Source: Falsiruegeria mediterranea M17
Lineage (GTDB): Bacteria; Pseudomonadota; Alphaproteobacteria; Rhodobacterales; Rhodobacteraceae
Assembly (NCBI RefSeq): GCF_900302455.1
Contig: NZ_ONZG01000006.1
Location: 248,001-312,000, forward strand
Length of the DNA: 64,000 nt
Direction: 5' to 3'
The notes under the pieces: generated by a model
Databases searched by the model: none
What the model was told of the DNA's origin: nothing
Seen by the model: only the letters and a program-made list of their open reading frames with translations
Made by a program: the position numbers and the translations under genes
Part shown: in pieces, positions 1 to 64,000 of the stretch
How the letters are laid out: each line of letters starts with the position of its first letter
Numbering within the stretch: the first letter of the stretch is position 1

Positions 1-729
1 GACCTCTTGCACGGTTGGGTTGGCGCGGATTTCGTCGCCGGTGCCTTCGGCGATCAGCTCGCCCCGGTTCAGCACCAGAATGCGATGCGAATGGGCAAAG
101 ACCACGTCCATGTCATGTTCGGTAAAGACCACGCTGACGCCTTCGCGCTGGACGATGTCGGCGGTCAAGGCCATCAGCGCGATCCGTTCCGAGGGGGCCA
201 TGCCAGCGGTGGGTTCATCCATCAAGAGGAGCGCCGGCTCATGCGCCAGCGCAATTGCAAGCTCCAGCCGTTTCAAGTCACCGTACGCCAGTTCCGAACA
301 GGCGCGCTCGGCGTGCTCGGACATCGACACGAGATCAAGAAGGGCCATGGCCTCGTCGACATAGAGCCGCGTCGCGCGCGAGAACATGTCGAACACCCGA
401 CGGTGGTGCGAAATCAGCGCCATCTGGATGTTTTCCAGCACCGTCATGGACAGGAACGTCTCGGTGATCTGGAATGTGCGGCCAACCCCCATGCGCCAGA
501 TCTTGCGGGGCGGGGTGCCCAGCAATTCCTTGCCGTTCAGTTGAACTGAACCGCCGCTGTTGGGTTTCAGATAGCCGTTGAGCATGTTGAAGCAGGTGGT
601 CTTGCCCGCGCCATTGGGACCGATCAAGGCCAGGAATTCACCCTTTGCCACGTCAAAGTTGACGTCTTGGACCGCCTTGATGCCCCCAAAGTTCTTGGAC
701 AGGTTGCGGACGGAAAGAACCGGGCTCAT
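1..729 (-). CDS. livG: Liv-type ABC transporter ATP-binding protein LivG (partial, cut by window edge)
   Basis: ATPase subunit of a HAAT-family importer, the class that carries branched-chain amino acids, amides and many organic acids; it acts at the inner face of the cytoplasmic membrane. The reverse strand reads open from an ATG at 729 to the left edge, 243 codons. LivG proteins are about 250 residues, so only the C-terminal tip is missing. Walker A GPNGAGKT is at residues 37-44, the signature is the LivG-type LAYGDLKR rather than LSGGQ, and Walker B is LLLMDEP. The start overlaps the fused permease stop by 4 bp (ATGA). A livF gene is expected just left of the window. The substrate is inferred from the catabolic genes upstream in the same operon, not from this protein. 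Confidence 0.93.
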   Translation of the reverse strand, partial: MSPVLSVRNLSKNFGGIKAVQDVNFDVAKGEFLALIGPNGAGKTTCFNMLNGYLKPNSGGSVQLNGKELLGTPPRKIWRMGVGRTFQITETFLSMTVLENIQMALISHHRRVFDMFSRATRLYVDEAMALLDLVSMSEHAERACSELAYGDLKRLELAIALAHEPALLLMDEPTAGMAPSERIALMALTADIVQREGVSVVFTEHDMDVVFAHSHRILVLNRGELIAEGTGDEIRANPTVQEV

Positions 730-2582
730 GCCGCGCCTCCTTTCTGGTTGGGCAGAATGGCCCGTATCAGTCGGTTGACGCCGCCGGCAATGCCGTCAGG
801 TGCCAAAAGGACCACGACCAGAATGATGCCGCCAAAGATGAAGCGCCAGTAATCCAGACGGGTCACCCAATCCTCGATCATGACAAAAGCCACAGCGCCA
901 AAGATCGGACCGGCAAGGGCATGGATTCCACCAAGCAAAACCATGATCAGCCCGTCGATGCTTTGCGCAATCCCAAGCGTGTCCGGAAAGACCGACCCCT
1001 TGGAGAAGGCAAAGACAACGCCTGCCAGCCCTGCCAGGCTGCCGGCCACCACAAAGCCCATCCACTGGTGGAACTTGGTGTCCACGCCGATGGCCTCGGC
1101 TCGGGTCTGGCTGTCGCGGATGCCGCGCAGGGTGTAGCCGAATGGGGAATGAGCGACGCGCCGCAGGAACCAGATGCCACCCAGGCACAGTACAAAGGCG
1201 ATGTAGAAATAGACCTTGTCCGAGCTGGCCCACTCAGCCGGCCAAACGCCCAGAATGCCGTCGTCGCCGCCGGTAAAGGCCTGCCATTGGAAGGTGACCC
1301 CCCACAGGATTTGCGCCGCCGCCATTGTGAGCATAGCCAGGTAGACGCCAGAGAGGCGCACGCAGAACCAGCCAAAGAACAACGCCGCGGCGGCCGCGAA
1401 GAACGGCGCAAGTAGCATGGCGGGCAACATGCCAAAGCCCAGGAACTTGACCATCATCGCAGCTGCATAAGCTCCGACACCGAAATAGGCGGCGTGGCCA
1501 AAGCTGACCATGCCACCGATGCCCATCATGAAATGCAGCGACACGGCAAAGAGGGTGGCGACCATCACATCCACAAGCAGGATCGAAGTAAAATCAGCCG
1601 TCACCGCCGGGCTGAAGGCCAAAACCATCACGGCGGCCAGCAAGACCATGGTCGATTTCTGGCTCATCAGTTTCAGGGGCTGTTCGGGCTCTTCGGTGCC
1701 CACATGTTCGCTGCCCGGTTTCCCGAACAGGCCATAGGGCCGCAGGATCAACACCACGGCCATCACAATGAACGGCAGCACGATCGAGATTTGCGGGAAG
1801 ATCAGGATGGCAAACGCGTTCAAGACCGAGATCAGAACAGCCGCCACAAAGGCCCCGCTCACGCTGCCCATGCCGCCGATAACGACTACCACAAAGGCCT
1901 CGCCAATGATCGACAGGTCCATCTGCAGGCTCACGGCCTCACGCGGGATTTGCAGCGCACCGCCCAGACCGGCCAGGAAAGCGCCCAGAACAAAGGCGGC
2001 AGAAAAAAGCCAGGCCTGATTGACCCCAAGGGCACCGACCATTTCGCGGTCTTCGGTGGCCGCACGGACCAACACGCCCCATCGGGTCTTGTGGAACAAG
2101 AGCCAGATGCCCGCCAGAACAGCGGGGCCAATGGCGATCAGAGCCAGATCATATTCAGGGATGGGTTCGCCCATGATGCGGACGGCGCGGTCCAATCCGG
2201 GTGCGCGTGGACCCAGCAAATCCTCGGCCCCCCAGATCGCCAGCGTGGCGTCCTGAAAGATCAGGACAACGCCGAATGTGGCGACCAGTTGGAACAACTC
2301 GGGCGCGCGGTAGATGCGGCGCAGGATGGTCATCTCGATTAGCAGGCCGATGACGCCCACAATGGCTGCTGCTGCAATGATCGAAAACCAGAAGCCAAAG
2401 ATGCCGCCATTGAGCGCGGTGACGATGGTATAGGCCAGATAAGCGCCGACCATATAGAACGAGCCATGGGCGAAGTTCACGATGCGCGTGACGCCAAAGA
2501 TAATCGACAAACCGGAAGCAATCAGAAACAACGAAGAGGCATTGGCAAGCCCGGTCAACAGTTGTGCAAAGTAGAAGCCCAT
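726..2582 (-). CDS. Fused LivH-LivM ABC transporter permease
   Basis: Membrane component of the Liv-type importer, 618 aa. Both permeases, normally separate genes of about 300 residues each, lie in one frame. The N-terminal half (about residues 1-290) is LivH-like, with the FAHGSFYMVGAYLAY segment. The C-terminal half (from about residue 305) is LivM-like, with VSFGHAAYFGVGAYAA. A short hydrophilic linker near residues 285-305 (EHVGTEEPEQ) joins them. The protein is hydrophobic throughout, with many predicted membrane segments. It follows the binding-protein gene after an 85-bp gap holding a strong hairpin and overlaps livG by 4 bp. LivHM fusions are known in proteobacteria. The second liv operon in this window keeps the two genes separate. 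Confidence 0.93.
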   Translation of the reverse strand: MGFYFAQLLTGLANASSLFLIASGLSIIFGVTRIVNFAHGSFYMVGAYLAYTIVTALNGGIFGFWFSIIAAAAIVGVIGLLIEMTILRRIYRAPELFQLVATFGVVLIFQDATLAIWGAEDLLGPRAPGLDRAVRIMGEPIPEYDLALIAIGPAVLAGIWLLFHKTRWGVLVRAATEDREMVGALGVNQAWLFSAAFVLGAFLAGLGGALQIPREAVSLQMDLSIIGEAFVVVVIGGMGSVSGAFVAAVLISVLNAFAILIFPQISIVLPFIVMAVVLILRPYGLFGKPGSEHVGTEEPEQPLKLMSQKSTMVLLAAVMVLAFSPAVTADFTSILLVDVMVATLFAVSLHFMMGIGGMVSFGHAAYFGVGAYAAAMMVKFLGFGMLPAMLLAPFFAAAAALFFGWFCVRLSGVYLAMLTMAAAQILWGVTFQWQAFTGGDDGILGVWPAEWASSDKVYFYIAFVLCLGGIWFLRRVAHSPFGYTLRGIRDSQTRAEAIGVDTKFHQWMGFVVAGSLAGLAGVVFAFSKGSVFPDTLGIAQSIDGLIMVLLGGIHALAGPIFGAVAFVMIEDWVTRLDYWRFIFGGIILVVVLLAPDGIAGGVNRLIRAILPNQKGGAA

Positions 2583-2617
2583 TTCGGCCCACCATCCCTA
2601 AACTTGTGAATTGCGGG

Positions 2618-2645
2618 GGTGGGGCGCCGGATACCGCGCCCCACC
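2618..2645 (-). terminator. Hairpin between binding-protein and permease genes
   Basis: A perfect 10-bp GC-rich inverted repeat (arm GGTGGGGCGC, 8-nt loop) lies in the 85-bp gap between the binding-protein stop and the fused permease start. No U-tract follows on the minus strand, so it is better read as a transcript-stabilising or attenuating stem that favours binding-protein mRNA than as a full terminator. Confidence 0.55.
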
Positions 2646-2667
2646 TCAGTGTGCGTGAGTGGTCGTT

Positions 2668-3882
2668 TTATTCAGCAGGGCGCAGCTTGGCGGCCTCTTC
2701 TTCGGACGGCAGATAGGCAGCGCCGTCAGCATAGGTCCAATCCACCATCTTGGGTTCACCATCCACCAGGGCGGTTTTGCCCACATAGGCGCCCATGGTC
2801 GACTGGTGGTCAGCCGCGCGGAACATGAACGGACCGGTCGGGCTGTCGGTTACTTCCAGTCCTTCCATGGCGGCCAGCAGCGCCTCGGTGTCGGTTGATC
2901 CTGCCTTGGTCAGTGCCGCCGCAATCGCCAGGACCGAGTTGTAGCCCACGATCGAGCCGGTCTTGGGCGCTTCGCCGAACTTGTCCGTATAGGCTTTGGC
3001 AAAAGCATTGTGGCTGTCGGTGTCAATGTCGGCAGGCGGGTAGCCGGTCACGATCCAACCATCAGGGGTTTCGTTGCCCAGGGGGTGCAGATACTCGGGT
3101 TCACCGGTGAGCAGCGACGCGACAGCGCGGTCTTCGAACAGGAAGCGCAGCGAACCTTCGCGCACAAACTTGGCCAGATCACCGCCAAAGGTCACGTTGA
3201 AGATCGCGTCGGGCTTGGAAGCTTCAAGTGCACGCACGGTCGAGCCTGCATCGATCTTGAACACCGGCGGCCACTGCTCTTCGACAAATTCGACGTCAGG
3301 GCGCAGCTTGCTGAGCTCGGATTTGAACGCCTTTACCGCGTCATGGCCATAGGCATAGTTCGGAGCAACCGTGGCCCATTTCACCGCATCCAGCTTGGCG
3401 GCCTGCTCGGCCAGCATCGCGGCCTGCATATGGGTCGAGGGGCGCAAGCGATAGGTGTATTTGTTGCCTTTGGACCAGACGATAGCGTCCGAGAGCGGCT
3501 CGGATGCGAGGAACAGAACCTGCTTTTGCTGGGCAAAGTCTGAAACGGCCAGTCCGATGTTCGACAGGAAGGTACCAAAGATCAGGACTGCGCCTTCCTT
3601 GGCAACAAGCTCTTCGGCGATGCGGATAGCGGTGGCTGGATCGCCAGTGTCATCGCGGCTGATCACCTCAAGCTGCTTGCCGTCGATGCCGCCTGCGGCG
3701 TTGATCTGTTCGATCGCCAGTTGCCACCCCTTCTTGTAGGGTTCGGTAAAGGCGGGCAGGCGGGTATAGCTGTTCACCTCGCCGATAACGATCGTGTCCG
3801 CGGCTTGGGCAACCTGCGGGCCAAACCCCATCAGGGGTAGGGCCGCCAGGGCACCCAGTACGGTACGTCTGATCATGGTCAT
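2668..3882 (-). CDS. Periplasmic substrate-binding protein of Liv-type ABC transporter
   Basis: Peripla_BP_6-type binding protein, 404 aa, that captures the substrate in the periplasm and delivers it to the LivHM permease. A Sec signal peptide is visible: a charged start (MTMIRR), a hydrophobic stretch, then a likely cut after AQA near residue 27. The mature part starts with DTIVIGEVNSYT and contains the family's ELVAKEGAVLIFG segment. The ATG at 3882 has a GGAGG ribosome site. It is the first transport gene after the catabolic genes, 97 bp downstream of the second DUF1185 gene. The ligand cannot be read from sequence; operon context suggests an N-heteroaromatic carboxylate such as nicotinate or a derivative. 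Confidence 0.9.
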   Translation of the reverse strand: MTMIRRTVLGALAALPLMGFGPQVAQAADTIVIGEVNSYTRLPAFTEPYKKGWQLAIEQINAAGGIDGKQLEVISRDDTGDPATAIRIAEELVAKEGAVLIFGTFLSNIGLAVSDFAQQKQVLFLASEPLSDAIVWSKGNKYTYRLRPSTHMQAAMLAEQAAKLDAVKWATVAPNYAYGHDAVKAFKSELSKLRPDVEFVEEQWPPVFKIDAGSTVRALEASKPDAIFNVTFGGDLAKFVREGSLRFLFEDRAVASLLTGEPEYLHPLGNETPDGWIVTGYPPADIDTDSHNAFAKAYTDKFGEAPKTGSIVGYNSVLAIAAALTKAGSTDTEALLAAMEGLEVTDSPTGPFMFRAADHQSTMGAYVGKTALVDGEPKMVDWTYADGAAYLPSEEEAAKLRPAE

Positions 3883-3979
3883 TTCTATTCCTCCGGTTGG
3901 TTCAGTTTTTCCTTTTCATGCGGCCGGTTATGTCCGGCTTCTGCTTGATTGTCAGTGTAATGTTGACCTACGTCACCTT

Positions 3980-4564
3980 TTACCGCAGGCCGTCTTTGCC
4001 TTCGGCATCTTCGTGGGTCAAACCACCGACGCGGGGCAAGGGGCGACCGCTGTCGGTGACGGCGACGGCCACCATGATTTCATTGGCGCGCGGCGCGTCG
4101 TTCAGGCGAACCTCGATGCCGTCAAAATGGCTGCGTACGTAAGCGGCGTCTTTGTGGCCAAGCGGCACGTCGAGCACCTGACCCGGGCTGCCCATCTTCT
4201 TGGACGACGGGACCAGTGCGGCCCCTTTTTCGACCTCTTTGCGCAGCGGCGCGCCCAGTTTCGGGTGCAGCAGGGCGGCGGCGTGTTCCAGCTCGCCGTT
4301 TTCGCCCACCATGGCGGATTTGCCATAGCTTTCGGCCTGCTCGGGTGTAATCCCGAGGGCCTCGACACATTTCTTGCCCAGAAGAGTGCCCAGTTCCGCG
4401 CCCATATCCATCAGCGGTGTCAGATCCTCTTGATAGGTTCCGGCATAGGGGTTGGCGATCACCGCCACGGCCACTGCCTTGCGGGTGGCGGGCGCAATGT
4501 CACGTCCTGCTTCAATGTGGGTTTCTTCGACGTTTACGGCGATTTTGCGAATATCCATGCTCAT
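3980..4564 (-). CDS. DUF1185 (AA_synth) family protein, copy 2
   Basis: Small cytoplasmic protein of 194 aa belonging to DUF1185, annotated in databases as 'amino acid synthesis family'. The family name rests on genome context; no reaction is established. It shares with the adjacent upstream copy the segments NPYAG, VPSSKKMG, LDVPLGHKDAAYVRSHFD and NDAPRA. It overlaps copy 1 by 4 bp (ATGA), so the two are translationally coupled and may form a hetero-oligomer. Its place in an operon with a ring hydroxylase and ring reductase suggests a job in N-heteroaromatic breakdown, perhaps a ring-opening or downstream step. That is inference. Confidence 0.85.
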   Translation of the reverse strand: MSMDIRKIAVNVEETHIEAGRDIAPATRKAVAVAVIANPYAGTYQEDLTPLMDMGAELGTLLGKKCVEALGITPEQAESYGKSAMVGENGELEHAAALLHPKLGAPLRKEVEKGAALVPSSKKMGSPGQVLDVPLGHKDAAYVRSHFDGIEVRLNDAPRANEIMVAVAVTDSGRPLPRVGGLTHEDAEGKDGLR

Positions 4565-5142
4565 CTCAGACCGTCCTCTCCCTTGATGTCCCAGGCCTCC
4601 AGCCCGCCCGAGCGTGAATGAATGCGCGGCCCGGTGCTCATCACCAGCGCAAAGGCCAGTTCATCTGCACGCGGCGCGTCGTTGCTGCCCACTTCCATGC
4701 TGTCGAAATGCGACCGCACGTAAGAGGCGTTGATATGGGTGATCGGCACGTCCAGCCGGGCGCCAACACCGCCGACCTTTTTGGACGAGGGTACGATGGC
4801 GTTTGCATTGCCCAGCAGTTGCCGCATGGCGTAACCGCCCGGTGCGTGCCACAACGCGCCATGCTCCAGCTCGCCGCCTTCGCCGACGAGCGAGCCTTTG
4901 CCGTAGCCTTCGATGTTTTCGGGGCCGCCCAGGATGTCGAGCAGCTTTTGTGCCATCTGCAAACCCAACGGTTTGAGGTCTTCCATGAAGCCCTGAATGT
5001 CAGGCTCGTACCGACCGGCAAAGGGATTCTTGATGATCGCCAGTACTGCGGCACGACGCTGCGGCGTTTCGGGGGCAGGGCCGCCCTCGTGAAAGATCTC
5101 TTCGTAAGACGCGATTGTTTTTCTTAGAATGACGTCAGGCAT
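4561..5142 (-). CDS. DUF1185 (AA_synth) family protein, copy 1
   Basis: 193-aa DUF1185 protein, paralogous to the next gene and clearly a tandem duplicate: NPFAGRYEPD, VPSSKKVG, LDVPITHINASYVRSHFD and NDAPRADE match the equivalent segments of copy 2. The two differ at many other positions (for example HAPGG against HPKLG), so the duplication is old and the copies have probably specialised. ATG start at 5142. It overlaps the UPF0280 gene upstream by 8 bp and copy 2 downstream by 4 bp. No signal peptide or membrane segment is present. Function is unknown; see copy 2 for the contextual inference. Confidence 0.85.
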   Translation of the reverse strand: MPDVILRKTIASYEEIFHEGGPAPETPQRRAAVLAIIKNPFAGRYEPDIQGFMEDLKPLGLQMAQKLLDILGGPENIEGYGKGSLVGEGGELEHGALWHAPGGYAMRQLLGNANAIVPSSKKVGGVGARLDVPITHINASYVRSHFDSMEVGSNDAPRADELAFALVMSTGPRIHSRSGGLEAWDIKGEDGLR

Positions 5143-5998
5143 TTAGGAGTGTCCGCTTGTTTTGTTGTCCGGCCAAACCGGAAGGTCCTGCATGACGGGA
5201 TTCGCCTTGCAGGTGAAGGGATGCTGCGCGGATCAATCCGGCGTCGCGCATTTTTTCGGCGACGATCAGACCGCTTTGCAGCGCATGGTGAATATCAGGG
5301 CGCGAAAGAGGTGCGCAGTGGGTGGTGACGAGGCGCTCGCCCAGATCGCTATCATCTTGCAGGTCGCTGGCAGGGCGGCGGGTGATTGCCGGGTGATCCG
5401 GCAGGTCGACGGCGTTTGCAATCAGGGTCGCGGCCACATCGGCCTGTGCTGCTGTGCGGGCCAGCACGGTGACGCTGTCAGCGATACCCAGCGACAGGCT
5501 ACGCCCACCACGACCAGAGGTCGCGATGCCGCCTATCCGGTCGCGAGACGTGATCTCGATCCGACCCAGATCCTGCCCTTCGACCGAGGCCATGGCGGAG
5601 GTGAACTGCTCCCCCGGAGCCAGATGCAACGCGATATCGCCTCCGTTGTTCACATAGGCACGTCGCAGGGGGGTGGCTTGCCGCATGACGTTCAGAACCT
5701 CATCCGCGACTGAACCTGCCACCGCAGCCATTGGTGTCACAAATGTTAGACTATGCGGCCTGGCCGCCCGCGCCATGCGACGAGCAATGCGGCCCTCAAA
5801 GCGTGGTCGATCCAGTGTCATGGGGTGGCGCAACTCAGCGAGTTCGCCAACCAGTTCTTGCAGAACTGTTTGAAACCGCGCTTCTGCCGCCTCGAACGCT
5901 GTTTTCCGCGCGCCATCTGTCCCGATGATCAGGTCAATCGGCCCGTGCTGCAGATGCAGCCGGGTGCCACAAGGCAATATGGCGGCGACGGGCTTCAC
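5135..5998 (-). CDS. UPF0280 family protein (ApbE-like fold)
   Basis: 287-aa member of UPF0280, a family distantly related to the ApbE FAD-transferase fold and repeatedly found with DUF1185 and 6-hydroxynicotinate-reductase-like genes. Recognised from LHLQHGPIDLIIG near the N-terminus, FVTPMAAVAGSVADEV and NNGGDIALHL. I chose the GTG at 5998, which overlaps the preceding stop as GTGA; a TTG nine bases upstream is also open. No strong ribosome site is visible, so translational coupling is likely. If ApbE-like, it could attach a flavin to a partner such as the neighbouring reductase, but no target Ser/Thr motif was established. Confidence 0.82.
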   Translation of the reverse strand: MKPVAAILPCGTRLHLQHGPIDLIIGTDGARKTAFEAAEARFQTVLQELVGELAELRHPMTLDRPRFEGRIARRMARAARPHSLTFVTPMAAVAGSVADEVLNVMRQATPLRRAYVNNGGDIALHLAPGEQFTSAMASVEGQDLGRIEITSRDRIGGIATSGRGGRSLSLGIADSVTVLARTAAQADVAATLIANAVDLPDHPAITRRPASDLQDDSDLGERLVTTHCAPLSRPDIHHALQSGLIVAEKMRDAGLIRAASLHLQGESRHAGPSGLAGQQNKRTLLNA

Positions 5999-7482
5999 TT
6001 GGCCCAACGATAGTTGGTGGCCGCCATCGGATCCGGCTGATTCTCGAACTGCGAGACTTTGCGGGTCTCATCCGAGACCACATCGGCCACCGGCTTGATC
6101 TCCTCCATGTGTCCACCAAGGGTGCCATAGTCGCTGACGCGCATGGTGAATTCGATTGGGGCAACCAAGGCCGGGGTCGGAACGTAGCCGAACGAGCCGG
6201 TTGGCATGTCTAGTACATCCACCATCACCGTGATCCCGCCACCGGGCCAAACATAGGCCTCGGCCCCGCCGCAGGACACAAAGGTCAGAGAGTCCTTGAC
6301 CGACTTGGTCAGGCGCACGGGGTTTTCGGTGACACCTGCACGCAGGCTGCCGCCCGCGCCGCCCATGAACAGCACCGAACAGACCGACGGTTCGCAGTTT
6401 TCAGCGATCAATTCTGCTGATGCTTTAAGAGCCGCCGGAATGTCCGCGGGCTGAGGTTTCAGATCAGCGTCCAACTCGAAATAGGCGTATTGCTCGCCGG
6501 TGGTGGACACCATTAGCAGCTTCATGCCCTCTTTGGCGAATTTGGCGTTGAAGTCGCCCAGGATCTTTAGAGGATCTTCGATATCCGTGCCGCCCCAGCC
6601 AGTGCCGGGTTCAGCCACCTGGAAGTAGCGACCAGGGGTCGAGCGGCGACCGTTGATCTTGATGCCAGTCGCTTCGACGTCCAGGAGTTTCCCTGCCTGG
6701 TGTTCACTCAGCACCCCGGTGATGTGGTCATCCACCACAACCACGTCGTCCACATGATCGACCCATTGCTTGGCGAACATTCCGATGGTGGCCGAACCAC
6801 AGCCGACACGCATCAGCTTCTCTTCGACGCCGTTGATGATCGGGGCTTTGCCGGCCTCGACCACCACGGTGGTCTCATGACCTTCTTCGCCGATCACCAT
6901 CTCAACCGCCTCGCGATTGCACAGCTTCAGCAGCGCATCACAAGTGATCCGGCCTTCTTTCTTGGACCCACCGGTCAGGTGTTCCACCCCGCCCAGGGAG
7001 AGCATTTTGGAACCATACTCGGACGTCATCACATGGCCAATCGGCTCGCCATTCACCCGCACCACATCACGTTCGTGGCCTATGTGACGATCGGTATCGA
7101 TCTTCACCTTGACCCCGCAGTACGAGAAGATGCCTTCGGTCACGACGGTGACCATGTCGACGCCCCGAACCTCTTGGCTGACGATGAAGGGCGCAGGTTT
7201 GTAATCAGGGTATGTCGTGCCCGCACCAACGGCGGTCACGAAAGGCCGGTTGCCCTGCACGATGTTGCCGTCCCAATCGTCGGGGCCCTGGTTGTCCTTC
7301 AAAAAGGGGACCAGCTTGGCCTCGTCTGTGTTTTCGATGATGGTCAGCGCGTCCAGACGGACCAGGTCACCGCCATGGTTGGCATAGCGATCACAAGCGC
7401 CTGCCTTGCCGTCGGCGATGTAGCACATCACCGGGCAGGCGTCGCAGCGGATCTTTTCGGATTTGGCGCGGTCAGTTGCCAT
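5995..7482 (-). CDS. 6-hydroxynicotinate reductase-like iron-sulfur protein
   Basis: 495 aa. In anaerobes and some alphaproteobacteria, 6-hydroxynicotinate reductase saturates the ring to 1,4,5,6-tetrahydro-6-oxonicotinate. Seen here: an N-terminal cysteine cluster C13-x2-C16-x3-C20-x9-C30, suited to an Fe-S cluster, and glycine-rich stretches (FMGGAGGSLRAGV, CGGAEAYVWPGGG). The ATG at 7482 was preferred over an upstream alternative start because AAGGA lies 7 bases before it and it overlaps the hydroxylase stop by 11 bp. It directly follows a molybdenum hydroxylase that would make the 6-hydroxy substrate, so the two steps are adjacent. The assignment rests on recalled family resemblance plus context; the substrate could be another hydroxylated pyridine. 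Confidence 0.75.
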   Translation of the reverse strand: MATDRAKSEKIRCDACPVMCYIADGKAGACDRYANHGGDLVRLDALTIIENTDEAKLVPFLKDNQGPDDWDGNIVQGNRPFVTAVGAGTTYPDYKPAPFIVSQEVRGVDMVTVVTEGIFSYCGVKVKIDTDRHIGHERDVVRVNGEPIGHVMTSEYGSKMLSLGGVEHLTGGSKKEGRITCDALLKLCNREAVEMVIGEEGHETTVVVEAGKAPIINGVEEKLMRVGCGSATIGMFAKQWVDHVDDVVVVDDHITGVLSEHQAGKLLDVEATGIKINGRRSTPGRYFQVAEPGTGWGGTDIEDPLKILGDFNAKFAKEGMKLLMVSTTGEQYAYFELDADLKPQPADIPAALKASAELIAENCEPSVCSVLFMGGAGGSLRAGVTENPVRLTKSVKDSLTFVSCGGAEAYVWPGGGITVMVDVLDMPTGSFGYVPTPALVAPIEFTMRVSDYGTLGGHMEEIKPVADVVSDETRKVSQFENQPDPMAATNYRWAK

Positions 7483-10219
7483 TGTTTTTGTCCTTGATTG
7501 CGGCACGGACGCGGGACGGGGTGGTCGGTACTTGGGTCAGCCGCACGCCGCTGGCGTCTTTGATTGCGTTCAAAATGGCCGGAGCGGTGGGGATCAGCAC
7601 ATGCTCACCCAGCCCTTTGGCCCCATAGGGACCATGCGCGTCCGGCTCTTCGATGATGTGGGTCTCGACCGGGGGCATGTCACCGATGGTGGGGATCAGA
7701 TAGTCATGCAGGTTTTCGGTGCGTCCCGGCAGGTATTCTTCCATCAGGGCCATGCCCAGACCCTGGGCGATGCCACCCTGAACCTGACCTTCGACCAGCA
7801 TGGGGTTGATCGCCTTGCCGACATCATGGGCGGCCACGAATTTCAGCGGTTTGACAGTGCCCAGCTTGGTGTCGACCTCAACCACCACCAGATGCGCGGC
7901 ATAGCCGAACTGCGCATAGGGGATGCCCTGGCCGTTTTCGTCCAGCGGTTTGGTCGGCGGGTCATAGGTTTCTTCGGCGCGCAGGACATAGCCTTCGTTA
8001 TCCGCTGTCAGAGTGCTCAGGTCGATGACATGTTCGGTTCCCTGATCCGTGACCTTGATTTGGCCATTGCCGATTGTCAGCGCGGCCTCTTCGCTCGCGT
8101 TCACACGCGCCAGAATCTGCGCCCGCATTGCTTCGCCCGACAGGCGCGAGGCACTGCCCGACACATAGGTCTGGCGCGAGGCCGAGGTTTTGCCTGCATC
8201 CGGCGTGACATCCGTGTCGGCCCCGATGATTTCGAGTTGCGCCACGGGAACACCCAATGCGGTGGCAAAGATCTGACTGATAACAGTGTTGGCCCCTTGG
8301 CCGATATCCATGGCGCCCTGATGCAGTACCACGGTGCCATCGGTTCGGATGCCCGATTTGATGGTTGACGGGTTCGGCAGCGATGTGTTGCCGCAACCAT
8401 ACCAACCGCCTGCAATTCCCACGCCACGTTTGAGCGTGTCGTTGTTCGAGTTGAAAGTCTCTGCCGCGGTGCGTTCGTCATCCCATGCAGTGCGTAGAGC
8501 TTCGAAACATGGTTTGATCCCGACGCCCTGTTCAAACACCTGCCCGCAGACTGTGGGCATGTTGTTTTCCAGCGCGTTGTTGATGCGGAACTCCAACCGG
8601 TCGATCCCTAGCTTGTCCGCCAATTCGTCGAACAGACTTTCCTGCGCGATGGCCGATTGCGGCACGCCAAAGCCACGGAAGGCACCCGAGGGCGGGCAGT
8701 TGGTATGGATGCCTTTGGACTCGGCGCGGTAGTCGGTGATTTGATACGGGCCAGATGCATGAACTGGCACCCGGTTGGCCACGGTCGGACCCCAGCTGGC
8801 ATAGGCGCCGGTGTTGAAATAGCCAAAGAAGTCGAAGCCCATGATCTTGCCGTCTTTGGTGGCGCCGATCTTGAGGGTGATGTCGGACGGGTGGCGTTTG
8901 GTGGTCGACTGCATCGATTCGGTGCGCGAATAGCAGATGCGCACAGGCTTGCCTGTTTTCAGCGCGCCTAGCGCCAGGTAGGGCTGGACTGAGATGTCCA
9001 ACTTTGAGCCGAACCCGCCGCCCACGCCGGTGGGAATGATGCGGATCTGGTCACGTGGGATGCCAAGAATGATCTCCATCGAGTCGAGATCCATGACCGG
9101 AGCCTGGGTACAGGCGCGGATTTCCACGCGGCCATTCACGAGTTCAGCAAATCCGGCCTCGGGTTCGATATAGCCATGCTCGACGAAGCCACTGCGGAAA
9201 CTGCCCTCGACCGTGACATCAGCTTCTGCAATCGCAGCCCTGGCGTCACCGCATTGGACAAAGCCACCGCACATGACATTACCATCGCGGCCCTCATGCA
9301 ATTGTGCGGCCTCGGGGGCCATAGCTGCATGTACGTCTTGGGCCGCGGCGCGCTCGTCCCATGTCACAGGGAAAGTGGCTGGGTCGAAATCGCGGGCATA
9401 TTCGGGTGTCGCAACAACGGCGGCCACGGCCTCGCCACGAAAGCGCGCCTCTTCTTCAGCAAAAACAGGTTGGTCCATGAAGGCCGGAATAACGCCGAAC
9501 ACATTGCGTCCGGGGACGTCTGCGGCTGTCAGAACCGCTTCGACGCCTGCTGTTTTGCCAAAGACATCCAGATCACCAAAAGTGAACCCGGCGCGCGGGA
9601 AGGGAGAGCGGATCACAACGACTTCGAGCGTGCCAGCCGGGGCCACATCGTCACCAAAAGCCTCGGTGCCCTGCACCTTGCCCAGCCCGTCCAGACGGCG
9701 GATGCTTTCGCCTGCATGCCCTTCGGCCTGCATCGGTACCTCGGCCTGACCGGCGGCAACCACGGCGTCAATGATCTTGCGATACCCTGTGCAGCGGCAC
9801 AGCACGCCGCCAAGGGCGTCTTGCACCTGTTCTTCGTTGGGCCCATCGGTGTTGCGCAGCAAGGCGACAGCAGCCGTCATCATGCCAGGCGTGCAGATCC
9901 CGCATTGGGCTGCGCCAAGGTTCTGAAAGCTCTCACTCAGGCGCTTTGTGATTTCGTCCTCGCGCGCGAGACCACGCAAGGTTTCTACCGAGCGGCCAGC
10001 GGCCTGTTGTGCAGGCATAAGGCAGGCGCAAACCGGGTCGCCATCGACCAGAACGGTACACGCGCCGCAGTCGCCTGCGTTGCAGCCGATCTTGACGTCG
10101 CGTGCGCCCAATCGTTCGCGCAGGGTCTCAGAAAGGCGTTCCCCGGCAATGGGCGTCGCACTGACATGATCGCCATTGAGGATGAAATCGGTCACGGTTT
10201 CGCTCACGTGCTTATCCAT
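7472..10219 (-). CDS. Molybdenum hydroxylase, fused 2Fe-2S and molybdopterin subunits (xanthine dehydrogenase family)
   Basis: 915-aa catalytic chain of a xanthine-dehydrogenase-family hydroxylase, which inserts water-derived oxygen next to ring nitrogen. The N-terminal 150 residues carry both 2Fe-2S clusters: C46, C51, C54, C64 and C106, C109, C141, C143. The remainder is the Mo-cofactor domain, with TGVGGGFGSK, AFRGFGVPQ and the catalytic glutamate E872 in GAKGLGEH. The ATG at 10219 (GGAGG upstream) overlaps the FAD subunit stop by 8 bp; the frame stays open upstream but that part lacks family residues. The small and large subunits are usually separate genes. With the reductase next door, nicotinate to 6-hydroxynicotinate is the likeliest reaction; other N-heterocycles cannot be excluded. 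Confidence 0.9.
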   Translation of the reverse strand: MDKHVSETVTDFILNGDHVSATPIAGERLSETLRERLGARDVKIGCNAGDCGACTVLVDGDPVCACLMPAQQAAGRSVETLRGLAREDEITKRLSESFQNLGAAQCGICTPGMMTAAVALLRNTDGPNEEQVQDALGGVLCRCTGYRKIIDAVVAAGQAEVPMQAEGHAGESIRRLDGLGKVQGTEAFGDDVAPAGTLEVVVIRSPFPRAGFTFGDLDVFGKTAGVEAVLTAADVPGRNVFGVIPAFMDQPVFAEEEARFRGEAVAAVVATPEYARDFDPATFPVTWDERAAAQDVHAAMAPEAAQLHEGRDGNVMCGGFVQCGDARAAIAEADVTVEGSFRSGFVEHGYIEPEAGFAELVNGRVEIRACTQAPVMDLDSMEIILGIPRDQIRIIPTGVGGGFGSKLDISVQPYLALGALKTGKPVRICYSRTESMQSTTKRHPSDITLKIGATKDGKIMGFDFFGYFNTGAYASWGPTVANRVPVHASGPYQITDYRAESKGIHTNCPPSGAFRGFGVPQSAIAQESLFDELADKLGIDRLEFRINNALENNMPTVCGQVFEQGVGIKPCFEALRTAWDDERTAAETFNSNNDTLKRGVGIAGGWYGCGNTSLPNPSTIKSGIRTDGTVVLHQGAMDIGQGANTVISQIFATALGVPVAQLEIIGADTDVTPDAGKTSASRQTYVSGSASRLSGEAMRAQILARVNASEEAALTIGNGQIKVTDQGTEHVIDLSTLTADNEGYVLRAEETYDPPTKPLDENGQGIPYAQFGYAAHLVVVEVDTKLGTVKPLKFVAAHDVGKAINPMLVEGQVQGGIAQGLGMALMEEYLPGRTENLHDYLIPTIGDMPPVETHIIEEPDAHGPYGAKGLGEHVLIPTAPAILNAIKDASGVRLTQVPTTPSRVRAAIKDKNNGN

Positions 10220-11075
10220 TCTCGCCTCCCGCCTGTTTGATGGCCCGCAGACATTGCTCTGCAACGGCATCCAGACGGTATTCACCGCTTCCGCGCACGT
10301 CGTCGATCGGGGAAAGGGGGGCAAGATGCGCTTCGGTCACTTCGACCTGATCCAATGATTTGCCCAGCAGGTCGCTTTCCAATGCCGTGAGACGCTGGGC
10401 CACAGGTGAGCAGGCCCCGACTGCAACGCGCGCGTGATCGATGCGGCCGTTGGCGTCCAGTCCAATGACGCTCGCTGTCATGGTGATCGAGATTACCAGA
10501 TACCGACGCGAGCCCAGCTTTTCGAAAGCCCCTCGCGCATTCATTGGCAGTTCGGGCAGCAGGATGGCAGTGACGAGTTCATCGTTGTGCAAGTCTGTTT
10601 TGCGCACACCGGTGATGAAGTCTGACAGATCAATCGTGCGGGTGCCGCGGGCCGATCCTATCTCGACCTGTGCGTCCAGTGTCAGCAGGGGCGGGACGCC
10701 ATCGGCGGCGGGAGAGGCGTTGCAGAGGTTGCCTGCAACGGTGCCCGCGTTCTGGATCTGCAGGCTGCCGACTTCGCGCGCGGAGGCCTGAAGCCCGGCA
10801 AAGGCGGCAGGAAGATCGGTGCGGAACACCTCGCTCCAGCGGGTTGCTGCACCAATGCGCCAACCGTCTTGGGTCTTGGTGATGCCGGATAAGCCCGCGA
10901 TGCGGGTCACGTCCAGAAGATCTGATTTCAGCGGTCCTTGCGGACGCGCGGGGTAAAAGTCGGTCCCACCTGCAACGATGTTCACATTGTGCGCGCTCAG
11001 GCGGTCAAATGCATCGTCCAGGGTCGTGGGCGAAAAGTAGTCCAAGGTGCGAGTTCCCAGTTGGAAGCGTGCCAT
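10212..11075 (-). CDS. FAD-binding subunit of molybdenum hydroxylase (CoxM/XdhA-like)
   Basis: 287-aa FAD subunit that passes electrons from the Fe-S clusters of the adjacent chain to an acceptor. It has the FAD-pyrophosphate motif VAGGTDFYP near residue 37, the second glycine-rich loop NAGTVAGNLCNASP around residue 110, and the C-terminal CO-dehydrogenase flavoprotein region. It is the first gene of the operon. The ATG at 11075 has no evident Shine-Dalgarno and sits about ten bases from the predicted transcription start, so the message may have a very short leader. Confidence 0.9.
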   Translation of the reverse strand: MARFQLGTRTLDYFSPTTLDDAFDRLSAHNVNIVAGGTDFYPARPQGPLKSDLLDVTRIAGLSGITKTQDGWRIGAATRWSEVFRTDLPAAFAGLQASAREVGSLQIQNAGTVAGNLCNASPAADGVPPLLTLDAQVEIGSARGTRTIDLSDFITGVRKTDLHNDELVTAILLPELPMNARGAFEKLGSRRYLVISITMTASVIGLDANGRIDHARVAVGACSPVAQRLTALESDLLGKSLDQVEVTEAHLAPLSPIDDVRGSGEYRLDAVAEQCLRAIKQAGGENG

Positions 11076-11091
11076 TGTTGTTTGTATGCTA

Positions 11092-11121
11092 ATGATATTG
11101 CTGGATTCGGAAATTTGTCAA
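11092..11121 (-). promoter_or_regulatory. Sigma70-type promoter of the molybdenum hydroxylase/liv operon
   Basis: On the minus strand a perfect -35 box TTGACA (11121-11116) is followed after 18 bases by TATCAT (11097-11092), five of six matches to the -10 consensus. The predicted start lies around 11085, leaving about ten bases before the FAD-subunit ATG. No clear operator palindrome was found at this promoter. Confidence 0.55.
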
Positions 11122-11337
11122 CGTAAAGTTTGAAAATGACATCACGTTGTATTTGCTTGGTAAAATCCCATTTTGTCGGAGCATTAGCAGCCGAGTGAAA
11201 CTTGGATGGTTTCTGTGCCATCTGAGTCTTTGGCTTGATTGAGGTTCGTTTCTTGATGACTCCTCCGGGTTTCCCTCGCCGTGAAGTTGAGGCTTGCCAA
11301 GTCGCGATATCGATAGGTAGATTGTCAAAAAAGATCG

Positions 11338-11382
11338 TTGACACACAAACAATTATTTCCAAAATTTGTGAACGATCACTAA
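11338..11382 (+). promoter_or_regulatory. Promoter with TetR-type operator for the second liv operon (regulon site a)
   Basis: A perfect -35 TTGACA (11338-11343), a 17-base spacer and a weak -10 AAAATT (11361-11366). An 18-bp palindromic site at 11365-11382 overlaps the -10 and predicted start and matches the regulon consensus TTAGTGAACGTTCACTAA at 16 of 18 positions. A repressor bound here would block RNA polymerase, so the importer is probably induced by the pathway substrate. Confidence 0.6.
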
Positions 11383-11457
11383 CCAAAAGTTGGCGCGATC
11401 AAGCGAATGGGTGCCTATCCACCCACGCGCAAAACCAAACCCTTAGGGAGGGAACAA

Positions 11458-12705
11458 ATGAATAAGTTCAAGTCGTTGCTGGTCGGTGCTGTTGTCGCCG
11501 GTTTGGCCGCAACCTCGGCCATGGCGCAGGAAAAAGTCCGAATCGCCTTTATCGACCCGCTGTCGGGGCCGTTTGCATCGACGGGCAACCAGGGCCTGTC
11601 GATCTATCGTCATGCGGTTGACGAGTTGGTAAACAAGAAGGGGGCCCTGCTGAACGGCGCAGCCGAATTCGAGATCGTTCCGTTTGACAACAAGATCAGC
11701 GCCAAGGAATCCCTGATTCAGCTGCAGGTCGCCATCGACCAGGGCATCCGTTTCATCGCACAGGGTGCATCGTCGGGTGTTGCTAACGCGCTGACTGATG
11801 CGATCAAAAAGCACAACAAGCGCAACCCTGACAGCCAGGTGATCTTCTTGAATCACTCGGCCGTCGACCCGGCGCTGACCAACGACAAGTGCAACTTCTG
11901 GCACTTCCGCTTTGACGCCAATGCCGACATCAAGATGGACGCGCTGACGGACGATATCGCCGGCAACGAAGACATCAAGAAGGTCTATATCATCGGTCAG
12001 GATTATTCGTTTGGTAAGGCCGTTGCGGCTGCGGCCACACGTTTCCTGGGTGAAAAACGCCCCGACATCGAAATCGTCGGCAACGAGTTGCACCCAATTG
12101 GCAAGGTCAAGGACTTCACACCCTATGCGCGCAAGGTCATCGCCAGCGAAGCGGATGCCGTGATCACCGGCAACTGGGGTGGTGACATGGTTGGCCTGGG
12201 TAAGGCGATCATGGGCGCAGGGTTTACCAAACCGATCTACACCTACTACGGCGCCACCTCGGGCATCACCGCGAACTTTGGTGACCAGGGCGACGGTATC
12301 GTAAAGCTGGCCGGTGCCGGTCAGGTCAACCCGCCGCTGTCGGCTGACGCCGAAGCCTTTACGGCGTCCTACTACGAGAAGTTCCCTGAACTGGATTTGG
12401 GTCAGCCGCAAATGGCCAACGTTGCTCCGATGCTGGCCGCGGCCATCAACGAAGTGGGCAACGCTGATGACGTCAAGGCAATCGCCTACGCGCTGGAAGG
12501 TATGGAGCATGACGGCATTCTGACGGGTAAGACCGTGATGCGTGAAAGCGATCACCAGGCGATCCAGACGGTGACAGTACAAGGCCAGGCCAGCGAAGGT
12601 TTGACCTTTGACTATGACAACTCGGGCCACGGCATGATTGCCGAGACCGTCGTCGAGCTGGCCTCGGCAGATGAGCCAACCACCTGCAAGATGAAACGCC
12701 CGTAA
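11458..12705 (+). CDS. Periplasmic substrate-binding protein of second Liv-type ABC transporter
   Basis: 415-aa Peripla_BP_6-type binding protein. Signal peptide: MNKFKSLLVGAVVAGLAATS, cut after AMA near residue 22. The mature protein begins QEKVRIAFIDPLSGPF, and FIAQGASSGVANALTDA and YIIGQDYSFGKAVA are typical binding-protein segments. The ATG at 11458 was chosen because GGGAGGG lies just before it; the upstream extension of the frame has no signal-peptide logic. It heads a five-gene operon preceded by an operator shared with four other promoters in this window, so its ligand is probably the substrate or a precursor of the monooxygenase/amidase pathway downstream. Confidence 0.92.
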   Translation: MNKFKSLLVGAVVAGLAATSAMAQEKVRIAFIDPLSGPFASTGNQGLSIYRHAVDELVNKKGALLNGAAEFEIVPFDNKISAKESLIQLQVAIDQGIRFIAQGASSGVANALTDAIKKHNKRNPDSQVIFLNHSAVDPALTNDKCNFWHFRFDANADIKMDALTDDIAGNEDIKKVYIIGQDYSFGKAVAAAATRFLGEKRPDIEIVGNELHPIGKVKDFTPYARKVIASEADAVITGNWGGDMVGLGKAIMGAGFTKPIYTYYGATSGITANFGDQGDGIVKLAGAGQVNPPLSADAEAFTASYYEKFPELDLGQPQMANVAPMLAAAINEVGNADDVKAIAYALEGMEHDGILTGKTVMRESDHQAIQTVTVQGQASEGLTFDYDNSGHGMIAETVVELASADEPTTCKMKRP

Positions 12706-12737
12706 CGTTTCGTCACTGCATTAAAGGTTGCCAGACT

Positions 12738-12764
12738 GTCCCGTCAGGGGTTTCCTGACGGGAC
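12738..12764 (+). terminator. Hairpin between binding-protein and livH genes
   Basis: A perfect 11-bp inverted repeat (arm GTCCCGTCAGG) with a five-base loop, 33 bases after the binding-protein stop and 45 before livH. A stem in this position commonly stabilises the abundant binding-protein message while limiting read-through to the permeases. No long U-tract follows. Confidence 0.6.
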
Positions 12765-12808
12765 AAGACCAAGAAAAAACCGAAAATCTCATCAGGGAGC
12801 CGACAACG

Positions 12809-13765
12809 ATGGCATTGTTCCTCGTTAATATTTTGGATGGCCTGGTTACGGGGTTGCTGCTGTTCATGCTGTGCAGTGGCCTTACGCTCATCTTTTCGAT
12901 GATGGGTGTTCTGAACTTTGCCCATGCCAGTTTCTACATGTTGGGGGCGTATTTCGCCTACCAGATCAGCACCATAACCGGATTTTGGCTGGGCCTTCTG
13001 GTCGCGCCGGTCATCGTCGGCGTCTTTGGGGCGCTTATCGAGCGATATGGGCTGAGGCGCGTTCACAAGTACGGCCACGTCCCCGAATTGATCTTTACCT
13101 TCGGTCTGGCGTTGCTGATCGAAGAAGTGATCCAATTCTTCTGGGGCAAGAGCCAGATGGCCTATTCCGAGCCTGAGGCTCTGAATTTTGCTGCCTTTGC
13201 TATCGCGGGAAACTCTTTCCCTGCATACAAGGTCTTCATGATCTTCGTTGCGATGGGACTGTTCCTGACGCTGCTGTACATCCTGACCAAGACCCGCATC
13301 GGCATGACCATTCAGGCCGCGCTCAGCTATCCCGAAACCGTGCAGAACCTTGGCCACAATGTGCCGTTGGTGTTCATGGGCGTGTTTGGTGTGGGCACTG
13401 CCATGGCCGGTCTGGCTGGCGTGATCGCAGGACCGGTTCTGGGAACCTTCCCCGGAATGGCGGTTCAGTTGGGTTCGATTGTGTTCGTGACCATCGTCAT
13501 TGGCGGGCTTGGCTCGCTCTGGGGCGCACTTGTTGCCTCGCTCATCATTGGCTGGCTGCAGACCTTCGCCGCTGCCTACAATGTCGCGATGGAGGACATC
13601 CTGACCTTCTTCGGCTTTACCAAACCTGAAAACATCTGGGACCATCCCTTACAGGATCTGTGGACTCTGACCTTGCCACAGATCGGGCCGATCCTGCCGT
13701 ACCTTCTGATGGTCTTTGTCCTTGTGCTGCGTCCGCAGGGCCTGATGGGGAAACGTGAGACATGA
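12809..13765 (+). CDS. livH: Liv-type ABC transporter permease LivH
   Basis: 318-aa inner-membrane permease of the second importer, hydrophobic throughout, with the LivH marker NFAHASFYMLGAYFAY near residues 38-53 and a conserved VTIVIGGLGSLWGALVAS stretch near the C-terminus. Start ATG at 12809; an upstream in-frame extension covers the intergenic hairpin and is not coding-like. It is followed by livM with a 4-bp overlap. It forms the translocation pore with LivM and works with the binding protein encoded at 11458. Confidence 0.93.
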   Translation: MALFLVNILDGLVTGLLLFMLCSGLTLIFSMMGVLNFAHASFYMLGAYFAYQISTITGFWLGLLVAPVIVGVFGALIERYGLRRVHKYGHVPELIFTFGLALLIEEVIQFFWGKSQMAYSEPEALNFAAFAIAGNSFPAYKVFMIFVAMGLFLTLLYILTKTRIGMTIQAALSYPETVQNLGHNVPLVFMGVFGVGTAMAGLAGVIAGPVLGTFPGMAVQLGSIVFVTIVIGGLGSLWGALVASLIIGWLQTFAAAYNVAMEDILTFFGFTKPENIWDHPLQDLWTLTLPQIGPILPYLLMVFVLVLRPQGLMGKRET

Positions 13766-15054
13766 ATACCGCAAGCAAAACGCAAGCCGTCTCCAACCCC
13801 AATCGTCGGCTCATCTCGCTGTCGAGCCTTCTGCCTTGGGCCTTTGCCGCGCTGTTCCTGCTGTGCCTGCCGCTGGTGTTTCAATCCAGCGCGGCCCTGA
13901 CCATCATGAACCAGATGGCGATCACCATCGTCTTTGCGCTCAGCTACAACATGCTGCTGGGGCAGGGGGGCATGCTGTCCTTTGGTCATGCGGTCTATAT
14001 GGGCCTGGGCGGGTTCTTTGCCATGCACGTGATGAACATGGTCGAATATGACGGGCTTTGGCTGCCTTTGCCGCTGCTGCCCGTCGTTGGCGGCCTGTTT
14101 GGCATGACCTTTGCCTTTCTCATCGGTAGCTTTTCGACCCGCCGGGCAGGCACCGTATTCGCCATGATCTCTCTGGGGGTGGGCGAGTTGATCGCGGCTT
14201 GTTCGATCATCATCGTTGTCTTCTTTGGCGGTGAAGAGGGCATTTCGGGCGACCGGACAATGGGTCCCGAAGTTCTGGGGTACGACTTTGCCGCGCAATC
14301 CGAAGTCTACTATCTGACCGTGATCTGGCTGCTGGTGGCAACCGTGTTGATGTACCTGTTCTCACGCACGCCCATTGGCCGGATCGCCAATGCGGTACGC
14401 GACAACGAAGAACGGGCCGAGTTCCTGGGCTATTCGCAGCGCCATGTGCGGTGGATGTCCTTCATCGCGTCTGGCTTTTTTGCGGGCGTCGCAGGTTCGC
14501 TGTTTGCGATCAACTTTGAGATCCTGACCGAAGAGAACCTGAACCTGGCCACCTCGGGCTCGATCCTGTTGATCACCTTCCTGGGTGGCGTGGGCTTCTT
14601 TGTAGGTCCGATCATCGGAGCGATCGTATTCACCCTGCTGCAGACGGTTCTGGGTCTGTATACCGAGATCTGGGCGCTCTATCTGGGCATCCTGTTTGTA
14701 TCCTGCGTGATGTTCTTTCCGGGCGGTTTTGCTGGCATCATCGCGATGCACCGCCGCCCGTTGGCACTTGGGAAACTGAACCTGCTTGTGGGGCCCTACC
14801 TCAAGGTTGCGATCCCTGCGATCACCAGCGTTCTGTCACTGGCTGCAGTCCTTGAGATCAGTTTCCACAAACGCCATTCGTTTGGTGACGATCACGAGAT
14901 GTCGCTTTACGGGATCACTTTCGACAGCCACGGCTATCAGGCCCTCGGGTTTGCCATAGTGATCGCTGCCATCTCGCTGTTCCTGGTCTCGCGCATCCTG
15001 CCGTCGATCAAGGCAGCCTGGGATGAAGCCAACCATGCAGGAGACGCCCAATGA
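13762..15054 (+). CDS. livM: Liv-type ABC transporter permease LivM
   Basis: 430-aa permease. The LivM core contains GQGGMLSFGHAVYMGLGGFF and the EAA-like region RTPIGRIANAVRDNE. It is about 100 residues longer than many LivM proteins: after the core (ending near residue 330) comes an extra segment with two hydrophobic stretches (near residues 340-360 and 395-415) and a hydrophilic part between. The extra tail is present in some proteobacterial homologues; its role is unknown. It overlaps livH and livG by 4 bp on each side. Confidence 0.92.
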   Translation: MNTASKTQAVSNPNRRLISLSSLLPWAFAALFLLCLPLVFQSSAALTIMNQMAITIVFALSYNMLLGQGGMLSFGHAVYMGLGGFFAMHVMNMVEYDGLWLPLPLLPVVGGLFGMTFAFLIGSFSTRRAGTVFAMISLGVGELIAACSIIIVVFFGGEEGISGDRTMGPEVLGYDFAAQSEVYYLTVIWLLVATVLMYLFSRTPIGRIANAVRDNEERAEFLGYSQRHVRWMSFIASGFFAGVAGSLFAINFEILTEENLNLATSGSILLITFLGGVGFFVGPIIGAIVFTLLQTVLGLYTEIWALYLGILFVSCVMFFPGGFAGIIAMHRRPLALGKLNLLVGPYLKVAIPAITSVLSLAAVLEISFHKRHSFGDDHEMSLYGITFDSHGYQALGFAIVIAAISLFLVSRILPSIKAAWDEANHAGDAQ

Positions 15055-15815
15055 CGGTCCCCGCAATTGAACTGCGCAATCTGGAAAAAAGCTTTGGCCT
15101 GGCCAAGATTATCCAGGGCGTGAACCTCAAGATCGAAAAGGGCGAGCGGCATGCGGTGATCGGCCCAAACGGGGCAGGCAAATCTACCCTGTTCAATCTG
15201 ATCACGGGTCGTTTCGCTCCGACCTCGGGCGGTGTCTACCTGCACGGCGAGGATGTCAGCGGCATGCAGCCGTTCGAGATCAACCGACGTGGCTTGAGCC
15301 GGTCGTTCCAGATCACCAACATCTTCCCCAATATGACCGTTTTCGAAAACATTCGCTGCGGTCTGCTGTGGACGATGGGTTACAAATACTCGTTCTGGCA
15401 CATGATAAACGGTCAGCGGGATGTAACCGAAAAGGCCGAACAGATCCTGGAAGAGATCAACCTGACCGCGCGGCGCGATCTTCTGGCCGGTACGCTGGCC
15501 TATGCCGAGCAGCGCGCATTGGAGATCGGAATCACCATTGCAGGTGGTGCCGACATCATCCTGCTGGATGAGCCCTGTGCTGGCATGAGCCATTCGGAAA
15601 CCGACCTGATCGTGGATCTGATCCGCAAGGTGACCGAAGACAAGACGCTGATGATCGTGGAACACGACATGGGCGTGATCTTTGATCTGGCCGACAAGAT
15701 CTCGGTCCTCGTGTACGGCGAGATCATCGAGTCGGACGTGCCGGACGCGGTGCGCGCCTCGGCCAAGGTGAAAGAGGCCTATCTGGGTACAACGCTTGAA
15801 GAAGAGGACGCGTAA
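15051..15815 (+). CDS. livG: Liv-type ABC transporter ATP-binding protein LivG
   Basis: 254-aa ATPase of the second importer. Walker A GPNGAGKST is at about residues 38-46 and Walker B is DIILLDEP; the H-loop histidine is in VEHDMG. The signature region reads LAYAEQRALEIG, a strongly degenerate form of LSGGQ, as is common in LivG subunits where the partner LivF carries the better signature. Overlaps livM by 4 bp. Confidence 0.93.
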   Translation: MTVPAIELRNLEKSFGLAKIIQGVNLKIEKGERHAVIGPNGAGKSTLFNLITGRFAPTSGGVYLHGEDVSGMQPFEINRRGLSRSFQITNIFPNMTVFENIRCGLLWTMGYKYSFWHMINGQRDVTEKAEQILEEINLTARRDLLAGTLAYAEQRALEIGITIAGGADIILLDEPCAGMSHSETDLIVDLIRKVTEDKTLMIVEHDMGVIFDLADKISVLVYGEIIESDVPDAVRASAKVKEAYLGTTLEEEDA

Positions 15816-15816
15816 G

Positions 15817-16518
15817 ATGCTCAAGGTAAATGATCTTCACGCATACTATGGCAAAAGCCACATCCTGCAGGGCGTCAACCTTGAAGTCGGCGAAGGCGAA
15901 ATCGTCTCGTTGTTGGGGCGCAACGGGGTGGGGCGGTCAACCACCTGCAAGGCGATCATGGGCGAGGTCGAACCCAAGGGATCGGTCCAGTTCCGCGGGG
16001 AAGAGCTTGCCGGGCGCAAGAGCTATGAGATCGCCAAGAAGGGCATCGGCTATGTACCCGAAAACCGCGATATCTTTCCCGGCCTGACCACGCGCCAGAA
16101 CCTGATGCTGGGCATCAAGCCAGGGCAAAAGGACGGTGACGGGCGCTGGAACATGGAGGACATGTTCGACATGTTCCCCAACTTGCGAGAGCGGGCTGAC
16201 GTCGATGCCTCGCTGATGTCGGGTGGTGAAAAGCAGATGTTGACGGTGTGTCGTGCGCTGATGGGCGACCCGGATTTCATCATGATCGACGAGCCGACCG
16301 AAGGTCTGGCGCCCAAGATCGTCGAGCAGGTGGGGGATTTGTTGCTCCAGATCGCCGAACGGGGTGTGTCGATCCTGTTGGTCGAGCAAAAGTTGACCAT
16401 TGCCATGCGAGTCACCAACCGCGTCTATGTGATGGGCCACGGACACATGGTGTTCGAAGGAACGCCAGAGGATCTGAAGAACAACGTGGAAATCCGGCAA
16501 GAGTGGTTGGAGGTTTAA
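15817..16518 (+). CDS. livF: Liv-type ABC transporter ATP-binding protein LivF with Arg in Walker A
   Basis: 233-aa second ATPase of the importer, with an intact signature MSGGEKQML, Walker B FIMIDEP and the LivF-type GYVPENRDIFPGLT segment. The Walker A motif reads GRNGVGRST: the universally important lysine is an arginine (codon cgg around 15934). In an ABC dimer each site combines Walker A of one subunit with the signature of the other, so the site built from this P-loop and the degenerate LivG signature would be the non-canonical one. GVGRST is seen in some proteobacterial LivF proteins, so this is not proof of inactivity. ATG at 15817, one base after the livG stop. Confidence 0.92.
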   Translation: MLKVNDLHAYYGKSHILQGVNLEVGEGEIVSLLGRNGVGRSTTCKAIMGEVEPKGSVQFRGEELAGRKSYEIAKKGIGYVPENRDIFPGLTTRQNLMLGIKPGQKDGDGRWNMEDMFDMFPNLRERADVDASLMSGGEKQMLTVCRALMGDPDFIMIDEPTEGLAPKIVEQVGDLLLQIAERGVSILLVEQKLTIAMRVTNRVYVMGHGHMVFEGTPEDLKNNVEIRQEWLEV

Positions 16519-16543
16519 CCCTCAGCCAGTTTCGGACAGCAAG

Positions 16544-16574
16544 ACGGCCAGCAGTGATCTGTTGGCCGTTTTTC
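16544..16574 (+). terminator. Rho-independent terminator of second liv operon
   Basis: An 11-bp stem (ACGGCCA, then GCAG paired with CTGT through one G-U) around a TGAT loop, followed by five T residues. It lies 25 bases after the livF stop and just before the convergent TetR gene. Confidence 0.85.
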
Positions 16575-16589
16575 TATGGCGGTGTAAAT

Positions 16590-17180
16590 TCAGCTCGTTT
16601 CGAGCAGAGAATTGGCCAGCCGCAATGACGCAAAGTAAGATGAATGGGCCCAATCCGAGGGGGGCGACAGGGGCGAAAGAGAATCCATTGTCAGATAGAG
16701 ACCGATGACACCCTGAGCGACGATATCGCATTCGGCCTTGGTTGCGTTCGGGTGATTGCGCTGCATGACTTCGCTGGCCAAGTCAAAGAGCGACTGCATG
16801 GCGGCAATCAATTCCTGACGCAGGCCGGGGTAGTTGTCTGCAGAATGGGTCAGGGATTGAAACACGATGTTCAGGCGCGGGTCCGTTTCACTTTCCGGTG
16901 CGTATAGCGCGTCAATGAAGTCTTTCGCCGAAGGGTACCCTTCGAGTGCTGCGCGCATATCTTCAACTGATGAGTTGATCCCGGTGATCACATATTCGGA
17001 AAGCGCTTTGACCATGTCGTCGCGATTGCCAAGGTGATGTCGGATCAGCGGACGTTTCAACCCTGCTTCACTGGCGATGCGTTCCAAGGTGGCACCTTCT
17101 ATGCCGTATTTGGACGCACAGGTCAGAAAAGCATCCAGAACCTCAGCCTTGCGTTGTTTTTGAACCGACGGTCGCCCCAT
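16590..17180 (-). CDS. TetR/AcrR family transcriptional regulator
   Basis: 196-aa TetR-type regulator. The N-terminal helix-turn-helix is clear: ATLERIASEAGLKRPLIRHH at about residues 27-46, followed by a divergent ligand-binding domain that cannot be assigned. ATG at 17180 (MGRPSVQ, a typical TetR opening) preferred over upstream alternative starts. It is convergent with the second liv operon and downstream of a longer TetR gene on the same strand. A perfect inverted repeat at 17217-17237, just upstream of its start, is a likely autoregulatory operator. That sequence differs from the 18-bp regulon operator. Confidence 0.85.
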   Translation of the reverse strand: MGRPSVQKQRKAEVLDAFLTCASKYGIEGATLERIASEAGLKRPLIRHHLGNRDDMVKALSEYVITGINSSVEDMRAALEGYPSAKDFIDALYAPESETDPRLNIVFQSLTHSADNYPGLRQELIAAMQSLFDLASEVMQRNHPNATKAECDIVAQGVIGLYLTMDSLSPLSPPSDWAHSSYFASLRLANSLLETS

Positions 17181-17216
17181 CTTCGTGAAATGCCTCTTCC
17201 AGATATTTCGTAGATC

Positions 17217-17237
17217 AGTAGTCCAATAACGACTACT
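17217..17237. promoter_or_regulatory. Inverted repeat upstream of TetR gene (probable autoregulatory operator)
   Basis: AGTAGTC, seven bases, then GACTACT: a perfect 7-bp inverted repeat with a 7-base spacer, centred 47 bases before the TetR start at 17180. Size and symmetry suit a TetR dimer. I saw no second copy in the window, so this regulator may control only itself or genes elsewhere. Confidence 0.5.
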
Positions 17238-17273
17238 TTCGCGGCCAACGCTCACCAATTGACGCGGTTACAG

Positions 17274-18245
17274 CTAATTTTCGACTTTCATCAAGCCTGT
17301 CAAGACAAACTCGTGCAGCGCAGTTTTTACCTCATCGACGGGAAAATGCCCGATGCTCCAATGTCGGAGCGCCCAGACTGTGCACAGGAAATAGATGAAA
17401 TTGGATAGAAGTTCGGTGTTCACGGGACGAAAGAAACCCTTGTCCACACCGTCGTCGATGATGGCCTGCCAGCGGCGCATAAAGTCGCGTTCCGTGTCGA
17501 ACACTTTCATCCTGTTTTCGGCGCTGAGTGACCGGGTCTCGGAATACACCAGATTGATGTATTTTCGATTGTCCCCGATGTAATCGATGTATTTGTCCAC
17601 CGCTCGGATCAAGTTTTCTTCAGGGCTGCCGGAATTGAATTCCTGGTTGTCGAAGAATGTGAACATGCCTTGCATATTCACCGTCATGATCAGGTAAAGG
17701 ATATCGTCTTTGTCTTTGATGTACTTGTACATCAACGGCACGGAAAGACCGGCTTCGCGGGCTATTTCACGCATTGTCGAATTGCCGAAACCATGGCGCG
17801 CGATGACTTTGCACGCCCCTTCAAAGATCTGCAAACGTCGCATCTCAGCTGTGCTGGAAAGCGAGTCCTTGCCAGTATTGGCACGTTTTTCAGCCTTTTC
17901 CGCATCAGCGCCCTGATCCTGAGCTTCGGGTTCCTTGACTTGGAATACACACAGCGCCTCGGCCACGTTGCGCTTTTTGGATGACCCTTCCGCAAGTTGG
18001 GACAAGATCACCCGACACACCTGCTGATCAGAGCCTTTCGCCGACAATCGTGTAGATTTTGCAACGAGTGATTCCCCCGAGGGTGGGGCCAAAGCGGAAA
18101 CCGTGCTTGTGATCAGCTGCAGTTCACCATCGCAGTCACGCTCCAATTCGTGACGCGCGGCTTCGAGGGCCAGAGACGAGAAAGCGCTATCGCTTTGTTT
18201 TTTCAATATGAAATCAGCCATTTGCGCTGATGAATACGAGTGCAT
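17274..18245 (-). CDS. TetR family regulator with long N-terminal extension
   Basis: 323 aa, against about 200 for ordinary TetR proteins. The helix-turn-helix (STMREIAREAGLSVPLMYKY) only starts near residue 155 and is followed by a TetR ligand-binding domain. The first 130 residues resemble no family I know; they include an acidic/alanine-rich stretch (QDQGADAEKAEKR). Start ATG at 18245 with GAGG upstream; an internal ATG at 18221 is possible. The gene is divergent from the luciferase-like monooxygenase operon, and the 223-bp gap carries two copies of an 18-bp palindrome found at three other promoters. It is therefore the best candidate for the repressor of that regulon. Confidence 0.85.
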   Translation of the reverse strand: MHSYSSAQMADFILKKQSDSAFSSLALEAARHELERDCDGELQLITSTVSALAPPSGESLVAKSTRLSAKGSDQQVCRVILSQLAEGSSKKRNVAEALCVFQVKEPEAQDQGADAEKAEKRANTGKDSLSSTAEMRRLQIFEGACKVIARHGFGNSTMREIAREAGLSVPLMYKYIKDKDDILYLIMTVNMQGMFTFFDNQEFNSGSPEENLIRAVDKYIDYIGDNRKYINLVYSETRSLSAENRMKVFDTERDFMRRWQAIIDDGVDKGFFRPVNTELLSNFIYFLCTVWALRHWSIGHFPVDEVKTALHEFVLTGLMKVEN

Positions 18246-18334
18246 TCCTGGCCTCAAGTTCCCTTACGTTCCGTGCATACGATGCGTTCCGCAGCGATGG
18301 TTGTCCAGCAACATTCCACCCCTTGTCGCGAAAA

Positions 18335-18379
18335 GAAGTGATCGTTCACTAAATTACCTGACGAAAGGTCATTTCTAAA
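18335..18379 (-). promoter_or_regulatory. Promoter and operator of long TetR gene (regulon site b)
   Basis: On the minus strand -35 TTTAGA (18379-18374), a 17-base spacer and -10 TAATTT (18356-18351). The palindromic site at 18335-18352 overlaps the -10 end and start point and matches the consensus at 15 of 18 positions. This placement suggests autorepression. Confidence 0.55.
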
Positions 18380-18406
18380 CCTCTGTAACATATCAACAAA
18401 ATTTGT

Positions 18407-18452
18407 TTGACGACACCGTGTTTTCAGGTGAAGGTTAGTGAACGTTCATTAT
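18407..18452 (+). promoter_or_regulatory. Promoter and operator of monooxygenase operon (regulon site c)
   Basis: A -35 box TTGACG at 18407-18412. The 18-bp site at 18435-18452 begins 28 bases later, where the -10 end and start should be, and matches the consensus at 16 of 18 positions. The -10 itself is poor (AAGGTT). The ribosome site of the first gene follows directly (GAGGGGA). Confidence 0.6.
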
Positions 18453-18468
18453 TGAGGGGAAGCACGCC

Positions 18469-19602
18469 ATGAAATTCAAGATTCTTGCCATCCCGTTCGC
18501 TCGGCAACATGGCGAAGACGCCCAACTTGCCGGTCGCGATCCGGGTCGGTTTAACAAGATGATGCACACGCTGAGGGATCAGATGGTTCTGGCAGAAGAG
18601 CTGGGATACGAAGGGTTCTGTCTGACCGAGCACCATATGCAGGTCGAAGGGGTGGAATGCACCACCAACCCGTTGTTCTGGAACATGTACATCGCGCAAC
18701 ACACCAAGAACTTTAAGGTTGGTCAGCTAGGCATGAACCTGACCGCGATGAACCCGATCACCACGGCGGAAAACATCGCGATGCTCGACCACATGACAGG
18801 CGGTCGTGTGTTTGCGGGTTTCTCGCGTGGTAACACTCCGCGCTGGACCGCGACTATGGGTCAGCACCTGGACATCACCTCGGCCGAATCCGACAAATCC
18901 GAAGCGGACCAGCGCAACCGTCGTGCGATGTACGAGAACTGGCGCCTGATCAAATCGCTCTGGACCGACGACCTGACCGAGCATCAGGGCGAGTTCTGGA
19001 ATTTCCCGTCGAATGTGGAATGGGAATTCAACCCCACCAAACTGTGGGGCGGCGACAACCCGGTTGACGGCAACAAGATCCTGCGCAAGTCCGGCATCGT
19101 TCCGCGCCCGCTGCAGAAACCGCACCCCAAGGTGTACGCGCCCTTCTCCTACTCGATGGAAACCGCGCGCTTCTGGGCCTCGGAAGGGGCCAAGATGGTG
19201 TCCTTTGTGACCGCCGACAAAGAAGAGTTCATGCCGGTCATCCTGGAGCAATGCTTGGCAGCTGCGCATGAGAACGGGTTGAAAGAGACCACCAACAATG
19301 ACGTCCTGGCTTTGGGTGCGCATCTGATGATGGGCAAAACGCCCGCCAAGACCAAAGAGTATCGCGGCATGTTCGATACCCTGTGGAAACAGGCCTATGA
19401 CGCGCCGCCCTATCACGTGCCGCTTGGCCGGGTCTGGGATGGTTCGCGCCAGCAGGTTCTGGATCAGGTCTGCACCTTGGCCGAACGCTATCAGATCGAC
19501 GAATTCTTTGTTTGGCACCACGTCAACTATTTCGGTGACGAGATCGAGCAAGAGGCTCTGATCGAATTTGCCGAAGGCGTCATCAAACAGGTCAACGGCT
19601 GA
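18469..19602 (+). CDS. Luciferase-like (LLM class) flavin-dependent monooxygenase
   Basis: 377-aa bacterial-luciferase-like oxygenase that would use reduced flavin supplied by the reductase encoded next and O2 to oxidise an organic substrate. Family features: EELGYEGFCLTEHH near residue 45, NPITTAENIAMLDHMTGGR around residue 95, and the barrel-strand segment GRVFAGFSRG. The family includes type II Baeyer-Villiger enzymes, alkanesulfonate and amine/amide oxidisers; the substrate cannot be read here. It leads an operon with flavin reductase, NTF2-like protein, amidase and CoA-ligase genes. ATG at 18469 with GAGGGGA 8 bases upstream; a regulon operator lies just before it. Confidence 0.88.
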   Translation: MKFKILAIPFARQHGEDAQLAGRDPGRFNKMMHTLRDQMVLAEELGYEGFCLTEHHMQVEGVECTTNPLFWNMYIAQHTKNFKVGQLGMNLTAMNPITTAENIAMLDHMTGGRVFAGFSRGNTPRWTATMGQHLDITSAESDKSEADQRNRRAMYENWRLIKSLWTDDLTEHQGEFWNFPSNVEWEFNPTKLWGGDNPVDGNKILRKSGIVPRPLQKPHPKVYAPFSYSMETARFWASEGAKMVSFVTADKEEFMPVILEQCLAAAHENGLKETTNNDVLALGAHLMMGKTPAKTKEYRGMFDTLWKQAYDAPPYHVPLGRVWDGSRQQVLDQVCTLAERYQIDEFFVWHHVNYFGDEIEQEALIEFAEGVIKQVNG

Positions 19603-19652
19603 TCGCCATGGTCGGGCAGCAAGGCCCGGCCCCTACGATAGGGGAGGTCGCC

Positions 19653-20153
19653 ATGACCCAAAACAATACGCAAGAACTGTTCAAGCAGGGCATGCAACTG
19701 CTGGCGGCCTCGACCACCATCATCACGTCCGAGCACGACGGCGCACGCGCCGGTATGGCCGCCACGGCAGTCACATCGCTGGCGGCAGACCCGCCATCGC
19801 TGCTCATCTGCACCAATCGAACCGCACGCACATTCGACTACATCATGGGGTCAGGCAGGTTCGCCGTGAACGTGGTGCCTGACAGCCTGACCGATGTGGT
19901 CGGCGCGTTCTCTTCGAAAGAGGACAAGGAAAAGCAGTTCCAGATGGCCGGAACCTGGGACCGGTCGGCCAGCGGTCTACCGATCCTGAAAGAAGCGGTC
20001 GCCTCGTTCGAATGCACCGTCAGCGAATGGACCGACGCGCACACGCACCGGGTCTTCTTTGGTCTGGTCGATGCGGTGCACCTGAACCCCGACGCCTCGG
20101 CGCTGATCTATGCGCAACGTGGCTTTTACAAACTCGCGCCGGTGGCGGCGTAA
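19653..20153 (+). CDS. Flavin reductase family protein (two-component monooxygenase partner)
   Basis: 166-aa FMN-binding split-barrel flavin reductase (HpaC-like). The core reads MAATAVTSLAADPPSLLICTNR and GRFAVNVVPDS, the usual flavin-reductase opening. It reduces FMN or FAD with NAD(P)H and hands it to an oxygenase; the natural partner is the luciferase-like monooxygenase directly upstream. ATG at 19653, preceded by GGGGAGG. About 50 bases separate it from the previous gene and 17 from the next, so one transcript is likely. Confidence 0.88.
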   Translation: MTQNNTQELFKQGMQLLAASTTIITSEHDGARAGMAATAVTSLAADPPSLLICTNRTARTFDYIMGSGRFAVNVVPDSLTDVVGAFSSKEDKEKQFQMAGTWDRSASGLPILKEAVASFECTVSEWTDAHTHRVFFGLVDAVHLNPDASALIYAQRGFYKLAPVAA

Positions 20154-20170
20154 CCCCGTTGGAGGACAAG

Positions 20171-20548
20171 ATGGCGGATATCGCAACACTCGAAACCATG
20201 ATGCAGGACTACATGATCGGCCTGCACGAAGGGGATGTCGCTGCAATCGACAAGCAGTTTCTACCTGAATGTGACCTATGCTGCGCCAATGACGATGGCA
20301 GCTACATCCACATGACGCTGCAGCAGTACAAGGACCTGGTCGCAGGCCGCAAAAGCCCCAAGGAACAGGGTTATCCAGTTTATGGCCATGTGGTTCACAT
20401 CGACCAGTCCGGCCCCAACACGGCGTTCGTGAAAATCGACTGCGCGGTGCAGCCCAAGTACTTCATCGACTACCTGTCGCTGATCAAGACCAACGGCGAA
20501 TGGAAGATCGCCTCCAAGGTCTACTACGTGAAGAAGTACGAAGAATAA
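20171..20548 (+). CDS. NTF2-like (SnoaL/lumazine-binding type) small protein
   Basis: 125-aa protein with a nuclear-transport-factor-2-like cone fold pattern: an N-terminal helix (ETMMQDYMIGLHEGDVAAID), a central VYGHVVHIDQ strand, and a C-terminal NGEWKIASKVYYVKKY. Such proteins serve as small hydrolases, isomerases or accessory binding proteins in catabolic operons. No catalytic residues can be assigned. GGAGG lies 8 bases before the ATG at 20171. Its place between the flavin reductase and amidase suggests it handles an unstable oxygenation product; that is inference. Confidence 0.8.
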   Translation: MADIATLETMMQDYMIGLHEGDVAAIDKQFLPECDLCCANDDGSYIHMTLQQYKDLVAGRKSPKEQGYPVYGHVVHIDQSGPNTAFVKIDCAVQPKYFIDYLSLIKTNGEWKIASKVYYVKKYEE

Positions 20549-20575
20549 CAATCCTTTAGCCTGTCCGAGACGATT

Positions 20576-21964
20576 ATGACCGTTTCCGTGTCCCATCTAT
20601 CTGCGGTCGAAATGACCGATTTGTTCCGCCGTCGCGAGTTGTCACCGGTTGAGGCCCTGGCAGCGACGCTGGTGCGGATCGAAGAGGTCAACCCAAAGAT
20701 CAACGCGATCTATCATGTGGATCGTGACGGGGCATTGGCACAGGCAAAGGCATCCGAACTCCGTTGGCGTGACAGCGCACCCTTGGGTTGGCTCGATGGG
20801 GTGCCAACTACGATCAAGGACGCGCTCGAAACCAACGGGTTGCCGGCCCATCGTGGGTCGGCCGCCGGCAGCGGGGTGGTCCACTCCTCCGATCACCCCA
20901 CTGTCGCAAGAATGCGCAACAGCGGCGCTGTCATTGTCGGTAAAAACACCATGTGCGACTATGGCATTCTGGCGGCTGGCGTCAGCTCGTACCACGGTGT
21001 CACCCGCAACCCCTGGAACCTGAGCAAGACAACGGGCGCGTCCTCGTCGGGGGCCTCGGCCAGCGTTTGCGCGGGGATCGAGCCTGTGTCGATTGGCACT
21101 GACATCGTCGGCTCCATCCGGATTCCTGCCTCTTACTGTGGTCTTGCGGGGCACAAGCCGTCTTACGGCCGCGTGCCCTACTACTTCCAGGGCAGTCCTG
21201 TGCTGGTCGCGGGGCCTTTGGCCCGCTCGATCACCGACGTGGCGCTGCACATGAACGTTCTGACCGCAGCGGATGCGCGCGACTTTTCGGCCTTGCCACG
21301 TGACGGTGTTGATTACATCGCCGAACTCGACCGCTTTGATCCAGCGGGCAAGCGCGCGCTGGTCATAACCGAGCTTGGCATTGGCGAGCCGGTTGCCGAA
21401 GACGTAGCCAACGCCATCGTGCGCGCGGGCGAGACGCTGCGCGGGCAGGGGGTGCATGTTGATCGCCTCGAAACCGTTCCTTTTGAACGGGGCGAGTGGG
21501 AACCCGCCGAGCTCTTTTACATGGTGCGCACGCTGAGCGAGCTAAGCCAACACCCGGATGCCGAACAACGCAAGACGCCGGTGATCTACGACTGGACACG
21601 CCGGGCACTAAACCTCAACGCCTTGGATCATCACGCCAATTTTGTCGCCACACAGAGGCTGCGCGAACGCACTTTTAACCTGATCGATGACTATGATTTC
21701 CTGATCCTGCCCTCGACCCCTGACACCGCTTTTGACGCCGAGCAGCCCGGCTCTGATCCAACCCGCCTCTTTGAAAGTTGGGCCAATACATTCCTGTTCA
21801 ACCTGACCGAACAGCCGGGATCGAACGTGCCCATGGGGTTGGACCGCAACGGTCTACCCATTGGCGTTCAGATCATCGGCCAGCGGTATGACGACGTGGG
21901 TGTTCTGGGCTTGAGCCATGTTCTGGAACAAGCCGTCGGACGCCTGACACCCCCAAAACTCTGA
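20576..21964 (+). CDS. Amidase signature family hydrolase
   Basis: 462-aa amidase of the Ser-cisSer-Lys class, which splits carboxamides to acid and ammonia or amine. Catalytic residues visible: Lys81 in TTIKDAL, the cis-Ser cluster 156-158 in GASSSGAS, and nucleophile Ser180 in GTDIVGSIR. Length and layout match the family. In the operon it follows a monooxygenase system and precedes an acyl-CoA ligase, so it probably releases the carboxylate that the ligase activates. The substrate is therefore likely an amide, either imported or formed by oxygenation. The start at 20576 has only a weak ribosome site. Confidence 0.9.
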   Translation: MTVSVSHLSAVEMTDLFRRRELSPVEALAATLVRIEEVNPKINAIYHVDRDGALAQAKASELRWRDSAPLGWLDGVPTTIKDALETNGLPAHRGSAAGSGVVHSSDHPTVARMRNSGAVIVGKNTMCDYGILAAGVSSYHGVTRNPWNLSKTTGASSSGASASVCAGIEPVSIGTDIVGSIRIPASYCGLAGHKPSYGRVPYYFQGSPVLVAGPLARSITDVALHMNVLTAADARDFSALPRDGVDYIAELDRFDPAGKRALVITELGIGEPVAEDVANAIVRAGETLRGQGVHVDRLETVPFERGEWEPAELFYMVRTLSELSQHPDAEQRKTPVIYDWTRRALNLNALDHHANFVATQRLRERTFNLIDDYDFLILPSTPDTAFDAEQPGSDPTRLFESWANTFLFNLTEQPGSNVPMGLDRNGLPIGVQIIGQRYDDVGVLGLSHVLEQAVGRLTPPKL

Positions 21965-22039
21965 ACCCTATCTCAACCTGAACATCCACCTGCCGTGTGG
22001 GCGAAGACCCCCCGGCAGTTCAATACGGGAGGATACCCC

Positions 22040-23662
22040 ATGGCCAAAAAAACCATTCCGGGCCAAATCATGACCATGCCACTGACTGCGACGAGCATTT
22101 TTCGTCACGCCATGCGCGCCCACCCCGAGGCCGAAATCGTCTGGCGCAACTCGGACATGTCGATCGATCGCCACACGTTTGCCGACATGGGCCGCCGTAC
22201 GCAGCAGCTAGCGCATGCGCTGACCGAACTGGGCGTTGGACCGGGCGACCGCGTGGCCACGCTGGCGTGGAACAACGCACAGCACCTTGAACTGTATTAC
22301 GCTCTGGCCTGCATTGGCGCCATCTGCCACACGATCAACCCGCGTCTGCACCCCGACCAGATCGCGTTCATCGTCAACGACGCCGAAGACACGCATCTGT
22401 TCTTCGACACCACCTTTGCACCGTTGATCGACGCAGTGTCGGGTCGCTGCCCCACCGTTCAAGGCTGGTACAGCCTGACCGGCCCGGACCGCGTGCCGGA
22501 GATGAAAACCGAGGTCATCGATTACGAGAGCCTGATCGCCGACAAGCCAGTCGTCTTTGATTGGCCAGAGATTGACGAAAACGCCGCCATGGCGCTCTGC
22601 TACACGTCGGGCACCACCGGCAACCCCAAGGGCGTTCTTTATTCCCACCGTGGCACCGTACTGCATGCCATGGGTGTGTCAGGCGGTGACTGGCTGGCGC
22701 TCAGCTCGCGCGACGCGACGCTGCCGGTTGTGCCGATGTTCCACGCCTGCGCCTGGGGCATTCCCTATGCGGCGCTGATGAACGGTTCCAAACTGGTTCT
22801 GCCGGGGCCGGGTATGGACCCCGCACCGCTGCAAGAGCTGATGGACGGCGAAGAGGTCACCATGATCTCGGGTGTGCCGACGGTCTGGCTGGGCCTTTAC
22901 GAATACCTCGATCGGCGCGGCGAAAAGCTCAAGACGGTCAAGCGCGCGATGATGGGCGGTTCCGCTGCACCGCTGTCCTTGATCGAAAAGATCGAAAAGG
23001 ATCACGGGACCGAGGTTGTCCACGGATGGGGCATGACTGAGCTGTCGCCTGTGGGTTCGCTGGCCGTACTAAAGCGCGGTGAAGACAAGCTGCCCATCGA
23101 CGAGCGTCTGCAGATCAAAACCAAGCAGGGCCGCGCGCTCTATGGCGTCGAAATGCGCATCGTCAACGACGAGGACGAGCGTCTGCCGCACGACGGTCAG
23201 GCCTCGGGTATGTTGCAGGTGCGCGGTCACTGGGTTGCCTCCAGCTATTGGGGCGGTGCTGGCGCCGATGCCTTTACCGAGGATGGCTGGTTCTCGACTG
23301 GCGACGTCGCGGCCATCGACGAAAAAGGTTATCTGCGTCTGACCGACCGCACCAAGGACGTGATCAAGTCGGGTGGTGAGTGGATCTCTTCGATCGACCT
23401 TGAAAACATCGCGATGAGCCACCCGGATGTGCTCGAAGCGGCCTGTATCGCCGCCAAACACCGCAAGTGGGACGAGCGCCCGCTGATCGTTGCGGTCAAG
23501 CGTGAAGGCTCGGATGTCACCCGCGAAGATGTGCTGGCGCTATACGATGGCCAGATCGCCAAATGGTGGACGCCTGATGATGTGGTGTTCCAGGCCGAGC
23601 TGCCCCACACCGCGACCGGCAAGGTCTCCAAGCTGCACCTGCGCGAGCAATACGCAGACTAA
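22040..23662 (+). CDS. Acyl-CoA ligase (AMP-forming, fatty-acid type)
   Basis: 540-aa ANL-superfamily ligase that activates a carboxylate with ATP and CoA. Motifs: P-loop TSGTTGNPKG near residue 190, the WGMTE adenylate motif, GWFSTGDVA, and the C-terminal GKVSKLHLRE with catalytic Lys. Its profile is that of medium-chain acyl-CoA or methylmercaptopropionyl-CoA (DmdB) ligases, which are close relatives and cannot be separated by eye. ATG at 22040 with GGGAGG upstream. It sits after the amidase and before thiolase and beta-oxidation genes, so it feeds the amidase product into CoA-thioester degradation. Confidence 0.9.
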   Translation: MAKKTIPGQIMTMPLTATSIFRHAMRAHPEAEIVWRNSDMSIDRHTFADMGRRTQQLAHALTELGVGPGDRVATLAWNNAQHLELYYALACIGAICHTINPRLHPDQIAFIVNDAEDTHLFFDTTFAPLIDAVSGRCPTVQGWYSLTGPDRVPEMKTEVIDYESLIADKPVVFDWPEIDENAAMALCYTSGTTGNPKGVLYSHRGTVLHAMGVSGGDWLALSSRDATLPVVPMFHACAWGIPYAALMNGSKLVLPGPGMDPAPLQELMDGEEVTMISGVPTVWLGLYEYLDRRGEKLKTVKRAMMGGSAAPLSLIEKIEKDHGTEVVHGWGMTELSPVGSLAVLKRGEDKLPIDERLQIKTKQGRALYGVEMRIVNDEDERLPHDGQASGMLQVRGHWVASSYWGGAGADAFTEDGWFSTGDVAAIDEKGYLRLTDRTKDVIKSGGEWISSIDLENIAMSHPDVLEAACIAAKHRKWDERPLIVAVKREGSDVTREDVLALYDGQIAKWWTPDDVVFQAELPHTATGKVSKLHLREQYAD

Positions 23663-23689
23663 AAGCTGCCCACTGACAACTAACTGATT

Positions 23690-23714
23690 GGGGGCGCGAG
23701 ACGCCCCCTTTTTC
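23690..23714 (+). terminator. Rho-independent terminator after acyl-CoA ligase
   Basis: GGGGGCG, five-base loop, CGCCCCC, then TTTTT. A 7-bp all-GC stem 27 bases after the ligase stop. It separates the upper pathway from the thiolase/beta-oxidation genes, which may have their own promoter or depend on read-through. Confidence 0.85.
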
Positions 23715-23745
23715 CTTCTTTCTCCTCCTCCGAAAGGAATTTCAC

Positions 23746-24927
23746 ATGCGTTCCGCTGTTATCGTCTCCACTGCCCGTACCGCCATTGGCAAAGCCTTCA
23801 AAGGTGCCTTCAACGACACTCATCCGGCCGTGTACGGCGGTCACGCCGTGGCCGAAGCGGTCAAGCGCGCGGGTGTTGATCCGTCGGAGATCGAAGATGT
23901 CATCATCGGCAACGCTGTTCCGGAAGGCGCAAATGGCGGCAATCTGGGCCGTCAGGTCGCGATGCGCGCAGGTCTGCCGGCGACCGCGTCGGGCGTGACC
24001 GTCAACCGCTTTTGCTCGTCCGGTTTGGAAGCCCTGACCCGCGCCTGTTCGCGCGTCATGGTCGATGGCTGCGAAGTAGTTGTGGGCGGCGGTGCCGAGA
24101 GCATCTCGCTGGTGATGGGGCGTGACAACACCTTCCGCCTGAAAGAGGATTGGATCGAAAACAACGTCCGCGGCTTTTACGATCCGATGATCAAGACCGC
24201 AGACACCGTGGCCGAGCGGTACAACATTAGCCGTGAAGAGCAAGACGCGTTCGCTCTGCAATCGCAGCAGCGTACCGCTGCGGCCCAAGCCGCTGGCAAG
24301 TTTGATGACGAGATCGTGCCGATCACCGTCACCAAGGCCAACAAGAACAAAGAAACCGGCGAGATCACTTATGAAGAGGTCACGCTGACTCAGGACGAAT
24401 GCAATCGTCCCTCGACCACTCTGGAAAGCCTACAGGGTCTGAACCCGGTCATGGGCGAAGGCAAATGGATCACTGCCGGCAACGCCTCGCAGTTGAGCGA
24501 TGGTGGTTCGGCGCAGGTCGTGATGGAAGAGAAGCTCGCTGAACAGCGTGGGCTGGAGCCGCTGGGTCGTTATGTCGGCTATGTGGTTGCTGGTTGTGAG
24601 CCCGATGAAATGGGCATTGGTCCGGTCTTTGCCGTGCCGAAGCTGCTGGAGCGCAATGGCCTGAAAATGGACGACATCGGCCTGTGGGAATTGAACGAGG
24701 CGTTTGCCTCGCAGGCTCTCTACTGCGCGCAGAAACTGGGAATCCCGAACGAGATTCTGAACGTCGACGGCGGCGCGATTTCCGTGGGTCACCCCTATGG
24801 CATGTCCGGCACCCGCATGGTCGGCCACGCGCTGATCGAAGGTAAAAAGCGCGGCGCGAAATACATCGTTGCCACCATGTGCATCGGCGGCGGCATGGGC
24901 GCGGCTGGCCTGTTCGAGGTTCTGTAA
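23746..24927 (+). CDS. Acetyl-CoA acyltransferase (thiolase)
   Basis: 393-aa thiolase of the degradative type, cleaving 3-ketoacyl-CoA with CoA. The acyl-accepting cysteine is Cys90 in [11 protein letters not shown], followed by the NEAFASQ and GHPYGMSG blocks and the C-terminal [10 protein letters not shown] with the second catalytic cysteine. GAAAGGA ribosome site before the ATG at 23746. It overlaps the next gene by one base (TAATG) and forms a beta-oxidation block with it and the acyl-CoA dehydrogenase. Confidence 0.93.
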
Positions 24928-27227
24928 TGTCTGCAATCAATAAAGTAGCGGTCATCGGCTCGGGCGTGATGGGAGCAGGCATAGCCGCCCATTTCGCCAA
25001 TGCCGGGGCGCAGGTGGTTCTGCTCGACATCGTGCCCAAAGACGCAGAGGACCGTTCCGTCCTTGCCAAGGGCGCGGTTGCCCGCATGACCAAGGGCCGC
25101 GCGCCGCAGCTGGCTGATCCGGCTTATGTTTCGCGCCTGACCGCCGGCAATCTGGACGATGATCTGGAGCAGCTGCGTGATTGCGATTGGGTGGTTGAGG
25201 TGGTTCTTGAAGACCTCGCCATCAAACACGCGCTTTATGACAAGATCGCGCCCTATCTGCGGGGCAATGCGCTGCTCAGCTCGAACACCTCGACCATTCC
25301 GCTGGCGGATCTGGTGGCCGAGATGGACGAGAGCCTGCGCAAGCGGTTTGTCATTGTCCACTTCTTCAACCCGCCGCGCTACATGCGTCTGATCGAGCTG
25401 GTCACTGGCCCGGACACAGACCCGGCTGCTACTGAGCGCGCGCGCGCCTTCAGCGACGAGCGCCTTGGCAAGACCGTGGTGCCCTGCAACGACCGCCCCG
25501 GTTTTATTGCCAACCGTTTGGGTGGTCTGTGGATGAACGCCGCTGCGCGCGAGGCTGTGGCTCGTGGCATCACCGTGGAAGAGGCCGACACCGTTTTATC
25601 GCGCCCCTTTGGCGTGCCGGGCACCGGTGTCTTTGCGCTGATGGACCTGATCGGTGTTGACCTGATGGGCAAATCGCGTCTTTCCATGCGCAACTTGCTT
25701 GAGGCTGACGATCCGCAACAGACCCACACTAAGGGGCTGGAACTGTTCGAAAACATGGCCGCCAAAGGTCTGGCTGGCCGCAAGGCGGGCGCGGGTTTCT
25801 ACAAGCGTAGCAAGGACGAAAACGGCAAGACCGCGGCGCAGGCCGTGGATCTGTCCTCGCTTGAGTACCGGGCACAAGCCAAAGGCCCGGAACTGGCCAA
25901 GACCTTTGGCGTCGATTTCATCGACCAAGCAGGCGACCGTCTGGCCGATTTTGCCTGGTCCGTGATGGGGCCGACCCTGTCGTATGCTGCCTATTGCGTG
26001 CCCGAGATTACCGCTCACCCGGCGGACATCGATGCGGCGATGGAGCTTGGCTATAACTGGCGCATGGGTCCGTTCAAGCTGATCGATAAAATCGGCGCGG
26101 ACAAGATCGCGGCGCGACTGAAAGCCGAAGGTCAGGACGTTCCGCCGCTGCTGGCTTTGGCTGCCGAGCGCGGTGGTATCTACTCGGGCAAAGGTCTGGA
26201 CCGTAAGGTGTTGATGCCGACCGGTGAACAAGCGGATGTGCCACGTGGGCCGGGGGTTATCTTTGCTTCGGACCTGACAGACATGCCGGTATTTGCCACC
26301 GACGCAGTTGTCCTGCGCAATATGGGTGACGGAGTTGCCCTGCTGACCATCACCGCCCCTAACGCAGCCCTCGATGATCTGGTCATGACCGGCGTCAGCG
26401 AGGCGCTGGATGTTGTTCAGCGCGACTTCAAGGCAATGGTCATCGGCTCGGACGGCAACCATTTCTCGGTCGGTGCCAACCTGAAGAAAGCGCTGGATCG
26501 TGCAGATGCAGGCGAGCTGGATCTGGTTGCGGACCAACTGGTCATCGGTCAGGCGACGATGCGCAAGATCAAATACGCACCGTTCCCGGTTGTGTCGGCC
26601 GCCTGCGGTCTGGCCTTGGGTGGCGGGTGCGAGATCCTGATGCACTCGGACCGCGTGATGGCCGCGCTTGAAAGCAACATCGGCTTGGTCGAGGCCAACG
26701 TGGGCCTGTTGCCGGCGTGGGGTGGCACGACCGCCCTGCTTCTGCGCAAATCCGCGGAATTGGGCGATCCGGTCAAGGGGGCCGAGGTCGCGTTTGATAC
26801 GATCGCTGCAGCGCTGATGGTGGGCTCTGCTCCGATGGCGCAGCACGCCGGGTATCTGCGCGCGACTGATGGAGTGGTGATGAACCGCGACCGTCTGTTG
26901 GCCGATGCGAAAGCGGCTGCGCTGGAACTGGCCGAGGGCTACGCCGCACCAGCCAAGGCCGGGATCACGCTGGATGCCCAAGCGATCACCGCCGCCCTGG
27001 AGCCGAAACTTGCTGCATTGGCTGAAGCGACCGCAGATGCGCCTTACGCGGTCGAGATCGCCCGTGAAACCGCGCAGGTTCTGTCTGGTGGCAAAGTGGG
27101 CGGCACGCTGGACGAAGTCGCGCTGCACGCGCTCGAGGCCGAGGGCATGATGCGCCTGATCCGTCAGGACAAGACCATCGAGCGTATGCGTCACACCATG
27201 ACCACCGGCAAACCGCTGAAAAACTGA
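24927..27227 (+). CDS. Bifunctional 3-hydroxyacyl-CoA dehydrogenase / enoyl-CoA hydratase (FadN type)
   Basis: 766 aa. The N-terminal half is a 3-hydroxyacyl-CoA dehydrogenase (NAD motif IGSGVMGAGIAAHF near residue 7, FNPPRYMRLIELV). The C-terminal half is crotonase-like (VSAACGLALGGGCEILMHSD around residue 555). Dehydrogenase-then-hydratase is the FadN order, the reverse of FadB/FadJ. It would carry out the two middle steps between the acyl-CoA dehydrogenase and the thiolase. It shares one base with the thiolase stop and ends 12 bases before the acyl-CoA dehydrogenase gene. The long reverse-strand frame opposite it is a codon-bias shadow. Confidence 0.92.
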   Translation: MSAINKVAVIGSGVMGAGIAAHFANAGAQVVLLDIVPKDAEDRSVLAKGAVARMTKGRAPQLADPAYVSRLTAGNLDDDLEQLRDCDWVVEVVLEDLAIKHALYDKIAPYLRGNALLSSNTSTIPLADLVAEMDESLRKRFVIVHFFNPPRYMRLIELVTGPDTDPAATERARAFSDERLGKTVVPCNDRPGFIANRLGGLWMNAAAREAVARGITVEEADTVLSRPFGVPGTGVFALMDLIGVDLMGKSRLSMRNLLEADDPQQTHTKGLELFENMAAKGLAGRKAGAGFYKRSKDENGKTAAQAVDLSSLEYRAQAKGPELAKTFGVDFIDQAGDRLADFAWSVMGPTLSYAAYCVPEITAHPADIDAAMELGYNWRMGPFKLIDKIGADKIAARLKAEGQDVPPLLALAAERGGIYSGKGLDRKVLMPTGEQADVPRGPGVIFASDLTDMPVFATDAVVLRNMGDGVALLTITAPNAALDDLVMTGVSEALDVVQRDFKAMVIGSDGNHFSVGANLKKALDRADAGELDLVADQLVIGQATMRKIKYAPFPVVSAACGLALGGGCEILMHSDRVMAALESNIGLVEANVGLLPAWGGTTALLLRKSAELGDPVKGAEVAFDTIAAALMVGSAPMAQHAGYLRATDGVVMNRDRLLADAKAAALELAEGYAAPAKAGITLDAQAITAALEPKLAALAEATADAPYAVEIARETAQVLSGGKVGGTLDEVALHALEAEGMMRLIRQDKTIERMRHTMTTGKPLKN

Positions 27228-27239
27228 CGGAGGATTACG

Positions 27240-29009
27240 ATGGATTATCAACTCCCCCAACGGGACATCACGTTTCTGCTCGACGAGGTCCTGAACCTCG
27301 ACGATACACTGGCGCTGCCGGGATATGAGCATTGCGACAAGGACACATTCTTTGCCGTGGTCGATGCCATCCACGGCTTTGTGCGCGACAACCTGGCGAC
27401 CTGTAACGAGGCGGGCGACAGCCCCGGTGCCAAGCTGGTAGACGGGCAGGTCTATGCCGCGCCGGGTTTCGGCGACGCCTACAAGGTGTTCTGTGAAGAC
27501 GGCTGGAACGCGCTCGCGCTGCAAGAGGAATACGGCGGGCAGCAATTGCCCTTTGTCCTCCATGCGGCTCTGCGGGAGGGGATGGCGGGCACCAACCTGG
27601 CCTTTGCCCTGATCTACGAGCTGAACTTTGGCGTGGTTGAGGCGCTGATGGCCTATGGCTCGGACGAGCAAAAGGCGGTCTATTGCCCGCAGCTGACCAG
27701 CGGAAACTGGGCCGGAACCATGAACCTGACCGAGCCGCATTGCGGCACCGATCTGGGGCTGATCCGCACCAAGGCCGTGCAAAACGATGACGGGTCGTAT
27801 GCCATCACCGGCAACAAGATCTTCATCACCTGGGGCGACCACGACATGTCGGAAAACCTGGCCCACCTGATCCTGGCTCGTGTTGAGGGCGCGCAGCCCG
27901 GCCCGCGTGGCCTGTCGCTGTTCCTGGCGCCCAAGTACATGCTGGACGCAGACGGCAACACCACCGATGCCCAGAACACGATCACCATCGCCGGTATCGA
28001 GAACAAGATGGGTATCCACGGCTCGCCCACCTGTGCCATCTCGTTCGAGGACACCAAAGCCTGGATCGTCGGCGAAGAGGACAAAGGCTTGGCCGCGATG
28101 TTCGTCATGATGAACGCTGCGCGCCTATCCGTTGGCCTGCAAGGTCTGGGTGTGGCCGAGGCCGCGGTACAGGCCGCGACCGCCTATGCGCACGAGCGCC
28201 TGCAGGGCCGCGCCGATGGTGAGCCTTGGAACCCTGATGGCCGGGCTGATCCGCTGGTGGCGCACGCAGACGTCCGTCGCCGCCTGCTGACGGCGCAAGG
28301 CGAAATGGATGCAGGCCGCGCGTTTGCCTATTTCGGTGCAAGCCTGCTGGATGAGGCACATCGTGCCGCCACGCCTGAAGACCGCAAAGCCGCTGATGCG
28401 AAACTGTCCGTGCTGACGCCGGTGCTGAAATCCTATCTCTCAGAAATGGGTTCTCGCATGGCCAACGAAGCGGTGCAGATGCATGGTGGGCATGGGTTCA
28501 TCAAGGACTATGGCGTCGAACAGCTGGTCCGCGACGTGCGCATTACCGAGATCTATGAAGGCACCAGCGCCGTGCAAGCGCGCGATCTGGTGACCCGCAA
28601 GGTGCGCGGTGACGGCGGCGCGGTGATGAAGGGCTTTGTCGCCGACATGCTGGCCGAAGCGGATGATCTGCCCGCAGAACTGGCAGATGTTCAAACCGCA
28701 TTGCGCGACGCGGCAGCCCGTTTGGGACGCTGTACCGACTGGGTGCTGTCGGCCAGGCAAGGTGACGTTCTGTCGGGCGCTTGTGACTACCTTGAGGTGG
28801 TCGCGCTCAGTTTCTCGGCCTGGATGGCCGCGCGCATTGCCAAAGCGGCGCACACCGGTGCTGGGGCGCAATCGGCGGATTACTATGCCGACCGTCTGGA
28901 TTGCGCGCGCGCGCTGCTGGTACGGGCGTTGCCGCGCGCCCTGAGCCACGAGATGATCATGCAGGCCGGTGAGCCGGGCATGATCTGCCGCGCCGATCGC
29001 TGTATCTGA
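27240..29009 (+). CDS. Acyl-CoA dehydrogenase (long, C-terminal-extended type)
   Basis: 589-aa FAD-dependent acyl-CoA dehydrogenase of the long subfamily to which DmdC belongs (ordinary ones are about 390 residues). Seen: MNLTEPHCGTDLG, the FAD segment ITWGDHDM, and catalytic base Glu440 in ITEIYEGTSAVQ, followed by an extra C-terminal helical domain. It introduces the 2,3-double bond at the start of each beta-oxidation round. GGAGG before the ATG at 27240. A second protein of the same type is encoded at 50238-52004; the two share the MNLTEP and YEGT blocks but otherwise differ. Confidence 0.92.
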   Translation: MDYQLPQRDITFLLDEVLNLDDTLALPGYEHCDKDTFFAVVDAIHGFVRDNLATCNEAGDSPGAKLVDGQVYAAPGFGDAYKVFCEDGWNALALQEEYGGQQLPFVLHAALREGMAGTNLAFALIYELNFGVVEALMAYGSDEQKAVYCPQLTSGNWAGTMNLTEPHCGTDLGLIRTKAVQNDDGSYAITGNKIFITWGDHDMSENLAHLILARVEGAQPGPRGLSLFLAPKYMLDADGNTTDAQNTITIAGIENKMGIHGSPTCAISFEDTKAWIVGEEDKGLAAMFVMMNAARLSVGLQGLGVAEAAVQAATAYAHERLQGRADGEPWNPDGRADPLVAHADVRRRLLTAQGEMDAGRAFAYFGASLLDEAHRAATPEDRKAADAKLSVLTPVLKSYLSEMGSRMANEAVQMHGGHGFIKDYGVEQLVRDVRITEIYEGTSAVQARDLVTRKVRGDGGAVMKGFVADMLAEADDLPAELADVQTALRDAAARLGRCTDWVLSARQGDVLSGACDYLEVVALSFSAWMAARIAKAAHTGAGAQSADYYADRLDCARALLVRALPRALSHEMIMQAGEPGMICRADRCI

Positions 29010-29032
29010 GACAGGTCGCAATTCGCATCACG

Positions 29033-29062
29033 GGGCGTCCGAGAAATCGGGCGCCCTCTTTT
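29033..29062 (+). terminator. Rho-independent terminator after acyl-CoA dehydrogenase
   Basis: A 10-bp stem (GGGCGTCCGA against TCGGGCGCCC, one G-U pair) with a GAAA tetraloop and a TCTTTTG tail, 24 bases after the dehydrogenase stop. Confidence 0.75.
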
Positions 29063-29111
29063 GTTGGAGGTGGCGCGACCTTAGATCAGTCTCAGCAACG
29101 GAGGCTGCGTC

Positions 29112-29705
29112 ATGACCGATTGGATCGACCTGAGTTTTGATCTGAACCCCGACATGTGGATTTATTCGGCGGAAAACTATTCGGACCCACCTTTTGGCGC
29201 GATGAAGTGGACCGATCCCGAAACCAGCCGGTATGAGGTCTGGGCGCTGTCCATGGGCACGCAGATGGGCACCCACATCGATGCGCCGTGCCATTTCGTG
29301 CCGGGCGCGGCCACGATGGATGCTTTTGACCCGCAGTACTGCTTTGGCCGGTTTCGTCGGGTGGATGCGGCGCGGCCCAAGGTGGATCTGTTGCCGGAGG
29401 ATTGGGAGGGGATCACCCATCTTTTTCTCGATGCAAGGACGGATCACTTGGCTTCGGTCGAAGACATCGAGGCGCTTTTGAAACTGTCAATCCCGATCTG
29501 GGTGATGGCAGGCAGCGTGCGCGTCGATCATCCGGACGGGCTTTGGTTTCATCAGCGTATTGCCGGGGCGGGCAAGTTTCTGGTTGAGGATCTGAAGGCG
29601 GAAGACACCGGCCCTTTGCCAGAGACAGGCGAGATTATCACGACACCCTTGAAACTCACCGGCCTGAGTGGCTCACCCACGCGGGTTCTGATCCGCGGCG
29701 CATAA
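29112..29705 (+). CDS. Cyclase family protein (kynurenine formamidase-like metal hydrolase)
   Basis: 197-aa member of the cyclase family (PF04199), metal-dependent hydrolases that include bacterial kynurenine formamidase. The metal motif appears as MGTHIDAPCHF at about residues 52-62 (family HxGTHxDAPxH, with the first His replaced by Met). Further conserved bits are LSFDLNPDMW at the start and ARTDHL in the middle. At 197 residues it is slightly short for the family. It is preceded by a terminator, so it may be transcribed separately. A probable amide, lactone or formamide hydrolase; the substrate is unknown. Confidence 0.75.
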   Translation: MTDWIDLSFDLNPDMWIYSAENYSDPPFGAMKWTDPETSRYEVWALSMGTQMGTHIDAPCHFVPGAATMDAFDPQYCFGRFRRVDAARPKVDLLPEDWEGITHLFLDARTDHLASVEDIEALLKLSIPIWVMAGSVRVDHPDGLWFHQRIAGAGKFLVEDLKAEDTGPLPETGEIITTPLKLTGLSGSPTRVLIRGA

Positions 29706-29710
29706 AATAA

Positions 29711-29738
29711 CCGGGGTCAGGCAAGTGCCCGACCCCGG
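29711..29738 (-). terminator. Terminator of the DUF1800-DUF1501 operon
   Basis: An 8-bp perfect arm (CCGGGGTC / GACCCCGG) extended by three more pairs after one mismatch, with a four-base loop. On the minus strand it is followed by TTATTTTA, so it best terminates the DUF1501 transcript. It may also work for the convergent cyclase gene. Confidence 0.75.
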
Positions 29739-29828
29739 TCCAAAGGTCATCTGGTGCTACTCGGAAAACAGCCCGAGAGGAGTGGAGGAGGGGGAAGCCG
29801 ACCCTGGTGTCACCGCAGGGTCGCCCTC

Positions 29829-31214
29829 TCAGGCAAACAAACCCAGACGACCCCCGTTTGCTGTGTCAGTGAACCGATGCAGATTGGGGAAGAGCGTGTT
29901 GAGCGCGCTGTCCTGAACGCCGAACCACAACGACAGATCGGCATAGAGCTGATCGGTCGAGGTGGTCGGGATCAGCACCCCGTCGCCCACATCCTGAAGG
30001 TTGTCGTTGCCCAGGCCCAGGCTTGGGTATTCACCATAAACGCGGCCGCCTTGAACAGGCGTGCCCATGACGATGGTGTTGCCACCCCAGCCATGGTCGG
30101 TGCCATTGCCGTTCGAGGTCAGGGTGCGGCCAAAGTCGGACCCGGTGAAGGTCACGACACGGTCGTCAATCCCCATCTCTTCCAGCGAATGCTGGAACTC
30201 ACCTAAGGCTCGCGACAGAACACCTAGCATGTACCCCTGGTTGTTGAGCAACTCGTCGTGGTGGTCCCAGCCGATATAGCGCAGGAAGAACGTCTGCTGT
30301 TGCAATCCCAACCGGTCCGCGGCCTTGATGGTGCGGGCGACTATTCGCAGCTGCTGGCTCAGATCACTGCCCGAGAAGCGGCCCGGTGCCTTGATGCCTT
30401 TCGCGGCGTCGCGGAAGACCTCGTGTTTGGCTTGCGCGTCGCGGGTGAGGCCCAGATAGGTCTCCATGAAGGGATCACCCGTGTAATCTTCGTTCATCAG
30501 CTTGGTAAAGCTGTCGAGCAGAACCTCATTCAACTGGTTTTTCTCTTCCTTGACATAGAGGCCAACTGACCCTTCTGCCTTGATCGAATATGGCAGGTTA
30601 TGTGCGCCGTTCTGCTGGATGTTGTGACCGGCCAGCGAGATGTTCATCGGGATCTCATGCGCCGAAAGGCTGGGCTGCAATTGATCGGCGAAATGGCCAA
30701 ACCAGCCCTGGTTCTCGCGAACATCGGGGCGCGAGGTTTGCCAGTGTTTGAACTGATCCGCGTGGCTGAGCAAACCAAGCGGAAGTTGCGCCGAACCATC
30801 ATAGAACTGCTCTTTTCGCAACCGTTCGACCAACGGGCCGACGTTGGCGACAAAGGCCAATTTCTTGCGGTTATAGAGCTTCTGCACCTCGGGCATCGAC
30901 GAGTGCAGGCCAAAGCTGCGACCTGCCGCATCGTCGGGGCCGTCCAGACCCAGCAACTCGCGCCGACCGATGGCCAGGTTGCCACGCGTGCGGCTGTATT
31001 GCTTGTGGTGGGTACGGTCGGTGGGCACCAGCATGTTGTAGCTGTCATTGCCCCCGTCCAGCATGATGAACACCAGCGCCTTGCGCTGCGGCGTGATCAT
31101 ACCGCCAGAGGCCCGCGCCAGGCCGGGCAGGCCCATGGTCATGGCGGCGGTGCCTGCCATGGCTAGGCCAGTGGAGTGCAGAAAACCGCGACGTGTGAAT
31201 TCGGGATGGGACAT
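29829..31214 (-). CDS. DUF1501 family secreted protein (Tat signal)
   Basis: 461-aa DUF1501 protein. It opens with a twin-arginine signal peptide (TRRGFLHSTGLAMAG, likely cut after ARA near residue 36), so it is exported folded, probably with a bound metal. The mature part has FIMLDGGNDSYNMLVP and the late VTFTGSDFGRTL and HGWGGNTIVMG segments, which resemble the alkaline-phosphatase/sulfatase superfamily core. DUF1501 genes nearly always pair with DUF1800 genes, as here (3-bp gap). No activity is established for the pair. Confidence 0.9.
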   Translation of the reverse strand: MSHPEFTRRGFLHSTGLAMAGTAAMTMGLPGLARASGGMITPQRKALVFIMLDGGNDSYNMLVPTDRTHHKQYSRTRGNLAIGRRELLGLDGPDDAAGRSFGLHSSMPEVQKLYNRKKLAFVANVGPLVERLRKEQFYDGSAQLPLGLLSHADQFKHWQTSRPDVRENQGWFGHFADQLQPSLSAHEIPMNISLAGHNIQQNGAHNLPYSIKAEGSVGLYVKEEKNQLNEVLLDSFTKLMNEDYTGDPFMETYLGLTRDAQAKHEVFRDAAKGIKAPGRFSGSDLSQQLRIVARTIKAADRLGLQQQTFFLRYIGWDHHDELLNNQGYMLGVLSRALGEFQHSLEEMGIDDRVVTFTGSDFGRTLTSNGNGTDHGWGGNTIVMGTPVQGGRVYGEYPSLGLGNDNLQDVGDGVLIPTTSTDQLYADLSLWFGVQDSALNTLFPNLHRFTDTANGGRLGLFA

Positions 31215-31217
31215 GGC

Positions 31218-32990
31218 TCAGGCCTCCTGCACGGTGAATTCGGGGGAAACGGCGATCATGAAGGCGATGGTCTGCACCACCCAATCGGGATTGCCAGAAA
31301 ATTGCGCAAAGGCCGCTTTGATACGGGCCTTGGCCTTTTGAGACGTGCGACCTGTGAGCAGGATCGACATCTGATCAATCAACGCATCGCGCGTGGCCGC
31401 AGATTTTGCCGACGCGATTTCAGCTTTCAGATCGAACCGCAAGGCGTCATTTTTCTGTGCCCAGAGGGTATCTGGATACATCTCCATGACCATCTTCTGC
31501 TCGGCCCCGGACCCGATCTGGGTCGAGACCAGAGGCAGGAAGCCTCCAAAGAACCAGTAGTACATCTGATTGACGTAAGCGACCGAGGTGGCCGAGGTGT
31601 GCAGCTCGAACTCGGGCGCGACCAGTCCGGCGTTCTGCAGCGGACCATGGGGCGCAAAGTCGGGTTTGTAGAAATTGAACACCGTGGGCGCCGACATCGG
31701 GTGCATCTGCAGCTCTTCCTGCAGATCATCCCCCAGCAACCAGAGCTTGCCGCTGGTGTTTTGCGCGTTGAACGCCAACAAAAGCTGGGTCACGCGGTGT
31801 AGTGGCGATTTCAGCTTTTGTGATTGCACCATCTTGTCCTTCACCTTGCGGGCCGTCGGCAGACGTTTGTCCGACACCTCATTGGCCAACGGATAGGTCA
31901 GCACCGCCTCAAGCGTGGCTTTCAGATCGCCCGTGGGGCCAAACGCCTTTGATACAGTGCGGATGTAGTCCGGCGACGGGTTCGAGGTCACAAGCCGGTT
32001 GATCAGGTTGCGCGCGATGAAAGGCGCGGTAGACGGGTGTGCCACCAGTTGTTCCACTGCGACGCGGATCTCGGCCGGACCTTTCTGGCCGCCGGGCAAT
32101 GTCAGGCGACCATTCAACAGGGATTTCGACCTGCGGTCATGGTAGTCTTCATCCACAACCATCGGCTTGGTCGCGTCGATGAAAGGCACGGTTTTATAGG
32201 CTTTTTCGATGCCATCATCAAAGCCCACCTGATAGCCGTTATAGGATTGTTCCCAGAACCCGTTGGTCCATTCGTATTCATAGGCCGCAGGCAGCAGGCC
32301 GGTGAACACGCGGGCCAGTTCCTTGATGTCGCGGTTGTCGTAGGTCGGGATCGGCTTGCCTTTGGCATCCAGCTTTTCCGAACCGTCCTGGTTCAGTTCG
32401 AACAGACCGATCGAAAACAGCTGCATGATCTCGCGCGCATAGTTTTCATCTGGGTGTATGTTCTTCCGCTTGTTGGCTTTTTGGTTGTGCATATGCGACA
32501 GGTAGATACCCATCATCGGGTGCATCGACACATCGTAAAGCAGATCGACATACGAGCCGAAGGCGTGCTTGTAGAGCAGGTCGTAGTAGCTGGCGAAGCC
32601 GATGGAATCGAGTTCCAGTGACGATTGGTCCGAGATTACCAGAATTTCGCCCAAAGCTTGTGCCATACGTTGGCGCAGCAGATCATCTTTGCTGCTGAGC
32701 GTGTGATCCCACCATGCCATATGGAAGTACCATTTGTACGGCAGCGCGGGGTTGTTGCCATCACCGTCGAGCGCGCGCGCACCATGTGTGGCGACCAGCC
32801 GTTTGCGAAAGTCCTGCCAAATCGCGCGGGTCGATTTTTCAAACACGCGGGTCGAACCGGGTTTGTGTTTGAGCTGATCCGAAAGCCAGGGTTCGATGCC
32901 CTGGTTGCTGACCGTTTCCAAAAGCTTCTGATCGGCCCCAAGCGTAGCCTGCATCAGAAACCGGCTGGTGCTGTCCAATGTGTTTTTCAT
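31218..32990 (-). CDS. DUF1800 family protein
   Basis: 590-aa DUF1800 protein, upstream partner of the DUF1501 gene. Family features: FLMQATLGADQKLLE near the start, LRQRMAQALGEILVIS, NYAREIMQLFSIGLF in the middle. No clear signal peptide precedes the domain (MKNTLDSTSRFLMQA), although its partner is Tat-exported; it might travel with the partner or act in the cytoplasm. Function unknown. ATG at 32990. The 168-bp upstream gap contains AT-rich promoter-like sequence. Confidence 0.88.
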   Translation of the reverse strand: MKNTLDSTSRFLMQATLGADQKLLETVSNQGIEPWLSDQLKHKPGSTRVFEKSTRAIWQDFRKRLVATHGARALDGDGNNPALPYKWYFHMAWWDHTLSSKDDLLRQRMAQALGEILVISDQSSLELDSIGFASYYDLLYKHAFGSYVDLLYDVSMHPMMGIYLSHMHNQKANKRKNIHPDENYAREIMQLFSIGLFELNQDGSEKLDAKGKPIPTYDNRDIKELARVFTGLLPAAYEYEWTNGFWEQSYNGYQVGFDDGIEKAYKTVPFIDATKPMVVDEDYHDRRSKSLLNGRLTLPGGQKGPAEIRVAVEQLVAHPSTAPFIARNLINRLVTSNPSPDYIRTVSKAFGPTGDLKATLEAVLTYPLANEVSDKRLPTARKVKDKMVQSQKLKSPLHRVTQLLLAFNAQNTSGKLWLLGDDLQEELQMHPMSAPTVFNFYKPDFAPHGPLQNAGLVAPEFELHTSATSVAYVNQMYYWFFGGFLPLVSTQIGSGAEQKMVMEMYPDTLWAQKNDALRFDLKAEIASAKSAATRDALIDQMSILLTGRTSQKAKARIKAAFAQFSGNPDWVVQTIAFMIAVSPEFTVQEA

Positions 32991-33107
32991 GTTGATGGCC
33001 TTGCCTCGACTGTTCAGAGAAGCGTTGAATAGCGCCGTTTCTTCAGTTAGCTGTCATAAAAGACAATATAATTGATCCTACAGTCATAACAAGGTGCCGA
33101 AACGAAA

Positions 33108-33133
33108 AAAGGCCCCGCCGGAGCAGAGCCTTT
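33108..33133 (-). terminator. Rho-independent terminator after DUF2141 gene
   Basis: On the minus strand AAAGGC and GCCTTT arms flank a GC-rich loop, with two further pairs inside, followed by more T residues (six in a row). It lies 26 bases after the DUF2141 stop and isolates that operon from the DUF1800 promoter. Confidence 0.75.
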
Positions 33134-33158
33134 GTGCGGTTTTTTGCCAACGCACGTG

Positions 33159-33593
33159 TTATTTGGGCGCGTAGTTCATTTTCATGGTCGGGTTGTTGTC
33201 ACCGGTGTATTCGAACGATGCCTCGGCATAGGTTGGAATGCCGGCTGCGCCCGCGTTGTTGGAATACCCCCAGCCTTCTTCGGGAACCGGACCTTTCATT
33301 TCCATTTGGCCATTATCGTTGGCATCATGGTGCAACATGATCGCATAGGTGCCCGCCTCCAGGCCTGGAAGTGTACCGGTCACGGTGCCTTCGTTAGCTG
33401 GGATCTTCACGTAGCTCACCATCTTGGCAAACATGTTGTTTTCGAACGCGCGTTGATCGTTGAAGGCCAAAACGTGGATCGCACCACCCGACGCATCAAC
33501 ACCGTCGATGGTGATTTCCATGTCTGCCATGGCAGCGGTCGCAGACAGGGTCGACGCAAATAGGGCGCTGCTCAGAATGTGTGTCAGTTTCAT
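33159..33593 (-). CDS. DUF2141 family exported protein
   Basis: 144-aa DUF2141 protein. An N-terminal signal peptide (MKLTHILSSALFASTLSATA, cut after AMA near residue 23) sends it to the periplasm or outside. The mature part fits the family's beta-sandwich: IHVLAFNDQRAF, LPGLEAGTYAIMLHHDANDNGQM and GPVPEEGWGYSNN. The DANDNGQM acidic loop could bind calcium; that is inference. The ATG at 33593 was preferred over one five codons earlier because GAGG then sits at the right distance. It follows a small membrane-protein gene, 39 bp apart. Confidence 0.85.
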   Translation of the reverse strand: MKLTHILSSALFASTLSATAAMADMEITIDGVDASGGAIHVLAFNDQRAFENNMFAKMVSYVKIPANEGTVTGTLPGLEAGTYAIMLHHDANDNGQMEMKGPVPEEGWGYSNNAGAAGIPTYAEASFEYTGDNNPTMKMNYAPK

Positions 33594-33632
33594 GGTCTTT
33601 TTCCTCACTTGCTAAAATGAATGGGTCAGGGA

Positions 33633-33941
33633 TCAGAATCCGTAGGGATTGACGCCAACCAGTTGGGAGATGTCGAAGTAGATGCCGAACAGGCGCCACG
33701 CGAGGTCCTGGACCACGTAGTAGGCTCCCAAAAAGAACCACATCACGGTGACGGTCCAGAACAGCGGCGGGTTTTCGCGGATATTCACGATTTCGCCGAT
33801 AAAGGCCTCTCCTGCGATGAACGAGGTGTAGGCCCACCAAAGAAACAGCGATCCCCAGACCCAAAAGTGACCAAAGAGTGTTGCCAGGATCAGGGCGACA
33901 ACGGTCAGCCACGTGATTGGGTGGTTGGTTAGGTATTTCAT
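33633..33941 (-). CDS. Small membrane protein, unknown function
   Basis: 102 aa, not recognised. Three hydrophobic stretches are visible: residues 10-24 (WLTVVALILATLFGH), 26-46 (FVWGSLFLWWAYTSFIAGEA region) and 60-80 (LFWTVTVMWFFLGAYYVVQDL). It is rich in aromatic residues, especially Trp. It lies 9 bp after the aldehyde dehydrogenase gene and 39 bp before the DUF2141 gene, all on one strand, so the three are probably co-transcribed. Overlapping frames on the other strand look like shadows. Confidence 0.75.
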   Translation of the reverse strand: MKYLTNHPITWLTVVALILATLFGHFWVWGSLFLWWAYTSFIAGEAFIGEIVNIRENPPLFWTVTVMWFFLGAYYVVQDLAWRLFGIYFDISQLVGVNPYGF

Positions 33942-33950
33942 GGACTTCCC

Positions 33951-35390
33951 TTACTTCTTCAGCATCGGCGCGACGGCCTTCTTGAATTTCTCTCCAAAGG
34001 GTGCGCGCAGCGGCTTGAATGGCCCGTCCAAGTTGATCTGCTTGTAGACGGCCTTTTCATGGCTGAAGAGTTTGAAGCCGTGATGCCCGTGGTAGGCGCC
34101 CATGCCAGACGGGCCTACGCCGCCAAAGGGCAGGCTCTGCTGGGTCGAGTGCATGATCGTATCGTTGATGCAGGCGCCGCCCGAGGTGGTGTTTGACAGA
34201 ACCTTTTCCTGCTCGCCCACGTCTTTTGAAAAGACATACAAAGCCAGCGGACGGGGGCGAGCGTTCACAAAGGTGATGGCCTGCTCGACGGTGTCATAAG
34301 GAATTACAGGCAGGATAGGGCCAAAGATCTCGTCCGTCATCACGTCAAGTTCGGGTGATGGATCAACAAGGATCGTGGGTGGCATGACCTTTTCGTTCGC
34401 GCCATCAAAGCTCTCGTTCGCCGGGTTGACCTCGATCACCTCGGCGCCGCTGTCGCGCGCCTGCTGCACCAAAGCCTTTAGGCGGTCGTGCTGGCGATCA
34501 GATACGATGTGAGTGTAGTCCGGGTTGCCTTGCAGTGTCGGGTAGGCCTTGGCCATCTTGGTCTTTACCTGATCGACAAACTCACCAACCTTTGCGCGGG
34601 GCACCAGGGCATAGTCGGGCGCAAGGCAGACCTGACCTGCATTGAACAACTTGCCCGCCGTGATGCGCGAGGTCGCGACATCCATGTCGGCATTATCTGT
34701 CACGATGGCGGGCGATTTGCCGCCCAGTTCCAGCGTTACTGGCACCAGGTTGTCGGCGGCTGCGTGCAGGATGTGTTTGCCGATCGAAGTCGCGCCGGTG
34801 AACAGCATGTGGTCGAATGGCAGCTTGGTGAAGTTCACGCCGGTTTCTACCCCGCCGGTAACAACCACCACTTCGGTCGCTGAGAACTTTTCTTCCACCA
34901 GCTGCTTCATCAGGGCCGAGGTCGCTGGGGTGAATTCCGACGGCTTCAACATCACGGAATTGCCCGCAGCAAAGGCTTCGCCCATCGGGCCGATGGCCAG
35001 ATAGATAGGGAAGTTCCACGGTGAAACGATGCCGATGACGCCAAGGGGCTGATATTCGATCCGGGCCTTGCCACCGAACATGTTCAGCGGGAAATCGACC
35101 TTGGCTTTTGTCGGTTTCATCCATTGCGCCAAATGGGATTTGGCGTGCTTTAGCTCAGTCAGGGTGCCGCCGATGTCCGCGATCAGGGTCTCGGCCTTGC
35201 TTCGGTTGCCAAAGTCGGCAGAAACGGCGTCGGCAAGGGCGTCCTGGTTGTCCGCGATCAAATCGATCAGGCGGTTGATGCGATCAATCCGCTCGTCCAG
35301 CGATGGGGCTCCGGCGGTCAGAAAATGCGAGCGTTGTGCTTCGAGCAGGCTGATCATGTCCGCATCCAGGTTCGGGTCGTGCTTGGTCAT
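33951..35390 (-). CDS. Aldehyde dehydrogenase (coniferyl-aldehyde dehydrogenase type)
   Basis: 479-aa NAD(P)-dependent aldehyde dehydrogenase oxidising an aldehyde to the acid. Nucleophile Cys255 in NAGQVCLAPDY and general base Glu in LELGGKSP; GVIGIVSPWNFP and FTGATSIGKHI form the cofactor site. The CLAPDY context and C-terminal PFGGVGPSGMGAYHG are typical of the coniferyl-aldehyde (CalB-like) and fatty-aldehyde branch. ATG at 35390 with GGAG upstream. It lies 71 bp after a GPH-type transporter gene across a strong hairpin. Confidence 0.9.
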   Translation of the reverse strand: MTKHDPNLDADMISLLEAQRSHFLTAGAPSLDERIDRINRLIDLIADNQDALADAVSADFGNRSKAETLIADIGGTLTELKHAKSHLAQWMKPTKAKVDFPLNMFGGKARIEYQPLGVIGIVSPWNFPIYLAIGPMGEAFAAGNSVMLKPSEFTPATSALMKQLVEEKFSATEVVVVTGGVETGVNFTKLPFDHMLFTGATSIGKHILHAAADNLVPVTLELGGKSPAIVTDNADMDVATSRITAGKLFNAGQVCLAPDYALVPRAKVGEFVDQVKTKMAKAYPTLQGNPDYTHIVSDRQHDRLKALVQQARDSGAEVIEVNPANESFDGANEKVMPPTILVDPSPELDVMTDEIFGPILPVIPYDTVEQAITFVNARPRPLALYVFSKDVGEQEKVLSNTTSGGACINDTIMHSTQQSLPFGGVGPSGMGAYHGHHGFKLFSHEKAVYKQINLDGPFKPLRAPFGEKFKKAVAPMLKK

Positions 35391-35411
35391 TTGGGTCTCC
35401 CTTGGGACCTG

Positions 35412-35444
35412 CAAGCGGTTTTGGCCAAAACCAAAAACCGCTTG
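35412..35444 (-). terminator. Hairpin between transporter and aldehyde dehydrogenase genes
   Basis: Near-perfect 13-14 bp inverted repeat (CAAGCGGTTTTGG against CCAAAAACCGCTTG, one bulge) with a short loop. No trailing U-tract is present, so it may be a processing or stabilising stem between the two genes and not a full terminator. Confidence 0.5.
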
Positions 35445-35461
35445 AGGAAAACATGAATTGG

Positions 35462-36883
35462 TTACGCAGGTTTGTTGCTCACCATCTCTTCGAATTGTTT
35501 TTTGTCAAGATTGTAAAACAATAGAAAGATGATGGACGCAGCGTAGATTGCAATGGTCAGAAGCGCATAGTTGAACCCAAGGCTGCTCACGATTTCCGGT
35601 GTCAGGTTGGTCTGGTCCGGTGCTGTCGGGAAACCCACAAAGGCCAGGAACAGACCCGATACAGCCAAACCTCCGGCGGTGCCCGCCTTGAGGATGAAGG
35701 TGATCGATGCGGTGATGATCCCCTCGTTCTGGAACCCGGACTTGTGCAGGCCGACCTCGACCACGTCCGCAGTCATTGATGTCAGCACGGACGAGGTCCA
35801 GACGATCACGCCGACCTGGGCAATGCCATGCACGAACAGGACATAGATCAAGGCATCCGTGCCGTTGGCGGGAAACAGATCCATCCACCGCAGCAGGTAG
35901 GGACCAGCACCTATGATGGTCGACAGGATCGACAGGTTGATCGCCGCTGCCTTCTTGTTGTCGCGGTTGGACACCACCTTGATAAGGAAGCCCGCAATCA
36001 AGGCACCAGCAAGGTTTGCAACCAATATCAACGAGATCTGATCGTTGCTGAGTTCCCAGTAAAAGCTCATCAGGTAACTCCACAAAGCCGCACCAACACC
36101 GGCGCCGATGGCATAGACCGCCGAGGACAGAAAGATGGCACGCAGAGCGGGCAGGCCTGCTGCCGAGGTGAATTGACGGAAGAAGCCGCCCGCGCTTTTG
36201 GTGGGTTCATGGGCGATCTCGGTCATCTGTCCCTTGTAGGAAAGCAGACCCAAGGCTGAAATCAGGATGGCACCGGCGATCAGGAAAGCACTGACCAATC
36301 CCGCCTCTTGATAGCCCGCCTGGTTCAAGATGCCGTAGGGCATGAAATCGGTCGGCACGAGCCAGATGGTGTACATGGCAATCACGATGATCTGACCAGA
36401 AATCCATGTCACCGACACCTTATGCCCCGACAGCAGAGTGCGCGTGTTGTAGTCGTTGGTCAGCTCGGGGAGCATTGCATTGTGCGGCACATCATAGAGC
36501 GTCATGGACACACGTAGGCCGATGATGGTCAGCAACAGGAACCAGAACAGTTGTCCGTCGGTGGTCAGCGATGCTGGTGGGTTCCAGATCAGCCAGAAGA
36601 GGAATGCGGTCGGGACGATTGATAGAAAGATGAAGGGATGCCGCTTGCCCATCCGCGATTTCCAGTTGTCCGACAGATAGCCAACCAGCGGGTCCGAGAT
36701 CGCGTCAAAGATCAATGCGATCGACAACGCAAAACCAACAACCTCGGCCGGGAGGCCAATCACCAGGTTGTAGTAGATGAGCAGAAAGAAGCTCAACCCG
36801 TTTGAGAATACACCGTTGGCGACACCGCCCAACCCGTAGAACAGTTGCATCTTGCCGGGCGCGTCGGCTGTTTGGGTCGTCAT
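35462..36883 (-). CDS. GPH-family (MelB-like) MFS transporter
   Basis: 473-aa, 12-segment transporter of the glycoside-pentoside-hexuronide:cation symporter type. Diagnostic segments: FDAISDPLVGYLSDNW near residue 60, then MGKRHPFIFLSIVP. GPH homologues in catabolic clusters also import non-sugar substrates such as steroids and aromatics. ATG at 36883 with GGGAGGA. A regulon operator lies 55 bases upstream, between this gene and the divergent Rieske oxygenase. It is paralogous to the transporter at 58281-59678. A cation-coupled importer for the pathway substrate is the simplest reading. Confidence 0.87.
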   Translation of the reverse strand: MTTQTADAPGKMQLFYGLGGVANGVFSNGLSFFLLIYYNLVIGLPAEVVGFALSIALIFDAISDPLVGYLSDNWKSRMGKRHPFIFLSIVPTAFLFWLIWNPPASLTTDGQLFWFLLLTIIGLRVSMTLYDVPHNAMLPELTNDYNTRTLLSGHKVSVTWISGQIIVIAMYTIWLVPTDFMPYGILNQAGYQEAGLVSAFLIAGAILISALGLLSYKGQMTEIAHEPTKSAGGFFRQFTSAAGLPALRAIFLSSAVYAIGAGVGAALWSYLMSFYWELSNDQISLILVANLAGALIAGFLIKVVSNRDNKKAAAINLSILSTIIGAGPYLLRWMDLFPANGTDALIYVLFVHGIAQVGVIVWTSSVLTSMTADVVEVGLHKSGFQNEGIITASITFILKAGTAGGLAVSGLFLAFVGFPTAPDQTNLTPEIVSSLGFNYALLTIAIYAASIIFLLFYNLDKKQFEEMVSNKPA

Positions 36884-36937
36884 TATCTTTCCTCCCTGGT
36901 CCCGTTCACTGGGTGTTTTCAGATTTGTTTGCTTTAG

Positions 36938-36991
36938 TTAGTGAACGTTCATGTTCCCTTGAACTTAGGCACAGGTTGAGTTAGTTGTCAA
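36938..36991 (-). promoter_or_regulatory. Promoter and operator between MFS and Rieske genes (regulon site d)
   Basis: On the minus strand TTGACA (36991-36986), an 18-base spacer and TAAGTT (36967-36962), with the operator at 36938-36955 around the predicted start. The operator matches the consensus at 14 of 18 positions, the left half being perfect. The site sits in the divergent gap, so it could also control the Rieske gene, whose own promoter is less clear. Confidence 0.55.
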
Positions 36992-37064
36992 AGGCGATAA
37001 TTTGTCATTTATGATAAATAAACGTCGTAGACGTCCGCCAGCTGAGAAGAGAGAGGAGATTCTC

Positions 37065-38255
37065 GTGACTTTAGATTGCTCTATGCCAGAACACGCGACC
37101 CAGATTTTGCCGCCTGAGGCCTATACCTCCCCGGAGTGGTTGGCCCGCGAGATGAAAGAGTTGTTCTCGAAAACTTGGGGATTCGCGGGTGTGGTCAGCG
37201 ATGTACCCAATCCGGGGGACTACAAAACGGTAAAGGTTGGGACATTCACTCTGGTGGTGATTCGCGGCAGTGATGGCGAGTTGCGGGCTTTCCATAACAT
37301 TTGCCGCCACCGGGGGACCGAATTGATTGACCCCGGTTGCGGGAATACGGGAAAGACGATTGTTTGTCCGTATCACCGCTGGACTTTTGGCTTGGATGGC
37401 GCACTGCGCGGCGTGCCAGATCAGCGTGAGCTGTTCCCGGACTTCGATAAAAAGGCCAATGGGCTGCACAAGGCCTCGGTCGGTGTGTTCAAGGACATCA
37501 TATTTGTCTGCCCCGAGCCAGACATGAAGATCGAGGATTGGCTGGCGTCAATTCCGGATGTTGTTTGGCCCCACGACATCAACAGCCCCGAACTGGTGCC
37601 TTATGACCAAGTTGTCACATATGAGATGAAGTGCAATTGGAAGGTTTTCTTCGAAAATGCGATTGACGGGTACCATCTTGTATATTTGCACGAGCACACT
37701 TTGGGCGGCCCCCGTCCTGAAGCCAATATCTGGGACGCGCACGGAGACCATCAGGTCTGGTATTCGACCGAGAACAACGAGCACCGCAGCCGCATCCCGG
37801 CGTTCCTGAACGAGCAGCTGGAAAAACATGGGGCAAAGAAAATCGCGCACGCGTCCGAGGGCGGTTATGGCGGGGTGTACATGTTGTTCCCAACAACAAT
37901 TGTCACGTCTTCGCCTTACAGTTTTACCATTTCTTGGATGGAACCCATCGACGCAAACACGACCTATTTGCACGCCCGTAGCTGGATGGCAAAATCTCGT
38001 TTCAAGTATCGCGGGTCCATCAAGGATCTGCCTGGATATGACAAGGTGTCCGGCCTGATCAAATCCTCGCACTGGAAGAAACCTCCACTGGAGACCGGGG
38101 ATTTTCAGACCGAAGACATCTATGTCGTCGAGAAGATGCAGCGCGCCCTTCAATCGCCCAAGTACAGCGTGGGTCAATTGTCACAAGGTCCAGGAGCGGA
38201 AGCGCCTCTGACGTACTTCCAGCAGAGCGTTCGCAACTACGTTCCTGAAGAGTAA
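37065..38255 (+). CDS. Rieske 2Fe-2S ring-hydroxylating oxygenase, alpha subunit
   Basis: 396-aa Rieske non-heme-iron oxygenase. Rieske ligands: Cys80, His82 (CRHRGTE) and Cys101, His104 (CPYHRW). Mononuclear iron site: His204 and His209 in DGYHLVYLHEH, with Asp201 as the bridging acid. I chose the GTG at 37065 because GAGGAG precedes it by six bases; ATG at 37011 gives 18 more residues with no ribosome site. No beta subunit, ferredoxin or reductase gene is nearby, so electron partners are encoded elsewhere. Such enzymes hydroxylate or demethylate aromatic and N-methyl compounds; the substrate is unknown. Confidence 0.9.
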   Translation: MTLDCSMPEHATQILPPEAYTSPEWLAREMKELFSKTWGFAGVVSDVPNPGDYKTVKVGTFTLVVIRGSDGELRAFHNICRHRGTELIDPGCGNTGKTIVCPYHRWTFGLDGALRGVPDQRELFPDFDKKANGLHKASVGVFKDIIFVCPEPDMKIEDWLASIPDVVWPHDINSPELVPYDQVVTYEMKCNWKVFFENAIDGYHLVYLHEHTLGGPRPEANIWDAHGDHQVWYSTENNEHRSRIPAFLNEQLEKHGAKKIAHASEGGYGGVYMLFPTTIVTSSPYSFTISWMEPIDANTTYLHARSWMAKSRFKYRGSIKDLPGYDKVSGLIKSSHWKKPPLETGDFQTEDIYVVEKMQRALQSPKYSVGQLSQGPGAEAPLTYFQQSVRNYVPEE

Positions 38256-38282
38256 AGTTTGCTTGGATCGAGCAACCAAAGT

Positions 38283-38313
38283 CAGGCCGGATCCTGGTTT
38301 ATCCGGCCTGTTT
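38283..38313 (+). terminator. Rho-independent terminator of Rieske gene
   Basis: Perfect 10-bp inverted repeat (CAGGCCGGAT / ATCCGGCCTG) with an eight-base loop and a short TTT tail, 27 bases after the Rieske stop. Confidence 0.75.
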
Positions 38314-38324
38314 CCGTGATGGCC

Positions 38325-38351
38325 CAAAAAAATGCGCCCATCGACGGGCGC
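38325..38351 (-). terminator. Rho-independent terminator of CoA-ligase gene
   Basis: On the minus strand GCGCCC, six-base loop, GGGCGC, then A and seven T residues. It lies about 60 bases after the ligase stop and faces the Rieske-gene terminator, giving back-to-back terminators between convergent genes. Confidence 0.85.
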
Positions 38352-38410
38352 TAGTATCGGGGTCTCATCGGCGCGATGGTTGGGAGAGACCATCGCGACT
38401 TCGCGAGATG

Positions 38411-39964
38411 TCACTGAGTGGCGTGTTCAATCTCGCGGCGCGTACAGATCTCGATGATCTCACGCTTTTGTATTTTTCCGGTCGGCCCTTTTGGCAGGCT
38501 GTCCCAGATTTCGATGTCTTTGGGAATTTTGAAGTTGGCGATCTTACCGCGGCAGAATTCGCGCAGCTCGTCGCCGGTTGTGTTCTCACCATCAACCAAC
38601 GTCACGGTCGCGTGGATACGGTCGCCCCATTTGGGATCGGGCAGACCAAAGACACTGACTTCATCCACCGCCTCATGCTCGGCCAGGCAGTTTTCGATTT
38701 CGACCGGGAAAATGTTGTAGCCGCCTGATTTGATGCGGAATTTGGCCCGATCCATCAAATAGACATAGCCTTCGGCGTCCTGCGAGGCGATGTCGCCGGT
38801 ATAGAGCCATCCGTCGCGTACCGTCTCGGTGTATTTCACGTCCTGGTTCCAATAGCCTGGGATCACATAGGGCGTGCGGATCAACAGCTCTCCGGCTTCG
38901 CCCTGTGGCAGTTCATTGCCCTCGTCATCAATGATCCTGGTTTCCACAAAGTAGAGCGGGCGACCCGCACTGGCCAAACAGTTATGGTCTGCGTTCAAGG
39001 CCAGATCATGATCGGTCGCTGTCAGCATCATCGACATGCCCATCAATTCGGTTGTGCCGTACATTTGCAGGAACGAGCAGCCAAAGGCCTGCACAGCCTC
39101 GCGCACGGTGGCGGGTGGGATCGGGGCGGAACCATAGCCAAGCTGGCGCATGGACGAGACGTCGTATTTTTCGATCAGCCCGGAACTCAGAAGGCTGTTG
39201 AGCATGGTGGGCACCAGCACACAGATCGAACATTTCTCGCGTTCGATCAGTTGCAGGGCGCGTTCTGCATCCCATTCGCCGATGATGGCGCAGGGGTTGC
39301 CGTGAAAGATGTTGCGTAGCAGATGCATGATCGGCACGCCCGAAGCGGGCATGGCATGCAGCCAAACATCGTCAGGCGTGGCCCCTTCGGACAGGGCGAT
39401 GGCGGCCATGGATTCGATCATCTGGCGATGCGGATAGATTGCGCCTTTGGGCAAGCCGGTTGACCCGGTGGTGTAACAGATCATCAGCCGCTCGTGCTGC
39501 GACAGGCTCAGTGGTTCGTCCGCGGTGCCTTTGCCAATCAACGTCTCGTAATCGTCCAGCAGGTCATGCCCATCACCGATCCCAATCAGACGCGGCTGCC
39601 GATCCGATTGGGTCAACGCTTCTTTGGCCCCATCGACCAGTTCTGCCTGGACAAAAATCTGGTCAACACCGGCGTCATCAATCAGCGCGCCCAACTCGGG
39701 CGGGGCGAGGCGATAGTTCAACCCAACCCGAACTGCACCCGCCTTGGCGCAGGCCCCGATGGTTTCGACCACTTCGATGCAGTCCTTCAGGATCACGCCA
39801 ACCCGATCACCGGGGCGCACGCCCCAACCACGCAGCACGCGGCCAAGTGCGTCGGTGCGCTGATCCAATTCTCGCCAGGTTCGGCGGCGGTCGATCTCGA
39901 CATAGGCCTCGCGGTCGCCAAAGTTTCGCGCGTTTCGGTTGATCAATTCGCCTAGCGTCAGCAT
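38411..39964 (-). CDS. AMP-dependent acyl/aryl-CoA ligase
   Basis: 517-aa ANL-family ligase. Motifs: P-loop TTGSTGLPKGA near residue 170, YGTTELMGMS, GWLYTGDIA, KSGGYNIFPVEIE and C-terminal Lys in GPTGKIQKRE. The overall pattern resembles cyclohexanecarboxylate/feruloyl/long-chain acid ligases. The ATG at 39964 was chosen; a TTG 30 bases upstream is open but lacks support and would leave only nine bases to the operator. The promoter carries the shared 18-bp operator, tying it to the monooxygenase regulon although it lies 16 kb from that operon. Confidence 0.9.
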   Translation of the reverse strand: MLTLGELINRNARNFGDREAYVEIDRRRTWRELDQRTDALGRVLRGWGVRPGDRVGVILKDCIEVVETIGACAKAGAVRVGLNYRLAPPELGALIDDAGVDQIFVQAELVDGAKEALTQSDRQPRLIGIGDGHDLLDDYETLIGKGTADEPLSLSQHERLMICYTTGSTGLPKGAIYPHRQMIESMAAIALSEGATPDDVWLHAMPASGVPIMHLLRNIFHGNPCAIIGEWDAERALQLIEREKCSICVLVPTMLNSLLSSGLIEKYDVSSMRQLGYGSAPIPPATVREAVQAFGCSFLQMYGTTELMGMSMMLTATDHDLALNADHNCLASAGRPLYFVETRIIDDEGNELPQGEAGELLIRTPYVIPGYWNQDVKYTETVRDGWLYTGDIASQDAEGYVYLMDRAKFRIKSGGYNIFPVEIENCLAEHEAVDEVSVFGLPDPKWGDRIHATVTLVDGENTTGDELREFCRGKIANFKIPKDIEIWDSLPKGPTGKIQKREIIEICTRREIEHATQ

Positions 39965-40002
39965 GTCTGTTCGTGCAATCCCGATATCTCGCAAATCGAG
40001 AG

Positions 40003-40050
40003 TTAGTGAACGTTCGATATAGCATCCATGTGGATCGCCACATTTGTCAA
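40003..40050 (-). promoter_or_regulatory. Promoter and operator of CoA-ligase gene (regulon site e)
   Basis: On the minus strand a perfect -35 TTGACA (40050-40045) and a plausible -10 GATGCT after 18 bases. The operator at 40003-40020 begins 30 bases from the -35 and matches the consensus at 15 of 18 positions (left half, as read on the plus strand, perfect). Confidence 0.55.
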
Positions 40051-40168
40051 TTTCTTTTTTGGGTCAACTCGCGGCGCGGCATAGGACCATGCAATGCAAC
40101 GCTTTTCGCCGCCGGTTATGTCGCTATGATCCAACGATAGGGGCAGATCCGCCCCGGAGACTGCGCCC

Positions 40169-41050
40169 GTGATCGAATTACGAGACCTGGAATTGCTCAG
40201 CGCCCTGGCGCGGCATCGTCACTTTGCCAAGGCGGCAGAGGATTGCGGGATTTCGCAGCCTGCGTTCTCCATGCGCATCCGAAATCTTGAGGACCGGTTG
40301 GGTGTCTCTATCGTGAAACGCGCCAATCGGTTTCAGGGACTGACCGAAGAGGGCGAGATGATTGTCCGGCGGGCGCGGCGCATCCTGTTGGACACCAAGG
40401 CGCTGGAGCAAGAGGTGCTGGCGGTCAAGGGTGAGATCACAGGCACCTTGGTCCTGGGGGTGATTCCCACGGCTTTGGCTTTTACCGGCCGGTTGGTGAG
40501 GCGACTGCATCAGGCGCACCCAAAGATCGTGCCGCGCATCGATTCCATGTCCTCTGCCACAATCCAGAAGCGCCTGGACGAGGGCACGATTGATGCGGGC
40601 GTTACCTATGGTGACAGCATCGGTACAGATCTGCGTTCGGTTCAGCCACTCTATGAAGAGACTTATGTCTTGCTTGTTCCCGAGCACATGACCAGCGAAA
40701 CGGGCCCAATTCCCTGGGCGCGCGTGGCCGAGTTTCCGCTTTCGATGCTTGAGCCGCAAATGCAGAACCGGCGCATTCTGGATCGTATTTTTGCCGAACT
40801 TGGCCTGCATCCTCAGGTGGTTGCGGAAAGCAGCGGGTTCACCGCCTCGATGGTCATGGCGCGCGAAGGGTTGGCAGCAACGGTGGTGCCGCGTGTCCTG
40901 GTACGCGCTTTGGGGAACCTAAAGGGCACTAGGGTCCTGCCGCTGATCGCGCCCGAAGTCAGCAAACCCATCTGCCTGGCCACACTGACCCGCGATCCCG
41001 AACTGCCAACGGTCGCTGCATTAAGGCGGGTGGTGACGTCTTTGCGGTGA
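40169..41050 (+). CDS. LysR family transcriptional regulator (probable formate dehydrogenase regulator)
   Basis: 293-aa LysR-type regulator. The N-terminal helix-turn-helix reads FAKAAEDCGISQPAFSMRIR at about residues 20-39, followed by a LysR substrate-binding domain (GTLVLGVIPTAL, EGTIDAGVTY, REGLAATVVPRVL). Start is a GTG at 40169 with GGAGA about eight bases upstream. It sits just upstream of and co-oriented with the formate dehydrogenase genes; LysR genes are often found next to NAD-linked Mo formate dehydrogenases, so it probably controls them. Divergent from the CoA-ligase gene, which has its own operator. Confidence 0.85.
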   Translation: MIELRDLELLSALARHRHFAKAAEDCGISQPAFSMRIRNLEDRLGVSIVKRANRFQGLTEEGEMIVRRARRILLDTKALEQEVLAVKGEITGTLVLGVIPTALAFTGRLVRRLHQAHPKIVPRIDSMSSATIQKRLDEGTIDAGVTYGDSIGTDLRSVQPLYEETYVLLVPEHMTSETGPIPWARVAEFPLSMLEPQMQNRRILDRIFAELGLHPQVVAESSGFTASMVMAREGLAATVVPRVLVRALGNLKGTRVLPLIAPEVSKPICLATLTRDPELPTVAALRRVVTSLR

Positions 41051-41071
41051 TAAGGTGTCGTTATCGTGTGA

Positions 41072-41093
41072 TTGCGATTTGCGATTTGACGAT
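41072..41093 (+). repeat. Tandem TTGCGAT repeats upstream of formate dehydrogenase
   Basis: TTGCGAT, TTGCGAT and TTGACGAT follow each other directly, 43-64 bases before the formate dehydrogenase start. Three near-identical short units at helical spacing between a LysR gene and its likely target may be activator or RNA-polymerase contacts. The third unit could also serve as a -35 box (TTGACG). Confidence 0.45.
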
Positions 41094-41135
41094 ATGCTAT
41101 TCTGATGAGAGACGGAGCGTCAATCGGAGGGCATC

Positions 41136-42839
41136 ATGGCACCATTAGATACCAAGCCATCAAACGCACCCAAGGGCGTTTGGAAGTCAGGTAAAGGCAA
41201 AGGGCGGCACACGCCCAAAGGCCGTCAGTTTTCGGATGAAGCGCAGGCTGAGATCACGCGCCTGTTGGGCGATCGCCCGCGCCGCCGGGATCTGCTGATC
41301 GAGTTTCTGCATCTGATCCAGGATGCTCATGGCCACATCAGCGCCGACCACATTGCCGCTTTGGCAGTTGAGATGCGACTGGGGCAGGCCGAAATCTATG
41401 AGACCGCGACCTTCTACGCTCATTTCGATGTCGTGAAGGAAGAGGACACGCCTCCGCCTGCGCTGACCATCCGCGTCTGCGACTCGCTGTCGTGTGAAAT
41501 GGCCGGTGCCGCGCAGCTGCAAAAGGCGCTCGAAGATGGCCTTGATCCCACTCAGGTCCGCGTCCTCCGCGCGCCCTGCATGGGGCGTTGCGACACCGCC
41601 CCGGTGCTGGAAATCGGTCACAACCACATTGACAATGCCACACCTGAAAAGGTGCAGGCGGCGATTACGGCGGATGACACGCATGCGCATGTCCCCGATT
41701 ACGAAGCTTATGACGCCTATGTAGCCAAAGGTGGTTACGCCAAGCTGAAAGAGCTCCGCGAAGGCGGTGACTGGGAAGCGGTGCAGGATAACGTCTTGTC
41801 CTCGGGCTTGCGAGGCTTGGGCGGTGCGGGCTTCCCGTCGGGCAAGAAATGGGGCTTTGTCCGCATGAACGAAGGCCAGCGCTATCTGGCCGTGAACGGC
41901 GACGAGGGCGAGCCGGGGACCTTCAAGGACCGTTACTATCTAGAGCGGACGCCGCATGTCTTCCTTGAGGGCATGTTGATCGCCGCATGGGCGGTCGAGG
42001 CCGAGACCTGTTTCATCTATATGCGCGACGAATATCCTGCGGTGCTGAAAATTCTCGCCACCGAGATTGCAGCGCTTGAAGCTGCGGGGATTGTCGAGCC
42101 GGGTTACATCGACCTGCGCCGGGGCGCTGGTGCCTACATCTGCGGCGAAGAATCCGCGATGATCGAATCCATCGAGGGCAAAAAGGGCCTGCCGCGCCAC
42201 CGTCCACCGTTTGTGGCGCAGGTGGGTGTGTTTGGTCGGCCCACGCTGGTTCACAACGTTGAGACGCTCTATTGGGTGTCCAAGATCTGCCGCGAGGGGC
42301 CGCAGATCCTGAATTCTGTTGAAAAGAATGGCCGCAAGGGTCTGCGTAGCTACTCGGTTTCGGGTCGCGTTGCAAAGCCAGGCGTCTACCTGCTGCCCGC
42401 GGGATCGACCATTCTTGACGTGATTGATGCGGCAGGGGGTATGGCTGATGGCCATGCATTCAAGGCGTATCAACCGGGCGGGCCGTCGTCGGGCCTTCTC
42501 CCCTCTAGCATCGACGACGTCCCGCTCGACTTTGACACCCTGCAACCGCTTGGAACCTTTATTGGCTCGGCTGCGGTTGTGGTTCTGTCCGATCAGGACA
42601 CCGCCCGTGATGCGGCGCTGAACATGCTGCGGTTTTTCGAGGATGAAAGCTGTGGTCAGTGCACGCCCTGCCGGGCGGGCTGCGAAAAGGCAGTCAAACT
42701 GATGCAGGCCGACAAATGGGATCAGGATCTGCTCGAGGACCTGTGTCAGGTCATGGGCGATGCCTCGATCTGTGGTCTGGGGCAGGCGGCTCCGAACCCG
42801 ATCCGCCTGGTCATGAAACACTTCGCTGACGAAATCTGA
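41136..42839 (+). CDS. NAD-dependent formate dehydrogenase, fused gamma/beta (NuoE-NuoF-like) diaphorase subunit
   Basis: 567-aa electron-transfer subunit passing electrons from the Mo subunit to NAD+. The first part (to about residue 170) is NuoE-like with a thioredoxin-fold 2Fe-2S site (CDSLSC and APCMGRC). The remainder is NuoF-like: NADH loop GLRGLGGAGFPSG, FMN loop GDEGEPGTFKDR, and 4Fe-4S ligands in SCGQCTPCRAGC. Separate fdsG and fdsB genes are the usual form; here they are one frame. CGGAGG before the ATG at 41136. The catalytic subunit follows 13 bp later. Confidence 0.92.
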   Translation: MAPLDTKPSNAPKGVWKSGKGKGRHTPKGRQFSDEAQAEITRLLGDRPRRRDLLIEFLHLIQDAHGHISADHIAALAVEMRLGQAEIYETATFYAHFDVVKEEDTPPPALTIRVCDSLSCEMAGAAQLQKALEDGLDPTQVRVLRAPCMGRCDTAPVLEIGHNHIDNATPEKVQAAITADDTHAHVPDYEAYDAYVAKGGYAKLKELREGGDWEAVQDNVLSSGLRGLGGAGFPSGKKWGFVRMNEGQRYLAVNGDEGEPGTFKDRYYLERTPHVFLEGMLIAAWAVEAETCFIYMRDEYPAVLKILATEIAALEAAGIVEPGYIDLRRGAGAYICGEESAMIESIEGKKGLPRHRPPFVAQVGVFGRPTLVHNVETLYWVSKICREGPQILNSVEKNGRKGLRSYSVSGRVAKPGVYLLPAGSTILDVIDAAGGMADGHAFKAYQPGGPSSGLLPSSIDDVPLDFDTLQPLGTFIGSAAVVVLSDQDTARDAALNMLRFFEDESCGQCTPCRAGCEKAVKLMQADKWDQDLLEDLCQVMGDASICGLGQAAPNPIRLVMKHFADEI

Positions 42840-42852
42840 GGGAGACAGAGCC

Positions 42853-45639
42853 ATGCTAGACGCAAGCCCAACCAAGACCGTCACCTTCAACCTGAACGGC
42901 GAAGATGTCACCGTGCCCGAGGGCTGGACTATCTGGGAAGCCGCCAAGGGGCAGGGGTTCACCATTCCGCACCTGTGCCACAAGCCGCAGCCGGGCTATC
43001 GCCCCGACGGCAACTGCCGCGCCTGTATGGTTGAGGTAGAAGGCGAGCGCACGCTGGTCGCCTCGTGTATCCGCCCGGTGGCGGAAGGTATGGTGGTCAA
43101 GAGCGACAGTGACCGCGCCGAGAAATCGCGTGCGCTGGTCATGGAGTTGCTCGTTGCCGACCAGCCCGAAGAAGCACACGACACATCCAGCCACTTCTGG
43201 GATATGGCCAAGCTGAACGATGTTAGCGACAGCCGTTTTCCTGCGAAAGAGGCCGACAAGATCCCTCTCTTGGATGACAGCCACGTTGCGATGCGTGTCA
43301 ATCTGGACGCCTGCATCAACTGCAACCTCTGCGTCCGGGCCTGCCGCGAAGTGCAGGTGAACGACGTGATCGGCATGGCCGGTCGTGGCCACACAGCCGA
43401 AATCGTGTTCGACCAGAACGATCCCATGGGGGCGTCAAGTTGTGTGGCTTGTGGCGAATGTGTTCAGGCCTGCCCGACGGGTGCCCTGATGCCTGCCACA
43501 GTCCTGGATGACCAGCAAAAGGGTGACAGCAAGGACTACGACAGCGAAACCGAAAGCGTCTGCCCGTTCTGCGGCGTGGGCTGCAAGGTCTCGCTCAAGG
43601 TCAAAGATGGTAAGGTCAAATATGTCGAGGGGATCAATGGACCTGCCAACGAGGGTCGCCTGTGTGTCAAAGGCCGATTTGGCTTTGACTACATCCACCA
43701 CCCCCATCGCCTGACCAAACCGCTGATCCGGCGTGACGATGCGCCTGCCAAGGGGCTGAACGTCGATCCCGGCGACCTGTCGACCCATTTCCGCGAAGCA
43801 TCGTGGGAAGAGGCGATGGACCTGGCCGCGACCAAGCTCAAAGCACTGCGCGAAGAAGATCCGCGTTCGGTCGCTGGCTTTGGCTCGGCCAAATGCACCA
43901 ACGAAGAGGCGTATCTCTTCCAGAAGTTCATCCGTCAGGGATTCCGTCACAACAACGTCGACCACTGCACTCGTTTGTGCCACGCATCCTCGGTTGCGGC
44001 GCTGATCGAGAACGTGGGTTCGGGCGCTGTGACCGCGACCTTCAACGAGATCGTGAATGCGGATGTGGCGATCATCATCGGGTCGAACCCGATCGAAAAC
44101 CACCCCGTTGCGGCGACCTACTTCAAACAGTTCGCCAAGCGCGGCGGTAAGCTGATCGTGATGGACCCGCGTGGCGTCGGAATGCGCAAGTTTGCGGATG
44201 AAATGCTGCAATTCCGCCCCGGTGCGGATGTCTCGATGCTCAACGCGATCATGAACGTGATCGTCGAAGAAGAGCTGTATGACAGCCAGTACATCCACCG
44301 CTGGACCGAGAACTGGGAGGCAGAAAAAGAGCACCTGCGCCAGTTCACGCCCGAAGCGATGGCGCCGATCTGCGGCATTGAGGCAGAGCAGTTGCGTCGC
44401 GTGGCGCGGACCTTTGCAAACGCCAAGGCGGGCCTGATTTTCTGGGGCATGGGTGTCAGCCAGCACATTCACGGCACTGACAATTCGCGCTGCCTGATTT
44501 CGTTGGCTCTGATGACCGGCAACGTCGGTAAACCGGGCGCAGGTCTGCACCCGCTGCGTGGTCAGAACAACGTGCAGGGCGCCTCGGATGCGGGCCTGAT
44601 CCCGATGTTCCTGCCGGATTACCAATCGGTGATGGATGACGACATTCGGGCCAAGTTCAACTCTGTCTGGAACGACGAGCGCGACTTCTCGAACGAGAAG
44701 GGCCTGACGGTGACCGAGATCATCGATCAAGCCTATGCGGGCAACATCAAGGGGATGTACATCCAGGGTGAAAACCCGGCGATGTCCGACCCGGATGCCG
44801 ATCACGCGCGCGCGGCCTTGGCCAATCTGGACCTGATGATCGTGCAGGACATCTTCCTGACCGAGACGGCTAACTATGCCGACATCATCCTGCCAGCTTC
44901 GGCGCTGTACGAAAAGAACGGCACCGTGTCGAACACCAACCGTCAGGTGCAGCGTGTGCGTCCCGCAGTGACACCTCCGGGTGAGGCGCGCGAAGATTGG
45001 GCGATCACCGTCGAACTGGGGCAGCGCATCGGGCTGAACTGGGATTACACGGATGTGAGCCAGGTGTTCAACGAGATGAAGCAGACCATGGCCTCGCTCG
45101 ACAACATCACTTGGGAGCGCCTTGAAACTGAGACGATCACCTATCCGTCGCTGCACGAAACAGACCCCGGTCAGGCCATCGTGTTTGGTGACGGTTTCCC
45201 GCGACCCGAAGGTCGGGCCAAGTTCACACCCGCCAGCGTCATCCCGCCGGATGAGGCCCCGGACGAAGAATACCCGATGATCGCCACAACGGGACGTCAG
45301 CTGGAGCATTGGCACACCGGGTCGATGACCCGCCGGTCGCTGGTTCTGGACGCGGTGGAGCCTGAGGCCAACTGTTCGATGAACCCGCGCACGCTCAAGC
45401 TGATGGGGGTTGAACCGGGTGAGATGGTGCGTTTGACCACCCGCCGGGGCTCCATCGAGATCATGGCGCGGGCCGACAGGGCGATTGCCGAGGACATGGT
45501 GTTCATCCCGTTTGCCTATGTCGAGGCGGCAGCGAACATCCTGACCAACCCGGCCATCGACCCCTACGGCAAGATCCCCGAGTTCAAGTTCTCGGCGATC
45601 CGGGTTGAAAAGATCGAAGACGCCATCGCGGCGGAATGA
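42853..45639 (+). CDS. fdsA: NAD-dependent formate dehydrogenase, molybdenum catalytic subunit (FdsA-like)
   Basis: 928-aa catalytic subunit oxidising formate to CO2. N-terminal 2Fe-2S domain (CHKPQPGYRPDGNCRAC), two 4Fe-4S clusters (CINCNLCVRAC, CVACGECVQAC), another 4Fe-4S (CPFCGVGC), then the bis-MGD domain. The active-site residue is cysteine, not selenocysteine: Cys376-His377 in RLCHASS. The C-terminal molydopterin-dinucleotide domain ends near residue 920. No fdsD or fdhD gene follows directly; a terminator lies just after. The role is probably NADH and CO2 supply from formate or C1 breakdown. Confidence 0.94.
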   Translation: MLDASPTKTVTFNLNGEDVTVPEGWTIWEAAKGQGFTIPHLCHKPQPGYRPDGNCRACMVEVEGERTLVASCIRPVAEGMVVKSDSDRAEKSRALVMELLVADQPEEAHDTSSHFWDMAKLNDVSDSRFPAKEADKIPLLDDSHVAMRVNLDACINCNLCVRACREVQVNDVIGMAGRGHTAEIVFDQNDPMGASSCVACGECVQACPTGALMPATVLDDQQKGDSKDYDSETESVCPFCGVGCKVSLKVKDGKVKYVEGINGPANEGRLCVKGRFGFDYIHHPHRLTKPLIRRDDAPAKGLNVDPGDLSTHFREASWEEAMDLAATKLKALREEDPRSVAGFGSAKCTNEEAYLFQKFIRQGFRHNNVDHCTRLCHASSVAALIENVGSGAVTATFNEIVNADVAIIIGSNPIENHPVAATYFKQFAKRGGKLIVMDPRGVGMRKFADEMLQFRPGADVSMLNAIMNVIVEEELYDSQYIHRWTENWEAEKEHLRQFTPEAMAPICGIEAEQLRRVARTFANAKAGLIFWGMGVSQHIHGTDNSRCLISLALMTGNVGKPGAGLHPLRGQNNVQGASDAGLIPMFLPDYQSVMDDDIRAKFNSVWNDERDFSNEKGLTVTEIIDQAYAGNIKGMYIQGENPAMSDPDADHARAALANLDLMIVQDIFLTETANYADIILPASALYEKNGTVSNTNRQVQRVRPAVTPPGEAREDWAITVELGQRIGLNWDYTDVSQVFNEMKQTMASLDNITWERLETETITYPSLHETDPGQAIVFGDGFPRPEGRAKFTPASVIPPDEAPDEEYPMIATTGRQLEHWHTGSMTRRSLVLDAVEPEANCSMNPRTLKLMGVEPGEMVRLTTRRGSIEIMARADRAIAEDMVFIPFAYVEAAANILTNPAIDPYGKIPEFKFSAIRVEKIEDAIAAE

Positions 45640-45648
45640 TCCAAAAGG

Positions 45649-45675
45649 CAGGTGATCCGAAAGGGTCGCCTGTTT
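45649..45675 (+). terminator. Terminator of formate dehydrogenase operon
   Basis: A 10-bp stem (CAGGTGATCC with GGGTCGCCTG, two G-U pairs) and a GAAA tetraloop followed by TTT, ten bases after the fdsA stop. Confidence 0.65.
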
Positions 45676-45765
45676 CGCTTGTGTCGCTACATATGTGGTT
45701 TCGTTGATCTGAAAGCCGCATCCTGTCTATAGTTCTCTGGTATCGTTATGAAACTGGAGGCTTGG

Positions 45766-46104
45766 ATGAACAGTGCCCTTTCTGACGAGGCTCTGGCGCG
45801 GCTTCCCTTTTGGGTGACCCCGCCAGGAGAAACCGACGGATTCCTGATCGTCGTCGGGGTGCTTCTTGTGGCCATCCTGCTTGGGTTTGGTGCGCTCTAT
45901 TTCACGATACAGGCGATTCCCGACCGTATGGCGGCGGGTGCGCATAAGGTTCAGATGCAGCTTGTTGGTGTTCTGGGGTTGATCTCGCTTTTCACCCTGA
46001 ACAACGCCTTTTGGATCGCGGCCATCCTGATCGCGGCTGTCCCGCTGCACGAGGTTTTCCCGACGTATATCCATCGCCCCAAGGCGGAGGATGACAATGC
46101 TTGA
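45766..46104 (+). CDS. DUF3302 family small inner-membrane protein (YiaW/YibI-like)
   Basis: 112-aa membrane protein with two hydrophobic segments (about residues 27-47 and 70-92). GLISLFTLNNAFWIAAILIA matches the DUF3302 pattern known from E. coli YiaW and YibI, which pair with HlyD-type proteins exactly as here. The ATG at 45766 was preferred over one 18 bases upstream because GGAGG sits 6 bases before it. It overlaps the next gene by 8 bp. Its role is probably accessory to that adaptor. Confidence 0.75.
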   Translation: MNSALSDEALARLPFWVTPPGETDGFLIVVGVLLVAILLGFGALYFTIQAIPDRMAAGAHKVQMQLVGVLGLISLFTLNNAFWIAAILIAAVPLHEVFPTYIHRPKAEDDNA

Positions 46105-47323
46105 GCTTATCTTTTCCGCTCTGATCACAATTGTGCCCGACTACCTGTATCGCCACTACAAACAGGGCAAGCGTTGGGGACATGAGATCACGCTGTTTAA
46201 CGTTTGGTACGAACTGAGATGGGGCCTGACGGCCTGTGCCATTCTGGCGGTGACACTTTTGACGATCATCTTTTACTTCCACCCTTCGACGCGCAATGTC
46301 TCGGCTGCGTTTCGTACAGTCACTGTGTTGTCGGATCGCGCGGGCCGTGTGGCTGAGGTCTATGTGCAAAACAATGACCGGCTGAAAGCCGGTGATCCAA
46401 TCTTTCGCCTAGATACCACCCGGCAAGAGGCGGCGGTTGAAACTGCCAGCCGTAGGATCGCGGAGGTGGATGCCGCGCTTGGCGTTATTACAACAGACAT
46501 TGCTGCTGCTGAGGCACGGTTAGAGGCCGCAATTGCCGACCTGAACCAGGCGCGCGATGACTTGAACCGACGTCAGTCGTTGGCAGACCGCAACAATGCG
46601 ACAGTCAGCGAGCAGGAGTTGGAGCGACTTGAGACGGCTCTTGCTCGCGCTGAAAGCCAGCAAACAGCAGCCATCGCTGCGTTGGATGGGGCCAAATTGC
46701 GTCAATCGACCCTGTTGCCAGCGCAACGTGAAACCGCGCGGGCTTTGTTGCAAGAGGCCCAAGCTGAAATCGCGAAATCCACCGTCTTTGCCGAGGTGGA
46801 CGGAACCGTGAAGCAGTTCCTGCTGAAACCCGGTGACATCGTGAACCCGATACTGCGCCCGGCAGGTGTTCTGGTGCCAGATGTGACGGGGCAGGGGCGG
46901 TTTGTGGCGGCGTTTGGCCAGATCTCGGCCAGCGTGGTGAAGCCGGGGATGCTGGTTGAGATCACCTGTGCTTCGAAACCTTTGGCGATTATCCCGATGG
47001 TGGTGGATGACGTGCAAAATGCCATTGCCGCAGGTCAGTTCAGACCAGGGGATGCGCTGTTGGATCAGCAGGATCGCCGCCGTCCCGGCACCGTGACCGT
47101 GTTTTTGGCGCCGATCTTTCCCAAGCATCTGGAAGCCATCCCACCCGGCAGCGCCTGTGTTGGTGTCGCGTACACCAGCCGCGACAAAGAGATCGAGGCC
47201 GGAGAGATCACCGGGTTTTCGGCGTTCATCGCGCGTATCGTGGATGGCATGGGCATTGCCAATGCGATTGTCTTGCGGGGGCAGGCTATCCTTTTGCCCG
47301 TGAAGGCCCTGGTCTTTTCGTGA
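46097..47323 (+). CDS. HlyD-family membrane-fusion (adaptor) protein, YiaV/YibH-like
   Basis: 408-aa periplasmic adaptor anchored by one N-terminal membrane segment (about residues 45-65, CAILAVTLLTIIFYF). Then come a biotinyl-lipoyl-like half (VLSDRAGRVAEVYVQNNDRLKAGDPIF), a long coiled coil (about residues 115-225, heptad-rich in Ala, Gln and Glu), the second lipoyl half (VFAEVDGTVKQFLLKPGD) and a beta-barrel. The ATG at 46097 is placed for GGAGG spacing. No transporter or outer-membrane partner is adjacent. With DUF3302 upstream it fits the orphan YiaV/YibH type of unclear substrate. Confidence 0.85.
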   Translation: MLELIFSALITIVPDYLYRHYKQGKRWGHEITLFNVWYELRWGLTACAILAVTLLTIIFYFHPSTRNVSAAFRTVTVLSDRAGRVAEVYVQNNDRLKAGDPIFRLDTTRQEAAVETASRRIAEVDAALGVITTDIAAAEARLEAAIADLNQARDDLNRRQSLADRNNATVSEQELERLETALARAESQQTAAIAALDGAKLRQSTLLPAQRETARALLQEAQAEIAKSTVFAEVDGTVKQFLLKPGDIVNPILRPAGVLVPDVTGQGRFVAAFGQISASVVKPGMLVEITCASKPLAIIPMVVDDVQNAIAAGQFRPGDALLDQQDRRRPGTVTVFLAPIFPKHLEAIPPGSACVGVAYTSRDKEIEAGEITGFSAFIARIVDGMGIANAIVLRGQAILLPVKALVFS

Positions 47324-47504
47324 GGTTGAACGTCCGGTCGGGTCTCCGCTCTATTGACCTAACGCTCGCCTATCCTGCCGATCAAGCGCCGCATGACATT
47401 CATGTTTTCAAGCAGTTGCTTTTGCGAGGCGACGTCCTTCTCTCAGAGCTCATGTAGGATCGGGAGTTACCCCGTGACGATTCTGAAGCGAAAATTTAGC
47501 TTGA

Positions 47505-47542
47505 ATAGCGTGCTATGTAATATTATATAGCGTGCTATGTAA
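47505..47542 (+). promoter_or_regulatory. Tandem palindromic operator upstream of ABM-domain gene
   Basis: Two identical 16-base units, ATAGCGTGCTATGTAA, at 47505-47520 and 47527-47542, exactly 22 bases (two helical turns) apart. Each contains the palindrome ATAGC-GT-GCTAT. The second ends 18 bases before the start of the ABM-domain gene. This is the layout of a doubled repressor or activator site lying over the promoter. Confidence 0.6.
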
Positions 47543-47559
47543 ATATGAAAGGAAGCGTT

Positions 47560-47928
47560 ATGTCCCGTTTTGAAGAGTTGGATGAAGTTGTGACCCTCGC
47601 GGATCAGATGGAGGCGGAGGAAGGACCAATTGTCCTGATCAATCTGTTCACCGTAGACGCATCCGAAGAAGAGGCTTTGCTCAAGGCCTGGGCGCACGAC
47701 GCAGACTTCATGAAAGCGCAGCCGGGATACATTTCGACCCAGTTGCATCAGGGCATTGCTGGCAGTTCGACGTTCATGAATTACGCCGTGTGGCAGGACG
47801 TCAAAAGCTTTCGGAACGCGTTCTGCCACCCGGAATTCCAGCGACGTATTGCTGATTATCCGCCAAGTGCAAAGGCGCGCCCGCACCTGGTGCGCAAACT
47901 GTCCGTTGAAAACCACTGCGTCGCATAA
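47560..47928 (+). CDS. Antibiotic biosynthesis monooxygenase (ABM) domain protein
   Basis: 122-aa dimeric alpha/beta-barrel protein. PIVLINLFTVDASEEEALLKAW, HQGIAGSSTFMNYAVWQD and the F-H-PEFQ stretch fit the ABM domain, which includes cofactor-free monooxygenases and heme-degrading or quinone-forming enzymes. The catalytic type cannot be told here. AAAGGAAG precedes the ATG at 47560. It is followed 21 bp later by a membrane-protein gene, and both sit behind a tandem palindromic operator. Confidence 0.75.
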   Translation: MSRFEELDEVVTLADQMEAEEGPIVLINLFTVDASEEEALLKAWAHDADFMKAQPGYISTQLHQGIAGSSTFMNYAVWQDVKSFRNAFCHPEFQRRIADYPPSAKARPHLVRKLSVENHCVA

Positions 47929-47949
47929 CACAAAACCGGGAGCAGCCAC

Positions 47950-48405
47950 ATGTTGAAAGCCATCCACCCCATCGCAGGCGTCATAGGGTTTTTGACGATC
48001 CTGACGTTCTGGACAACTACCGTTTACAGCGAATTGTTTGGCACGACCCAGATGATCGTTGCTGTTAAGGCCATGGTCTTAAGCGGTCTCTTTCTCCTGA
48101 TCCCGTCCATGGCTGTGGTCGGCGCCAGCGGAATGGCGATGGGCCGCCGTCGCAAAGATGCGCCAGCCTTGGCCAAGAAAAGGCGCATGCCGATCATTGC
48201 GGCCAACGGATTGTTGGTTCTGGTTCCGGCGGCATTTTATCTCAGCAATAAGGCCAGTGCTGGTGCATTTGATACCGGGTTCTACGTCGTGCAGGCCATT
48301 GAGTTGATCGCAGGCGCAACCAATCTGCTCCTGATGGGGCTGAGCATTCGGGATGGGCGCGCCATGACGGCCCGCAAACGGATGGCTGCAAAAAAGTCGA
48401 AGTAA
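47950..48405 (+). CDS. Four-segment membrane protein, unknown function
   Basis: 151 aa, not recognised as a named family. Four hydrophobic stretches: about residues 7-27, 38-60, 80-98 and 112-130, with two basic cytoplasmic-looking loops (MGRRRKDAPALAKKRR near residue 65, and the C-terminal ARKRMAAKKSK). Ribosome site GGGAG before the ATG at 47950. Probably co-transcribed with the ABM-domain gene. One could imagine a quinone- or heme-related membrane partner; no catalytic motif supports this. Confidence 0.7.
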   Translation: MLKAIHPIAGVIGFLTILTFWTTTVYSELFGTTQMIVAVKAMVLSGLFLLIPSMAVVGASGMAMGRRRKDAPALAKKRRMPIIAANGLLVLVPAAFYLSNKASAGAFDTGFYVVQAIELIAGATNLLLMGLSIRDGRAMTARKRMAAKKSK

Positions 48406-48412
48406 GCCGCCC

Positions 48413-49165
48413 CTAGGTCACCCAGCTTTGGGTCTGTGCGGCTTTCTCTTTGAGCCACAAAACATCAAAGCCCGCGAGAACCCGATAACCGCGGGCAATC
48501 AACCCCTTGGCTTGGTCTTGGTTCAACGCGGCATTGCCAAGAGGGATGCCAGCCCTGTTTGCAGCCGCCTCGACACGGGTAAGGGCCTCGACCACCTCGG
48601 GGTGATCGAACTGACCCATATGACCCAGATCGGTGGATAGGTCGAACAGGGCGGGCACCAACAGGTCGATGCCTGGCACGGCGCAAATCTCTTCGATGTT
48701 CTCAACCGCGTCGCGGGTTTCGACCAGCAGGCAGCAGACCAGTTGATCTTCCATTTTAGATGGATACTCGGGCAGGGCGGTTTGCCAGCGGGAATGGGCG
48801 ATGAAGGGACCGAACCCCCGGTTGCCGTTGGGCGGATAGCGCATCGCGGCCACGGCGCGCTCGGCGTCTTGGGCCGTGCGCACGAGCGGAAAGACCAGCC
48901 CTTCGGCCCCCAGATCCAGCACACGTTTGGCCTGTGCCGTGTCAATCTCGGGCAGGCGGACCAGCGGGGCGCAATCGGTGCCCTGAGTGGCTGCGATCAT
49001 CGCGTGAGCAGTACCATGGTCGATGGCGCCGTGCTCCATGTCTATGATCACTCCGTCCGATCCTGCCGCCGCCATCGCTTGGGTGACCACCGCTGATGGG
49101 ATCGTTACGATATTCATCGTCATGCAATCAGTTGTATTTCTAAGCTTTTCCTTGAAACGTGTCAT
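48413..49165 (-). CDS. HpcH/HpaI-type aldolase (2-oxo-acid class II aldolase)
   Basis: 250-aa aldolase of the HpcH/HpaI (citrate-lyase-like) family, metal-dependent, cleaving hydroxy-oxo-diacids to pyruvate plus an aldehyde. Features: DGVIIDMEHGAIDHG near residue 37, APLVRLPEIDTAQAKRVLDL, GAEGLVFPLVRT, and the NRGFGPF block. The metal ligands in the family are Glu and Asp; VETRDAVENIEEI provides the Glu. The ATG at 49165 (GAGGAG upstream) replaces a longer open frame. It stands alone: convergent with the membrane-protein gene on its left and separated by 242 bp from the next. Confidence 0.87.
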   Translation of the reverse strand: MTRFKEKLRNTTDCMTMNIVTIPSAVVTQAMAAAGSDGVIIDMEHGAIDHGTAHAMIAATQGTDCAPLVRLPEIDTAQAKRVLDLGAEGLVFPLVRTAQDAERAVAAMRYPPNGNRGFGPFIAHSRWQTALPEYPSKMEDQLVCCLLVETRDAVENIEEICAVPGIDLLVPALFDLSTDLGHMGQFDHPEVVEALTRVEAAANRAGIPLGNAALNQDQAKGLIARGYRVLAGFDVLWLKEKAAQTQSWVT

Positions 49166-49407
49166 GCAAACTCCTCTGATCAATTCAAGGCAGCTTAGCA
49201 TGAATAGACTCAAACCTATCGATTTCTGAAACACCGGTTGCTTTGCGTTGGCACGATCTCCATCGACTTTGGCTGCATGCAGAGATTCTTTGGCGGGACA
49301 CTTATGGCTCAAGGGGGGAGTGTTGCCCCCGGTCTGGATCCAACTGATCGCGAAACGGAACCAGACAGAGGGCTTTGCAAGGCGCGCGCTTTCACGTGCG
49401 ACCAGAT

Positions 49408-50217
49408 TCAGCTGTTGGGACGCACGCGTGCAGCTGTCTTGTTGGCAAAGGCTTCCAGGCGGGCGCGGGCATCGGGTTGGGTGTTGACGATCCCACCCAC
49501 GAAAGCTTCGGCATAGGCTGCATCCATACCGGACATGTTGTTCATGTGGCTGACCGCGGAACAGATGGCAAAGTTTGTCAGGGGCAGGTTTTGGGCAACC
49601 TTGGTGGCCAGTTCCATCGCCTTGTCAAAACTGCCTCCGTCTGCGGTAATGTACTGAGCAAGCCCCAGATCGACGGCGTCTTGCCCTTGATACACACGTC
49701 CCGTCAGGATCATGTCGATCATGCGGTATTTTCCGATCATGTCCGACACCCGGATTGTCGCTCCGCCGCCGGTGAAAATACCCCGCTGTCCTTCGGGAAG
49801 GGCAAAATAGGTGCCCGGGTCGATCACGCGAACATGGGCAGCACTGGCCAGTTCCAGACCGCCGCCGACCACTGCCCCTTTCAGCGCGGCAATGATTGGC
49901 ACGCCCCCGTATTCCATCTTGTTGAATGCCTCGTGCCAACGCAGGCAAACATGCATGAAGTCATCGGGGCTGCGATCTGCCTTCCAGTGTTCAACCAGAT
50001 CAAGGCCCGCGCAAAAATGGTCGCCTGCACCGGTCAACACGACGGCCCTGACACCGGCAAGACGCGCACCGCTGAAAAAGCGGATCAGCTCTTCGATGGT
50101 GGCCACGTCCAATGCATTGCGCTTTGACGGCCGGTTCAGGGTGACCACATAGAGGCCATGTTCACCCTCGGAGATCGAGAGGTTTTCATAGGTATCGGGG
50201 TTTACAACGTCATTCAC
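49408..50217 (-). CDS. Enoyl-CoA hydratase/isomerase (crotonase family)
   Basis: 269-aa crotonase-fold protein. [11 protein letters not shown] near residue 28, the oxyanion-hole segment [15 protein letters not shown], and [18 protein letters not shown] around residue 110. The catalytic region [17 protein letters not shown] lacks the usual pair of hydratase glutamates in identical register, so an isomerase, hydrolase or lyase is also possible. Start is a GTG at 50217 with AAAGGA about 10 bases upstream. It follows the acyl-CoA dehydrogenase gene by 20 bp. The pair recalls DmdC-DmdD of dimethylsulfoniopropionate demethylation, but the identity is unproven. Confidence 0.88.
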
Positions 50218-50237
50218 GGTTCAGGTCCTTTCAAGGA

Positions 50238-52004
50238 TCAGTATTCTGGGAAATCAGCATCCAACAGGCTGTCAGAGCCGTGCAGGATACGGGTCATTTC
50301 GGTTCGGCACTCTGGCAACATGTGCTGGGCAAAAAACAATGCTGTGGCAGTCTTTTGAGTCATGAAGACCGTATCTTGCCCTGCTTTCAAGCATTTCTGA
50401 GCAACCAAAGCGCCTTTGCCCAGGTTCCATCCGGCGGCCAACGTTCCTGCCAACATCAAGAAGGGAACAGACCCGGCAAAGGCCGCGTCAATGTCGTTGC
50501 GACTTTTGTCCAGCAACCAATTGAGAGCGGTTTCGAAAGCAACACGCGCTTCGGTCAGGGCCGCACCAATCGCTTGTGATGTTTCGTCTCCCTCAGCCAG
50601 CTCAGCTTCGGTTTCAGCGATCCGTGCAGCAAAGTCCCGAGCGGCCTTGCCACCGTCGCGCATCACCTTGCGCCCCAAGAGGTCATTCGCCTGGATCGCG
50701 GTGGTTCCCTCGTAGATAGGCAGAATGCGGGCGTCACGATAGTGCTGTGCGGCGCCGGTTTCTTCGATGAAGCCCATGCCGCCGTGAATTTGCACACCGA
50801 GTGAGGCAACTTCGACCGCACGTTCAGAGCAAAAGCCCTTGACCAGGGGAACCATGAATTCGGCCAGAGCACTCAATTCAGGATCTTCCTGGTGATGAGC
50901 GAGGTCCAGCAAACCAGCTGTGGCCGCCGCGATGGCACGCCCGCCTTCGATGAGGCTGCGCATGCGCAAGAGCATCCGGCGAACGTCGGGATGCTCGATA
51001 ATCGCCACGGCATCCTTGGAGAAACCATTGACAGGACGGCTTTGCACCCTGCCGCGGGCATAGGCCAATGCGCGTTGATAGGCCCGCTCAGCGGTTGCAA
51101 TCCCTTGCACCCCGACCGAGAAGCGCGCGGCGTTCATCATCACGAACATATACGCGAGGCCGTGATTTTCTGTCCCGATCAGGAAACCGGTTGCATCTTT
51201 GTATTCCAGCACGGCCGTAGGGCTGGCGCGGACACCGAGTTTATGTTCGATACTCACGCAATTCACCGTGTTTTCAGCCCCCAGGGTACCGTCTGCATTC
51301 ACCAGCCTTTGCGGCACGATGAACAGGCTCAACCCTTTTGGTCCGGCGGGGGCATCGGGTGTGCGTGCAAGGACCAGATGGATGATGTTTTCCGTCAGAT
51401 CATGCGCACCATAGGTGATGAAGATCTTGGTGCCGGAAATGCCATAGCTGCCGTCTTCACGCCTTGTTGCCTTTGTGGACACGCGCCCCAGATCGCTCCC
51501 GGCTTGGGGTTCCGTCAGGTTCATCGTGCCTGACCAGCGCCCTGCGATCAGCGGCTCTAGATATGTCGCCTTCTGAGCATCCGAGCCGGTCAACAACAAT
51601 GCCTCGATCGCGCCATCCGTCAGAAGTGGGCATAGGCCAAAACTCATATCCGCAGCATTGAGCATTTCGACCCCGGCAGCGCCAGCGGCGCGCGGGAAGC
51701 CCATGCCGCCATGTTCGACCGGATGCACCAGCGCTTGCCACCCCATTTCGACAAACTGGGCATAAGTGCGAACATCCCCTGTCGGCATCGACACCTGACC
51801 GTTGTCGAACTGGGCGCCTAATGCATCCCCGATGTGGTTCAGAGGCGCCACTTGTTCCTGGCAGAAACGGGAGTAGCTCTCCAACGCGGCGCTGATGTCC
51901 TCCAGGTCATGGCTCGAATAGACATTCATGGCTGACACCTGATCCCAAAAGGACAAATGTTCGATACAAAACATCAGGTCCTTCACGGGGGGTATGTAGG
52001 ACAT
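50238..52004 (-). CDS. Acyl-CoA dehydrogenase (long DmdC-like type)
   Basis: 588-aa FAD acyl-CoA dehydrogenase of the extended class. MNLTEPQAGSDLG near residue 155, ITYGAHDLTENI, and catalytic Glu in LPIYEGTTAIQAND at about residue 430, followed by an extra C-terminal domain. It is paralogous to the enzyme encoded at 27240-29009. GAGGAG before the ATG at 52004. A divergent AraC-type regulator gene starts 117 bp away, which suggests local, substrate-responsive control of this two-gene operon. The substrate is unknown; methylmercaptopropionyl-CoA is one candidate in a roseobacter. Confidence 0.9.
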   Translation of the reverse strand: MSYIPPVKDLMFCIEHLSFWDQVSAMNVYSSHDLEDISAALESYSRFCQEQVAPLNHIGDALGAQFDNGQVSMPTGDVRTYAQFVEMGWQALVHPVEHGGMGFPRAAGAAGVEMLNAADMSFGLCPLLTDGAIEALLLTGSDAQKATYLEPLIAGRWSGTMNLTEPQAGSDLGRVSTKATRREDGSYGISGTKIFITYGAHDLTENIIHLVLARTPDAPAGPKGLSLFIVPQRLVNADGTLGAENTVNCVSIEHKLGVRASPTAVLEYKDATGFLIGTENHGLAYMFVMMNAARFSVGVQGIATAERAYQRALAYARGRVQSRPVNGFSKDAVAIIEHPDVRRMLLRMRSLIEGGRAIAAATAGLLDLAHHQEDPELSALAEFMVPLVKGFCSERAVEVASLGVQIHGGMGFIEETGAAQHYRDARILPIYEGTTAIQANDLLGRKVMRDGGKAARDFAARIAETEAELAEGDETSQAIGAALTEARVAFETALNWLLDKSRNDIDAAFAGSVPFLMLAGTLAAGWNLGKGALVAQKCLKAGQDTVFMTQKTATALFFAQHMLPECRTEMTRILHGSDSLLDADFPEY

Positions 52005-52121
52005 TCGGTTCTCCTCAATGGTTCAGCAGTATTGTTTTGCGTCACCTACCGTGGGTACGGCTTGCCTATAAGCTCATCTTTTGCCAAAAATGTATCTGAT
52101 CACGCCAACCAAGAGCGACCC

Positions 52122-53135
52122 TTGTCCAACCAAGATCCAATATCACTCACAACCGTGTCAGCCGCTTTCGTGCAGGATTGGTTGGATGCGCTCCGCTCGA
52201 TCTGCCCACCGGACATCATGACGTCCTTGCTGTCTCGCTCTGGCATTCCACTCAATCCGATGAGCCCTGAACAACGTGTCACCTTGAACGAGATCGCGCG
52301 TCTCTACCAACTTGCCGCACCGGAAACGGGTGACGAAATGATGGGGCTGTGGGGGCGGCCAATCCGCCCTCGCGCGCTGCAACATCTGGTTACGGTTCAA
52401 CGAGACGCTGGCAGCATGGCGTCAGCGCTCTATCGTTTCACGACATTTTGGAACCTTTTGCTGGATGATTACCGCCTGGACTTGCGCACCGAAGCAACGG
52501 AGGTGGAGCTTACCCTTACACCTTACGCCATGGGGTCCCGACCGCAGCGATTTGGTCACATGCTGCTATTGAAACTCGCTCATGGGTTGCTGTCATGGCT
52601 TGGCGGGGTCGAAACACCGATACTGGAGGTGCAATTTGCTTTTGCCCGTCCGGATTTTGCTGCGGATTACGCTGTCGTCTTTCCGTGCCCCGTCCTGTTT
52701 GGCGCGGGCCAAACCAGTATTCTGTTCGACCCCCGGCAGTTCACCCGTCCGATTGACCGCAGTCCTGCCGAAGCATCCGATTTTCTGGAGCGCGCGCCGC
52801 TTGATTGGATATTCACGCGTTCGCGCGCCCATACCAACAGCCTGCGCGTACGGGCCTTTTTGTATGGTGCAGAGTGGCGCACCAGCCAGCTTACCGATGC
52901 CGCCGTCGCTCTAAAAATGTCGCCCCGGACATTGAACCGTCGCCTGAAAGAGGAAGGAACCTGCTTTCAGGACATCAAGGACGCTCTGCGTCGCGACATC
53001 GCAATTCGGGCGCTTCGGCAAGGGACGGACAGTATCGAACAGATTGCCTATGACACAGGTTTCTCAGCACCGGCAAATTTCCACCGCGCTTTTCGCAGAT
53101 GGACAAACCGGACGCCAAGATCATACCGAGTGTAG
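52122..53135 (+). CDS. AraC family transcriptional regulator
   Basis: 337 aa from the assumed start. An N-terminal effector-sensing region of the PF12625 type (FVQDWLDALRSICPP, LVTVQRDAGSMASALYRF, LLLKLAHGLLSWL) precedes a C-terminal AraC DNA-binding domain (TDAAVALKMSPRTLNRRLKE, then DSIEQIAYDTGFSAPANFHR). The start is uncertain: the frame is open much further upstream, over the divergent dehydrogenase start, which is unlikely to be coding. I placed it at a TTG (52122) just before family residues begin. Likely activator of the divergent acyl-CoA dehydrogenase/crotonase operon. Confidence 0.83.
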   Translation: MSNQDPISLTTVSAAFVQDWLDALRSICPPDIMTSLLSRSGIPLNPMSPEQRVTLNEIARLYQLAAPETGDEMMGLWGRPIRPRALQHLVTVQRDAGSMASALYRFTTFWNLLLDDYRLDLRTEATEVELTLTPYAMGSRPQRFGHMLLLKLAHGLLSWLGGVETPILEVQFAFARPDFAADYAVVFPCPVLFGAGQTSILFDPRQFTRPIDRSPAEASDFLERAPLDWIFTRSRAHTNSLRVRAFLYGAEWRTSQLTDAAVALKMSPRTLNRRLKEEGTCFQDIKDALRRDIAIRALRQGTDSIEQIAYDTGFSAPANFHRAFRRWTNRTPRSYRV

Positions 53136-53312
53136 GATTGCGGGAAACTGGACCTGTTGGCGCGCTCCACGAAACGGCGCGCGTTGTCAAAAAAACCTTC
53201 TCAGAAGCGGCGCTCGGTGCGACAGTCCTGTTGTGACGGTGCTACCTGGCCCTAACGACAAATGGGGGGATCACGTGTCGGTGCCACAAACACCACAGTA
53301 GGAGCCCACAAC

Positions 53313-54095
53313 ATGCCACGCCGCTTTGTCGATCTGTCTGTCCCCTTGGAGATGGGCATTGTTTCCGACCCGCCGATCATGCTGCCGCAGATCGAATACC
53401 TGAACCATGACCAGACTGCCGGTCAGGTCATGTCGTTCTTTCCAGGCCTGACGCGCCACGATCTGCCAGGCGGCGAGGGGTGGGCAATCGAGCGGTTGCA
53501 GATCGCCACCCACAACGGCACCCATCTCGATGCGCCCTATCACCATCATTCGACCATGAACAACGGCGAGCGGGCGATCACCATCGACGAAGTTCCTCTG
53601 GAATGGTGCATGAATCCCGGCGTCAAACTGGACTTTCGCCATTTCGATGACGGTTACGTGGTGACGGCCGCAGACGTTGAGGCCGAGCTGGCGCGGATCG
53701 GACATGAGCTGCAACCGTTGGATATTGTGGTGGTCAACACATCTGCGGGTATGCACTACGGCCAACCTGACTACCTGGTGAAAGGCTGCGGCATGGGGCG
53801 CGAAGCGACGCTTTATCTGACCGAGCGGGGCGTGCGGGTGACCGGCACTGACGCCTGGAGCTGGGACGCGCCCTTTCCACTGACGGCTCAGACCTATGCC
53901 GAGACGGGCGATGCCTCGATCATCTGGGAGGGGCATCGGGCGTCGATGGACATCGGCTATTGCCACATGGAAAAGCTGTCGAACCTTGAGGACCTGCCAC
54001 CCAATGGTTTTGAAATCTCGTGCTTTCCGTTCAAGATCAAAGGCGCCTCAGCCGGGTTTATTCGGGCCGTGGCGATCTTTGAAGACGAAGGTTAA
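53313..54095 (+). CDS. Cyclase family protein (metal-dependent hydrolase)
   Basis: 260-aa PF04199 protein with an intact metal-binding motif HNGTHLDAPYHHH at about residues 69-81 and a second motif TDAWSWDAPF. It is longer and more canonical than the cyclase at 29112. Known members hydrolyse N-formylkynurenine or close/open rings in other pathways; the substrate here is not evident. AGGAG before the ATG at 53313. It ends 4 bases inside the convergent DUF1489 gene. No pathway partner lies directly beside it. Confidence 0.83.
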   Translation: MPRRFVDLSVPLEMGIVSDPPIMLPQIEYLNHDQTAGQVMSFFPGLTRHDLPGGEGWAIERLQIATHNGTHLDAPYHHHSTMNNGERAITIDEVPLEWCMNPGVKLDFRHFDDGYVVTAADVEAELARIGHELQPLDIVVVNTSAGMHYGQPDYLVKGCGMGREATLYLTERGVRVTGTDAWSWDAPFPLTAQTYAETGDASIIWEGHRASMDIGYCHMEKLSNLEDLPPNGFEISCFPFKIKGASAGFIRAVAIFEDEG

Positions 54096-54511
54096 AGCAC
54101 GCCGATTTCGGCCAAAGCCCGGTTCAACTCGTCTGGGATTGGGTCATCTTGTGTGCGCCCCTTGGGCAGGTCAGGTGGCGTGTCCTCGGGCTTGAGGTAG
54201 CGCCAGCCCTGAAATGGGCGTTTCAGGGCGGTCTGGGTGCGGTGCAGCTCTGGGTCGAGCACAATGGCGCAGCGGCGGATGCCATCCGAACCTATGACCT
54301 CGTCCATACGCAGGACCTTTTGGCGGCATTGGATCACGCCTTTGATGACCCAATAGATCGAGCCACCATTTAGAATCTCGGCTTCACGTTTGGGCCACAT
54401 GCGGGTGACATGACGGGGCAATCCATCCTCGGTCTGAGCCGCACGGCTTTGCTGCCAGACGTCGAGGGTCTCGGGCGATTCCGTCCCGACCGAGAGTTTG
54501 ATGAGGTTCAT
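54092..54511 (-). CDS. DUF1489 family protein
   Basis: 139-aa member of DUF1489, a small alphaproteobacterial family of unknown function. The opening MNLIKLSVG, HVTRMWPKR, GGSIYWVIKGVIQCRQ and GWRYLKPEDTPPDL stretches are the family's typical features. The ATG at 54511 fits the family start; a GTG 12 bases upstream is also possible. A housekeeping-type gene unrelated to the surrounding catabolic genes, it marks the edge of a more conserved block with nrdJ. Confidence 0.85.
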   Translation of the reverse strand: MNLIKLSVGTESPETLDVWQQSRAAQTEDGLPRHVTRMWPKREAEILNGGSIYWVIKGVIQCRQKVLRMDEVIGSDGIRRCAIVLDPELHRTQTALKRPFQGWRYLKPEDTPPDLPKGRTQDDPIPDELNRALAEIGVL

Positions 54512-54702
54512 GAATTTATCCACAGATCATCCCCAGAGTCGTCCTCAGGCCATAGACCGAGGAGTCTAGCGTCTTACTTGGTGAAGACAAGGTGTTGTGG
54601 TATGTTGATCAAAAAACAACCCTCGCTACTAATTGTTGTGTTGTGATCTGAGTAAGAAACATTGTAACTCTCTGGCCGCTGCCGCCACCAAGGAATCAAA
54701 AA

Positions 54703-56985
54703 ATGAGTCGCTTTGCCGCCCCTATCGCCGAGCAGATCTGGGATATGAAATACCGCTTCAAACAAGCGGACGGAACGCCCATCGACGTGTCGGTCGAAGA
54801 TAGCTGGCGGCGAATTGCCCGTGATTTGGCCCGCGTCGAGAAAGATCCGGCGCATTGGGAAGAGCGGTTCTTTGAAGCTCTGGAAGATTTCAAATACCTG
54901 CCCGCCGGCCGCATCACTGCCGGAGCGGGCACCGCCCGGCAAGTGACCCTGTTCAACTGCTTTGTCATGGGCACCGTACCCGACAGCATGGGCGGCATCT
55001 TTGATATGCTGAAAGAGGCGGCGTTGACCATGCAGCAGGGTGGGGGGATCGGCTATGATTTCTCGACCATCCGTCCAAGGGGCGCGGATGTGCACGGCGT
55101 GGCCGCGGATGCCTCGGGCCCACTGTCGTTCATGGATGTCTGGGATGCGATGTGCCGCACAATCATGTCCGCTGGCTCGCGTCGGGGTGCGATGATGGCG
55201 ACCATGCGCTGTGATCACCCGGACATCGAGCAATTCATCACCGCCAAATCCGACCCTGCGCGTCTGCGCATGTTCAACATGTCGGTGCTGGTGACCGACC
55301 CCTTCATGGAAGCGGTCAAGGCCGATGGCCCTTGGGAACTGGTGTTTGGTGACAAGGTCTATCACACTGTCCAGGCCCGTGATCTGTGGAACAAGATCAT
55401 GCAGGCGACCTATGACTATGCCGAGCCGGGCGTGATCTTCATCGACCGGATCAACAAGGCCAACAACCTGAATTACGTGGAGACCATCGCCGCGACCAAC
55501 CCCTGCGGCGAACAACCTTTGCCGCCCTATGGTGCGTGCCTGCTCGGGTCGATCAATATGGCGCGTTTGGTCAAGAACCCGTTCGAAAAAGACGCGGAAC
55601 TGGACCCTGACGCGATGCAGGAATTGGTCGCCACTGCCGTTCGCATGATGGACAACGTGGTCGATGCCTCCAAATTCCCGCTGCCCGAACAGGCAGCCGA
55701 GGCGCAAGCCAAGCGCCGGATCGGTCTGGGCGTCACGGGTCTTGCCGATGCGCTTTTGATGCTGGGCCTGCGCTATGGCTCGGACGAGGCGGCGCGTCAG
55801 ACCGAGCGCTGGTTGCACGCGATCGCCCGCGCCGCGTATCTGGCGTCGGTGGATTTGGCGAAGGAAAAGGGGGCGTTCCCGCTGTTCGACGCCGAGAATT
55901 ACCTGGCAAGCGGCACCATGCTGGCGATGGACGACGACGTGCGCGATGCCATCCGCGAACATGGCATCCGCAACGCGCTGCTGACGTCGATCGCGCCGAC
56001 CGGGACCATTTCGCTGTATGCAGGTAACGTCAGCTCAGGCATCGAGCCGGTCTTCGCCTACGCCTATACCCGCAAGGTTTTGCAAAAGGACGGTTCGCGC
56101 ACCGAAGAAGAGGTCGTGGATTATGCCGTGCAGCTGTGGCGCGACAAATTCGGCAACAAGGAGTTGCCGGACTACTTCGTCAACGCACAGACCTTGGCCC
56201 CGACCGATCACGTCAAGATGCAGGCCGCTGCGCAGAAGTGGATCGACAGTTCGATTTCGAAAACCATCAACTGCCCCGAAGACATCTCTTTCGATGCGTT
56301 CAAGGACGTCTACATGCAGGCTTGGGATCAAGGCTGCAAAGGGTGCACGACCTACCGCCCGAATGACGTCACCGGTTCGGTTCTGACTGTGTCCGAGAGC
56401 TCGGAGAAAGCGCCGGGCGAAAGCGCCGATGCTCCACATGAGGTGGAGGGCGGCGACGTGATCTACATGTCCGAACCGTTGGACCGTCCTCAGTCGCTGG
56501 AAGGATCGACCTACAAGCTGAAGTGGCCCGATAGCGAACACGCGATCTATCTGACCATCAACGACATCATCATTGGCGGTCGTCGCCGTCCGTTCGAGGT
56601 GTTTATCAACTCTAAGAACATGGAGCACTATGCCTGGACGCTGGCGTTGACGCGCATGATCTCGGCGGTGTTCCGTCGCGGTGGTGATGTCTCGTTTGTG
56701 GTGGAAGAGCTGAAGGCTGTATTCGACCCGCGTGGCGGGGCCTGGGTGCAAGGCAAGTACATCCCCTCGATCCTGGCGGCAATCGGCGGCGTGATCGAAC
56801 AGCATATGGTTGCGATCGGGTTTCTTGAGGGTGAAGGCATGGGCCTCAAATCTGATCCGCAGGCGCAAGTGGTCAACACCGACACCAATCGCGGCAAAGC
56901 TTGCCCAAGTTGTGGTCAATACGATCTGGTGATGATCGAGGGCTGCATGACCTGCCGCAGTTGTGGCCATTCGAAGTGTGGCTGA
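54703..56985 (+). CDS. nrdJ: Adenosylcobalamin-dependent (class II) ribonucleotide reductase
   Basis: 760-aa B12-dependent ribonucleotide reductase, making deoxyribonucleotides without an O2-dependent radical subunit. Redox Cys86 in LFNCFVMG; the active-site loop NPCGEQPLP gives Cys268 and Glu270; GTISLYAGNVSSGIEP in the barrel. The C-terminal tail carries zinc-ribbon-like cysteines (CPSCGQYDLV, CMTCRSCGHSKCG). No nrdAB or nrdR gene is adjacent. I looked for a cobalamin riboswitch and NrdR boxes in the 191-bp leader and found neither. Confidence 0.93.
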   Translation: MSRFAAPIAEQIWDMKYRFKQADGTPIDVSVEDSWRRIARDLARVEKDPAHWEERFFEALEDFKYLPAGRITAGAGTARQVTLFNCFVMGTVPDSMGGIFDMLKEAALTMQQGGGIGYDFSTIRPRGADVHGVAADASGPLSFMDVWDAMCRTIMSAGSRRGAMMATMRCDHPDIEQFITAKSDPARLRMFNMSVLVTDPFMEAVKADGPWELVFGDKVYHTVQARDLWNKIMQATYDYAEPGVIFIDRINKANNLNYVETIAATNPCGEQPLPPYGACLLGSINMARLVKNPFEKDAELDPDAMQELVATAVRMMDNVVDASKFPLPEQAAEAQAKRRIGLGVTGLADALLMLGLRYGSDEAARQTERWLHAIARAAYLASVDLAKEKGAFPLFDAENYLASGTMLAMDDDVRDAIREHGIRNALLTSIAPTGTISLYAGNVSSGIEPVFAYAYTRKVLQKDGSRTEEEVVDYAVQLWRDKFGNKELPDYFVNAQTLAPTDHVKMQAAAQKWIDSSISKTINCPEDISFDAFKDVYMQAWDQGCKGCTTYRPNDVTGSVLTVSESSEKAPGESADAPHEVEGGDVIYMSEPLDRPQSLEGSTYKLKWPDSEHAIYLTINDIIIGGRRRPFEVFINSKNMEHYAWTLALTRMISAVFRRGGDVSFVVEELKAVFDPRGGAWVQGKYIPSILAAIGGVIEQHMVAIGFLEGEGMGLKSDPQAQVVNTDTNRGKACPSCGQYDLVMIEGCMTCRSCGHSKCG

Positions 56986-57072
56986 CTGGGTCGGGTTTGC
57001 AGTTTGTTGTGAAAGCTCGCATCAGTCTGCAATTTGACCAGTTCAGATTGCAATTCTGACCACCAAAAGAAA

Positions 57073-57106
57073 GCCGCTGCCTCAAAAGGCGGTGGCATTC
57101 TATTTC
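57073..57106 (+). terminator. Probable terminator of nrdJ
   Basis: A 10-bp stem (GCCGCTGCCT with AGGCGGTGGC, two G-U pairs) and a CAAA loop, followed by ATTCTATTT. It lies about 90 bases after the nrdJ stop and ends just before the insertion sequence. Confidence 0.55.
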
Positions 57107-57110
57107 CGAC

Positions 57111-58169
57111 GGCTTTGTTGCACAAATCGGTTGAAGGGCAGACTTCCCCTTTCCCCGGACGGACTTATCGTGTGGACTCTGTGAGCGGTATGCCAAGAGC
57201 GGTGTAGCGGTTGCGCACGGCAATGCGAACTTGGATTTCTGCAACCTGACGGTCGAAGCCCCGCGCCATCAAGGATTGGCCCGGTCGCTTCACACAGTGC
57301 ATCTTGGTCTCGACGCGGCTCCTGCGGTGATATCCGCTCCACCGTTTCCAAATGGGTCGGCCAAGATAGCGCGAGGCATCAACTGCATCGTTCCATGCGA
57401 TGGCTCCGGCTGTAGTGGGTTTCTACGGTTTGGCGTTCTTGCGTGGCGGTATGACGTCATGGGCACCATGGGCACCATGGGCGGCAATCGCGTCATGGCA
57501 TTTGCGTGTGTCATATGCCCCGTCTGCGGTCACTGACCCGACGTCCTGATCGGGTGGGATTTGGTTCAGCAGCTCGGGCAGCACAGGTGCATCCCCAACA
57601 TTTCTGGTCGTGACCTCGACGGCCCGCACCTCCAGCGTTTCCTCGTCGATCCCTATGTGTATCTTGCGCCAGATGCGGCGTTTTGAGCCGCCGTGCTTGC
57701 GGGCGTTCCACTCGCCTTCTCCCTCGGATTTGATGCCCGTACTATCGATCAGCAGGTTCATCGGGCCGGTTCCACCGCGATAGGGTAGGTTCACGTTCAG
57801 TGTCTTTTGACGTCGGCTCAATGTGCTGAAATCCGGCGCAGCCCAATCCAGCCCCGCCATCCGCAACAGGCTCTGAACGAACCCTGTCGTCTGCCGAAGC
57901 GGCATTCTGCACAGCACTCTCAGGGTAAGGCACGTCTGGATCGCCGCATCACTGAAACTTTGTTGTCGGCCGCGTTTCCCGGTCGGCGGCGGCACCCAGA
58001 CCATCTCGGGGTCGAACCAAACCGATAGTGATCCGCGCTGTTTCAACGACTTGTTATACGACGGCCAATTCTTCGTCTTGTACTTCGTGGGTGAACAACT
58101 GTTCATGCATTCCAGCTATCATGCTGGTTTCACGCAATGAATCCCTCAGCCGATTTGTGCAACAAAGCC
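57111..58169 (-). mobile_element. IS5-family insertion sequence (inactivated)
   Basis: A 1059-bp element bounded by imperfect terminal inverted repeats. The left end reads GGCTTTGTTGCACAAATCGG and the right end, reverse complemented, starts with the same 20 bases; they then diverge slightly (TTGAAGGG against CTGAGGG). It encodes one IS5-type transposase on the minus strand, broken by a stop codon. I saw no target duplication at the junctions (left flank ends in cgac, right flank starts with cttt), so the element is old or one flank has been rearranged. It sits between nrdJ and the MFS/LysR/fused-enzyme cluster. Confidence 0.85.
57165..58106 (-). pseudogene. IS5-family transposase with in-frame TAG stop
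   Basis: A 313-codon transposase frame. It opens near the right end and contains RGSLSVWFDPEMVW, LLIDSTGIKSEGEGEW, GGSKRRIWRKIHIGID and GSVTADGAYDTRK, the DDE-type IS5 core. At 57423-57425 a TAG interrupts the frame where relatives have Trp (AKP-stop-KPTTAGA). After it the same frame continues in recognisable transposase sequence (RYLGRPIWKRWSGYH, RSRVETKMHC) to a TAA at 57165. The lost part holds the catalytic Glu region, so the product should be inactive. Just before the stop a 9-bp unit is duplicated (57458-57475), adding a Gly-Ala-His repeat. Confidence 0.85.
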
Positions 58170-58211
58170 CTTTCCAACCCAAATGTTCATTTCGCACGTT
58201 CTCAGCGTCCC

Positions 58212-58246
58212 TGTAAGCAACCCTTACGCGGTTTACGAACGTTTAC
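58212..58246 (+). promoter_or_regulatory. Probable LysR binding region upstream of MFS gene
   Basis: TGTAAGCAACCCTTACG (58212-58228) matches the perfect palindrome TGTAAGCATTGCTTACA of the LysR/fused-enzyme promoter at 13 of 17 positions, including both TGTAAGCA and TTAC arms. A second near-palindrome, GTTTACGAACGTTTAC, follows directly at 58231-58246. The MFS start is 35 bases further on. Confidence 0.5.
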
Positions 58247-58280
58247 CCCTTGGACACCATGGCGACCGGGAGGAACGTTC

Positions 58281-59678
58281 ATGACGCAAAAAGTAGGTTT
58301 GGGAGGTATTGTCTCATACGGCATCGGATCGATTGCATATGGGATCAAGGACAACGGGTTCTCCACTTTCCTGATGATCTATTTCAACCAAGTTTTGGGG
58401 CTTCCGGCTTATCTGGTTGGGATCGCCTTGTTGATCGCGATGTTGGTTGACGCAATTTCAGATCCCTGGGCCGGTTACTTGTCAGATCGTTGCACCTCTC
58501 GCTTGGGACGCAGACATCCGTTCATGTATGCCTCCATCGTGCCGATTGCGATCACCTATTACCTGCTTTGGACGCCGCCAGAGGCCAGCGAGTTCATGCT
58601 GTTTCTCTATCTGACGTTCATGTCGGTGGCGGTGCGTCTGACGCTCACCTTTTTTGAGATTCCCAACTCGGCGTTGATTGGTGAAATTTCTCATGACTAT
58701 GACAAGCGGACAGCCATCACCGGTTTGCGCCTTATGTTCGGATGGCTGGGTGGGGTCATCATGGCAGTGGTCGTCTATCAGGTGTTTTTGCCGGATTCAG
58801 TGGACTACGACCCGGGTATCCTGAACCCAGAAGGTTATACACGATACGCATTCTGGGCCACGTTGGTCATGGTAGTGACGATGTTTGTGTCTGCGGTTGG
58901 AACCCAACGGGCCGTCAAGGTTTTCAGCACTCCCGACACCAGCAGCGAAGGATACGGATTTCGATTTTTCAAGAACGTGGGGCATGTCTTTGCCGACAGT
59001 TCCTTTAGGTCTGTGTTTCTGGCATCGCTGTGCACCAACCTAGTGTCTGGCTTAGCCATGTCGCTGCAACTCTATTTTGGAATCTTCTATTTTGGCCTGA
59101 GTTCAACCCAGATCGCGCTTGTGACGCTGACGATGGTTCCTGCTGCGATCATCGCTTACTTGTCCACTGCATTTGTTGTGCGTGGTTTTGAAAAGAAATC
59201 TGTGGCTGTTACACTGAGCTGGATGGCTCTGGTGTTGTCGGTTTCACTGGTTGTTGGAAAGTACTTCGACGTGCTCCCAGCTCCGCGCAGCCCGGAATTG
59301 TTTTACGTGGTTGCCATCCTGACATTCCTGACGACAACCGTGACCGTACTTTTGAGCGCCGTGAAATTTTCGATGACGATTGATCTTGTAGACGCCGATC
59401 AGATCCGTACTGGCCACCGCGCCGAAGGGCTGTATTTTGCGGCGTTTTCGTTCACGCGCAAGGTTGTGACAGGCCTCGGGATATTTGTGTCGGGCGTCAT
59501 GCTGAGCTTGGGAGCGCAAAGCGGTCGGCTGATTGATGGCAGTACAATGCACTCCATTGCCATCCCCTATGTCGTACTGATCGCAGTGTTGTACGCCTAT
59601 TCTGTTTGGGTGCTGAAGGGGTTCAAACTGACCCGATCCGAACATGGCGATAACCTCCGAGCCCTCGGGAAAGGTTAA
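58281..59678 (+). CDS. GPH-family (MelB-like) MFS transporter, second copy
   Basis: 465-aa, about 12-segment transporter. LVDAISDPWAGYLSDRC near residue 60 and LGRRHPFMYASIVP parallel the transporter at 35462-36883; the two are paralogues of the GPH cation-symporter type. ATG at 58281 with GGGAGGA; the open frame upstream runs into the IS end and is not coding. It is convergent with the LysR gene (stops overlap by 4 bp). A shared LysR-type operator suggests it imports the substrate of, or exports the product of, the fused dehydrogenase/monooxygenase/esterase. Confidence 0.87.
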   Translation: MTQKVGLGGIVSYGIGSIAYGIKDNGFSTFLMIYFNQVLGLPAYLVGIALLIAMLVDAISDPWAGYLSDRCTSRLGRRHPFMYASIVPIAITYYLLWTPPEASEFMLFLYLTFMSVAVRLTLTFFEIPNSALIGEISHDYDKRTAITGLRLMFGWLGGVIMAVVVYQVFLPDSVDYDPGILNPEGYTRYAFWATLVMVVTMFVSAVGTQRAVKVFSTPDTSSEGYGFRFFKNVGHVFADSSFRSVFLASLCTNLVSGLAMSLQLYFGIFYFGLSSTQIALVTLTMVPAAIIAYLSTAFVVRGFEKKSVAVTLSWMALVLSVSLVVGKYFDVLPAPRSPELFYVVAILTFLTTTVTVLLSAVKFSMTIDLVDADQIRTGHRAEGLYFAAFSFTRKVVTGLGIFVSGVMLSLGAQSGRLIDGSTMHSIAIPYVVLIAVLYAYSVWVLKGFKLTRSEHGDNLRALGKG

Positions 59679-60622
59679 GGTTCACCTCGTGTGCGGCGCC
59701 GGAACACGGATTGATCCAACATGCGTTGCACTTCTGAGAGAAGCTGCTTGGCCGCTGGGGGCAGTGGACGTTCCCGCAGCCATGCGGCTACGCCGGATAT
59801 GGTGCTATCGTTGAACGGCCACCCTTGGACTTCGACTTTGCGCACTAGGCCTGTAGCGACCTCTTGATGAATTATGAACTCAGGCAGGATGGCCAATGCA
59901 TTGGTTCTTAACAGTAGCTGACGCAGCAAACCGAAATCCTGCGATGTCAGAAACGTACCGCGCAGATCTTGAAGCCCCGTGAAAGCGTCGGGATATGCAT
60001 CAAGAATGCGCCACAGGAACCAGTCTGGAACGTCTCCGCCAATGACCGACAGATGTCGCAGGTCGTTGATAAGAATAGTTGGTTTCGACAGCAAAGCGTG
60101 ATCAGACCGACAAAACAGAGCGGGCGGTTGCAAAACAAGCTTGCGATAGCTCAGCACGTCCTCCTCGCGATCCGGCTGAAGGCCAAGATACATGTCTATT
60201 TCGCGATTGCGCAGGCGCTTTTCCCATCTTGCGCGATTGCAGGAGAGGACCGTAAATTGCAACGATGGATGTTTGTTTATCATCTTGGCAAGAGGCAGGG
60301 AAAGCAGGCTTTCGCTGACTGCGGGATCCACTCCGATAACCAACCTGCCGCCTTGATGGCTCTCCATCAGCTGTAAATCGCGCGCTGCGGTATCCATGTC
60401 GTTTAGCGAGCGTCTGGCTGATTCGATTAGCCGTTCGCCAAAGGCCGTAGGCACGGTACGCCCTCGGGTACGATCAAACAATTCAACACCGTAGCTTTCT
60501 TCGAGCTTGCGAATTGTTTGGCTCACAGCCGAATGGGAAACACCTAAAGCCTCACCAGCCAAGCGAAAATTGCCAGTGTCACCAAGCGCAACAAGTTGCC
60601 TGAGAGGGTTAAGGCTGTCCAT
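59675..60622 (-). CDS. LysR family transcriptional regulator
   Basis: 315-aa LysR regulator. The helix-turn-helix reads FRLAGEALGVSHSAVSQTIR at about residues 19-38, and the effector domain starts near residue 90 (GGRLVIGVDPAVSESLL). It is divergent from the fused SDR-monooxygenase-esterase gene across 84 bp that contain a perfect 17-bp palindrome, the classic arrangement for a LysR regulator and its target. It overlaps the MFS gene stop. The likely inducer is an alcohol or ketone handled by the fused enzyme. Confidence 0.9.
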   Translation of the reverse strand: MDSLNPLRQLVALGDTGNFRLAGEALGVSHSAVSQTIRKLEESYGVELFDRTRGRTVPTAFGERLIESARRSLNDMDTAARDLQLMESHQGGRLVIGVDPAVSESLLSLPLAKMINKHPSLQFTVLSCNRARWEKRLRNREIDMYLGLQPDREEDVLSYRKLVLQPPALFCRSDHALLSKPTILINDLRHLSVIGGDVPDWFLWRILDAYPDAFTGLQDLRGTFLTSQDFGLLRQLLLRTNALAILPEFIIHQEVATGLVRKVEVQGWPFNDSTISGVAAWLRERPLPPAAKQLLSEVQRMLDQSVFRRRTRGEP

Positions 60623-60633
60623 TTGAATACCCC

Positions 60634-60650
60634 TGTAAGCATTGCTTACA
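60634..60650. promoter_or_regulatory. Perfect 17-bp palindrome in divergent LysR promoter
   Basis: TGTAAGCA-T-TGCTTACA: an 8-1-8 perfect palindrome, 12 bases before the LysR start and 57 before the fused-enzyme start. It contains the T-N11-A core expected for LysR proteins. A degenerate copy lies upstream of the MFS gene. Confidence 0.7.
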
Positions 60651-60706
60651 TTCTTTACAAGTTAGGTTAGCAGGTCAAACTTTGCATTGTGAGCAGAGGA
60701 TGATTT

Positions 60707-63700
60707 ATGGAATTCGAAGGTAAAGTCGCATTTGTCACTGGGGGGGCGAATGGCATCGGTTTGGCGATTGCCAATTCGTTGGGTCGGCGTGGCATGTGCG
60801 TCATGATTGCGGACATCGACAGCGACACATTGGTCCAAAGCTGTGCAAAGCTTTGCGATAAGGGCATCGATGCAGCTTGGGTGAAATGTGATGTCTCGGA
60901 CCCGGCATCGGTGAAGAAGGCCGTCGAAGCTACTCTCGAACGATTTGGCAAAGTTCATTTCCTGGCGAATAACGCTGGTGTGTCCTTGGGGGGAGAGACA
61001 GGAACAATTCCCATCGAAGACTGGAATTGGATTCTTGGCATCAACTTGATGGGCGCAGTGCATTGCACCGAAGCATTGGTCCCCGTGTTCAAAACGCAAA
61101 GCGAGGGCGGCTTTATCTTGAACACTGCGTCCATGGCAGGGCACCTCGCCTTGCCCGGCGGTGGCCCCTACAATGCATCAAAGTTTGGTCTGGTTGGATA
61201 TAGCGAGGCACTGCGTCAGGAATTTGCGTCTACCGACATCGGCGTCGGCCTGTTGTGCCCCGGATGGGTGCGCACAGATATTCATAAAAGTGCCCAAGGA
61301 AGCCCGTCGAAAAAAGAGAGTGAAGTCCCTCGTGAACAAACGGAGCAGGACCGGCAGGTGGCTGCCGCGATTGATGCGGGACTGGAGCCGGACGTCGTCG
61401 CCGAGTGGGCCCTGGATCAGATCGACAAAGGGCGTTTTTACATCTTCACACAAGCCGATCTTGCGCCTTTCGTTGCAGGGCGGTTCTCCGAGATCGAGAC
61501 CGATTTGCAAGCAAGCGCAGCCATCGAAGACTATGCGCTTGAGCACGCCATTGGGGTCGGCCAGGAACCGTTGGACGTGGCCGTTATCGGCGCAGGTTTT
61601 TCCGGAATCTGCGCGGCAATCAAACTGCAAGAAAGTGGCATCGTTAACTTTCGCGTCTTTGAAAAAAGCGATGGTCTTGGCGGCACTTGGTGGCACAACC
61701 GCTATCCGGGGGCAGCCTGTGACATCCCCTCGCACTTCTATTGCTACTCTTTCGAGATGAACCCCGACTGGAGCCGTTTCTATGCACCGCAGAAAGAGAT
61801 ACAGTCCTATATCCAACATTGCGCCGAAAAGTATGGCGTGCGGGATCGGATAAGCCTGAAGTGCGAGATCACCGAGCTTCAATTTGACGAAACCAGCTCG
61901 CTGTGGATCGTTCGTTTTGAAGACGGATCAGAAGTTCGTGCTCGCTTTGTCGTAAATGCGACCGGTGGGCTGCACAAGCCGTTCATTCCCAATTTCCCCG
62001 GACGCGAGAAATTTGACGGCGTCGAAATGCACACGGCGGAATGGGACGAGAATTTTGATCCTACCGGCAAGCGTATTGCTGTCATCGGAAGCGCAGCAAG
62101 CGCAATTCAAGCAGTTCCCCAATTGGCTCAGACCGCAGAGCATGTCACGCTATATCAGCGCACGCCCAACTACATCGCGGCGCGCGAAGATTTTGGGTAC
62201 TCCGACGAGGAAAAACACAGCTTCCGCAGAGATCCTTCGAAAATGCAGGCGGTTCGGAAGGAACAGTTCGAAGACAAGGACACCCGGCTTTACCCGATTG
62301 TCGTAAGTCCCGCGATCCGCAAGATTGCCGAAGCTGAAATCAAAGCGCACATGCGTTCGCAGATCAACGATCCAGCCCTCGCTGACAAGCTGATGCCAAA
62401 TTACGAACTTGGCTGTAAGCGCATCCTGATCTCGGACGACTTCCTGCCCGCGCTCAATCGCTCCAACGTAACACTTGAAACCGCCCCAATCACGGCAATT
62501 GAATCGGCTGGTGTCAAAACCGAAGAGGCGCTGGCGCCGGTGGATGCGATCATCTATGCGACGGGGTTTGATATCGAAGGGCAGCGGTCTGCCTTCCGCG
62601 TGATAGGGCAGAACGGCCGCTCGTTGGAAGACATCTGGCAGTCACGCGCTGACGCCTATAAATCCAGCATGGTTCCTGACTTGCCGAACTATTTCCTGGT
62701 GACTGGTCCCAACTCCGGTGTCGGCACCACTTCGGTTGTTTATCTGATCGAACAATCCGTGGACTGGATCGTTGACGTTATGAAATTGGCAGGGCGTGAT
62801 CGCTTGGTTTCGGTGAGTGATGAGACTTGCCATAAGTTCAGTGACACATTGCAATCGCAGTTGGACAACACCGTTTGGGCGTCCGGGTGTGATAGCTGGT
62901 ACATCGGTTCAAATGGCCGCATCGAAACTCTTTTTCCGGGCAATGCACGGGATTTTGCAAACCAGATGAGCCATGTGGACGAGGCAGAGTTTGTTCTGAC
63001 CGAACTTGCATCCAACAAAGGCAAACCACCCCGCAACTGGACGGCCAGAAGGCAAGCAGGCAAAGATCCGACACCAGCACGTAAATTGGATCCCACAATC
63101 GGGACGATCCTGTCATCTCCGGACGCCAAGAATGGCCCCAAGATGCAAGAGATGTCTGCCCCGGATGCCCGTGCATTGTTCTCTGCGATGGTTGAAAGAC
63201 TGGAAGCTCCGATCTCAATCCCATGCGCCATTGAAGACGGGGCCATGGAGCTTGAAGGCCGAACCCTGAACTACCGGGTCTACAGGCCCGCCGAGGCGAG
63301 TCCCGAGGCGGCCGGAATGGTGTTCTTTCATGGTGGCGGATGGGTGATCGGGGATCTGGACACTCATGACAATGCCTGCCGCGCACTTGCGATTGGAAGC
63401 GGCGTTACGCTGATTTCCGTGGACTACCGCCGCGCGCCGGAATTCAAATTCCCTGCGCCCGTCGAAGACGCCCGGGATGCATATCTCTGGGTGGTTCAAA
63501 ACGCAGCCGCACTTGGCCTTGATCCAACGCGCATTGGCGTAGGAGGTGACTCCGCCGGCGCGAACCTATCAGCAGTGACTGCTCAGTTGTTGCGTGACGC
63601 AGACGGTCCGAAATGTGCCTGGAGTGCGTTGATCTATCCTTCTGTTGCTGCGGGGTATGAAACACCATCGTCCATCGAGTTTGCCGAAGGTTTTGGGTTG

Positions 63701-64000
63701 GATGCAGCGTTGCAGGATTGGTTTGCGCGCCATTACATCCCCGAAGGCGTCGATTGGGAAGACCCGCGAATTTCACCGCTACGGGCTGTAACTCACGCAA
63801 ACCTGCCGCCCGCATTGATTGCGACAGCCGGTTTTGATCCATTGCGCGACGCAGGGCAGGAATTTGCCACCGCACTAAGGGATGCGGGCGTGTCAGTAGA
63901 TTACGTCGAATACAGCAGCCTAATCCACGGCTTCAAAAGCTGGGTTGGCATTATTCCGGACGCCGCTGCGGCCTTACACGACATTGCTGAACGCATAGGG
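60707..64000 (+). CDS. Three-domain fusion: short-chain dehydrogenase, Baeyer-Villiger monooxygenase and HSL-family esterase (partial at right edge)
   Basis: One frame runs from the ATG at 60707 (GAGGA upstream) to the window edge, 1098 codons without a stop. Domain 1 (about residues 1-270) is a short-chain dehydrogenase: TGGANGIG, NNAG at 88-91, Ser142, Tyr155, Lys159. Domain 2 (about 285-800) is a type I Baeyer-Villiger monooxygenase: GAGFSG at 295-300, GGTWWHNRYPGAACD, the fingerprint FDGVEMHTAEWD at 436-447, and the second Rossmann GSAAS at 461. Domain 3 (from about 840) is a hormone-sensitive-lipase-type esterase: HGGGW at 875, GDSAG with Ser949, Asp1044, and His1074 in IHGF. All triads are complete. 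Only a few C-terminal residues should be missing. The logical reaction is alcohol to ketone to ester/lactone to hydroxy acid. Confidence 0.92.
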   Translation, partial: MEFEGKVAFVTGGANGIGLAIANSLGRRGMCVMIADIDSDTLVQSCAKLCDKGIDAAWVKCDVSDPASVKKAVEATLERFGKVHFLANNAGVSLGGETGTIPIEDWNWILGINLMGAVHCTEALVPVFKTQSEGGFILNTASMAGHLALPGGGPYNASKFGLVGYSEALRQEFASTDIGVGLLCPGWVRTDIHKSAQGSPSKKESEVPREQTEQDRQVAAAIDAGLEPDVVAEWALDQIDKGRFYIFTQADLAPFVAGRFSEIETDLQASAAIEDYALEHAIGVGQEPLDVAVIGAGFSGICAAIKLQESGIVNFRVFEKSDGLGGTWWHNRYPGAACDIPSHFYCYSFEMNPDWSRFYAPQKEIQSYIQHCAEKYGVRDRISLKCEITELQFDETSSLWIVRFEDGSEVRARFVVNATGGLHKPFIPNFPGREKFDGVEMHTAEWDENFDPTGKRIAVIGSAASAIQAVPQLAQTAEHVTLYQRTPNYIAAREDFGYSDEEKHSFRRDPSKMQAVRKEQFEDKDTRLYPIVVSPAIRKIAEAEIKAHMRSQINDPALADKLMPNYELGCKRILISDDFLPALNRSNVTLETAPITAIESAGVKTEEALAPVDAIIYATGFDIEGQRSAFRVIGQNGRSLEDIWQSRADAYKSSMVPDLPNYFLVTGPNSGVGTTSVVYLIEQSVDWIVDVMKLAGRDRLVSVSDETCHKFSDTLQSQLDNTVWASGCDSWYIGSNGRIETLFPGNARDFANQMSHVDEAEFVLTELASNKGKPPRNWTARRQAGKDPTPARKLDPTIGTILSSPDAKNGPKMQEMSAPDARALFSAMVERLEAPISIPCAIEDGAMELEGRTLNYRVYRPAEASPEAAGMVFFHGGGWVIGDLDTHDNACRALAIGSGVTLISVDYRRAPEFKFPAPVEDARDAYLWVVQNAAALGLDPTRIGVGGDSAGANLSAVTAQLLRDADGPKCAWSALIYPSVAAGYETPSSIEFAEGFGLDAALQDWFARHYIPEGVDWEDPRISPLRAVTHANLPPALIATAGFDPLRDAGQEFATALRDAGVSVDYVEYSSLIHGFKSWVGIIPDAAAALHDIAERIG

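Follow-up and report, generated by a model that had tools for sequence, protein, structure and literature searches.

A single-frame SDR-BVMO-esterase fusion in Falsiruegeria mediterranea and its sister with a third domain of unrelated esterase type

Introduction

Three enzymes that act one after another on a ring or a carbon chain are usually encoded by separate genes, and the question raised by the locus described here is whether a single bacterial protein could carry out all three steps. In the cyclohexanol pathway, ChnA (SDR), ChnB (Baeyer-Villiger monooxygenase, BVMO) and ChnC (lactone hydrolase) act in this order. We analyzed a stretch of 64,000 nucleotides from the marine bacterium F. 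mediterranea M17 (here called the window), at the end of which the initial annotation had described SDR, BVMO and esterase domains in one polypeptide. The order of activities is that of ChnA-ChnB-ChnC, although the latter are separate proteins, and ChnA and ChnC are likened to the fusion domains by function only.

Results

The fusion gene lies on the forward strand, opens with an ATG at 60707 and is still open at the end of the window (60707 to 64000). In the contig sequence, its stop is at the equivalent of window positions 64100 to 64102, 102 bases beyond the window, and the full-length gene has 1,131 codons plus the stop and encodes 1,131 amino acids. Thus, the proposed uninterrupted frame was confirmed, the sole correction being that the gene extends beyond the part in the window. 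Pfam found all three of the expected domains: adh_short at residues 6 to 196, FMO-like at 291 to 499 overlapping with Pyr_redox_3 at 293 to 495, and Abhydrolase_3 at 871 to 1076. All catalytic residues named in the initial annotation (S142, Y155, K159, the fingerprint at 436 to 447, S949, D1044, and H1074) were found at their claimed positions. An AlphaFold2 model of the whole fusion from a 17-row alignment (mean pLDDT, 59; pTM, 0.50) was confident for the BVMO part only (residues ∼290 to 768). A 46-row alignment was dropped from the modeling because single-domain rows were misplaced, with identities to the query of 13 to 16% for the SDR rows, versus 29 to 47% when these were aligned separately, and 8 to 13% for the hydrolase rows.

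Domain 1 (60707 to 61522; residues 1 to 272) matched PF00106 with an E value of 6e-48, and its PDB matches included 5ig2, 3ioy, and the C-alpha-dehydrogenase 4ya6. Classical SDRs have a TGxxxGxG coenzyme motif, an NNAG motif, and a catalytic S-Y-xxx-K, and domain 1 carries TGGANGIG at residues 11 to 18, NNAG at 88 to 91, and S142, Y155, and K159. Domain 3 (63086 to 63997; residues 794 to 1097) is a hydrolase of the hormone-sensitive lipase (HSL) family. Enzymes of this family (esterase family IV) are recognized by an HGGG oxyanion motif, a GDSAG nucleophile motif, an Asp, and a His; the corresponding elements of domain 3 are HGGGW at 875, GDSAG at 947 with S949, D1044, and H1074. The domain matched PF07859 (E value, 1e-67) and, in the PDB, EST2 (1evq/1qz3), while its score against the NCBIfam model LipP1 was 314 bits, under the model cutoff of 350.

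Domain 2 (61571 to 63022; residues 289 to 772) had solved cyclohexanone monooxygenases among its PDB matches. R572 and D339, which we take to be the equivalents of the active-site residues R337 and D66 of PAMO, are aligned with those of solved BVMOs and were invariant in 70/70 aligned BVMO rows. Also kept are R485 and K571, which presumably correspond to the NADPH-phosphate ligands of BVMO relatives. Both type I BVMO fingerprints, as given in PMC6058054, are present: FxGxxxHxxxW[P/D] as FDGVEMHTAEWD at 436 to 447 and [A/G]GxWxxxx[F/Y]P[G/M]xxxD as GGTWWHNRYPGAACD at 325 to 339. The Rossmann pattern GxGxx[GA] from the same source is matched by the first, FAD-binding motif (GAGFSG, 295 to 300), with G295, G297, and G300 found in all 70 rows, but not by the second, NADPH-binding motif (GSAASA, 461 to 466), where the second Gly is replaced by Ala. 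The same GxAxxA departure occurred in 15 of the 70 rows, two of them fusions. Because of this departure from the published pattern, we label domain 2 a predicted type I BVMO-like enzyme, with the NADPH-type ligands kept.

The coenzyme preferences appear to differ between the first two domains. As a rule, an Asp at the end of β2 marks NAD(H)-type SDRs, and basic residues mark the NADP type. In the SDR domain, Asp36 closes β2, and none of the three fusion copies has a basic residue at positions 15, 37, or 38, so that the site looks NAD type by this rule. The cycling of NADP(H) between the SDR and the BVMO, as proposed earlier, is therefore unsupported, and since the two domains appear to require different coenzymes, the fusion is probably not redox self-sufficient.

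An 86% identical fusion, with zero internal gaps over 1,110 codons, is present in Tropicibacter sp. Alg240-R139, which belongs to the same genus group; the two copies differ in length at the tail only, which is 21 residues shorter in Tropicibacter. With an overall dS of 0.71 between the copies, dN/dS was 0.078 for the SDR domain (the lowest of the three), 0.110 for the BVMO domain, and 0.095 for the hydrolase domain. Joint 1 (61523 to 61570; residues 273 to 288), where relatives with neighboring SDR and BVMO genes show a stop and a start, was as constrained as the domains (dN/dS, 0.088 over 16 codons), and joint 2 (63023 to 63085; residues 773 to 793) was the most variable part (0.44 over 21 codons). 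All three domains are under purifying selection within one frame. The occurrence of the parts as neighboring genes in relatives might suggest that an assembly error or a frameshift had joined such genes in the window genome. However, the independent second genome has the same frame without an internal gap, and in a third genome (G1275, below) a single frame encodes domains 1 and 2. Because of the gap-free copy and a dN/dS of about 0.1 in each domain, we reject this explanation and regard it as having practically no chance of being correct. The gap-free copy also bears out that the regions around the joints (61400 to 61560 and 62880 to 63220), for which resequencing had been suggested, are free of frame errors.

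The fusion was found in 2 of the 61 genomes of a first sample, the window genome and Tropicibacter sp. Alg240-R139. In a sample of four genomes from the genus, two had the fusion. Samples of 390, 385, and 398 genomes contained no fusion beyond that of the window genome, and a sample of 394 genomes from the family yielded a further one in G1275, the only genome of its genus; the samples overlap, were searched with E-value cutoffs, and each included the window genome. The finding in G1275 led us to reject the idea that the fusion is unique to the window genome or its genus. Other phyla were covered through plasmid records and a pattern scan that reaches close relatives only, and none of the seven plasmid matches opened (H1, H2, H3, H10, H11, H19, and H30, drawn from 40 and 15 listed) had an SDR and a BVMO in one frame. 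Five long open frames were rejected as fusions, L055 (744 amino acids), L072 (817), L073 (1,239), L076 (838), and L106 (1,069), each of which has only one of the three domains, with the remaining domains absent or in other frames.

The G1275 protein (L121, 9074 to 12595; 1,174 amino acids) comes from another genus, and its blastp alignment with the window fusion is limited to residues 3 to 771, with 54% identity. Its third domain belongs to PF00144 and has a β-lactamase fold, closest to solved carboxylesterases, whereas that of the window fusion is an α/β hydrolase. The three fusions form one clade (support, 100/98), and the two types also have a LysR gene, an MFS gene, a DUF2147 gene, and an operator-like site (two mismatches in G1275) in common. 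Two unrelated esterase types filling the same slot argue that domain 3 would split the product of the BVMO. This evidence from outside the window is the strongest that we have.

The same trio of SDR, BVMO, and hydrolase was also found as adjoining separate genes in other genomes. From among the matches, we selected 39 BVMO-like loci and inspected them together with wide flanking regions. Within 3 kb on the same strand, 18 had an SDR, 9 had an HSL-type hydrolase, and 8 had both, while 17 had neither of these nor, on either strand, a β-lactamase-fold match. In 231.7 kb close to the BVMO, there were 21 SDR and 10 hydrolase matches, versus 3 and 0, respectively, in 224.7 kb farther out. In the clade that is sister to the fusions, the SDR gene precedes the BVMO gene by 4 bases in G196 (L054) and 0 bases in G1206 (L122), and L055 has no SDR match nearby; one fork outside this clade, the two genes overlap by 4 bases in G640 (L057). 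The SDR domain of the fusion shares 46% identity with the SDR of L054 and 45% with that of L057; its resemblance to the L122 SDR is only remote (E value, 9e-18). An SDR tree was set aside, as it was poorly resolved with a single starred branch. Clusters in the order BVMO, hydrolase, SDR, all unfused, were found at L049, L053, L056, and L059.

The initial annotation had proposed that the protein channels its intermediates, which might also spare the cell a reactive ester. That several relatives encode the trio separately is consistent with a narrower interpretation, in which the three steps are catalyzed but the fusion only equalizes expression, and intermediates diffuse freely with neither channeling nor cofactor recycling. 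The variability of joint 2 and the predicted mismatch of coenzymes (NAD versus NADPH) fit this interpretation, and the fact that domain 3 has different folds in the two fusions argues against its having a fine-tuned contact surface with domain 2. Strong purifying selection across the dS distance, with joint 1 constrained like the domains, counts against it but cannot separate channeling from coexpression, and we give this interpretation an even chance.

Two further loci carry a BVMO and an Abhydrolase_3 domain in one frame: L051 of Burkholderia cenocepacia (847 amino acids) and L108 of G1009 (940 amino acids), with the hydrolase first in the latter. Unlike the window fusion, they lack an SDR, with no SDR match nearby, and they sit on other branches of the BVMO tree. 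The occurrence of such pairs in both orders would fit a pathway consisting of the BVMO and esterase alone, with an SDR that reduces, or has another substrate, and was fused by history alone. However, the SDR has the lowest dN/dS of the three domains and intact catalytic residues, and its NAD-type site would suit oxidation; we consider a two-step pathway quite unlikely.

In the window genome and in Tropicibacter, the fusion is located in a 6.35-kb block of MFS, LysR, fusion, and DUF2147 genes. The LysR-type regulator (59675 to 60622, reverse strand) is divergent from the fusion and is 89% identical to its counterpart in Tropicibacter, 58% to that in G1275, and 45% to that in G640. The MFS_2 transporter (58278 to 59678, forward strand) is 94% identical to that in Tropicibacter and 59% to that in G1275, the latter matching the GPH model with a score below the cutoff. 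In G1275, the fusion is surrounded by genes for a CoA ligase, an acyl-CoA dehydrogenase, an SDR, a thiolase, an enoyl-CoA hydratase, a MaoC protein, and an Fe-alcohol dehydrogenase, together with FadL/TodX-type and ETF genes.

These neighborhoods bear on whether the fusion instead modifies or detoxifies one metabolite or xenobiotic, for example by N- or S-oxygenation and deacylation, and does not feed catabolism. FMO and BVMO enzymes are promiscuous, and the small block in the window's genus contains no β-oxidation genes. In addition, MymA from Mycobacterium tuberculosis is reported to bioactivate a prodrug (PMC13234193). On the other hand, the G1275 fusion lies inside a β-oxidation cluster, and both type I BVMO fingerprints are kept along with D339 and R572, which makes a detoxifying role improbable.

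A scan with an operator-like pattern of 17 fixed bases gave two sites per genome in the window genome and in Tropicibacter, all exact matches, one before the MFS gene and one before the fusion. In the window, these are at 58213 to 58236 (forward strand) and, in the region separating the fusion from the divergent LysR gene, at 60635 to 60658 (forward strand; GTAAGCANNNCTTACNNNNTTTAC), the latter with a perfect 17-bp palindrome, TGTAAGCATTGCTTACA, inside. Neither of the two sites in the window genome is beside a β-oxidation gene. With up to two mismatches, about 0.8 chance matches per genome are expected by a simple equal-base estimate, in line with a control in which the pattern was read backwards (one match in Tropicibacter, two in G1275, and one in G196). 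We accepted a two-mismatch site ∼45 bp ahead of the fusion start in G1275 as operator-like by its place, while a site ahead of the FadL-type gene is only suggestive. No match was found in G002, G003, G196, G137, or G640. A related palindrome, GTAAGTATTTCTTAC, was spotted by eye between the LysR and SDR genes of L057.

Discussion

With a probability of roughly 70%, the fusion is a natural trifunctional catabolic enzyme that cleaves secondary or cyclic alcohols in three steps, including the origin and regulation outlined here, as judged from sequence comparison. Domain 1 would produce a ketone by oxidizing a secondary (or cyclic) alcohol, domain 2 would insert oxygen beside the carbonyl to form an ester or lactone, and domain 3 would hydrolyze this to an acid and an alcohol (or a hydroxy acid), which would go onward to β-oxidation. 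The probable substrate is a secondary alcohol or a ketone, hydrophobic in character. The fusion may have arisen by the joining of SDR and BVMO genes of the kind that adjoin in some relatives, followed by capture of an esterase, with the third position now occupied by unrelated esterase types in two lineages. The LysR regulator would read one operator ahead of the fusion and another ahead of the transporter gene. Counting against this reading are the altered second Rossmann motif of domain 2, the apparently unequal coenzymes of the first two domains, the lack of a β-oxidation gene linked to the operator-like sites of the window genome, the 17 of 39 loci without partner matches, and the exceptions L055 and L122 in the sister clade.

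Known systems offer the same activities as separate proteins. In the n-C28 route of Thalassolituus oleivorans, an alcohol dehydrogenase, a BVMO, and an esterase cleave the carbon chain in this order (PMC6304351), and in the sad gene cluster, the BVMO SadD and the esterases SadA/SadB cleave 2-ketones (PMC12753306). These subterminal alkane/ketone oxidation routes are likened to the single polypeptide by activity order, and we count this shared order in favor of the three-step reading. The view that the three activities act sequentially in known pathways, as separate genes, was strengthened by the trio clusters and the G1275 fusion. M. tuberculosis also has such genes in a row, and we take Rv3085 to be an SDR and LipR to be an HSL-type enzyme. 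They belong to the mymA operon, in which Rv3083 (an FAD monooxygenase), Rv3084 (lipR, an acetylhydrolase), and Rv3085 (annotated as a dehydrogenase) follow each other and whose described role is in the cell envelope and lipid metabolism (PMC6018540). The gene order, likened by annotation and not by sequence, is that of the unfused clusters L049, L053, L056, and L059, and its genes are separate, unlike the window fusion.

The SDR-BVMO-esterase pathway module is already known, and the single-polypeptide form is the new part. The earlier statement that no characterized enzyme has all three domains agrees with our searches, which found no natural SDR-BVMO-esterase or BVMO-esterase fusion in the literature that they covered; however, the architecture is not unique, since two further genomes have it, one with the other esterase type. 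Because a relative has the same fusion with an unrelated last-step enzyme, our findings suggest a single-protein chain from alcohol through ketone and ester to acid, built by nature. We only tentatively entertain, at clearly less than even odds, the more ambitious view of a one-protein machine for C-C cleavage of secondary alcohols, in which ketone and ester would be passed between the active sites. In this view, two unrelated esterase folds came to occupy the third slot independently, a convergent multienzyme assembly from an operon.

Alcohol dehydrogenases, BVMOs, and lipases or esterases have been combined artificially into cascades, for example to degrade pretreated polyethylene (PMC12753306), and engineers fuse BVMOs to a coenzyme-regenerating enzyme (PMC6058054). 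A natural, conserved fusion and its domain-swapped sister are ready proteins for asking whether fusion raises flux or hides labile intermediates, and comparing the two narrows what the third step can be. By the Rosetta stone argument, the fusion also ties the unfused SDR-BVMO-hydrolase neighborhoods of other genomes to one pathway.

A single frame encoding three enzyme domains

The frame starting at position 60707 (+) has no stop up to the window end and closes 102 bases beyond it on the same contig, encoding a protein of 1131 residues. Pfam and PDB comparisons identified domain 1 as a classical short-chain dehydrogenase (SDR; closest solved structures 5ig2, 3ioy, and the C-alpha dehydrogenase 4ya6), domain 2 as a type I Baeyer-Villiger monooxygenase (BVMO)-like flavoprotein with steroid, cyclohexanone, and phenylacetone monooxygenases as solved relatives, and domain 3 as a hormone-sensitive lipase (HSL)-type esterase with EST2 as a solved relative. 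Every catalytic residue listed in the initial annotation was present at its assigned place, and both published type I BVMO fingerprints were found, at residues 325 to 339 and 436 to 447. D339, R485, and R572 were invariant across 70 aligned BVMO rows, and K571 was Lys in 68 of them. The second Rossmann motif, GSAASA (residues 461 to 466, window 62087 to 62104), departs from the published GxGxx[GA]; this GxAxxA variant occurred in 15 of the 70 rows, including both fusions. An AlphaFold2 model (17-row alignment) was confident for the BVMO only.

That the three domains form one genuine frame, as initially described, was confirmed by a homologous protein in Tropicibacter sp. Alg240-R139 (locus L004; 1110 residues, 86% identical), which aligned with zero internal gaps, and by the dN/dS values between the two copies (0.078, 0.110, and 0.095 for domains 1, 2, and 3, respectively). 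For the joints, the corresponding values were 0.088 (first, 16 codons) and 0.44 (second, 21 codons). The sole blastn match between 19.3 kb of L004 and the window plus the remaining contig was 6350 bp long at 84.8% identity, equivalent to window 58182 to 64529, and comprised an MFS transporter, a LysR regulator, the fusion, and a small DUF2147 gene. Because the match ends at this block, its surroundings differ between the two genomes. A transposase gene of the IS5 type (DDE_Tnp_1_5, DDE_Tnp_1; window 57423 to 58106, -) lies directly to the left. The longest MFS frame begins at 58137, and its initial 47 codons precede the conserved start.

The full-length fusion with an HSL-type third domain was found in these two genomes: 2/61 in one sample and two of the four genomes examined in the genus, the remaining two having no fusion. 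In four wider samples (390, 385, 398, and 394 genomes), which overlap and were searched with different E-value cutoffs, only the window genome carried it.

A sister fusion with an unrelated third domain

Among the 394 family genomes sampled, one of another genus (G1275) carried SDR and BVMO domains in one frame, 54% identical to the window fusion across residues 3 to 771. In this 1174-residue protein, the only fusion of its type in that sample, region 806 to 1152 is PF00144, the beta-lactamase fold of the family VIII esterases; its nearest solved structures are the carboxylesterases 8j5v and 5gmx and the fenoxaprop-p-ethyl hydrolase 7y3z. No similarity between the two third domains was detected by blastp, and the three fusions formed a single clade in the BVMO tree (100/98). 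The most economical interpretation would have a single joining of SDR and BVMO, with the third position occupied on two separate occasions, or reoccupied, by esterases unrelated to each other. Each activity, and the order in which they act, is already known; the literature searched, which covered few subscription journals, yielded no report of the three combined in one protein, of that form being conserved, or of an exchangeable third domain.

Unfused relatives

Among the nearest unfused BVMOs, the SDR stop is followed by 4 bases and the BVMO ATG in G196 (L054), and in G1206 (L122) the BVMO ATG comes immediately after an SDR gene only distantly related to the fusion's SDR; in G137 (L055), of the same clade, no SDR match was found in the vicinity. 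One fork further out, in G640 (L057), the SDR and BVMO genes share 4 bases, and their flanks carry a divergent LysR with 45% identity to the window LysR, an MFS_1 transporter, and an alpha/beta hydrolase from a different family.

We inspected 39 BVMO-like loci with wide flanks, a subset of the matches in the four wider samples selected by score or long frame. A same-strand SDR lay within 3 kb of the BVMO in 18 loci and a same-strand HSL-type hydrolase in 9, with both in 8, while a beta-lactamase-fold neighbor was present instead in 3; 17 had neither same-strand gene, nor a beta-lactamase-fold match on either strand, within 3 kb, although opposite-strand genes occurred among them (hydrolase in L116, SDR in L064 and L072). 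Counting both strands, the 231.7 kb lying near the BVMO genes contained 21 SDR and 10 hydrolase matches, against 3 and 0 in the 224.7 kb further out. The trio also occurs as separate genes on plasmid records, chosen for matching all three domains, from Rubrobacter (2), Burkholderia multivorans, Acinetobacter, and Nocardia. Two-domain frames place Abhydrolase_3 before the BVMO (L108 5420 to 8239, -) or after it (L051 3866 to 6406, +, Burkholderia cenocepacia). Beta-lactamase-fold esterase-like genes adjoin unfused BVMO genes at L117 3333 to 4607 (-), L113, and L114, and this esterase type may therefore partner BVMOs outside the fusion as well.

Putative operator and neighboring genes

The LysR and fusion genes are divergent and separated by 84 bp containing GTAAGCATTGCTTACATTCTTTAC, and GTAAGCAACCCTTACGCGGTTTAC lies upstream of the MFS gene. 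Scanning for the common pattern GTAAGCANNNCTTACNNNNTTTAC with up to 2 mismatches gave two sites each in the window genome and Alg240-R139, only before MFS and the fusion. All four were exact matches, for which an equal-base estimate gives a chance expectation of 0.0006 per genome; the backward pattern, as a control, gave 0 matches and 1 loose match (up to 2 mismatches), respectively. LysR operators follow a T-N11-A rule, and the repeated site fits a putative LysR operator serving both genes. In G1275, an operator-like site with 2 mismatches lies approximately 45 bp upstream of the fusion start. Another with 2 mismatches, at L132 7995 to 8018, lies approximately 80 bp upstream of a FadL/TodX-type gene (frame from 8084, ATG likely slightly downstream); it may mark a wider LysR regulon, at a match near chance level.

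The start of the DUF2147 gene (contig 312095 to 312487; L003 95 to 487, just beyond the window end) overlaps the fusion stop. Since it recurs in the L004 block and the G1275 cluster (L132 601 to 984, 50% identical), it probably belongs to the fusion system. Further right, L003 1061 to 8203 encodes consecutively a TPP enzyme, an enoyl-CoA hydratase, an aldehyde dehydrogenase, an AMP-binding ligase, and a GCV_T-type protein; this looks like a further catabolic cluster, possibly, as a guess, for a tetrahydrofolate-dependent demethylation route.

Coenzymes and proposed pathway

The initial annotation proposed conversion of alcohol to ketone, lactone or ester, and acid, with NADP(H) cycling between the first two domains. 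While its observation held, this interpretation was supported only in part. In SDRs, an Asp without basic residues at positions 15, 37, and 38 indicates an NAD enzyme; the fusion has Asp36 and none of these basic residues, which suggests NAD use from sequence, whereas R485 and K571 suit NADPH use by the BVMO. This difference makes cycling of NADP(H) within the protein unlikely.

The reaction order proposed for the fusion is also that of cyclohexanol degradation. Two papers describe it for subterminal oxidation (PMC6304351, PMC12753306). The presence of two unrelated esterases in the third place is the best evidence here, at the sequence level, for the role of domain 3. LysR, MFS, and DUF2147 of G1275 are 58%, 59%, and 50% identical to those of the window block, and its fusion is neighbored by genes for a CoA ligase, acyl-CoA dehydrogenases, an SDR, a thiolase, a nitronate-monooxygenase-like protein, an enoyl-CoA hydratase, MaoC, an iron alcohol dehydrogenase, a thioesterase, a FadL/TodX-type outer membrane protein, and both ETF subunits. 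The fusion would convert a hydrophobic ketone, chain or ring, to an ester and then to an acid and an alcohol, and the G1275 neighbors would be the equipment to burn both products.
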